DNA of 32,626 bases. Origin: Desulfobacula sp. GTDB lineage: Bacteria > Desulfobacterota > Desulfobacteria > Desulfobacterales > Desulfobacteraceae. The position numbers and the translations under genes were made by a program. How positions within the stretch are numbered: position 1 is the stretch's first letter; each line of letters begins with the position of its first letter. This document shows positions 1-32,626 of this stretch, piece after piece. Under the pieces are notes generated by a model. It was not told where the DNA came from. It ran no database searches and saw nothing but the letters and a program-made list of their open reading frames with translations. The stretch spans positions 1 to 32,626 of the forward strand of contig NZ_JABZFL010000092.1 of the NCBI RefSeq assembly GCF_014237455.1, given 5' to 3'.

Positions 1-120
1 GCGCTGGATGATAATTTTACATTACTTTGCCCGCCAAGTGGCAAACTGGTTAATAATTCCATTGTAGCCGCTCTGTTCCGGCTAGTGGCATGATGCTTTT
101 ATGGGAAACTTCAGTTATTT
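1..120. other. Left-edge stretch, content undetermined
   Basis: One plus-strand frame is open from the window edge to a TGA at 91-93 (about 30 residues). It could be the tail of a gene that starts outside the window, but the peptide matches no family I recognise. The neighbouring gene ends on the minus strand at 121. I see no clear terminator hairpin or promoter here. Confidence 0.2.
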
Positions 121-807
121 TTAACATGGCAACATTATCCTTGCATCCGCTATGACACACCGGTCTCTGGTACAAATAACGGGATTTAAATCCACGGATT
201 CGATATCATTTTCAAGTTCCATGACAAACAAGGAGAAATTAACAATCAAATGGGTTAAAATTTCCATATTTACACCGGCCATCCCCCGGTATCCTGATAT
301 AATCTTTTTTGCTTTCAGTGATTCCACCATAGAAAGAACATCGTCCGGCTTAAGCGGGGCCATCCTGACTGCCGTGTCATTATAAATTTCAACGGATGTA
401 CCGCCGATGCCAAAAACAATAACAGGCCCGAACTGAAAATCATTTTTTGCCCCGATAATAACCTCAATACCTTGAACCATCTGTTCAACAAGAATATTTT
501 CGCACCCGGGTAGCTGTTGCAGTCTTGCCATTTCGCTTTTCAGGTGATCACTTGACATAATTCCTGTAACAACCGCCTGATGCTCTGTCTTATGAAGAAT
601 TTTTTTTGAAACAGCCTTTGCCACAACCGGAGATTCTGATTTCTTTAAAAATTGATCTGCTGCTTCAAAGGAATTGGTTAAAATAAAATCAGGTATGTCA
701 AGCCCCTGTAATTTCATTAATGCCTTTGCATCCGGTTCCAAAATCCATCCGGATGATTTGCTTTTCTCTATAATTTTTTTGCTGTTCTTCTCTAACATGG
801 TCTGCAC
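121..807 (-). CDS. ADP-forming acyl/acetyl-CoA synthetase, beta (ATP-grasp) subunit
   Basis: A 228-residue ATP-grasp protein matching the small beta subunit of nucleoside-diphosphate-forming acyl-CoA synthetases. These convert acyl-CoA, ADP and phosphate to acid, CoA and ATP, giving substrate-level ATP in anaerobes. The motif KKILHKTEHQ places a His at residue 72, where the family has the second phospho-transfer histidine. Later features are the glycine-rich VFGIGGTSVEIYND segment and a C-terminal VDLNPVI motif typical of the fold. The start codon lies inside the end of the alpha-subunit gene (16-nt overlap), which implies translational coupling. Substrate (acetyl, branched acyl or aryl) cannot be told from sequence. 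The separate-subunit arrangement is as in archaeal enzymes; many bacterial homologues are fused. Confidence 0.85.
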   Translation of the reverse strand: MQTMLEKNSKKIIEKSKSSGWILEPDAKALMKLQGLDIPDFILTNSFEAADQFLKKSESPVVAKAVSKKILHKTEHQAVVTGIMSSDHLKSEMARLQQLPGCENILVEQMVQGIEVIIGAKNDFQFGPVIVFGIGGTSVEIYNDTAVRMAPLKPDDVLSMVESLKAKKIISGYRGMAGVNMEILTHLIVNFSLFVMELENDIESVDLNPVICTRDRCVIADARIMLPC

Positions 808-2159
808 CTCATTAATGCCTTGGCCATGAGGACTGCTCCTTCCACAGAGGATGCCACCGGAATATTATTGAGTTCAAACCCTTCGATAATAATTTTATAT
901 TTATCTTCATTGGGAACATATGCAATCATTGGTTTGCCTTCATTCCTTGCCACCTGGCTGAGTTTGGCACCGATATCAGTGGAAATACCCGGTGAGTAAG
1001 GAATCAACAGGGCCATGATACAGTCAATATTACCATCCCTTGACAAATGTCTTGCAGAAGTCACAATATCACTGTCTGTCGAGCTTCCGGTGAGATCCAG
1101 GGGATTGACAAGAGAAACAATATTTCTAATTTCAGGTGACAGTTTCTCCTTAATAATATCTATTGTTGCAGATTCTATTTCAGGGATGAATATACCATGC
1201 CGCTCACAGGCATCAGCTGCTATAACACCATGTCCACCACTCAGAGTAATAATACCGATATTGCCTTTTATGCCTTTGGGATAACAGCTTAATGACTCGC
1301 AAAAAGAAGTCAGTTCATATTCATTATCGGCCTCGGCCACACAATATTGTTTCATGATTTCGGAAAAAACTCTGTAATCCCCTGCCAGAGAAGCTGTATG
1401 GCTGGAAACCGCCTCAATACCCTTTTTGCTCTTTCCGGCCTTTAAGACAACCACGGGTTTGGAGCAATGTTCCGCTTTTTTAATAAATTGACGACCTTCT
1501 CCTTTTTCAAACCCTTCAATATAAAAAGCAATCACTTTTGTCGCAAGGTCCTTATCCAACCAGTCCAGCATATCTGTTTCCCTGATATAAGCCTTGTTTC
1601 CGATACTGACGGCAAGAGACACACCAACGCCCTGACCTGCAAATTTAACCATCTGATCCACCAGTACTCCCCCGCTTTGACTGATAAAACCGACGTTGCC
1701 TTTGTCCGGGCGAATGATCCTTTCTCCGGGGAGAAAAAACGTGTCCACGTAATCAGGCGCATAAATACCAAGGCAGTTGGGACCCACAAAAGGAAAAGAG
1801 GCTTCTTTTGCCATATCGACCAGCCGTTGCTGCATATCTAAGTTCCCTGATTCTGCAAATCCGCCGGATACGATCACTGCACCCCCGATCCCCTTTTTAA
1901 TACATTGTTCCACCACCCTGGGAACAAACTGGGCACGGACTGCAATGACTGCCATATCAATATCTTCTTCGATATGCCCGACACTCTGATAAAGGGTTTC
2001 CCGATTAAGAAGCCCCCCTCTTGGATTCACTGGAAATGTTTTTATCGGATATCGCAAATGATTTTTATTGTAGATCACATTAGCCGGGTGATTGTCCTGT
2101 GATGTGGACACGCCGACAACCGCCATCGTCGATGGTCTGAAAAGACATTTTAAATCCAC
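792..2159 (-). CDS. ADP-forming acyl/acetyl-CoA synthetase, alpha (CoA-binding) subunit
   Basis: A 455-residue protein with an N-terminal CoA-binding Rossmann domain (VVGVSTSQDNHPANVIY, then PVNPRGG), followed by two succinyl-CoA-synthetase-like flavodoxin domains. The motif VSSHTASLAG at residues 251-260 carries His254, corresponding to the phosphorylated histidine of ADP-forming acetyl-CoA synthetases. GFISQSGG near residue 157 is another family signature. It lies directly upstream of, and overlaps, the ATP-grasp subunit, so the two form one operon and very likely one enzyme. A role in energy conservation from acyl-CoA is inferred from the family. Confidence 0.87.
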   Translation of the reverse strand: MDLKCLFRPSTMAVVGVSTSQDNHPANVIYNKNHLRYPIKTFPVNPRGGLLNRETLYQSVGHIEEDIDMAVIAVRAQFVPRVVEQCIKKGIGGAVIVSGGFAESGNLDMQQRLVDMAKEASFPFVGPNCLGIYAPDYVDTFFLPGERIIRPDKGNVGFISQSGGVLVDQMVKFAGQGVGVSLAVSIGNKAYIRETDMLDWLDKDLATKVIAFYIEGFEKGEGRQFIKKAEHCSKPVVVLKAGKSKKGIEAVSSHTASLAGDYRVFSEIMKQYCVAEADNEYELTSFCESLSCYPKGIKGNIGIITLSGGHGVIAADACERHGIFIPEIESATIDIIKEKLSPEIRNIVSLVNPLDLTGSSTDSDIVTSARHLSRDGNIDCIMALLIPYSPGISTDIGAKLSQVARNEGKPMIAYVPNEDKYKIIIEGFELNNIPVASSVEGAVLMAKALMRCRPC

Positions 2160-2196
2160 TTTTCTTCCTTTACCCGGACACGCTTAATTTATAACT

Positions 2197-2233
2197 AAAA
2201 AAGGGCTGAGATACTCATCATCAACCCTTTTTA
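2197..2233 (-). terminator. Rho-independent terminator after the rubrerythrin-like gene
   Basis: AAAAAGGG (2198-2205) pairs with CCCTTTTT (2225-2232). Read on the minus strand, the stem is followed by a run of six T. It lies just past the stop codon of the rubrerythrin-like gene and ahead of the acyl-CoA synthetase operon, so it should separate the two transcription units. Confidence 0.75.
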
Positions 2234-2242
2234 CTAACAAAA

Positions 2243-2704
2243 TTAATTATCCTGATCAGCCAGATAATCATCATATATGGATTCTAATGCAAGTTTATGT
2301 TTTGATTCTTCCTGAACAAGGATCATAAACACTTTTTTCACATCTTCATTATCTGTCTTGTCTGCAAGTGTGGAATAAAGCTTAACCGCTTTTTCTTCTC
2401 TTTTCATGGCAAGTTTAAGAATTTCAGGCATGGGCATGCCTTCTTTATACTCTATTTCCACCATATAATCGCTTATTTTAAGATCTGCGATTTTTTTAAA
2501 CTCATAAGAATCAATTTTCTCTTTATTGCCTGCAATATTTGAAAGAAGTATAACATGGTTTTCTTCTTCTTTTGCAAATCTCTCAAAGGTTTCTTTAAGT
2601 GACGCCCGAGTTGCTTCTTTGGCTAAAGACAAATAAAAATCAACGGCTTCTTTTTCCCTGTCAATGGCAAAATTTAATATTTCATCAACCGATCCAAATT
2701 CCAT
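2243..2704 (-). CDS. Rubrerythrin/ferritin-like diiron protein
   Basis: A 153-residue all-helical protein with two copies of the diiron ligand pattern. The first is REKEAVDFY followed by EEENH (residues 47-50 region). The second is REEKAVKLY followed by QEESKH (residues 131-136). This four-helix pattern is that of rubrerythrin and ferritin-like proteins. There is no C-terminal rubredoxin (no CxxC pair), so it is the short form, which in anaerobes is linked to peroxide or oxygen detoxification or iron handling. The ATG is preceded by a strong GGAGGAGAG ribosome binding site. It appears to be a single-gene unit closed by the terminator at 2197-2233. Confidence 0.83.
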   Translation of the reverse strand: MEFGSVDEILNFAIDREKEAVDFYLSLAKEATRASLKETFERFAKEEENHVILLSNIAGNKEKIDSYEFKKIADLKISDYMVEIEYKEGMPMPEILKLAMKREEKAVKLYSTLADKTDNEDVKKVFMILVQEESKHKLALESIYDDYLADQDN

Positions 2705-2828
2705 GTTTACTCTCCTCCTGTTAGCGTTTTAATAATTATTTTCGTAATATTTGAAAACTGCATACCACATCCGTGAATATTTAAATACCGATTATATATG
2801 ATAAACAGGCCAATTATCAATTAAAAAT

Positions 2829-3734
2829 TTATTTTTCAAAAATTTCGTTAAGTGCTGACCCCACATCTGAAAAGAAAAATGAATACCCTGACTCCGTAAG
2901 ATTTTTAGGAATCACTCTTTGGCTTTTTAAAAGAGAACCGCCAAGTTCACCCATTATTGCCTTGATCATAAAGGATGGGGCAGGCATAAATGCAGGTCTG
3001 TTTAATGCATGACCCAACGCTTTGGCAAATTGCTTCTGCCGGACAGGCGTGGGTCCCGTAAAATTAAATATGCCCTCAAGTTCTTCGTTTTCAACAATGA
3101 ATTCAACCGCTTTTTCAAGATCTTTAACATGTATCCATGGAAACCACTGGCGGCCGTCACCCAGAGGGCCACCAGAGAACAGCTTAAATGCAGGAACCAT
3201 CAAAGACAGGGCCCCTCCATCCCCGAGAACAACACCGAATCGCATGACTGCGACACTGACACCTTTTTCTCTGGCCCTTAACCCTTCTTTCTCCCAATCC
3301 GTACACACCTTTGCCAGAAAATTCTTTCCCGGGGTTCTTTCTTCGGTTAACAAATCTTCCTTGCAATCTCCATAAATTCCAACAGCAGAAGCTGTCAAAA
3401 GCTTTTGAGTTTTTCCATTCTCAATGGCATTGATAATATGTCGGGTTGTTAATATGCGGGAGTCATAAATTGCTTTTTGGGTTTTTTTTGTCCAATACCG
3501 AAAAATATTTCGACCGGCCAAATTAATAATAATATCCGATCCTGCAACGTGGTCCTGCCACTTTCCTTCGACAGAAGTATCTGAACTGATCCATTCAAAT
3601 CCTTTAAATTCCATTGAAAAGGGATGGGTTTGAGACGTACCCATACCGGTTACGTGGTATCCTTTTGATAAAAAAAGGCCGGCAAGCCTTTTCCCGATAA
3701 AACCTGAAGCACCTGTGATTAGTATTTTTTTCAT
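2829..3734 (-). CDS. TIGR01777-family (YfcH-like) NAD(P)-dependent epimerase
   Basis: A 301-residue short-chain-dehydrogenase-fold protein. The N-terminus reads KKILITGASGFIGKRLA, the GxxGxxG dinucleotide-binding loop of the extended SDR class. INLAG (about residue 93), the SAVGIYG segment and the conserved HVKDLEKAV segment match the TIGR01777/YfcH subfamily. The C-terminal stretch VIPKNLTESGYSFFFSD is the DUF1731-type tail of the same proteins. Substrate and role are unknown for the family. It diverges from the HIT gene and has about 120 bp between its stop and the rubrerythrin-like gene. Confidence 0.85.
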   Translation of the reverse strand: MKKILITGASGFIGKRLAGLFLSKGYHVTGMGTSQTHPFSMEFKGFEWISSDTSVEGKWQDHVAGSDIIINLAGRNIFRYWTKKTQKAIYDSRILTTRHIINAIENGKTQKLLTASAVGIYGDCKEDLLTEERTPGKNFLAKVCTDWEKEGLRAREKGVSVAVMRFGVVLGDGGALSLMVPAFKLFSGGPLGDGRQWFPWIHVKDLEKAVEFIVENEELEGIFNFTGPTPVRQKQFAKALGHALNRPAFMPAPSFMIKAIMGELGGSLLKSQRVIPKNLTESGYSFFFSDVGSALNEIFEK

Positions 3735-3902
3735 GCTTCTCGACCCATTTTTTGTTTTGAAAACTTAAGTTTAAATATAAGTATATTTTTTAAATAAACA
3801 ATGCAGAATAAAATATGCGTGGCCCTTTTATTGAAATTTTCTTTATGGTATACCTTGATAAAAAAACGAATTCAACCACTTCTCAAGACGGAAAAATTAG
3901 GC

Positions 3903-4001
3903 ATGATTACAAAAAAATTGCCCCATATTAGCCGATACAAAACAAGGAAATATTTACAAGAAACCATTTTTGATATCGATAAGTCATCTGAAGTCAAATG
4001 A
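3903..4001 (+). CDS. Possible small ORF overlapping the HIT gene start
   Basis: An open frame (ATG at 3801 or, for a shorter 32-residue product, 3903) ends with a TGA that overlaps the ATG of the HIT gene in an ATGA arrangement. The peptide is basic and lysine-rich and matches nothing I recognise. Neither start has a convincing ribosome binding site. The overlap hints at translational coupling, because the HIT gene itself also lacks a clear Shine-Dalgarno sequence. It may equally be chance in an AT-rich leader. Confidence 0.2.
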   Translation: MITKKLPHISRYKTRKYLQETIFDIDKSSEVK

Positions 4002-4414
4002 ACACGCCAGATATTTTCCAAAAAAATGCTCTGAAACCAATAGCCGGTTGTCCGTTTTGCAAAATGAAAAATTCAATAATCATTGCTGAAAACAAAACAG
4101 CTTATGCCATCAGGGACAGTTCACCTGTCAGCTTAAACCACATGCTCGTCATCCCAAAGCGGCACTGCCTTGATTATTTTGAAATGACCCGGCAGGAACA
4201 CTGCGATGCCCATGAATTGATTGAAACACTGAAAGACAAAATTCTTGAAAATGATCCACTGGTTAAAGGTTTCAATGTCGGTGTAAATTGCGGAGAAACC
4301 GCAGGCCAGACCGTATTTCATACCCACATTCACCTCATCCCGCGAAGGGAGAAAGACACGCCGAATCCCAGAGGAGGTGTCCGGGGGGTTATTCCTGATA
4401 AAATGAACTACTGA
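3998..4414 (+). CDS. HIT-family nucleotide-binding hydrolase
   Basis: A 138-residue protein with the histidine-triad signature FHTHIHLIPRR, the triad being His108, His110 and His112. Upstream it has CPFC (Cys18, Cys21), the zinc-binding pair found in many HIT proteins, and the SPVSLNHMLVIPKRH core. Members hydrolyse or transfer nucleotidyl groups from substrates such as dinucleoside polyphosphates or AMP-lysine. The exact substrate is not predictable. Length and motif order are normal for the family. It stands alone on the plus strand between two minus-strand genes. Confidence 0.88.
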   Translation: MNTPDIFQKNALKPIAGCPFCKMKNSIIIAENKTAYAIRDSSPVSLNHMLVIPKRHCLDYFEMTRQEHCDAHELIETLKDKILENDPLVKGFNVGVNCGETAGQTVFHTHIHLIPRREKDTPNPRGGVRGVIPDKMNY

Positions 4415-4462
4415 TTTTTAAAAGTCTCCGCTTCCTTTAGGTTAACCGTGAAGATGGTGTGA

Positions 4463-5062
4463 TCAGTTTTCAATTTTCTTTTCAAGCTCTTCCACTAACT
4501 TGTCATAAGAATCTTTCTGAAGGATATGATCAAACTGGGAACGGTAGTTCCCCACCAGGCTGACGCCTTCTATGACCAGGTCATATATCAGCCAGGAACC
4601 ATCTTTGGTATTATACAGTCTGTAATCAATGGGAATTTCAATTGTTTTCGTAATAATTTTCGTATTTACCCGTGCTTTCTTTTTTTTAACAAACTCTTTT
4701 AAATAGATCACTTTTTCATCGGTATAAGCCTCTATTTTAGAAATATAGGTTTCTTCAAGGAGTTGTCCAAACAGATCAATAAAGACTTTCTTTTCCTCAT
4801 CACTTCTTTTTCTCCAGTGCCTGCCAAGACTTAATTGTGACATTTTAGCAAAACTGAATTTTTCATTGATCACTTTGCGAAGGGATGCTCTTCTCTTTTC
4901 GACCTGCTCTTCTCCCTTGAATGACGGGTCCTTTAATATTTCCATAATTTTATCAACAGTGATTTTTAACTGCTCCTGAACAGGCGATGCCCAGGCATGA
5001 TGTGTTGGTGAAAAAACACAGACCGCAAAAAAAACAAGAAAAACAATCCTCAAAAATTTCAT
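4463..5062 (-). CDS. mlaC: MlaC/Ttg2D-like periplasmic phospholipid-transport protein
   Basis: A 199-residue exported protein. The start at 5062 is chosen over longer in-frame starts because it gives a clean signal peptide (MKFLRIVFLVFFAVCVFSPTHHAWA) with a GAGGGG ribosome binding site 4 nt upstream. The mature part has the MlaC pattern: VQEQLKITVDKIMEILKD near the N-terminus, FSFAKMSQLSLGRHWRKRSDEEKKVFIDLF in the middle, and YRLYNTKDGSWLIYDLVIEGVSLVGNYRSQF near the end. MlaC carries phospholipids across the periplasm between outer-membrane and inner-membrane complexes. No mlaFEDB genes are seen alongside, so the gene is orphaned here or the others lie elsewhere. Confidence 0.82.
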   Translation of the reverse strand: MKFLRIVFLVFFAVCVFSPTHHAWASPVQEQLKITVDKIMEILKDPSFKGEEQVEKRRASLRKVINEKFSFAKMSQLSLGRHWRKRSDEEKKVFIDLFGQLLEETYISKIEAYTDEKVIYLKEFVKKKKARVNTKIITKTIEIPIDYRLYNTKDGSWLIYDLVIEGVSLVGNYRSQFDHILQKDSYDKLVEELEKKIEN

Positions 5063-5146
5063 TAACCCCTCTTCCCTCTCAGACATGATGAATAATTTAA
5101 ATCCTATAATAATAAAGATGTCAAGATATAATCCACAACAAGAGGC

Positions 5147-5161
5147 GTCGCTTTTTTGCGA
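5147..5161 (+). promoter_or_regulatory. Candidate upstream activator site, copy 1
   Basis: GTCGC-N5-TGCGA, a short dyad, lies in the gap between mlaC and the first NifU-like gene. Its right edge is 97 bp upstream of the -24 GG of the sigma-54 element at 5256. The same dyad with the same spacing occurs at 5725-5739, 98 bp from the second sigma-54 element. Position and symmetry fit a binding site for a sigma-54 activator. No activator gene is present in the window. Confidence 0.5.
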
Positions 5162-5255
5162 TATTTTATAAACCAATATCTGTTTCCAAACTCCTCTCAT
5201 TTTATAACCTATTAAAATAATTAAATTATTATCTATCCAGCCTCTGGGCTCAATT

Positions 5256-5272
5256 TTGGCATAGTCTTTGCT
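5256..5272 (+). promoter_or_regulatory. Sigma-54 promoter 1
   Basis: TTGGCATAGTCTTTGCT matches the -24/-12 consensus (TTGGCACG-N4-TTGCW), with the GG and GC dinucleotides exactly 12 bp apart. It lies 37 bp before the start codon of the first NifU-like gene, leaving a short leader. One consensus position (C after GGCA) is T. Confidence 0.72.
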
Positions 5273-5308
5273 TTGTTTATTTATATTTTTTTAAGGGAAT
5301 AAACAATA

Positions 5309-5704
5309 ATGTATCACAATACTACAGATTTTTTACAAGACCACTCTTTAACATATATAGAAATGGCTTTAAGGACAGACTGGATTGAAAGAGTTGCCAA
5401 TCCTGATGGATATGGGAGAAGAACAGGAGACTGTGGAGATACAGTAGAATTTTTCTTAACCCGTAAAAATAATATTCTTCAATTTGTCTCTTTTTGTGTC
5501 CAGGGCTGTATGAATACAACGGCTTGCTGTAATACGATTGTCAGATTTGCCAAAGGAAAATCCATTGAATCGGCCTGGAACATCTCCCCGGATCAGGTAA
5601 ACAATTTTTTAAAAACACTTCCCGAAGATCATTTCCATTGTGCCGAGCTTGCAGTTGGCGCACTATACCTGGCTCTGACTGATTTAGTATCTGACAACCC
5701 TTAA
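5309..5704 (+). CDS. NifU/IscU-like iron-sulfur scaffold protein, copy 1
   Basis: A 131-residue protein of the NifU N-terminal type, on which Fe-S clusters are built before transfer. All three cluster-ligand cysteines are present: Cys42 in GDCGD (with the Asp that makes clusters labile), Cys67 in QGCMNT, and Cys111 in HCAELA. Extra cysteines at 63, 73 and 74 are unusual. The N-terminus lacks the standard IscU opening and instead reads DWIERVANPDGYGRRTG, a form shared with the second copy at 9202. It is driven by its own sigma-54 element and followed by a dyad that may end transcription or activate the next promoter. I infer that it serves the neighbouring ATPase cluster. Confidence 0.85.
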   Translation: MYHNTTDFLQDHSLTYIEMALRTDWIERVANPDGYGRRTGDCGDTVEFFLTRKNNILQFVSFCVQGCMNTTACCNTIVRFAKGKSIESAWNISPDQVNNFLKTLPEDHFHCAELAVGALYLALTDLVSDNP

Positions 5705-5720
5705 AATGGAAAACGATTCG

Positions 5721-5744
5721 AATGGTCGCATAACTGCGACCATT
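5721..5744 (+). promoter_or_regulatory. Perfect 10-bp inverted repeat; activator site copy 2 or terminator
   Basis: Arms AATGGTCGCA and TGCGACCATT are separated by TAAC. The core GTCGC-N5-TGCGA (5725-5739) is identical in pattern to the site at 5147-5161 and ends 98 bp before the -24 GG of sigma-54 promoter 2. As RNA it would make a stable hairpin just after the first NifU-like gene. The following T-run is broken (TCTTTATCC), so a terminator role is possible but weak. Both functions could coexist. Confidence 0.6.
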
Positions 5745-5834
5745 TCTTTATCCTTCAAACATCAAAATCTTTGGATACTATATAACATGCTTAAATTATT
5801 CATTTATTGTCCACCATTTGTTTTATTCTTCACC

Positions 5835-5851
5835 ATGGCACATGGCTTGCA
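5835..5851 (+). promoter_or_regulatory. Sigma-54 promoter 2
   Basis: ATGGCACATGGCTTGCA contains TGGCAC-N5-TTGCA, a textbook -24/-12 element with GG at 5837-5838 and GC at 5849-5850. It lies 36 bp before the start codon chosen for the pseudo-receiver gene. Transcription should therefore begin near 5862, just ahead of the AAGGAG ribosome binding site. This fits the known sigma-54 dependence of orange-protein operons in Desulfovibrio. Confidence 0.82.
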
Positions 5852-5887
5852 GAGTGCAAAACAAAATTTAAAGGAGAAAATATATAT

Positions 5888-6292
5888 ATGATTCATGTAC
5901 TACTGGTCAGCCGGGAAAAAAGTGTTTTCAAAGAACTTGAAACAGCCTTTTCAGATAATAAAATAACCACCGAATGGACAGATACGGCAGAAAAAGCTCT
6001 TTCTATGCTTTCCAAAGAAAAATTTGACCTGTTCATCACAGAGGAACAACTTCCGGATATGACAGGAAGGAACCTTATCGAAAAAGTCCTGTTTAAAAAT
6101 GCCATGATGGATAGTGTGGTTTTAAGCGCATTGTCTCATAAGGATTTTCATGAAGCCTATGAAGGCTTAGGCGTTTTGATGCAGTTTCCTGTGGTACCGG
6201 GCAAAGAACAGGCCCGGGATCTTTTGGATCACATAAACCGCATTGCCCGGATTGCAGGCCAAACAAGCAAACCAAAAGGAGAACCTATCTGA
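5888..6292 (+). CDS. Degenerate response-regulator receiver domain protein
   Basis: A 134-residue single-domain protein with the receiver fold pattern: VLLVSREK at the first strand, FDLFITEEQLPDMTG at the phosphorylation site, and a C-terminal helix. The start at 5888 follows AAGGAG and the sigma-54 promoter; a longer reading from 5807 would start upstream of the promoter. Key receiver residues are changed. The acidic pair after strand 1 is gone (Ser-Arg-Glu), the phospho-acceptor Asp is Glu (ITEEQLP), and the conserved Lys near GVLMQFPV is absent. It therefore cannot use normal Asp phosphorylation. The Glu may mimic the phosphorylated state, or the protein may act as a binding adaptor. It overlaps the next gene by 1 nt (TGATG), so it leads the operon. 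Confidence 0.72.
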   Translation: MIHVLLVSREKSVFKELETAFSDNKITTEWTDTAEKALSMLSKEKFDLFITEEQLPDMTGRNLIEKVLFKNAMMDSVVLSALSHKDFHEAYEGLGVLMQFPVVPGKEQARDLLDHINRIARIAGQTSKPKGEPI

Positions 6293-7146
6293 TGATTATC
6301 AGTATTGCAAGCGGTAAGGGAGGAACCGGAAAAACAACTGTCTCTACCAACCTTGCACTGTCTATTGAACAAGAGGTGCAACTTTTAGACTGTGATGTTG
6401 AAGAACCCAATTCACATCTTTTTCTTAATCCGGTAATAGAAAAAAAAGAACAGGTCATTGCTCCTGTACCGGAAATTGACCTTGAAAAATGCACATTTTG
6501 TAAAAAATGCATGGACATTTGCAGGTATGGTGCCATTGCTGTGTTAAAAGATAATGTCCTTACCTTTGAAAACCTGTGCCATTCATGTGGCGGCTGTTTT
6601 GAGGTCTGTCCTGAAAATGCCGTTATGGAAAAAGAACGATCCCTGGGTGAAATCGAGCAGGGTTCTTCAAGCGGCATCTCTTTTATTCATGGCCGCCTGG
6701 AAGTAGGACAGGTAATGGCACCCCCCATTATTAAAAAAGTAAGATCATTTACTGATCCAAATCTTGTCACCATTATCGATGCACCTCCGGGAACCTCATG
6801 CCCGGTCATTGCAGCAATGAACGGGGCTGATTTTGTCCTTCTGGTAACCGAACCCACCCCTTTTGGTCTTCATGACCTCAAGCTCGCCGTTGAAACCGTG
6901 AGAATTCTTGACTTACCCCACGGGCTTGTCATCAATCGTGCAGGCCTGGGCAATGACGATGTAAAAATTTATGCCGAAAAGGAAAATATTCCCATACTCA
7001 TGGAGATTCCTTTTGATAAAGAAATTGCACGGATTTATTCCAACGGTCAAATGGTTGTGGACAAACTCCCTGAATATAAACTCAAATTTCAGGACTTATT
7101 CAGGAGAATAGAGCAATTGGTAGAAAAGAGAGGGCACAACTCATGA
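6292..7146 (+). CDS. MinD-superfamily P-loop ATPase with inserted 2[4Fe-4S] ferredoxin, copy 1
   Basis: A 284-residue ATPase with a deviant Walker A motif (SGKGGTGKTT, residues 8-16) and the IIDAPPGTSCPV switch region. A ferredoxin domain is inserted near residues 60-112. Its cysteines 67, 70, 73, 77 and 96, 99, 102, 106 form two CxxCxxCxxxC motifs, each with ligands for one [4Fe-4S] cluster. This architecture is found paired in anaerobes, including the orange-protein (ORP) locus of sulfate reducers, and is thought to act in metal-cluster assembly or delivery. The gene overlaps the preceding gene by 1 nt and the next, a paralogue, by 4 nt (ATGA), so the pair is probably made in equal amounts and may form a heterodimer. 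Confidence 0.88.
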   Translation: MIISIASGKGGTGKTTVSTNLALSIEQEVQLLDCDVEEPNSHLFLNPVIEKKEQVIAPVPEIDLEKCTFCKKCMDICRYGAIAVLKDNVLTFENLCHSCGGCFEVCPENAVMEKERSLGEIEQGSSSGISFIHGRLEVGQVMAPPIIKKVRSFTDPNLVTIIDAPPGTSCPVIAAMNGADFVLLVTEPTPFGLHDLKLAVETVRILDLPHGLVINRAGLGNDDVKIYAEKENIPILMEIPFDKEIARIYSNGQMVVDKLPEYKLKFQDLFRRIEQLVEKRGHNS

Positions 7147-8060
7147 GAGAGCTGGTTATTTTAAGTGGAAAAGGCGGAACAGGAAAAACAACCATTACGG
7201 CAGCCTTTGCTTCCCTGGCTGAGAGCATGATATTTTGTGATGCAGATGTTGATGCCGCAGATCTTCACCTGATTTTAGAACCTGATTTTAAACTATCCTC
7301 GGATTTTATCGGCGGTAATGAAGCGGTGATCGATCCTGACAAATGCACCCAGTGCGGTCGATGTCTTGAGGTTTGCAGATTCGATGCTGTCAGATTTGAT
7401 GCTGACACGAACACCTATGAAGTTGATCCCATTGAATGCGAAGGATGCGGGGTTTGCTTTGATCTATGCCCGGAACAGGCCATTGATTTTCCCGAAACCA
7501 TCTGTGGAGAATGGTATATTTCTGATACAAGGTTTGGTCCCATGGTTCATGCAAGGCTTGGCATTGCCCAGGAAAATTCAGGCAAACTGGTGGCCCTTGT
7601 CCGGCAGGAAGCAAGAGAAATTGCAAAAAATAAAAACCTTGATCTGATTCTAACAGACGGCCCTCCGGGTATCGGATGCCCGGTTATTGCCTCCATCGGA
7701 CAGGCGACAGCCATACTGATCATTGCAGAGCCAACGGTTTCAGGCATCCATGACCTGGAAAGAGTGGGACAGCTTTCCAGACATTTTAACATCCCTGCCA
7801 TGGTCTGTATCAATAAGTATGATCTGAACCCTGATCAAACAAAAAAAATTGAAGATCTTGCCAAAGAAAACAACATTGCCATTGTGGGTAGAATCTCATT
7901 TGATCAAACCTTCACAGAAGCCATGATCCAGGCAAAAACCATTTTTGAATACAACGAAAATTCACAGGCCAGTATTGAAATACGGCAGGTATGGGATAAT
8001 ATTCTATCTCTGCCAGAGTTTAAAAATCCTGTGACCAATAATATAATGCAACATATATAG
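7143..8060 (+). CDS. MinD-superfamily P-loop ATPase with inserted 2[4Fe-4S] ferredoxin, copy 2
   Basis: A 305-residue paralogue of the preceding gene. The Walker A motif is LSGKGGTGKTT (residues 7-17) and the switch region is LTDGPPGIGCPV. The inserted ferredoxin has cysteines 68, 71, 74, 78 and 99, 102, 105, 109. Compared with its partner it has IGCP instead of TSCP after the GPPG/APPG loop and a longer C-terminal helix. The Cys in both GCPV and SCPV motifs is a recurring feature of these ferredoxin-MinD proteins. The pair is followed 13 nt later by a dinitrogenase-cofactor-family gene with an AGGAG site, the arrangement expected for an ORP-type cluster. Confidence 0.88.
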   Translation: MRELVILSGKGGTGKTTITAAFASLAESMIFCDADVDAADLHLILEPDFKLSSDFIGGNEAVIDPDKCTQCGRCLEVCRFDAVRFDADTNTYEVDPIECEGCGVCFDLCPEQAIDFPETICGEWYISDTRFGPMVHARLGIAQENSGKLVALVRQEAREIAKNKNLDLILTDGPPGIGCPVIASIGQATAILIIAEPTVSGIHDLERVGQLSRHFNIPAMVCINKYDLNPDQTKKIEDLAKENNIAIVGRISFDQTFTEAMIQAKTIFEYNENSQASIEIRQVWDNILSLPEFKNPVTNNIMQHI

Positions 8061-8073
8061 GAGTGATAAAATT

Positions 8074-8460
8074 ATGAAAAGCGGAAGAATAGCAGTCCCT
8101 TCAAACGGTCAGGGCGGCCTTGACGGAACAAGAGCCGGCCATTTTGGACATTGTGATGTATTTACGTTTATTGACGTGGAAGACGGTGAAATCAAAGAAG
8201 TATCTGTCCTCCAGAATCAGGAGCATGCCCAGGGTGGTTGTATGGTACCGGTTAACCTCTTGTCTGACAACAGAGTAACCGCATTGATTGTCGGTGGTAT
8301 CGGCATGCGGCCTTTGATGGGCTTTAAACAGGTAGGTATTGATGTATATCACGATGATCAGCGGGCAGAGATAGAACCTGTGGTAAAAGATCTTATAGCA
8401 GGCAACCTGGCTGAAATTACAAATGATCAGGTCTGCGGTGGTGGCGGCGGACAGGTATAA
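8074..8460 (+). CDS. NifX/NifB-C-terminal/ORP-family protein, copy 1
   Basis: A 128-residue protein of the dinitrogenase iron-molybdenum cofactor biosynthesis family (ribonuclease-H-like fold), which binds Mo/Fe/Cu-sulfur cofactors. Visible features are IAVPSNGQGGLDGTRAGHFGHCDVF at the N-terminus, HAQGGCMVPVNLL, the ALIVGGIGMRP turn, and a C-terminal CGGGGGQV tail that adds another Cys. The His-rich N-terminal loop and the GGC motif are likely metal ligands. The ribosome binding site is AGGAG. It sits between the ATPases and its paralogue. Whether its cofactor is Mo-Cu, as in the orange protein, or Fe-based cannot be read from sequence. Confidence 0.82.
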   Translation: MKSGRIAVPSNGQGGLDGTRAGHFGHCDVFTFIDVEDGEIKEVSVLQNQEHAQGGCMVPVNLLSDNRVTALIVGGIGMRPLMGFKQVGIDVYHDDQRAEIEPVVKDLIAGNLAEITNDQVCGGGGGQV

Positions 8461-8484
8461 AGAGTTATAAGGGAGAACACTAAA

Positions 8485-8844
8485 ATGAAAGTAGCTGTTA
8501 CATCACAGGGAGATACGCTGGATTCCCAAGTCGATCCAAGATTTGGAAGGGCTGCGTATATCCTCATCATAGATACGGAAACACTTGAATTTGAAGCATT
8601 TGATAACAATGAAAATAAAAATTCATTCAAAGGCGCCGGCACTCAGGCTGCGGCGATGGTCAGTGAGAAGGGGGCAGAGGTATTGCTGACAGGATTCTGC
8701 GGACCCAATGCCTTTACAACCCTGGAAACTGCCGGTGTAAAAGTGGCCAATGATCAAAGCGGCCGGATAATCGATGTGGTACAGAAGTTTAAGCAGGGCA
8801 ATGTTGTTTATGCCAAAGATGCTAACAAAGACGGCCACTGGTAA
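8485..8844 (+). CDS. NifX/ORP-family protein, copy 2
   Basis: A 119-residue protein of the same family as its upstream neighbour but of the other branch. It opens with MKVAVTSQGDTLDSQVDPRFGRAAYILIID, the typical start of ORP/MTH1175-like proteins, and has AAAMVSEKGAEVLLTGFCGPNAFTTLETAGVKV in the middle. A single Cys (in GFCGPNA) remains. Length is close to that of the Desulfovibrio orange protein, a small periplasm-free cofactor carrier with a Mo-Cu sulfide cluster. It is the last gene before a hairpin terminator, so the sigma-54 unit may be 5888-8844 with partial read-through. Confidence 0.82.
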   Translation: MKVAVTSQGDTLDSQVDPRFGRAAYILIIDTETLEFEAFDNNENKNSFKGAGTQAAAMVSEKGAEVLLTGFCGPNAFTTLETAGVKVANDQSGRIIDVVQKFKQGNVVYAKDANKDGHW

Positions 8845-8854
8845 ACGGGTGAAG

Positions 8855-8915
8855 TACGAATAAAAAAGTACCCTGTCGAATAACTACTTGTTCACGCGTC
8901 AGGGTGCTTTTCGTA
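8855..8915 (+). terminator. Long hairpin between the ORP-family genes and fmdB-like gene
   Basis: AGTACCCTG (8867-8875) pairs with CAGGGTGCT (8900-8908), including one G-T pair. An outer TACGAA (8855-8860) pairs with TTCGTA (8910-8915). A-rich and T-rich sides flank the inner stem (AAAAAAG and CTTTTC). The T-run is short, so termination is probably partial, allowing some expression of the downstream fmdB-like, NifU-like and carbonic anhydrase genes. Confidence 0.6.
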
Positions 8916-8944
8916 TAACCGTCATTAATTATAAGGAAAAACAA

Positions 8945-9199
8945 ATGCCCCTTTATGAATTTAAATGTGTGGACTGCGGTGAGCATAGTGAAATCCTCAT
9001 TATCGGAACGCAGGACAAATCCATATGCGAATCATGCGGCAGTACAAACATGACAAAACAGATATCAGCCCATTCTTCACTGTCCGGGCCTGCCAAAAAC
9101 AGCATGCCTGGTCCCGGTGATACTGCATGCTGCGGATCTTCACCCGGCCAGGCCGCCGGTTGTGCCGGTCCGGGAAGCTGTTGTGGAAAGAGTTTTTAA
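8945..9199 (+). CDS. FmdB-family zinc ribbon protein with Cys-rich tail
   Basis: An 84-residue protein starting MPLYEFKCVDCG, the FmdB/CxxC_CxxC_SSSS signature, with Cys8, Cys11, Cys28 and Cys31 as zinc ligands. The start at 8945 follows AAGGA; an earlier in-frame start at 8888 lies within the hairpin region. The family takes its name from a regulator of formamidase and amidase genes, but most members are uncharacterised small metal-binding proteins. The tail after residue 60 is rich in Cys, Gly and Pro (ACCGSSPGQAAGCAGPGSCCG), adding five further Cys. That could bind metal and is notable beside a cluster-assembly locus. Confidence 0.8.
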   Translation: MPLYEFKCVDCGEHSEILIIGTQDKSICESCGSTNMTKQISAHSSLSGPAKNSMPGPGDTACCGSSPGQAAGCAGPGSCCGKSF

Positions 9200-9201
9200 T
9201 C

Positions 9202-9630
9202 ATGAATAATCTGGATGAATTTTTAGATAACCTTCAAAACGAAATATTTGAAGATGCAAAAAAGGCCCTTGGTGAAAAAGGTTTTCAACGATGGCGCAAT
9301 CCAAAATATAATGGGAAAATGGAAAATCCGGATGGTCATGCCAGCGTTACTGGAGAATGCGGTGACACCATGGAAATATATTTAAAATTTAAAAATAACC
9401 GGATTTCTGATGCATCCTATTTTACCAACGGCTGTGCTTCAAGTTCTATTGCAGGTTCCTTTGCCTCAGAATTAACCCTGGGCAAAGATCCGGATGAAAT
9501 CACGGATATAACCGCAGAAACCGTTTTAAATACAATCGGAAAGCTCCCTGAAAAAGATTTGCATTGCGCAAGTCTTGCCGCCCGAACCGTTCAGGAAGCC
9601 TTGAGTAATTATATGACCCAAAAAGGATAA
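9202..9630 (+). CDS. NifU/IscU-like iron-sulfur scaffold protein, copy 2
   Basis: A 142-residue paralogue of the gene at 5309. The three ligand cysteines are present: Cys53 in GECGD, Cys78 in TNGCASS, and Cys122 in HCASLA. NPDGHASVTGECGDTMEIYL aligns with NPDGYGRRTGDCGDTVEFFL of copy 1. An N-terminal extension (FLDNLQNEIFEDAKKALGEKG) is specific to this copy. The start at 9202 is 2 nt past the fmdB-like stop. A longer in-frame reading from 9127 would overlap that gene and is rejected. Two scaffolds in one locus suggest that different clusters or different recipients are served. Confidence 0.86.
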   Translation: MNNLDEFLDNLQNEIFEDAKKALGEKGFQRWRNPKYNGKMENPDGHASVTGECGDTMEIYLKFKNNRISDASYFTNGCASSSIAGSFASELTLGKDPDEITDITAETVLNTIGKLPEKDLHCASLAARTVQEALSNYMTQKG

Positions 9631-9634
9631 AAAT

Positions 9635-10156
9635 ATGGCCGTATACCGATATGGTGAAAGAGTTCCTCAAATTGGAAAGAACTCATATGTCAGTGATTCT
9701 GCAAGGGTCATTGGTGATGTAACCATAAAAGACAATTGCTATATCGGCCATGGCGCCATTGTCCGGGGGGATTATGGTAAAATCATCATTGGAACCGGAA
9801 CCGCCATAGAAGAGAATGCCATTCTTCATATCAGACCCAATGGCATTCTTGAACTGGAAGAAAGTGTTACCGTTGGTCACGGGGCCATTATTCACGGCAA
9901 ACAAATAAAATCCCATGCTGTCATCGGAATCGGCTCTGTTCTTGGATTTGATGTCGTCATAGGATCATGGACCATTGTAGCTGAAGGGTGCGTCGTGCCC
10001 CAGAATACGATCATTCCTGACGAGAAAATCACTGGTGGCGTCCCTTTTAAAATCATTGGGGATGTCAAACAAAAGCATAAGGATTTCTGGACATATGGGA
10101 AACAGCTTTATGTTGACCTTGCCCGCGAATATCCTGAAAAATTTGAAAAACTGTAA
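9635..10156 (+). CDS. Gamma-class carbonic anhydrase-like hexapeptide protein
   Basis: A 173-residue left-handed beta-helix protein built from hexapeptide repeats (VIGDVTI, YIGHGAI, VTVGHGAIIHG, VIGIGSVLGFDVVIG). The three zinc-ligand histidines of gamma carbonic anhydrases are present with the right spacing (His65, His82, His87). Such CamH/PaaY-type proteins are trimers; some hydrate CO2 and others are thioesterases or of unknown role. It starts 4 nt after the preceding stop and is likely cotranscribed. A link with the metal-cluster genes is by position only. Confidence 0.85.
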   Translation: MAVYRYGERVPQIGKNSYVSDSARVIGDVTIKDNCYIGHGAIVRGDYGKIIIGTGTAIEENAILHIRPNGILELEESVTVGHGAIIHGKQIKSHAVIGIGSVLGFDVVIGSWTIVAEGCVVPQNTIIPDEKITGGVPFKIIGDVKQKHKDFWTYGKQLYVDLAREYPEKFEKL

Positions 10157-10171
10157 CCAACCCTTATTCTA

Positions 10172-10474
10172 ATGGAAATTATTTTAGATTTAACCCGCCA
10201 CTGCATTGAAACAGCGTCTAAAAAAAAATATGAGCGCCTGATCAGACAATATTTTAAAACCACTGCCACCCAAAAAGAAAAAATCATCATTGAAAAACAA
10301 ATCAATGCTTTAAAATATTTCCTTGAAAAAGCTGATTTTCCTGAACTTAGAAATCGTTGTACTAACACTATTTCAGTTGAAAAAAAGGCTGTTCTGATCA
10401 TTTTACAGCATTTTGAAAAAATGCATATCCGCTTCAACAACGCAACCCTGTATCCGATCTGGAAAACCAAATGA
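10172..10474 (+). CDS. Hypothetical helical protein
   Basis: A 100-residue protein that I do not recognise. It is basic and predicted mostly alpha-helical (YERLIRQYFKTTATQKEKIIIEKQINALKYFLEKADFPELRNRC, then VEKKAVLIILQHFEK), with no signal peptide or membrane segment. The ATG at 10172 is 15 nt past the carbonic anhydrase stop and has no clear ribosome binding site, so translation may be coupled or weak. It could be the last gene of the sigma-54 region. Confidence 0.5.
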   Translation: MEIILDLTRHCIETASKKKYERLIRQYFKTTATQKEKIIIEKQINALKYFLEKADFPELRNRCTNTISVEKKAVLIILQHFEKMHIRFNNATLYPIWKTK

Positions 10475-10568
10475 GAATAAAATAATATTTTCAGATCTTT
10501 TAATTGCCCTGCATAACTGCTACGGTAAAAATTATGATTAATACTTGTGAAAAAAAGGACAGATTACA

Positions 10569-11348
10569 ATGAAATTTGAGAAAGTGATTGTTGAAAAAAA
10601 TGAAAATCATGTTGCAACACTTACGTTAAACCGCCCTGAAAGCATGAATACCTTTAGCAGCCAAATGGCTGCCGAACTGAATCAGGCACTCATTGAGCTT
10701 GATTCGGACCCATTGATCAGGGTCATTCTTTTAAAAGGAGCCGGAAAGGCGTTTTGTGCCGGAATTGACGTGAATGAGCTTGCCGGAAAAACAGCTATTG
10801 AATACCGCGAATGGATAGAAAAAATGGAACACCCCCTTGTTACCATTTCAAAACTAAAAAAACCGGTCATTGCACAGCTTCATGGTGTTGCTGCGGCAAA
10901 CGGTATGGGATTAATCGCAGCAGCAGATCTGGTCATTGCTGCAGATAATTCACGCATGGGCCTGACCGCAATCAATGTGGGGCTCAACTGCGTTGGCCCC
11001 ATCATCCCTGTTTCCAGATGTGTCGGCCGGAAAAAGGCATTAGAACTTTTGCTTTACGGGAATCTAATAAAAATGCCCGAAGCACTCTCCCTTGGCCTGA
11101 TAAATAAAATTGTCCCCCAAGACGAGCTTGAATCCCAGGCCCTTCAATGGGCAGAAGAACTGGCACAAAAAAGCCCCATAGCCGTCCAGATTGCAAAAAC
11201 CGGGTTTTATCATTCTGAAGATATGAGTTATGAAGAGCAGTTTGCCTATATGAACGAGGCCTTTGCCCGCCTGTGCACCACAGATGACGCAAAAGAAGGG
11301 GTCGCTGCATTTTTTGAAAGACGAGACCCTGTCTGGCAGGAAAAATAA
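10569..11348 (+). CDS. Crotonase-family (ECHDC3-like) protein lacking both catalytic glutamates
   Basis: A 259-residue enoyl-CoA hydratase/isomerase superfamily protein. The oxyanion-hole segments are intact (KAFCAGID at 60-67 and HGVAAANGMG at 105-114). The two hydratase glutamates are replaced: the first position is Gly114 and the second is Ala134 (GLTAINVGL instead of the usual LPEVNLGL). This pattern, the NVGLNCVGPIIPVSR segment and the EGVAAFFERRDPVW C-terminus resemble the ECHDC3 group, whose reaction is not established. It binds CoA thioesters by fold, but a hydratase reaction is unlikely. The ribosome binding site is AGGAC. The rhomboid gene follows after 4 nt. Confidence 0.85.
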   Translation: MKFEKVIVEKNENHVATLTLNRPESMNTFSSQMAAELNQALIELDSDPLIRVILLKGAGKAFCAGIDVNELAGKTAIEYREWIEKMEHPLVTISKLKKPVIAQLHGVAAANGMGLIAAADLVIAADNSRMGLTAINVGLNCVGPIIPVSRCVGRKKALELLLYGNLIKMPEALSLGLINKIVPQDELESQALQWAEELAQKSPIAVQIAKTGFYHSEDMSYEEQFAYMNEAFARLCTTDDAKEGVAAFFERRDPVWQEK

Positions 11349-11352
11349 CCCA

Positions 11353-11901
11353 TTGAAAATCAAATACAACTCCCCTGTAATCCTGACGTATTCCATACTG
11401 TCAATATGCATTTTAAGTTTTTGCAGCAGCGGGCTTGTATCAAAACATTTTTCTTCTCCGGCTCACCTGGCCTTTTTGAATCCATATTTTTATCTCAGAC
11501 TGGTTTCATATATTGCCGGCCATGGTGGCTGGAGTCATCTTATAGGGAATCTGATGATAACCCTTCTTGTCGGGCCGTTGCTTGAAGAAAAATACGGATC
11601 AGGTAAGCTTTTGGAAATGATTTTGGTTACAGCCGTTGTCACAGGGTTATTGAACACTTTTTTATTTTCAACATCTCTTACAGGCGGAAGTGGGATTGCT
11701 TTCATGTTGATTCTTCTCAGCTCATTTTCGAATATCAAATCAAAAGAGATTCCTTTAACCTTTATAATAATTGCGGTGCTTTTCATTGGCAGCGAGGTGG
11801 CTTCAACCCTGAAAATAGACAGGATCTCACAGTTCAGCCACCTTGCCGGCGGTTTCATCGGAGCGGGTTATGGATTCATTAGAAGTGGCAGGAGGTTTTA
11901 A
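11353..11901 (+). CDS. Rhomboid-family intramembrane serine protease
   Basis: A 182-residue polytopic membrane protein. The catalytic Ser113 is in GGSGIAF and His163 in SHLAGGFIGAGYGF. HGGWSHLIGNL (residues 57-67) gives the conserved loop and the HxxN element of TM2. Rhomboids cleave transmembrane helices within the bilayer. The start is taken as TTG at 11353, 4 nt after the crotonase stop, with AGGA upstream. No ATG in frame gives the full first helix, and a reading from 11263 would overlap the previous gene extensively. The pairing with a crotonase-like gene is unexplained. Confidence 0.8.
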   Translation: MKIKYNSPVILTYSILSICILSFCSSGLVSKHFSSPAHLAFLNPYFYLRLVSYIAGHGGWSHLIGNLMITLLVGPLLEEKYGSGKLLEMILVTAVVTGLLNTFLFSTSLTGGSGIAFMLILLSSFSNIKSKEIPLTFIIIAVLFIGSEVASTLKIDRISQFSHLAGGFIGAGYGFIRSGRRF

Positions 11902-11980
11902 TTGAACTGAGAAAAGACATTGATTGGATTTTTCATTTGATGGGAAAATTGAATAGTACACTGAAGTTGGAGAAAGAATT

Positions 11981-13981
11981 ATGATTCCGTCTACTATAAT
12001 TGGGTTTATCAACAATGCAGCTCTCTTGTTAGCTTTGGGACTGCTCTATGATATCTTGACCTTGAGACAGGTTGGGGGGAAAACCTCTTTCAATCAAATG
12101 GTCACCGGAGTGATACTTGGGGGCATTGGTATTGCAGTTATGTCCAATCCATGGGAATTCACCCCCGGGGTTATCTTTGACACACGGTCGATTCTATTGT
12201 GCATTACAGGGTTTTTCTTTGGAACACTTCCGGTCATAATGACAATATTAATAACAGGCGCCTATCGGCTGTTTCTTGGCGGAGAAGGGGTTTGGACGGG
12301 ACTTGGGGTTATCGCCACATCTGGACTGGTTGGTTTGGCATGGCGGCATAAGCAAAAAAATGACCTGAAAAATGTGTCAATGAAGGAGTTGTATGCACTT
12401 GGCATGATTGTTCATGTTTTGATGCTTCTCTGGATGTTAACCCTGCCATGGCCCATAGCCAAAGAAGTTCTCTCCAGAATAACCCTTCCAGTCTTATTGA
12501 TCTTTCCTGTTGGAACGGCACTTTTAGGTCAACTGATGAAGAATCGGCATGCGAATAAACTGGCAAAGATGGAACTTAAAGAATCTGAAGAAAAATACAG
12601 GGAATTGGCAGATTCATTACCACAGAGTATTTTTGAAATTGATGAAACAGGCAGGGTTATCTATACAAACCAAACTGCTTTTGATCTTTTCAAGTACACT
12701 AAAGATGAATTTGACAAAGGGATAAATATTAGTCAAATAATAATTCCAGAGGATCATGACCGGGCACTAAAAAATATGCAAAGCATATTGAACGGCATCC
12801 AGTTAGGCGGTATAGAATACACGGCACTAAGGCATGACGGCACCACTTTCCCTGTTGTGATACATGCAAGCCTTGTTACTCGTAATGCAAAACCGATCGG
12901 TTTAAGGGGTTTGTTAATAGACATCAGTGACCAGAAAAAAATGGAGGAAAAATTAAAAAAAAGTGAGGAACGATATCGGAAGTATTTTGAAGATAATATT
13001 GTAGGCGCTTATATCTCAAGCCCTGGAGGGAAGCTGATTGCATGCAATCGGGAATATAAAAAAATATTTGGATTCGATAGCACTCAACAGGCTTTGGATA
13101 CGACTATTTCCAAAATTTTCGAGGTTCCTAATGAGAGGGCCGAATTCTTGAGACTTCTTAAAAAGAAAAAACGGGTGACTGGCTATGAATCTAAATTGAG
13201 AAAAATCAATGGGACACCTGTTCGGATGCTTGAAAATGCTTCAGGGGTTTTTGATGAAGAGGGCAACTTAAAACGTATAAGAGGGTTTTTAATGGATGTT
13301 ACTGAGCAAAGAAAACTTGAAGCTCAACTTCGGCAGGCCCAGAGGATGGAAACCATCGGTACCCTTGCCGGCGGTATTGCCCACGATTTCAATAATATTC
13401 TTTTCCCGATTTTAGGCCATACAGATATGTTATTAGCGGATATTCCTGAAGGCAGCCCGCTTCAAGATGGTCTGAATGAAATTTCCGCCGGTGCCTTGAG
13501 AGCCAAGGATCTGGTAAGACAGATCCTGACATTTTCCCGCCAGGATACTACCGAGTTGATCCTGATGAAGATGCAGCCGATTGTCAAAGAAGCATTAAAA
13601 CTGATCCGGTCGACCATCCCCACAACAATTGACATCACACAGGATATCAATGCGAATTGTGGTGCGATCAAAGCTGATCCCACACAACTTCACCAGATTA
13701 TAATGAATCTTACCACCAATGCGTATCATGCCATGGAGGAGACCGGAGGGGTCTTAAGCGTCAGTCTCAAAGAAATCGAATTAGGGAATGATGACGCAAT
13801 AAATCTTGATCTGGAACCGGGCACTTATGTCTGCCTTACTATAGCAGATACAGGCACAGGCATGGATAAGAATATAATAGAAAAAATCTTTGATCCATTC
13901 TTTACTACCAAAGAAGTAGGCAAGGGTACGGGGATGGGGATGTCAGTTGTCCACGGCATTGTTAAAAGCATGAAGGGGTAA
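11981..13981 (+). pseudogene. Hybrid sensor histidine kinase, 5' part (interrupted by IS66 element)
   Basis: The first 666 residues of a kinase. Order: five or more membrane helices resembling the LytS-type 5TM receptor domain (residues 5-190, with FDTRSILLCITGFFFG and YRLFLGGEGVW), PAS 1 (205-320), PAS 2 (330-445), HisKA (His468 in GGIAHDFNN), and HATPase with N-box LTTNAYHAM, G1 DTGTG and G2 GTGMGMS. The IS begins right after the G2 box, and its first bases GTAA supply the stop codon, so the last strand of the ATPase domain and the receiver are lost. Joining 11981-13977 to 16472-16976 restores one open frame of 833 residues. The truncated product might keep part of its sensing function but should lack normal kinase output. 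Ribosome binding site GGAG. Confidence 0.85.
13905..13977 (+). repeat. 73-bp direct duplication, left copy
   Basis: Identical over 73 bp to 16399-16471 and located directly against the left end of the IS66 element. It encodes TKEVGKGTGMGMSVVHGIVKSMKG of the kinase ATPase domain. A single copy is needed for the intact gene. IS66 elements normally leave 8-bp target duplications. Confidence 0.95.
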
Positions 13982-14063
13982 GCGCTCAACAAACCCCATC
14001 TTAAAAAATTCATAACCGTGTGTCATATTATGCTGACTTTATAATTTTTGTGAGGAGGCAAGC

Positions 14064-14384
14064 ATGATAACAGCATCAAGGCAAAATCAGCGAACTAAGA
14101 AACAAAAGTACTGGCAGCGTCATATTGAAAAGTGGTCCCAGTCCGGATTAAGCCAGACAGCATACTGTAGAGAATACAAGTTAAAAACCAAAAGTTTTAC
14201 TTATTTCAAGTCCAGACTAAAAAAGAAAAACCTGCCTGTGCAATTTGTTCAGGTGCCGGTTGAACCTGTGCGGGCGCCTTCTTTTTTAAAACTTAATATT
14301 GGTTCAAGTTTTCAAATTGACATACCCGATGGATTTTCTCAAAATACTTTGACACAGGTATTGCAAGTGCTTGGAGGCGTGTAA
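14064..14384 (+). CDS. tnpA: IS66 accessory protein TnpA
   Basis: A 106-residue small basic protein, first gene of the IS66 element. KYWQRHIEKWSQSGLSQTAYCREYKLKTKSFTYFKSRLKK (residues 12-51) is the helix-turn-helix typical of IS66 TnpA (IS2/IS911-like DNA-binding fold). The C-terminus is divergent. The start has AGGAGG upstream. It ends TAATG, overlapping the tnpB start by 1 nt. Its function in transposition is not well defined, though it is required in tested IS66 members. Confidence 0.9.
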   Translation: MITASRQNQRTKKQKYWQRHIEKWSQSGLSQTAYCREYKLKTKSFTYFKSRLKKKNLPVQFVQVPVEPVRAPSFLKLNIGSSFQIDIPDGFSQNTLTQVLQVLGGV

Positions 14385-14737
14385 TGTTTTTGCCGTCTGC
14401 CAATATTAAGGTGTATCTTGCCATGGGGTTTACTGATATGAGAAAATCTATCAATGGATTATCCATTCTTGTCAGCGAACATTTGGAACTTAATCCTTTT
14501 TCCGGCCATCTTTTTGTTTTCTGTAACAGGAAACGCAATATGGTTAAAATATTGTACTGGGACCAAAACGGATTCTGTTTGTGGCACAAGAAACTTGAAA
14601 AACATATCTTCATATGGCCTGATTCAAAAGAGCATATAAAAGCCATAGGCAAAAGAGAACTTGCCTGGCTGTTGGATGGAATTGACATCCATCAAAAGCA
14701 GGCTCATAAACCTTTAAATTATTCAATAATTTATTAA
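14384..14737 (+). CDS. tnpB: IS66 accessory protein TnpB
   Basis: A 117-residue protein of the IS66 Orf2 family (unrelated to the IS200/IS605 TnpB nuclease). Signature segments are YLAMGFTDMRKSINGL near the N-terminus, LFVFCNRKRNMVKILYWDQNGFCLWHKKLE in the middle, and the ELAWLLDGIDI end. It starts within the tnpA stop (TAATG overlap). Length is normal for the family. Its biochemical activity is unknown. Confidence 0.92.
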   Translation: MFLPSANIKVYLAMGFTDMRKSINGLSILVSEHLELNPFSGHLFVFCNRKRNMVKILYWDQNGFCLWHKKLEKHIFIWPDSKEHIKAIGKRELAWLLDGIDIHQKQAHKPLNYSIIY

Positions 14738-14779
14738 AAATCTATTTACAATTTCAAGTAGTTATGATATACAACCTGC

Positions 14780-16324
14780 ATGAATAATGAGGCTTGCACA
14801 GACACAAAAAATGATGATTTTTCCATTAGGGAAAAAGTATATATTGCTGATATTGCCTCTTTGAAAGAGCAGGTTCGTTCCCTGCAGGCCAAACTGTTTG
14901 GTCGCTCCAGTGAAGCAAAGATTACACTTGATGATAAACAGCTTAATCTCTTTGACACTTCTGAGGATGAACTGCCCATTACAGATGAACCCGATGAAGA
15001 AATTGAAATCCCGGGCCATAAACGTAAAAAGCCTGGAAGAAAGCCACTTCCTGATAATCTTCCTCGTATAGATGTTGAACATGATCTTACACCAGAAGAA
15101 AAACAGTGCCAATGCGGATGTATCAAATCACGGATTGGTAAAGAGGTATCAGAGCAGCTTGATATCATCCCTGCAAAAATGCAGGTAATCAGAAACATTC
15201 GTTACAAATATGCCTGTAAAAACTGTGAAGGTGTTGAAGATGACAAACCTGCTGTCACCATAGCAAGGATGCCTGATCAGATTATACCCAAAAGTATGGC
15301 AACTCCTGGACTTATTGCTCATGTTATGACTGCCAAATTTATTGATGCTCTTCCTTTTTACAGGCAGGAAAAACAGTTTGTCAGAATGGGCATTAAAATC
15401 CCAAGAGCCACCATGTGCAACTGGGCAATGAGGGTGTCTGGTGCCTGTGATATTATCCTTGACATGCTCAAGGCTGAAGTTCTTAAAAATCATTTAATCC
15501 ATATCGATGAAACAACACTGAATGTTTTAAATGAACCGGGAAGAAAAAAATCTTACATGTGGCTTTACAAATCAGGTCCGCCTGGAGCTCCTGTAATACT
15601 TTATGAATATCATGCATCCCGGTCAGGTGATGTGCCAAAAGCATTTTTAAAAGATTATCATGGTATTGTACAGACAGACGGATATAAAGGTTATGATTTT
15701 CTTGATCCTTTAAAAACCATAGTTCATGCGGGCTGCTGGGCACATGTCCGCAGAAAATTCACAGATGTAATCAAAGCTTCAGGGAAGAAAAATTCATCAG
15801 GTAATGCAGGTACAGCTTTAAAATTTATCTCCAGGTTGTATAAAATTGAAAAAATGGCCAGAGGAAATAACATTAGCCATGCAGACCTTTATTCTATCCG
15901 GCAAAGCAAGTCTCGTCCCATAGTAAAGGATTTTAAAAAGTGGCTTGACTCAAGGCTTGAAAAAGTACCACCAACAAGCCTGCTTGGCAAAGCCATAAAT
16001 TATACCCTCGGGCAATGGCATAGACTTACTCCCTTTCTTAAAGATGGTCGTATTCCCATGGACAACAATGCTGCAGAAAATGCCATAAGACCATTTGTCA
16101 TTGGAAGAAAGAACTGGCTGTTCAGTTGCACACCAGAAGGAGCCAGGGCAAGTGCAACCCTGTACAGCCTGATTGAAACGGCCAAGGCAAATAAGCTTGA
16201 GCCTTACTGGTATCTCAGATATCTTTTTAAAAACCTTCCTGAAGCAATGACTTCAGAAGACTTTAAACAACTTTTACCAATGTATGTTGATAAAGCAGCA
16301 CTCAACATACTTGATTATAAATAA
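14780..16324 (+). CDS. tnpC: IS66 transposase TnpC
   Basis: A 514-residue DDE transposase. The N-terminus has the leucine-zipper-like SLKEQVRSLQAKLFGRSSE. It is followed by an acidic linker, a zinc-finger region (CQCGC near residue 114, CKNCEG near 150) and the catalytic core. Candidate catalytic residues are Asp243 (HIDETTLN), Asp300 (QTDGYKGYD) and Glu433 (DNNAAENAIRPFVIGRKNWLF). The C-terminal IS66 domain (LEPYWYLRYLF) is present. All motifs are intact and there is no frameshift, so the enzyme could be active. The gap to tnpB is 42 bp. Confidence 0.93.
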   Translation: MNNEACTDTKNDDFSIREKVYIADIASLKEQVRSLQAKLFGRSSEAKITLDDKQLNLFDTSEDELPITDEPDEEIEIPGHKRKKPGRKPLPDNLPRIDVEHDLTPEEKQCQCGCIKSRIGKEVSEQLDIIPAKMQVIRNIRYKYACKNCEGVEDDKPAVTIARMPDQIIPKSMATPGLIAHVMTAKFIDALPFYRQEKQFVRMGIKIPRATMCNWAMRVSGACDIILDMLKAEVLKNHLIHIDETTLNVLNEPGRKKSYMWLYKSGPPGAPVILYEYHASRSGDVPKAFLKDYHGIVQTDGYKGYDFLDPLKTIVHAGCWAHVRRKFTDVIKASGKKNSSGNAGTALKFISRLYKIEKMARGNNISHADLYSIRQSKSRPIVKDFKKWLDSRLEKVPPTSLLGKAINYTLGQWHRLTPFLKDGRIPMDNNAAENAIRPFVIGRKNWLFSCTPEGARASATLYSLIETAKANKLEPYWYLRYLFKNLPEAMTSEDFKQLLPMYVDKAALNILDYK

Positions 16325-16398
16325 TACTTTTCAAAGAACTCCCCCAAATATCTCATGCTTTGACATGCTTGAACAGGTGGGGTTTATTGAGCGCTTAC

Positions 16399-16471
16399 CT
16401 ACCAAAGAAGTAGGCAAGGGTACGGGGATGGGGATGTCAGTTGTCCACGGCATTGTTAAAAGCATGAAGGG
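16399..16471 (+). repeat. 73-bp direct duplication, right copy
   Basis: Identical to 13905-13977, directly abutting the right IS66 inverted repeat. It restores the G2 box coding sequence to the downstream kinase fragment. It carries AAGGG at 16416-16420 ahead of an in-frame ATG at 16428. Confidence 0.95.
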
Positions 16472-16976
16472 AGCTATCCAGGTATATAGCGAGCCTGGTA
16501 AAGGAGCTGAATTTCGTGTTTGTTTACCAGTGGAACAGAGTTCTTTTGAAAAACAGAGTATCCAAATTCATGACGTAATACAGAGTGGAACAGAACAAAT
16601 TCTGTTTGTGGATGATGAAGCCGCAATCATTACAATGGGAAAACAGGTGCTGGAGCGCTTGGGGTATCAAGTTACTTCACGTACCAGCAGCCTTGAAGCC
16701 CTTGAAGCTTTTCGGGCTAATCCTGACAGATTTGATCTGGTCATCACTGATATGGCAATGCCGAATATGCCCGGAGACAAACTATCAACTGAGCTGATCA
16801 AAATACGTTCCGATATTCCCGTACTGCTTTGCACCGGGTTCAGTGAAAATATATCTAAAGAAAAGGCGGCATCTCTGGGAATTAAGGGGTTTATATTAAA
16901 GCCGATTGTGATGAAGGATCTTGCCCAGAAGATACGTGAAGTGCTGGATAATAATAACGCTGTATTCCGGAATTAA
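16399..16976 (+). pseudogene. Hybrid sensor histidine kinase, 3' part with receiver domain
   Basis: This is the remainder of the interrupted kinase. It reads from the duplicated G2 box through the end of the HATPase domain (AIQVYSEPGKGAEFRVCLPVE) into a full receiver domain: ILFVDDEAAI with the acidic pair, FDLVITDMAMPNMPGD with the phospho-acceptor Asp, LCTGFSE, and the GFILKPIV Lys. The receiver residues are all intact. After the insertion, an ATG at 16428 with AAGGG seven bases upstream could allow a 182-residue product made mostly of the receiver, transcribed from within the IS or by read-through. Confidence 0.85.
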
Positions 16977-17026
16977 TACTTTAATGTTCGGAATACTTTT
17001 ACAGCGTGCTGTCAAGGAGATAATCC

Positions 17027-17650
17027 ATGGGCCTGCTCAATCTGTTGCTTAAAGATCCGCTTGCGTTCATCCTCATCGCCATACCGCTCTTGTATGCCAT
17101 CATTTTTCATGAGCTGGCGCATGGCTGGGTAGCCTATCGCATGGGTGATCCGACAGCCAAGTCGCTCGGCCGCCTAACCCTCAATCCGCTCAAACACCTC
17201 GACCCTGTAGGCACCATCATGCTCTTTATTTTCGGCTTTGGCTGGGCAAAGCCGGTGCCGGTGAATCTCAATCGACTGCATGACAGGCGCAAGGGGATGA
17301 TAGTGGTCTCTTCCGCAGGGATCATCGCGAACATGCTATTGGCGTTTAGTGCTCTTTTTTTGGATCGCTTGCTGTCCCCTTCGCCGTCAAGTATACTGGC
17401 ACTGCTTCTCTATTACTTTGCGCAGATCAACATCATCCTGGCCGCTTTTAATTTGATACCACTGCCGCCTCTCGACGGGTCAAAAATTCTTATGGGCTTT
17501 GTATCCCCAAGCATTCAAAACCACCTTTTCCGTCTTGAGCGGTATGGGTTTTTTATTATTATCGGGCTACTTTATTTAGGTGTTCTAAACCCTGTAATTC
17601 ACTTTTTTCAATGGATGATTCTATCGCTTATCAAACTGTTGTTGCCCTAA
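17027..17650 (+). CDS. Site-2 protease-like M50 family metalloprotease
   Basis: A 207-residue polytopic membrane protein of the short M50 group. The zinc-binding HELAH motif is at residues 28-32 (His28, Glu29, His32), followed by YRMGDPTAKSLGRLTLNPLKHLDPVGTIM. The second zinc-ligand motif is NLIPLPPLDG, with Asp150. It should cleave membrane-embedded substrates, but none is known for this subgroup. The AAGGAG ribosome binding site is well placed. The first half is visibly more GC-rich (GCTCGGCCGC, CCGGTGCCGGTG) than its neighbours, which hints at separate ancestry. Confidence 0.88.
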   Translation: MGLLNLLLKDPLAFILIAIPLLYAIIFHELAHGWVAYRMGDPTAKSLGRLTLNPLKHLDPVGTIMLFIFGFGWAKPVPVNLNRLHDRRKGMIVVSSAGIIANMLLAFSALFLDRLLSPSPSSILALLLYYFAQINIILAAFNLIPLPPLDGSKILMGFVSPSIQNHLFRLERYGFFIIIGLLYLGVLNPVIHFFQWMILSLIKLLLP

Positions 17651-17719
17651 TTACTTGTCTTTTTTGTTATAGGCTTTTATATATGTTGTATCTGTCTTTT
17701 GCCACTAAGGAGGAAGTTA

Positions 17720-18262
17720 ATGAAAAAAAATCTCATTATTGTAATATTAATTCTGTTTAGTACAGTTTCAGTATGGGGTTTAAATGATAAATCTATAGAA
17801 CATGGAAATGCTGATTTAGAGGAACAAAAAAGATCTTTCCGAAAAAATATTCCACCGATCGCTGTACGGTTTATTGGTATTCCCTATAAACTTGGGGGAA
17901 ACCCTCAACAATCAGGAACAACTGACAATTCCCACTTGTTCTTTTCCATCTACTCTTTAGCAGCTCAAAAAGCCGGGTTGTCTTATAAAGAATATCTGCC
18001 CATAAAATATCTCTTACGTGATATAAGGGAAGTGAATAAAGATGATCTTAAAAACGGAGATCTCATCGTCCTCAACGATAACCATACCGCTATGGTTTAC
18101 CAAGTTGAAAATACAGGGAAACTTCATTTAATTTATTCATCGGGGAAAAGACAACAAGTCTTATCCTTCACCAGTGACCATATTGTGTTTCATGCCTACT
18201 GGTTGAAAAACCTCAAAGGTTTTTACAGATTGTCTGATACAATGCTCGCACCTGCTGATTGA
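17720..18262 (+). CDS. NlpC/P60-like secreted protein with catalytic Cys replaced
   Basis: A 180-residue protein with a signal peptide (MKKNLIIVILILFSTVSVWG) and a fold pattern of NlpC/P60 cell-wall peptidases. FIGIPYKLGGNPQQSGTTDNSHLFF matches the usual GxPYxxGG...DCSGL block but has Asn70 where the nucleophile Cys should be. The general-base His region survives as His122 in NDNHTAMVYQ, and DLKNGDLIVL precedes it as in active members. It is probably a non-hydrolytic binding protein, or has changed chemistry. The start at 17720 is chosen for AAGGAGG 5-10 nt upstream; an in-frame start at 17699 would lie before that site. Confidence 0.65.
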   Translation: MKKNLIIVILILFSTVSVWGLNDKSIEHGNADLEEQKRSFRKNIPPIAVRFIGIPYKLGGNPQQSGTTDNSHLFFSIYSLAAQKAGLSYKEYLPIKYLLRDIREVNKDDLKNGDLIVLNDNHTAMVYQVENTGKLHLIYSSGKRQQVLSFTSDHIVFHAYWLKNLKGFYRLSDTMLAPAD

Positions 18263-18307
18263 CAGCAGAATTTAAAAAGCGCAAGACTTAACAAAAAAGC
18301 CCTTAGG

Positions 18308-18327
18308 GTAAAAGCTGAAAACCCTTG
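18308..18327 (+). repeat. 20-bp direct repeat, left copy (candidate att site)
   Basis: GTAAAAGCTGAAAACCCTTG is identical to 20320-20339, about 2 kb away. Flanks are partly alike (A-rich before; TTAAyGG after). The interval holds toxin-antitoxin genes and an integrase remnant, so the pair may mark the ends of a decayed integrated element. Confidence 0.5.
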
Positions 18328-18356
18328 ATTTTAACGGCAATGAGAAAACGAGTTGA

Positions 18357-18385
18357 TTGAAAATAAATTTTAATGTGAATATAAT
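18357..18385 (+). promoter_or_regulatory. Sigma-70 type promoter for the antitoxin gene
   Basis: TTGAAA (18357-18362), a 17-bp spacer, then a perfect TATAAT (18380-18385). A short inverted repeat ATACA-N5-TGTAT at 18395-18409 lies just downstream of it and could be an operator, as toxin-antitoxin operons are usually self-repressed. The antitoxin start codon is 88 bp past the -10. Confidence 0.65.
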
Positions 18386-18472
18386 AAATCTGAGATACAA
18401 TTAGTGTATTATATTCGTGATTAGTACCGTTTTTTAAGTGCTATGAACGAAAAAATAAATAGGAGATTTAGA

Positions 18473-18661
18473 ATGCAATCAATAACAATAAACATCAATA
18501 ATGAAAAATTAGCTGATAAAGTTATGTGGTTTTTAAAGCATTTAAAAAATGAAGGGTTAGAGATCGTCTCAAAAGAAGATATGGATGATCTAAAATTATT
18601 GAAGGCTACAAGAAAAGAAGGATCTATCCCATTTGATGAGTATCTGGAAAATGGAAATTAA
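18473..18661 (+). CDS. Antitoxin of a RelBE/ParDE-type system
   Basis: A 62-residue protein, with the start at 18473 chosen for AGGAG at 18461-18465 (an ATG at 18443 is in frame but less well served). The sequence MQSITININNEKLADKVMWFLKHLKNEGLEIVSKEDMDDLKLL fits a short DNA-binding N-terminus, and the acidic tail EGSIPFDEYLENGN fits a toxin-binding segment. It overlaps the toxin gene by 11 nt, the usual antitoxin-first order. The toxin is broken, so this gene may be a solitary antitoxin or regulator. Confidence 0.62.
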   Translation: MQSITININNEKLADKVMWFLKHLKNEGLEIVSKEDMDDLKLLKATRKEGSIPFDEYLENGN

Positions 18662-18896
18662 TATTCGCAAAAGCGCCATTAACGATCTAAAAAAACTTGA
18701 CCATAAAAACAGAGAAAAAATTCATTCAAAAATTTTCGAATTAAAAAAATTCCATAGTATCTCTAATATGAAAAAATAAACAAACTTTGAACCGGCCTAT
18801 CGCCGTAGAGTCGGGGATTATAGAATCTTATTTGATGTATTGGAGGATACGATTGAAATAGGCAGAATCTTACATCGAAAAAACAGTTATAAATAA
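18651..18896 (+). pseudogene. RelE/ParE-family toxin broken by an in-frame stop
   Basis: Reading from ATG 18651 gives MEINIRKSAINDLKKLDHKNREKIHSKIFELKKFH and then a TAA at 18777-18779 (codon 43). The same frame continues without further stops as TNFEPAYRRRVGDYRILFDVLEDTIEIGRILHRKNSYK to TAA at 18894. The second half is the conserved RelE core (the YRxRVGDYRILF signature). A change of TTA (Leu, normal in VKKLTN) to TAA explains the break with one base. The toxin is probably inactive unless the stop is read through. Confidence 0.8.
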
Positions 18897-19112
18897 AATA
18901 TTTCCTATTTTTTTACCTGTGGTTTGCCAAAATAAGATCATACTACAATATTAACACGATACAGATTTTTCAAAATTATTGTAAATACCAAATTACTAAG
19001 GATAAGAAGCATATAAAACACTATTTAAAATATCAATTACTTTGAAATATGAGGTCTTGTATGAGATGAGAGGTGATGTGTTGTATTGATTTCTCACAGA
19101 TTGGTGAAGTAT
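18897..19112. other. AT-rich gap between the two toxin-antitoxin loci
   Basis: About 216 bp between the toxin remnant and hicB, which are convergent. I see no gene, no strong hairpin and no clear promoter. Confidence 0.5.
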
Positions 19113-19325
19113 TTATGCATACATTAATTTCCCTTTTGGTTTCGGGATTGTACGACCTAAGTCTTTAGCAGTTTCTATCCATTCGTTTATAATAGTTTCT
19201 GCGTTTGATACAGCTTCTTGATAGCTATGGCCATCTGCCATGCATCCCGGGAGTTCTGGAACTTCGGCAATAAATAATTGATCCTCCTCACTCCAATGAA
19301 TGATCATTTCATATTTATTCATCAT
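19113..19325 (-). CDS. hicB: HicB-type antitoxin
   Basis: A 70-residue HicB-like protein. YEMIIHWSEEDQLFIAEVPELPGCMADGHSYQEAVSNAETIINEWIETA is the partial RNase-H-like fold of HicB antitoxins, with the PELPGC and G-x-S-xx-EA hallmarks. No C-terminal DNA-binding helix-turn-helix is obvious, as in the short HicB class. Its start overlaps the end of hicA by 11 nt. It should neutralise the HicA mRNA interferase. It belongs to the accessory segment between the 20-bp repeats. Confidence 0.85.
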   Translation of the reverse strand: MMNKYEMIIHWSEEDQLFIAEVPELPGCMADGHSYQEAVSNAETIINEWIETAKDLGRTIPKPKGKLMYA

Positions 19326-19578
19326 TTGCTCCCATATTTAATTTATATTTCAATATTATATTTCTAACTTGTTTCACTTGGTATGCCTTAGATTTTGAAC
19401 CCAGTGGTTGCAGGTTTAAAATTTCATCAACACCATCTTTTGAGAAAATATGATGATCACCTCGTATTCGCTCTTTAAATCCAAATGTTATCAACAAATT
19501 GCACAATCCATTAAATGGGATATTTGAATCCGAAAGCCCTCTTATAACTTTGATTAATAGTTTATCATATTTCCCCAT
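19315..19578 (-). CDS. hicA: HicA-type mRNA interferase toxin
   Basis: An 87-residue HicA-like toxin with the double-stranded-RNA-binding fold. GLCNLLITFGFKERIRGDHHIFSKDGVDEILNLQP carries the catalytic His of the HicA motif (GDHHIF, equivalent to the common GSHHxF). KAYQVKQVRNIILKY is the C-terminal helix. HicA cleaves mRNA when not bound by HicB. The toxin-first order with an 11-nt overlap is standard. Unlike the neighbouring RelE locus, both genes are intact. Confidence 0.83.
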   Translation of the reverse strand: MGKYDKLLIKVIRGLSDSNIPFNGLCNLLITFGFKERIRGDHHIFSKDGVDEILNLQPLGSKSKAYQVKQVRNIILKYKLNMGANDE

Positions 19579-19664
19579 GATTATCCCTGTACAAAATTGG
19601 TTCTTTCTAAAAAAAATACAACAAAAAGTACTTCAATGCAATTTTTATTAAATTTTTTATTAAA

Positions 19665-19702
19665 CAAACATATGATGTTGACAAATTATCAACTTATGTT
19701 TG
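19665..19702 (-). promoter_or_regulatory. Inverted repeat in the hicAB promoter region
   Basis: CAAACATA...GTTGA (19665-19681) pairs with TCAAC...TATGTTTG (19689-19702), with a small bulge. It is about 90 bp upstream of hicA. On the minus strand, a TTGTCA-N17-AATAAA promoter-like pair overlaps it. A self-repression operator for hicAB is likely by analogy. Confidence 0.45.
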
Positions 19703-19769
19703 AAATTTAATATATGAAAAAAACAATATAGGCATATAAATCCACTTGGATGACAATTCTACGCCCCGA

Positions 19770-20330
19770 TTGATGAACAAACCGGTCTACGCCCCAACGT
19801 TGACCTTCAAAATGGGATTGTCACGTTAAACGTTGGCGAGACCAAAAACAATGAGGCAAGAACCGTGTACCTTGATACAGAACTAAAAACTATTTTTCAA
19901 AATCAATGGAAAAACAGGAAACGAAAGCTAACGACTTTTGTTTTCCCTAATAATCAAGGTACAGGTCGAATTGTTAATTTCAGGAGGGCCTGGAATACAG
20001 CCTGTAGAAAAGTTGGGATTGGCTATGGGTATAAGCTATCAGAAAAATATGTCCAAAAATGGGTTGGTAAATTGCCTGCCGGGCCAACATTCCATGATTT
20101 TAGAAAAACTGCCGTTAGAAATATGGTGAGGTCAGGAATACCTGAAAAAGGTGGCTATGATGATTTCTGGTCATAAAACAAGATCAGTGTTCGATAGGTA
20201 TAATATCGTAAATGATGCTGATTTAAAACTGGCTGCACAAAGGCAAGAAACGTATCTTCAGGCACAGATGGGCACAATTTTGGGCACAATCGCCCCTTTT
20301 GAAACAAAAAAGGTTTCCAGTAAAAGCTGA
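19770..20330 (+). pseudogene. Tyrosine recombinase (phage integrase) C-terminal remnant, frameshifted
   Basis: The C-terminal catalytic half of a tyrosine recombinase. In frame, QTGLRPNVDLQNGIVTLNVGETKNNEARTVYLDTEL joins FVFPNNQGTGRIVNFRRAWNTACRKVGIGYGYKL and then [19 protein letters not shown], which includes the HxxR box. An extra A in the A-run near 20148 then shifts the frame. Removing it gives [25 protein letters not shown], with the GHK box and catalytic Tyr, ending at TGA 20328-20330. The 5' half with the arm-binding domain is missing, and about a dozen residues after TGLR seem deleted. The stop codon lies inside the right 20-bp repeat. The gene is non-functional. Confidence 0.8.
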
Positions 20331-20335
20331 AAACC
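20306..20335 (-). terminator. Intrinsic terminator of tRNA-Arg
   Basis: On the minus strand, GGTTTTCA and TGGAAACC (plus coordinates 20328-20335 and 20312-20319) form an 8-bp stem with an 8-nt loop and one G-T pair. Six T follow (20306-20311). It starts 11 bp past the tRNA 3' end and half of it is made of the 20-bp repeat. Confidence 0.65.
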
Positions 20336-20339
20336 CTTG
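20320..20339 (+). repeat. 20-bp direct repeat, right copy (candidate att site)
   Basis: GTAAAAGCTGAAAACCCTTG is identical to 18308-18327. It contains the stop codon of the integrase remnant and ends 7 bp from the CCA end of tRNA-Arg, a favoured place for integration. Confidence 0.5.
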
Positions 20340-20346
20340 GTATTAA

Positions 20347-20423
<77 letters not shown>

Positions 20424-20568
20424 AAACAAAAAAATTTTTTATCAAAATTAATCCCATTTGTCCATAAAAAAGTGCGTGATTATTTTTTATGTGCAAATAT
20501 ATTGCTTTTATCAATACCATGATAATGATATACTCAATTTTTATCAAAACTATCTTAAGGTATATTTA

Positions 20569-21528
20569 ATGGCAAAAAAGGCCCTCCAGAATAATCAAAA
20601 AAAAAAAAGACTGACCAAAAAAGATTTGCTGATTCCTGCACAAAAAGCAAAAACTTCAAGCTCAAAAGCACTTGTAAAATCAGACCCCGTTCAAAGCTAC
20701 CTTAATGAAATAAGCCGATACAAGCTGCTCACAAGAGAACAGGAAATTGAACTTGGAAAACGAATCCAGGAAGAAGGAGACCAGGAAGCTGCCTATATCA
20801 TGACCACCTCAAATCTGCGCCTGGTGGTTAAAATTGCCCTTGAATTCCATAGAATCTGGATACAGAACCTTCAGGATTTGATCCAGGAAGGCAACATAGG
20901 GCTTGTGCGGGCAGTCAAAAAATTCAACCCGTATAAAAATGTTAAATTCTCATACTATGCGTCCTTCTGGATAAAAGCCTATATCCTTAAATTTATCATG
21001 GATAATTGGCGAATGGTGAAGATCGGAACCACCCAGGGGCAGCGCAAGCTGTTTTTCAGACTGAAAAAAGAAAAACGAAGGCTGATTGAACAGGGATTTG
21101 ACCCCAAACCAAAACTGCTGTCGGAACGGCTCGGTGTGTCTGAAAAAGAAGTGGTTGACATGGATCAGAGACTGGCCAACTGGGACTTAAGTCTTGATGA
21201 ACCGTTAAAGAGTGACTCAAATACTGAAAGAATTGAATTTATAAATGTTGAATCTGATTCATCTGAAGATCGGGTGGCCAAAAAAGAAATTGAAGATATC
21301 CTGCATACAAAAGTTAATGAGTTTAAAAAGACCCTTAATGAAAGAGAGCTGGATATCTTTGACAGAAGAATTTTCTCTGACAGCCCTGAAACCCTTCAGC
21401 AAATAGGAGAAGTATACTCAATATCCCGCGAACGGGTAAGGCAGATCGAAAATAATATTTTAAAGAAAATGAAAGCCTATTTCAAAAAAGATATGCCTGA
21501 TTTTGCTATGTACGATCACAGCCAGTAA
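20569..21528 (+). CDS. rpoH: RpoH-like sigma-70 family factor (sigma-32 group)
   Basis: A 319-residue sigma factor. The start at 20569 follows TTAAGG; longer frames extend into the tRNA leader and are rejected. Region 1.2 reads DPVQSYLNEISRYKLLTREQEIELGKRI (39-66). Region 2 is NLRLVVKIALEF...DLIQEGNIGLVRAVKKFNPYKNVKFSYYASFWIKAYI. QRKLFFRLK (158-166) is close to the RpoH box. Region 4 ends with LQQIGEVYSISRERVRQIENNILKKMKAY. This assigns it to the heat-shock sigma group, though FSYYASFWIK differs from the usual FSTYAxWWIK. It heads a compact run of envelope and housekeeping genes. Confidence 0.82.
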   Translation: MAKKALQNNQKKKRLTKKDLLIPAQKAKTSSSKALVKSDPVQSYLNEISRYKLLTREQEIELGKRIQEEGDQEAAYIMTTSNLRLVVKIALEFHRIWIQNLQDLIQEGNIGLVRAVKKFNPYKNVKFSYYASFWIKAYILKFIMDNWRMVKIGTTQGQRKLFFRLKKEKRRLIEQGFDPKPKLLSERLGVSEKEVVDMDQRLANWDLSLDEPLKSDSNTERIEFINVESDSSEDRVAKKEIEDILHTKVNEFKKTLNERELDIFDRRIFSDSPETLQQIGEVYSISRERVRQIENNILKKMKAYFKKDMPDFAMYDHSQ

Positions 21529-21564
21529 ATTGCAATTTGTCTTTATAATAAGGTAATGCGAATT

Positions 21565-23316
21565 ATGAAAAAAAGTCTTGTTTATATTCTTCTCATTTTC
21601 ATCCCGTTTTTTTTTCTCGCTGGCTGTGCACAACTTAAACAAAACAAAAAACCTTCTGAATCTCAAACAATTCAAAAAAAAGAAGTTGAAAAAGACCCTG
21701 CTCTTTCTGCAAATTATTACTATCTTGAATCGCGGATTCATATGAATCACAAAGACTATAAAAAAGCCATTGACTCTCTGAAAAAGGCCATGGCTAAAGA
21801 CCCGGATTCATTCGTGATAACCCGTGACTTGAGCCGGTTATACCTGGGGCAAAACAACAGCAAAAAAGCGTTGGAACTTGCAGAAAAACTGATCCGGAAA
21901 AATCCTGATGACGTGGACGGACTGCTTCTTTTCGTCCAACTCAAAAAAGATGCCATGGCTAAAAAAGAGCTGGTTGAAATTTTAAACCGGATTCTAGTGC
22001 TTGACCCAAAAAACAAGGAAACCTTTCTTCGTCTTGCCAAAATATATATGGAGGGGGGGAAAAACCCGGAGACTCTGATACTGTTAAAAAAAATGGTGGG
22101 ACAGTTCCCTGACTATTATGTCGCCTGGTTTTATCTGGGTGAGGTTTATCTGGCTGAAAAACAGTATGAACTTGCAAAGATCCAATTTTTGAAGACACTT
22201 GAGCTTGAGCCGGACCTTGTTGAGTCACGGTTTCAATTGATAAAGATTCTCAACATTCAAAACACTCGGGAAAATAACTCAAAGATATTAAAAATCTATG
22301 AAGAAATATTTGAAATCGAGCCAAACAATTATCGGGCGCGGTTAGGAAGAGCCCTGCATCATTATAAAACCAATATAAAAGTAAAAGCAGCCAACCAGTT
22401 TATGGCGCTTGGCCGGGATGCTGAAAGCGATTCCAGACTCGTCATGGTTGCCGTGGACGAATATATTTCCGATAAAAAATTCGCGGATGCGGTAATTGTT
22501 TTTTCCCAAATGCTTAAAGGCAATCCTGAAAGTTCAACCCTGAACTTTTTCACGGGAATGGCCTATGAAGCAATTGAGGATTTCGAAAAAGCCGTCTCTT
22601 ACTATTTGAAAATCAGACCCGTCCATTCTCAATACAAAAAAGCCGTCCTGAATATTGCCTTTCTCTATAAAAAACTCGGAGAGCCGCAAACCGCCATAAA
22701 TTACCTTGAAAAAGAGTATAAAGTCCTTCCAAAAGATATCGATATTATCATTTATCTTGCCTCATTTTATGAAAAAGATGAAAACTATAAAAAAGCAATA
22801 CACCTCTTAAAAAAGGGGCTGGGAGACTTTTCTGAAAACACATCATTGCTGTTCAGGCTGGGCGCAGTACAGGATAAGGCAGGCTTTAAAGAAGACAGCA
22901 TCAGTACCATGAAAAAAATTATTAAAATTGATCCAAAGGACGCCAGTGCATTAAACTACCTGGGGTATTCCTATGCAGACCTGGGAATAAAACTGGACAA
23001 GGCGCTTTCGCTTATAAAAAGAGCCTATGAGATTAAACCGGATGACGGGTATATCACCGACAGTCTGGGATGGGTCTATTACAAGAAGGGGGAATATGAA
23101 AAGGCGGTTGAATACCTTGAAAAAGCAGCCGAATCAACCTCTTTTGAGACCATCATAGCCGATCACCTTGGTGATGCCTATCAAAAGACAAATCAGTTAA
23201 AAAAGGCGCTAAATACCTATAAAAAGGCGTTGTCCAATGCCAAAGATGAGGACAAGGAAAAAGTTGTCGAGCTTAAGAAAAAAATCAGCGCAGTACAGAA
23301 AAAAATAAATGACTAA
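21565..23316 (+). CDS. TPR-repeat lipoprotein
   Basis: A 583-residue lipoprotein. The start at 21565 is preferred to ATG 21556 because the AAGG site then has normal spacing. The signal MKKSLVYILLIFIPFFFLAGC ends in an LAGC lipobox, so the protein is anchored by a lipidated Cys. The rest is a chain of tetratricopeptide repeats, for example YYLESRIHMNHKDYKKAIDSLKKAMAKDPDS, YVAWFYLGEVYLAEKQYELAKIQFLKTLELEPD and GYITDSLGWVYYKKGEYEKAVEYLEKAAE. Such proteins are protein-protein scaffolds, here probably in the outer membrane facing the periplasm. It overlaps the next lipoprotein gene by 8 nt. Confidence 0.85.
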   Translation: MKKSLVYILLIFIPFFFLAGCAQLKQNKKPSESQTIQKKEVEKDPALSANYYYLESRIHMNHKDYKKAIDSLKKAMAKDPDSFVITRDLSRLYLGQNNSKKALELAEKLIRKNPDDVDGLLLFVQLKKDAMAKKELVEILNRILVLDPKNKETFLRLAKIYMEGGKNPETLILLKKMVGQFPDYYVAWFYLGEVYLAEKQYELAKIQFLKTLELEPDLVESRFQLIKILNIQNTRENNSKILKIYEEIFEIEPNNYRARLGRALHHYKTNIKVKAANQFMALGRDAESDSRLVMVAVDEYISDKKFADAVIVFSQMLKGNPESSTLNFFTGMAYEAIEDFEKAVSYYLKIRPVHSQYKKAVLNIAFLYKKLGEPQTAINYLEKEYKVLPKDIDIIIYLASFYEKDENYKKAIHLLKKGLGDFSENTSLLFRLGAVQDKAGFKEDSISTMKKIIKIDPKDASALNYLGYSYADLGIKLDKALSLIKRAYEIKPDDGYITDSLGWVYYKKGEYEKAVEYLEKAAESTSFETIIADHLGDAYQKTNQLKKALNTYKKALSNAKDEDKEKVVELKKKISAVQKKIND

Positions 23317-24076
23317 CCAAAACTTATTATCCAGTTTAATTTATATTACCGTCTTTATTTTGTTTGTCTCGGGGTGTGCATCGTTCAGACCTGATACCAG
23401 TCCTTTGCTTGACAAGAAAGCCTTTCTTCTTTCCAACCAGGCAAGGTCAATTAATCAACACATTACCGCAAGCAAGGGAACAGGCTGGGCAAGGATTGAA
23501 ACAAAAACAAAGACAGTTAAATTCAAGGTTGCCTGGGCTACCATCTTCCCCAATAAAATCAGGATCACATTTCTTTTATCCGGCCTTCCCGTAGAAACCA
23601 TTATTGCAACAGGAAAAAAAATCACTTTTCTTTCACATACCGGAAAACATTCCAAGTACTCTTACAACTCAAAAGACCCGGATATGAAAGACTATATCTT
23701 TGTTCCGGTCAAACTGTCTGAAATGATATTGGTTTTACTGGGGCGGCTGCCTGTAAAAAACTTTGACGATGCCTGGTTTTCACCGTCGGACTCCTTCTTA
23801 TCCACTATTATATTAAAACAGAATTGGAAGGGATTCACACAATCTGTTCATTTTAATGACAAGGGAAAAGTTGACGGTCTTAAAACAACAGATGCATCAG
23901 GAAAACTTTTGTATGAGATGACAATTATAAAATATAAAGCACACGATTTTGGTAATATTCCGGTAAAAATAGAGATCAAAGATAAAGATAACAGAAAACT
24001 GACACTTGAGATCACAAACTTCCTGCCCAATCCCCCCATAAAAGAGTCTGTATTCCAGTTGACAGACTCAAGATAA
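23309..24076 (+). CDS. LolB-like outer-membrane lipoprotein
   Basis: A 255-residue lipoprotein with the signal peptide LLSSLIYITVFILFVSGC and an SGC lipobox. The mature part is mostly beta-strand: GTGWARIETKTKTVKFKVAWATIFPNKIRITFLLSGLPVETIIATGKKITFLSHTGKHSKYSYNSKD followed by a long DUF4292/LolB-like barrel. LolB inserts lipoproteins into the outer membrane; whether this distant relative does so is uncertain. Close coupling to the TPR lipoprotein suggests that they act together at the outer membrane. Confidence 0.6.
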   Translation: MTNQNLLSSLIYITVFILFVSGCASFRPDTSPLLDKKAFLLSNQARSINQHITASKGTGWARIETKTKTVKFKVAWATIFPNKIRITFLLSGLPVETIIATGKKITFLSHTGKHSKYSYNSKDPDMKDYIFVPVKLSEMILVLLGRLPVKNFDDAWFSPSDSFLSTIILKQNWKGFTQSVHFNDKGKVDGLKTTDASGKLLYEMTIIKYKAHDFGNIPVKIEIKDKDNRKLTLEITNFLPNPPIKESVFQLTDSR

Positions 24077-24130
24077 TGATCATTATTTAGGTGATTTACA
24101 AACAATTTTTCTCAAAGGAGATGTTATAAA

Positions 24131-25003
24131 ATGATTCACGACAGTGTTGACAATGCCAAACAAGGGAGCAGCTGCCCGTCACAGGCCGGCCAGCAGGATA
24201 TGGCAGCCAAACAAAAACAGGAAGATGCGACAATTAAAGCCTCTCTTGCAAAAATAAAACATAAGATATTTGTCTTAAGCGGAAAAGGCGGCGTTGGTAA
24301 AAGCAGTGTGTCTGCAAACCTTGCGGCAAAGCTTTCTAAAAAAGGGTATAAAACAGGACTGATGGATGTTGATGTCCACGGTCCGTCCATTGCCCAGATG
24401 CTGGGACTGACCGAACTCTTAGAAATTTCCAAAAACCAGCTTCTAATCCCGAAACAGGTCAATGGCAACCTCAAGGTTGTTTCTGTTCAGGCTTTGATGC
24501 AGGACAAAGACCAGGCCATTATCTGGAGAGGTCCTGCCAAAACAGGCATGATCAAACAATTTATCAGTTCTGTGGATTGGGGAGAGCTTGATTTTCTGAT
24601 TATTGATGCACCTCCGGGAACCGGTGACGAACCTTTGACCGTTGTGCAGGCCATCCCTGAAGCTTTGGGTGTTATTGTCACAACTCCCCAGGAAGTGGCT
24701 TTGGCGGATATCAGAAAATCCATTTCCTTTTGCAAGACAGTTCACTTAAAAACCCTTGGTATTGTGGAAAATATGGCAGGGTTCAAATGCCCTCACTGCA
24801 ATGAGCCCATTGATTTATTCAGCTCAGGCGGCGGTGTAAAGACTGCAAAATCCTCAGGTCTTGAATTTTTAGGGTCTCTTCCCTTTGATACTCAGGTCGT
24901 TGCCTCAGGTGACAGTGGTGTTCCCATGATGTTCCAGGACAAGGAAACTGAATTCACTAAAGCATTTGATACCATAGTGGAAAACATCCTTAAACAATTG
25001 TAA
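24131..25003 (+). CDS. mrp: Mrp/NBP35-family Fe-S carrier ATPase
   Basis: A 290-residue MinD-type ATPase of the Mrp/ApbC/NBP35 family. The deviant Walker A motif GKGGVGKSS is at residues 51-59, DVDVHGPS at 79-86 and IIDAPPGTGDEP at 157-168. The cluster-binding CPHC pair is at Cys220 and Cys223. It transfers [4Fe-4S] clusters to target enzymes as a dimer. A Cys at position 15 (SSCPSQ) may be a partial N-terminal motif of the NBP35 type. AAGGAG precedes the start. It is distinct from the ferredoxin-MinD pair at 6292-8060. Confidence 0.9.
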   Translation: MIHDSVDNAKQGSSCPSQAGQQDMAAKQKQEDATIKASLAKIKHKIFVLSGKGGVGKSSVSANLAAKLSKKGYKTGLMDVDVHGPSIAQMLGLTELLEISKNQLLIPKQVNGNLKVVSVQALMQDKDQAIIWRGPAKTGMIKQFISSVDWGELDFLIIDAPPGTGDEPLTVVQAIPEALGVIVTTPQEVALADIRKSISFCKTVHLKTLGIVENMAGFKCPHCNEPIDLFSSGGGVKTAKSSGLEFLGSLPFDTQVVASGDSGVPMMFQDKETEFTKAFDTIVENILKQL

Positions 25004-25011
25004 CTACACTA

Positions 25012-26181
25012 TTGAATGACAATTTTAAAAAGGCCAGAGAATTAAAAAATCTTCTTAATCTCAGGGAGAAAGAAAATCTTTGTTCTCTGGCCTGCTTCAG
25101 CCATTCTGCCCAAAGACGTTACAAAGAAAAATTTACCGAAAACGAATACCGCCAAGCCTTTTCTGCAGATGCCGACAGAATTTTAAACTCTCTCTCCTTT
25201 ACAAGGTACATTGATAAAACCCAGGTTTTCTCTCTAATCAATAATGATCATCTCACCCACAGAGTGATCCATGTCCAGATGGTTTCAAGGGTTGGCCGGA
25301 CCATCGGCCGATATCTGGGGTTAAACGAAGATCTGATTGAGGCGGCAAGCCTTGGTCATGATATTGGGCATACCCCGTTCGGACATGATGGTGAACGGTT
25401 TCTGTCAAAGCTGACCCATGAACAGGGTGCCGGCTTTTTCCATCATAATCTTCAAAGCATCCAGTTCCTTGACAGGATCGAAAAAAACGGGGTTGGCTGG
25501 AATTTAAGCCTTCAAACCATGGATGCCATCATCTGCCACAATGGAGAAGCACACTCAAAACAGCTTATTCCTCAGAAAGACAGGTCTTTTAAAGAGTTTG
25601 ACCACATGATGGCGACAATGAAAAAAAAGAAGACCTGCGATGAAATTCCCATGACCATGGAAGGCTGTGTGGTGCGAATGGCAGATACCATCAGTTACAT
25701 CGGCCGGGACCTGGAAGATGCCATCCGGCTAAGGCTGGTGAAAAGAGAAGATATGCCGGATAGTTGTAAAGAAATACTTGGCCGGACAAACGGCACTATC
25801 GTATTTAATCTTGTGACAGACCTGATCTCAAACAGCCTGAATCAGCCTTTCATCGGCTTTTCCGAAAAGGTTTCTTCTGCTTTAAAAAAACTGAAGGCGT
25901 TTAACTACAAACATATTTACAAAAATCCCGTTATTAAACGGCACTTGTCTTCTATTGAGGATATTTTTTGTTTTCTGTTTGAAAAATACCTGGCCGCTCT
26001 TGAAAAAGAGAATGAGAAATCTGTCATTTTTACGGATTTTTTAAATGGCATGTCTTCTCGATACAGGGCAAACCATTCAAACCCCGAAATCGTCAGGGAT
26101 TATATCTCGGGCATGACAGATTCCTATTTCATCCGGCAGGCACCGGATCATTTAAAACCGGATTCAATTGAAAATGTTTGA
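25012..26181 (+). CDS. dGTPase-like HD-domain phosphohydrolase
   Basis: A 389-residue protein resembling deoxyguanosinetriphosphate triphosphohydrolase-like enzymes, which hydrolyse dNTPs to deoxynucleoside and triphosphate. The HD metal-site residues are present: LTHRVIHVQMVSRVGR (His83), then ASLGHDIGHTPFGHDGE (His116, Asp117, His120). Later MADTISYIGRDLEDA supplies the second Asp. The start is taken as TTG at 25012, 8 nt after the mrp stop. No good Shine-Dalgarno sequence is seen, so it probably depends on coupling to mrp. Its end overlaps the next gene by 8 nt. Confidence 0.82.
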   Translation: MNDNFKKARELKNLLNLREKENLCSLACFSHSAQRRYKEKFTENEYRQAFSADADRILNSLSFTRYIDKTQVFSLINNDHLTHRVIHVQMVSRVGRTIGRYLGLNEDLIEAASLGHDIGHTPFGHDGERFLSKLTHEQGAGFFHHNLQSIQFLDRIEKNGVGWNLSLQTMDAIICHNGEAHSKQLIPQKDRSFKEFDHMMATMKKKKTCDEIPMTMEGCVVRMADTISYIGRDLEDAIRLRLVKREDMPDSCKEILGRTNGTIVFNLVTDLISNSLNQPFIGFSEKVSSALKKLKAFNYKHIYKNPVIKRHLSSIEDIFCFLFEKYLAALEKENEKSVIFTDFLNGMSSRYRANHSNPEIVRDYISGMTDSYFIRQAPDHLKPDSIENV

Positions 26182-26899
26182 GAATCGCACCTATCGCAGA
26201 CAGCATCAAAAAAAAGGACTTGTCTCTTTTGATATCACGGTAAAAGAGACCAACCTGAATATCCAGGCCCAAACCGACCTGACAGATGAGGCAATTCAGT
26301 CTGTATTAACCTGTCGAAACACTATTGAAGCCTACATAAAACTCTATCCTGAATTTGCAACATCCCTTATCCCCATACACAACCCGGGCCATGCGCCTAA
26401 AATAATCAAAGATATGATTGAAGCGGGACAATTGGCTGATGTTGGCCCTATGGCTGCTGTAGCCGGTGCTGTGGCAGAATATGCAGGAAAATCTTTGCTT
26501 GCATATACAAATGAAGTGCTCGTTGAAAACGGGGGCGATATTTTTGTTAAATCAGATTCTGAAACCATTTTCAGTATTTATGCCGGCAATTCTCCTTTCA
26601 GTATGACCACAGGTATCCGGGTCGGGAAAAAAAATAAGTCTTATGGCATGTGTACCTCTTCGGGCACGCTGGGCCATTCCAAAAGCTTTGGCAAGGCGAA
26701 TGCAGCTGTGGTATTGTCTGATTCATGTTCATTGGCAGATGCTGTGGCCACAGCACTGGGCAACAGGGTCAAAAAGGCGGCTGATATCAAAGTCGCTATT
26801 GATGCGGGTAAAGCCATACAAGGGATTCAGGGAATTGTGATTATTAAAGGCGACCATATCGGGTTATGGGGAGACCTGAAACTTGTCAAACTGTCTTAA
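26174..26899 (+). CDS. UPF0280 family protein (ApbE-related fold)
   Basis: A 241-residue protein of the UPF0280 family. The ATG at 26174 is preferred to an in-frame TTG at 26168. Characteristic parts are MFENRTYRRQHQKKGLVSFDITVKETNLNIQA, GPMAAVAGAVAEYAGKSLL, ENGGDIFVKSD, and the TSSGTLGHSKSFGKANAAVVLSDSCSLADAVATALGNRV stretch. The fold is related to that of flavin transferase ApbE, but the reaction is unknown. The gene overlaps the dGTPase-like gene by 8 nt and runs into hutH tail-to-tail with overlapping stop codons. Confidence 0.85.
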   Translation: MFENRTYRRQHQKKGLVSFDITVKETNLNIQAQTDLTDEAIQSVLTCRNTIEAYIKLYPEFATSLIPIHNPGHAPKIIKDMIEAGQLADVGPMAAVAGAVAEYAGKSLLAYTNEVLVENGGDIFVKSDSETIFSIYAGNSPFSMTTGIRVGKKNKSYGMCTSSGTLGHSKSFGKANAAVVLSDSCSLADAVATALGNRVKKAADIKVAIDAGKAIQGIQGIVIIKGDHIGLWGDLKLVKLS

Positions 26900-28428
26900 T
26901 ACAGCTCTCCCACCTTGTCTTCAACCGCCTTTACAATACTGCCGCTCCTCAACAGGTTCTTCATCTTTGCTATGTCTGCCGAAAGAAACCGGTCCTCTTT
27001 CATATAATCCACCTTGCTTCTGATGACATCATAGGCTGCCAGGGTGCCGTCTCCTGCTTTTATATTGGTGAACAGATCGATTCCCTGGGCAGCACATAAT
27101 AATTCAATGGCGATGACCTCTTCGGTATTTGCGACAATATCCCGGCACTTTCGTGCTGCAAAGGCCCCCATGGAGACATGGTCTTCCATATTTGCCGAGG
27201 TGGGAATGGAATCAACAGATGCCGGATGGGCAAGGACTTTGTTTTCAGAAACAAGTGAGGCCGCCACATACTGGGCAATCATGAATCCGGAATTTAAGCC
27301 CCCATCTTCCACGAGAAATGCCGGAAGTCCGGATAGTTGCGGATTCACAAGCCGTTCAATCCGTCGTTCTGAAATATTTGCAAGTTCAGAGATGGCAATA
27401 CTTAAAAAGTCACAGGCCAGGGCCAGGGGCTGGCCATGAAAGTTCCCACCGGAAAGAAATTCTTCCGATTCCGAAAAAATCAGGGGGTTCTCGGTAGATG
27501 AATTCATCTCCACTTTAACCACCTTGTCCACATAATCGAATGCATCCCAGGACGCGCCATGGACCTGGGGGGAACATCTTAAGGTATAAGCATCCTGAAC
27601 CCGCGAACAGTCTTGGTGGGAGGAAATGATATCTGAATTTTCCGTAATTCTGAGCATGTTGCCGGCAGCCTTGATCTGACCTGTATGGGGTCTTGCAGCG
27701 TGAATTCTCGGATCAAAGGCGGCCCGGGTGCCCATGAGGGTTTCAAGACTCATACTGGCCGCAATATCTGCGTGCTTGCAAATATTCAAGGCATCATGGA
27801 GGGCAAGACACCCCAGGGCAATCATGAACTGGGTCCCGTTGATCAGGGCGATCCCCTCTCCTGCCTCAAGCACCAGGGATTTGATTGATTTTTTCCTTAA
27901 TGCCCGGGCACCGCTCATTCTTATACCGTCAACAAAGGCTTCTCCTTCTCCGATTAAGACAAGAGCAAGATGTGCCATTGGGACAAGGTCACCGCTTGCC
28001 CCTACAGAGCCTTTTTTCGGTACTAGCGGAACAATACCAGCGTTTAAAACCTGGGAGAGCTTTTCAATGGTTTCAAGCCTTAACCCGGAATTACCACGGC
28101 AAAAATCATTTACCCTGAGCGCCATCATGGCCCGAACGACATCCTCTTCCATATGGTTGCCGATTCCTGCTGCATGACTCAACAAAATCTTTTTTTGAAG
28201 TTTTTTCGTATCTTCATAGGAGATGGTCACCTTTGACAAAGCACCAAACCCTGTGGTGACACCATATATTCTTTCTCCGTTCTTTACCCATTTGTCAACC
28301 AGATCCCGTGCCTTGTTGATCCTTGATTTAGACTCAACAGATATTTTAATGCCGACATTGTTTCTTGCAATATCAACCAGATCTTCGAGGAAAAAATCAT
28401 TCCCGTGTAAAACGATTTTATCTTTCAT
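26896..28428 (-). CDS. hutH: Histidine ammonia-lyase
   Basis: A 510-residue enzyme that converts L-histidine to urocanate and ammonia, the first step of histidine degradation. The residues forming the MIO prosthetic group are Ala144-Ser145-Gly146 in GSVGASGDLVPMAHLAL. Tyr55 in IYGVTTGFG is the catalytic loop tyrosine, and SSTENPL and NFHGQPLAL further on are family signatures. The length is normal. The ATG is 4 nt after the hutC stop, and its AGAGGA ribosome binding site is formed by the end of hutC, so the two are coupled in a hutC-hutH operon. Confidence 0.97.
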   Translation of the reverse strand: MKDKIVLHGNDFFLEDLVDIARNNVGIKISVESKSRINKARDLVDKWVKNGERIYGVTTGFGALSKVTISYEDTKKLQKKILLSHAAGIGNHMEEDVVRAMMALRVNDFCRGNSGLRLETIEKLSQVLNAGIVPLVPKKGSVGASGDLVPMAHLALVLIGEGEAFVDGIRMSGARALRKKSIKSLVLEAGEGIALINGTQFMIALGCLALHDALNICKHADIAASMSLETLMGTRAAFDPRIHAARPHTGQIKAAGNMLRITENSDIISSHQDCSRVQDAYTLRCSPQVHGASWDAFDYVDKVVKVEMNSSTENPLIFSESEEFLSGGNFHGQPLALACDFLSIAISELANISERRIERLVNPQLSGLPAFLVEDGGLNSGFMIAQYVAASLVSENKVLAHPASVDSIPTSANMEDHVSMGAFAARKCRDIVANTEEVIAIELLCAAQGIDLFTNIKAGDGTLAAYDVIRSKVDYMKEDRFLSADIAKMKNLLRSGSIVKAVEDKVGELY

Positions 28429-28432
28429 TCTT

Positions 28433-29152
28433 CTATCCTCTCATAAATTTTCCCATCAGTTTATATCTTGACCCCGGGGAAATGATGATGCTGTGGGTTG
28501 CAACCATATCAAAGGACCATGTGCGCCTTTTAAGCGACAGGCAGGGTTCATTCGGTTGTATTTTTAAATATTTTTGAATCTCTCTGTTACAGTTCACAGC
28601 TTCGATAATATGTTCCGCCTCCTGTACCGGGGCCACTTCCAAAAGATAGTCGCTTGGCGTAATCTTTTTAAAATCCTGTTCCAGATAATGCGGAGCCACT
28701 TTGGGATTGATGAACCTTTCTGAATACTGGACACATATATCTCCATCTTTGTGAACAATAATGGAATGGAAAATAGTATCACTCGGCTTGAGATTCATTT
28801 TTTGTGCAATTTTTTCAGTAACCTTTTCTTCCTTTAAAACAAGAATCTGTGAAGAATGCATCCCGCCCCAGTCTGCAATTTCCTTTGCAATGCTTTTGAT
28901 CTCAAGAAGAGCTGCACCGGGTTTTGGCCGGGCTACAAAGGTGCCGACCCCCTGGGCCCTGACAATCCTGCCTTCTTCCGTGAGTTCTTTAAGTGCACGG
29001 TTGGCTGTCATCCTTGACGCATTAAACATTTTGGCAAGCTGGGTTTCCGAAGGTACTCTGTCATCGGGCTTTAATTTTCCCGATTCAATATCCCTTACAA
29101 CACTCTTTTTGATTTTGTCATATAAAGCAAATGGTTGTTCTGATCTGGCCAT
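28433..29152 (-). CDS. hutC: Histidine-utilisation repressor, GntR/HutC family
   Basis: A 239-residue repressor. The N-terminal winged helix (residues 8-75) carries DRVPSETQLAKMFNASRMTANRALKELTEEGRIVRAQGVGTFVA, the GntR signature. The C-terminal UTRA domain (about 95-235), with FHSIIVHKDGDICVQYSERFINP, binds the effector, which is urocanate in known HutC proteins. It should repress both its own hutCH operon and divergent hutUI through the palindrome at 29254-29269. Direct feedback by urocanate, the product of HutH, is expected from the family. Confidence 0.92.
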   Translation of the reverse strand: MARSEQPFALYDKIKKSVVRDIESGKLKPDDRVPSETQLAKMFNASRMTANRALKELTEEGRIVRAQGVGTFVARPKPGAALLEIKSIAKEIADWGGMHSSQILVLKEEKVTEKIAQKMNLKPSDTIFHSIIVHKDGDICVQYSERFINPKVAPHYLEQDFKKITPSDYLLEVAPVQEAEHIIEAVNCNREIQKYLKIQPNEPCLSLKRRTWSFDMVATHSIIISPGSRYKLMGKFMRG

Positions 29153-29172
29153 TAATTTTCCTGTCCAATTGC

Positions 29173-29227
29173 GGGGTCAGGCTTTCCTTATTGTCGTTAT
29201 TGAGCTCAATAAGGAAAGGGTGACCCC
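29173..29227. repeat. REP-like inverted repeat upstream of hutC
   Basis: Arms of 21 nt (29173-29193 and 29207-29227) begin GGGGTCAG and end TGACCCC, with two mismatched positions and a 13-nt loop. A perfect 16-bp palindrome, TTATTGAGCTCAATAA, lies at 29197-29212 in the inner part. The GGGGTCAGGCTTTCC arm recurs inverted at 31021-31042. It lies in the leader of hutC, so it may shape that mRNA. Confidence 0.75.
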
Positions 29228-29237
29228 AATTAATCGC

Positions 29238-29264
29238 TTGACATCATATCTATACTTGTATAGA
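29238..29264 (+). promoter_or_regulatory. hutUI promoter
   Basis: TTGACA at 29238-29243 and TATAGA at 29259-29264, with 15-bp spacing (an alternative TAGACA at 29261 gives 17). The -10 is embedded in the HutC-like palindrome, so repressor binding would block RNA polymerase. It lies about 50 bp upstream of hutU. Confidence 0.55.
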
Positions 29265-29269
29265 CAAGT
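29254..29269. promoter_or_regulatory. Putative HutC operator
   Basis: ACTTGTATAGACAAGT: 6-bp arms ACTTGT/ACAAGT around ATAG. It resembles known HutC and GntR-family sites (TTGTATA-type palindromes) and lies between the divergent hutCH and hutUI units, overlapping the hutU promoter. Confidence 0.75.
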
Positions 29270-29314
29270 AGTATCGAATCCAAAAACAAATGTCAACCAT
29301 ATTGGAGAAAAACA

Positions 29315-31015
29315 ATGAACAATAAAGAAAAAATATTAAAAGATCTTAAGATCGGGTGTGGTGTAGCCCGCCCTGTCAGAGCACCCAGGGGTGCAGAACT
29401 TCACTGCAAGGGCTGGTATCAGGAAGCAGCCTTGCGCATGCTTTGCAACAATCTTGATCCTGACAATGCTGAAAACCCGGATGAGTTGATTGTCTATGGC
29501 GGTCTTGGCAAAGCAGCCAGAAACTGGAACTGCTTTGACATCATTGTCAGAACCCTGCTGGATCTTGAAAATGACGAAACCCTGCTGGTCCAGTCAGGGA
29601 AACCGGTCGGTGTGCTCAAAACCCATGAAAGCGCGCCCAGGGTATTGATTGCCAATGCCAATATTGTCCCCCAATGGGCCAACTGGGATACCTTTCATGA
29701 GCTGGATAAAAAAGGGCTGATGATGTATGGCCAGATGACAGCAGGCTCCTGGATCTATATCGGCACCCAGGGAATCCTCCAGGGCACATATGAAACCTTT
29801 GCCTCCCTTGGACAAAAACATTATAATTCCGATCTGACCGGAAAAATTGTCGTAACCGCAGGTCTTGGCGGGATGGGCGGTGCACAGCCCCTTTCCGTTA
29901 CCATGGCAAACGGGGTTGCCCTCTGTATTGAGATTGACCCTGTCCGCATCAAAAAAAGACTTGAAAAACGATACCTGGATATTGAAGCATCTAACCTTGA
30001 TGACGCTATTTCAAAAGCCAGAGAAACTGCAAAGGCGGACAAACCGCTTTCCATCGGTCTTTGTGCAAATATAGTAGATATCCTGCCGGCCATGATACAA
30101 AAAGACTTTATTCCCGATGTCATCACCGACCAGACCAGCGCCCATGATGAGCTCAACGGATACTTTCCCCAGGGCCTGTCCATGGAAGAGGCCTTAAGCC
30201 TTAGAAAAACCGATCCTGAAAAATATAAGGATATGGCGTTGAATTCCATGGCTGACCATGTAAGAGCCATTCTTGAAATGAAAGATAAAGGAGCCGTTGC
30301 CTTTGATTATGGTAATAATTTAAGAGCCCAGGCCATGAAGCGGGGCGTTGATAACGCCATGGATTATCCGGGATTTGTTCCGGCTTATATCAGGGAACTT
30401 TTCTGCCAGGGGGAAGGACCTTTCAGGTGGGCTGCTCTTTCCGGCGACCCCGAAGACATCAAGGTAACTGACCGGGAACTTTTAAAACTTTTCCCTGAAA
30501 AAACTAAAATGGTCAACTGGCTGAAAATGGCCGGGGAAAAAGTGGAACACATGGGACTTCCCACACGCATCTGCTGGCTGGGGTATGGTGAAAGGGAGAA
30601 AGCCGGCAAACTCTTTAACGACCTTGTCAGGGACGGAAAGGTCAAGGCCCCCATTGTTATCGGCCGGGACCATCTGGACTGCGGATCGGTTGCATCCCCT
30701 TACAGGGAGACCGAAGCCATGAAAGACGGTTCAGATGCCGTGGCAGACTGGGCATTGTTAAACTGCATGACAAACGTGGCGTCGGGAGCCACATGGGTAT
30801 CTTTCCATGATGGCGGCGGAGTGGGTATCGGGTATGCCCTCCATGCCGGTCAGGTTACTGTGGCCGACGGCAGTGCAGACGCTGAAAAGCGGGTTACGAC
30901 AGTTCTTCGAAATGATCCGGGCACCGGTATTATCCGCCATGCCGATGCCGGCTATGAAACCGCTATTCGTGTGGCCGAAACAAAGGGCGTTAAACTGCCC
31001 ATGATTAATATGTAA
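29315..31015 (+). CDS. hutU: Urocanate hydratase (urocanase)
   Basis: A 566-residue enzyme that converts urocanate to 4-imidazolone-5-propionate using tightly bound NAD+ as an electrophile. Urocanase segments include [23 protein letters not shown] near the start, [27 protein letters not shown], the NAD-binding [34 protein letters not shown], and the catalytic-Cys region [33 protein letters not shown]. Length is normal. GGAG lies 8 nt before the ATG. It is transcribed away from hutC and followed by hutI after a REP-like hairpin. Confidence 0.97.
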
Positions 31016-31020
31016 TAGAC

Positions 31021-31042
31021 GGGGTCAGGAAAGCCTGACCCC
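31021..31042. repeat. REP-like hairpin between hutU and hutI
   Basis: GGGGTCAGG-AAAG-CCTGACCCC, a perfect 9-bp stem with a 4-nt loop. It shares GGGGTCAGGCTTTCC (inverted) with the element at 29173. It starts 5 nt after the hutU stop and ends 2 nt before the hutI ribosome binding site GGAG, so it could affect mRNA stability or hutI translation. Confidence 0.8.
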
Positions 31043-31057
31043 ATGGAGTAAAAATAT

Positions 31058-32299
31058 ATGAAGACCCTGCTGCCCGATAAAATTGATGCACTCTTTATCA
31101 ATTGTCATGTTGCCACCATGGCCGACAATGCCCTTTCAATTATTGATAAAGGCGCCCTGGCCGTTACAGGAACAACCATTTCATGGGTCGGTAAAGAAAA
31201 AAATCTGCCCGAAAATTTTAAAACCAGGATCCCAAAAATCATTGATTGCAGCAAGGGCTGGATTCTGCCAGGATTTGTGGACTGTCATACTCATCTGGTC
31301 TGGGCAGGATCAAGATCCAGTGAATTTGAAATGCGACTCAATGGTGCAAGCTATGAAGAAATTTCAAAAAACGGGGGGGGTATTTTATCCACGGTAAAAG
31401 CTACCCGAAACGCTTCAACGGATGACTTATTTATCCTGGCATCGAAACGGGTGGAGGCTTTGTTAGAACAGGGCATCACAACCCTTGAAATTAAATCAGG
31501 ATATGGGCTTAACCTTGAAACCGAGTTGAAAATCCTTGAAGTCATCAGACGGTTAGATGAAAATTTCCCTTTGCACGTAGACGCCACTTTTTTAGGTGCC
31601 CATGCCCTGCCCCCGGAATATCAACATAACCCGGACGGCTATATCGATCTTGTGACTCAAACCATGCTGCCGGAGGTGAAAGCACAAGGGATTGCAACTG
31701 CAGTGGATGTCTTTTGCGAGCATATTGGCTTTACGCTTCCCCAGACAAAAAAGGTCTTTGAAACAGCAAAAAATCTCGGACTCAACATCAAACTTCATGC
31801 AGAGCAGTTATCTAATTCCAACGGTGCTGCCCTGGCCTCTGAATTTAACGCCCTGTCTTGTGATCATCTTGAGTATCTGTCTTTGTCAGGCGCAAAAAAA
31901 ATGGCTCAACATACTGTTGCAGCAGTTCTTTTACCCGGTGCCTTCTACTTTTTAAAGGAAACACAAAAACCGCCCGTGGAGATCTTCAGAAATCTTAAGA
32001 TTCCCATGGCTGTATCAACAGACCTGAACCCCGGTTCCAGCCCGGTTCATTCCATGACACTCATCCTCAACATGGCCTGCATGCTGTTTGATATGACCTG
32101 TGAAGAAGCATTGCTCGGAGCCACCATCAATGGCGCAAAAGCCCTTGGCCTTGAACAATCAAAAGGAAGTATTGAAACAGGCAAAGATGCCGACCTTGTG
32201 GTCTGGGATATTGATACCCCGGAAGATCTCTGCTATCTTGCCGGATTAACACCTGTTGACGTGGTGATGATAAAGGGAAACATACACCATACAACTTGA
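31058..32299 (+). CDS. hutI: Imidazolonepropionase
   Basis: A 413-residue amidohydrolase that opens the imidazolone ring to give N-formimino-L-glutamate, the third step of histidine degradation. PGFVDCHTHLVWAGSR carries the metal-binding His77 and His79. KLHAEQLSNSNGA gives the third His, and AVSTDLNPGSSPVHSM gives the metal-site Asp. It is the last hut gene seen. No formiminoglutamase or formiminotransferase gene is in the window, so the final step must be encoded elsewhere. GGAG is 9 nt upstream. Confidence 0.96.
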   Translation: MKTLLPDKIDALFINCHVATMADNALSIIDKGALAVTGTTISWVGKEKNLPENFKTRIPKIIDCSKGWILPGFVDCHTHLVWAGSRSSEFEMRLNGASYEEISKNGGGILSTVKATRNASTDDLFILASKRVEALLEQGITTLEIKSGYGLNLETELKILEVIRRLDENFPLHVDATFLGAHALPPEYQHNPDGYIDLVTQTMLPEVKAQGIATAVDVFCEHIGFTLPQTKKVFETAKNLGLNIKLHAEQLSNSNGAALASEFNALSCDHLEYLSLSGAKKMAQHTVAAVLLPGAFYFLKETQKPPVEIFRNLKIPMAVSTDLNPGSSPVHSMTLILNMACMLFDMTCEEALLGATINGAKALGLEQSKGSIETGKDADLVVWDIDTPEDLCYLAGLTPVDVVMIKGNIHHTT

Positions 32300-32328
32300 A
32301 TTACTTATAGATTTTGCGGAGAAACTCC

Positions 32329-32532
32329 ATGACGGACATACTGATATTCATCAACGGGGCTATTTTAATCGCAATATCCCTCTTCTTCCTGATTTTGGGC
32401 ATATCCTCTTTTAATGAAAAAGAATACCGGGCCGCTGTCATAGCATTGGTTTTCTTCATACTGAACGCTCTTTTCTGGGGGTGGTTTCTCTATGCTCCTT
32501 ATGCCTTTCAAACTCACATTCAACACCCTTAA
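32329..32532 (+). CDS. Small two-helix membrane protein, unknown
   Basis: A 67-residue protein with two hydrophobic helices (ILIFINGAILIAISLFFLILGI and AAVIALVFFILNALFWGWFLYA) joined by a short polar loop, SSFNEKEYR. The start at 32329 has GGAG 7 nt upstream. I do not recognise the family. It follows hutI by 29 bp and may be cotranscribed, but nothing ties it to histidine metabolism. Confidence 0.55.
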   Translation: MTDILIFINGAILIAISLFFLILGISSFNEKEYRAAVIALVFFILNALFWGWFLYAPYAFQTHIQHP

Positions 32533-32626
32533 TATAAAAAATTAAGGATTTTTTCAAAATTATATTATTTGTTATTTTGGGTAGTTAGCCTAATTAACAA
32601 CGGCATTGAATTGGTTTTATTCACTG
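32533..32626. other. Right-edge stretch, no feature seen
   Basis: About 94 AT-rich bases after the small membrane protein. I see no complete ORF, strong hairpin or clear promoter before the edge. Confidence 0.4.

Follow-up and report, generated by a model that had tools for sequence, protein, structure and literature searches.

Two neighbouring units, each preceded by a promoter region of the same layout, lie in the first third of the window, that is, the whole 32,626-nt stretch of DNA that was analysed. Their features are as follows:

5147..5161, +, upstream dyad of the NifU-like promoter, GTCGCTTTTTTGCGA (pattern match; similar spacing in relatives)
5205..5218, +, middle element TAAC-N4-TNAAWT of the NifU-like promoter
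5257..5272, +, sigma-54 -24/-12 element of the NifU-like promoter, TGGCATAGTCTTTGCT (TGGCAY-N5-TTGCW scan)
5309..5704, +, NifU N-domain scaffold-like protein (Pfam PF01592)
5720..5745, +, extended dyad of the operon promoter, core GTCGCATAACTGCGAC at 5725-5740; also a terminator-like hairpin
5783..5796, +, middle element TAAC-N4-TNAAWT of the operon promoter
5836..5851, +, sigma-54 -24/-12 element of the operon promoter, TGGCACATGGCTTGCA (TGGCAY-N5-TTGCW scan)
5888..6292, +, receiver-like protein (pseudo-receiver; PF00072)
6292..7146, +, MinD/CbiA-type ATPase with inserted 4Fe-4S ferredoxin motifs (profile matches)
7143..8060, +, second MinD/CbiA-type ATPase with inserted 4Fe-4S ferredoxin motifs (profile matches)
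8074..8460, +, ORP-family (Nitro_FeMo-Co) protein (PF02579)
8485..8844, +, second ORP-family (Nitro_FeMo-Co) protein (PF02579)
8945..9199, +, FmdB-type zinc ribbon protein (PF09723, TIGR02605)
9202..9630, +, second NifU-like scaffold protein (PF01592)
9635..10156, +, gamma-carbonic-anhydrase-like hexapeptide protein, below the NCBIfam cut-off

The product of 9635..10156 is the last in its unit to which a family name could be given. In the first NifU-like protein (5309..5704), the cysteines expected to bind a cluster (Cys42, Cys67 and Cys111) are invariant in 31/31 aligned rows. The receiver-like protein is without the usual acidic pair and lysine, and its expected phospho-Asp position holds Asp in 5 of 17 rows, these key positions having been assigned by eye. 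A gap of 183 bp, containing the second promoter, separates the NifU-like and pseudo-receiver genes. Elsewhere in the window (11981-16976), a gene that we take from its sequence to be a PAS histidine kinase is split by an insertion, presumably IS66-like (ORFs 14064-16324). On either side of this insertion lies a copy of a 78-bp direct repeat (13900-13977 and 16394-16471, 97%), whose length is far beyond that of the usual target duplication.

A pattern scan of the window places GTCGC-N5-TGCGA at 5147-5161 and 5725-5739, exactly as the first-pass annotation had it. The pattern gives four strand-matches at three places in the 32,626-nt window against 0.02 expected; the second dyad matches on both strands, hence four strand-matches from three places. 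Across the 3.48-Mb assembly (113 contigs, 97.8% complete), these three places, all inside the window, are the only ones, and two of them stand ahead of sigma-54 elements. All three fall within 2.5 kb. The second dyad is larger than had been described, GTCGCA-TAAC-TGCGAC within a 26-bp inverted repeat with an 11-bp stem (5720-5745), and the first, TCGC-N6-GCGA, is weaker and less symmetric. The third place (3240-3254, minus strand), absent from the earlier list, lies in an ORF (2829-3734), and the window scan found no perfect -24/-12 element near it; we set it aside as probably a chance match, given that it is in a coding region and that the window's perfect -24/-12 elements are limited to 5257 and 5836.

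The sigma-54 consensus TGGCAY-N5-TTGCW, judged by sequence only, occurs exactly twice in the window against 0.13 expected, once ahead of each unit; assembly-wide it gives 23 matches and its reversed version 3. One sigma-54 gene was found in the genome. The original description of two well-matched elements at distances of 97 and 98 bp from the dyads was right, but their GG pairs start at 5258 and 5837, not at 5256 and 5835. The genome search for the dyad near -24/-12 elements that had been proposed with that description returned the strict dyad with a sigma-54 element 85–114 bp downstream at just these two promoters in the assembly, with 0 for the reversed control. Looser forms of dyad and element add two assembly places on contig C15 and one on contig C99, the latter (spacing 116 bp) being set aside.

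Between dyad and sigma-54 element, each promoter has a middle element that had been overlooked and that precedes the T of TGG by 52 and 53 bp, respectively. The combination of this element with a following sigma-54 promoter is confined, in the assembly, to these two promoters. Of 41 non-redundant promoters from relatives, 15 contain TAAC-N4-T-N2-AAT (shuffled mean 0.4, maximum 3) and 20 contain a looser form (shuffled mean 3.8, maximum 9), counts that are no independent test of enrichment, as the element was picked by eye from overlapping data. In 20/20 of these promoters the looser form starts 49–53 bp before the -24 element. Its position is like that of the IHF sites described in the accessible part of a report on the orp promoters of Desulfovibrio vulgaris (PMC3897727). 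The strict IHF consensus, which is that of E. coli, was not clearly enriched in the 41 promoters (0/41 forward and 2/41 reverse, against 0.4 each), and for this reason we leave the protein that would bind the middle element unnamed.

To follow the layout into relatives, we used a loose pattern (GTYGC-N5-TGC, then TGGY-N-Y-N5-TTGC at 88–117 bp), which matched 125 times in the 86 genomes covered from the family to which Desulfobacula belongs, with hits in 60 of them, against 2 for the reversed control; loose patterns were framed after the window and relatives had been viewed, so these counts are not independent of the discovery. The spacing from dyad to promoter is 94–101 bp in 93 of the 125 family matches, where an even spread over 88–117 bp would give about 33. 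A smaller group (15/125) is spaced by 109–112 bp, about one helical turn beyond the main group. Outside the family, 47 matches were counted by hand against 39 reversed in 233 genomes of the class, which is no net enrichment, and we therefore make no claim beyond the family; as judged from these counts, the dyad-promoter signal is one that belongs to the family of Desulfobacula.

Of the named relatives found, the nearest is a Desulfobacula genome from a metagenome, whose second ATPase is 95% identical. We read 40 regions, namely those holding genus matches outside the window and five hand-picked others, and these contain 42 dyad-promoter pairs, of which 32 precede a NifU-like, pseudo-receiver, MinD-type ATPase, ORP-family or C15-type receiver-kinase gene (for C15, see below) and 10 were left unclassified by the script. 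In two genomes (L227 in G012 and L229 in G019), a dyad and sigma-54 promoter lie ahead of a long gene, alike in both, which from its sequence we presume to resemble carbon monoxide dehydrogenase. Both the NifU-like and the pseudo-receiver gene were read in 11 genomes; the former ends 10–76 bp ahead of the latter in five of them (L042, L044, L069, L045/L070 and L046/L071), all with a dyad and sigma-54 element upstream of the NifU-like gene, and the gap is 130–198 bp in the other six. Gene linkage at 10–76 bp in 5/11 genomes and the shared promoter layout support, at the level of sequence, the earlier proposal that the NifU-like gene is part of the same system as the operon.

The sigma-54 activator domain is matched at 37 places of the assembly (the last four weakly), none of which is on the contig of the window (C6). 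For these places 30 loci were fetched, 4 of them without an ORF by our filter, and 26 of the 37 yielded a query protein. The activator gene that the first-pass annotation had called for has a candidate at C85:32164-33507, whose product (the C85 protein) combines a PAS sensor, an AAA+ domain with GAFTNA and a Fis-type HTH, and has orthologues beside the operon in several relatives; the NCBIfam matches that might name it fall well below their cut-offs. Among 20 relatives' loci with a long activator match, the best match is C85 in 11, C15 in 5 and C96 in 4, the C96-best loci including L050 and L069, which lie near the NifU-like gene (43–46% identity) and whose genomes also encode a C85-type protein. 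The operon or NifU-like gene appears in the flank of 7/30 loci of C85 relatives (~1.5 kb fetched on each side), and a dyad with a sigma-54 element is found downstream of the activator gene in 6 of those 7; the spacing beside linked activators is often longer (~123–133 bp in L197, L198, L201 and L210). In the activator tree, C85 belongs to one 28-row clade (99/94) that includes those operon-linked activators of the family that had been entered in the tree, with C15 outside; the trait of lying beside the operon is not clustered on this tree, 98 of 500 shuffles being as low.

A GTTGCA-N4-TGCAAC palindrome lies just upstream of the C85 gene, and 11 of the 30 activator loci have a GTYGC-N5-TGC site at most 80 bp upstream of the match start, seven of these being full palindromes; the palindrome ahead of C85 suggests that this activator may regulate its own gene. 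OrpR, the regulator of orange-protein operons, senses redox via an iron-sulfur cluster in its PAS domain. A C-x8-C-x3-C type motif is present in 42 of the 45 activators listed, and the PAS domains of C85 and C15 both carry C-x8-C-x3-C. Within its neighbourhood (L145, G000:C85, 7578-12373), the C85 gene sits between an ORP-family gene and a pair comprising a presumed ferredoxin-like gene and a large oxidoreductase gene that looks, from reading its sequence, to be of the molybdopterin type. Among the 35 genomes common to the pattern and activator searches, the four without a close activator (cut at E 1e-130, which also admits relatives of ~50% identity) had 0 pattern matches, whereas 25 of the other 31 were matched (Fisher p 0.004, only a guide as the genomes are related and two of the four are only 70–80% complete). 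Six genomes have a close activator and no pattern match. One genome without a close activator (G001, L040; 97% complete) retains the NifU-like gene, pseudo-receiver and ATPases; scripts returned no loose-pattern match in it and nothing resembling a sigma-54 site across the 600 bp upstream of its pseudo-receiver gene.

We considered whether the 5720-5745 repeat might serve the NifU-like gene as an intrinsic terminator and nothing more, and resemble the first dyad by accident. Its hairpin is a strong one (11-bp stem, -16.2 kcal/mol, z -6.35, T-rich tail) and begins 16 bases beyond the end of the NifU stop codon, and the terminator scan also lists the first dyad, with 5 pairs. A terminator, however, has no need of the distance to the -24 element that is preferred across the family, and asymmetric GTCGCATTTTTGCA versions, unable to form a long hairpin, hold the same place in relatives; furthermore, no plus-strand gene ends just before the first dyad, which folds weakly (z -1.59). 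We regard a terminator and nothing else as very unlikely, and the second dyad may have both roles, ending the NifU transcript and binding an activator. That the upstream regions resemble each other by chance, without a shared activator, is barely credible: the lower symmetry of the first dyad speaks for it, but the 125 family matches against 2 reversed, their preferred spacing and the related genes behind the sites speak against it.

A different question is which activator would use the shared site, because a paralogue encoded on C15 (C15:10493-11878; 66% identical to the C85 protein) matches that protein in domain layout and in its PAS cysteines, and the gene of the paralogue adjoins two sigma-54 promoters with GTTGCA sites. 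This neighbourhood (L152, G000:C15, 10493-14517) comprises the activator gene, the two GTTGCA sites with their promoters, two ORP-family genes and a receiver-histidine-kinase gene, and appears as a second, paralogous circuit. We tried GTC versus GTT as a code separating the two activators and rejected it, as both forms are found at both gene sets across the genus. This mixing, together with the 5/20 loci whose adjacent activator best matches C15, would fit action by the C15 activator, or by both, in place of the C85 protein; in contrast, the operon-linked activators entered in the tree group within the family with C85, not C15, and C15-type proteins adjoin an ORP-family operon of their own in G006, G008, G009, G011, G023 and G000. 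We judge control by C15 or by both to be unlikely. The similar GTTGCA sites beside the C15 paralogue nonetheless weaken the assignment to C85 and leave room for cross-talk or a C15 assignment, and our confidence in it is further reduced by L050 and L069, where activators of another type lie near the NifU-like gene.

Ultimately, we favour the reading in which the two units probably form one regulon, transcribed from sigma-54 promoters under a C85-type activator. The idea of one activator for both units, put forward when the matching dyads were noticed, gains support from the preferred spacing, the near-empty reversed control and the C85 orthologues that adjoin the operon in relatives. The elements, their spacing and conservation, the orthology of the activators and the linkage of the genes are direct observations, and from them we infer the following course. 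The C85 protein most likely binds GTYGCA-N4-TGC dyads centred ~104 bp upstream of the -24 GG at both promoters, presumably in response to a redox signal. A bend at the middle element, introduced by IHF or a similar protein, would bring the bound activator to sigma-54 RNA polymerase, and ATP hydrolysis would then open both promoters together, such that the NifU-like scaffold would be made along with the pseudo-receiver, the ferredoxin-bearing ATPases and the ORP-family proteins.

More tentatively, and with somewhat less than even confidence, we propose that the NifU-like scaffold is an assembly protein devoted to the ORP pathway, that in this family one redox-responsive activator and a strict three-part promoter co-produce a cofactor-assembly line, and that a paralogous circuit serves another ORP-family operon. 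If true, an anaerobic assembly line of scaffold, ATPases and ORP-family proteins would be produced from a promoter composed of dyad, bend element and -24/-12 element. To our knowledge, the role of the orange-protein system is unsettled, and the layout ties this system to a scaffold for iron-sulfur or metal-cluster assembly. A predicted motif, a named candidate activator and a gene list make the system testable outside Desulfovibrio, and the precision of the layout allows further members to be recognised from sequence inside the family of Desulfobacula.

A link between the ORP complex and iron-sulfur cluster delivery, by way of P-loop ATPase and dinitrogenase-cofactor domains, is also drawn, in the accessible part of its description, for the iron-sulfur carrier MrpORP (PMC6345978). 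Unlike MrpORP, the window operon has separate ferredoxin-motif ATPases and separate ORP-family proteins, and the best of the ten proteins scanned against the MrpORP profile (NCBIfam NF041136) scored 52.7 bits against a cut-off of 450.

The orp operons of Desulfovibrio encode MinD-type ATPases and ORP-family proteins, and the window operon encodes both. The likeness to the orp operons and DVU2106 of Desulfovibrio vulgaris Hildenborough, as the accessible portions of two reports describe them, extends to sigma-54 promoters, palindromic activator sites (at -131 and -88 there; dyad centre near -128 here, with GG as -24), further sites (putative ones here) between activator sites and promoter, and a single-component activator with GAFTxA (GAFTDA in DVU2106, GAFTNA here) (PMC3897727, PMC4641369). 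DVU2106 also represses its own promoter, and here a palindrome precedes the C85 gene, the likening of the two proteins being by published description (PMC3897727, PMC4641369, in the same portions). In contrast to D. vulgaris orp, the activator in this genome is unlinked to the operon, whereas relatives show such linkage in 7/30 activator loci, and the two units are codirectional, the first being a NifU-like scaffold gene and the second headed by a pseudo-receiver. By its sequence features, the window system is best regarded as a variant of the orp regulon already known, in which the putative activator lies away from the operon and a separate copy of the promoter precedes the NifU-like scaffold gene.
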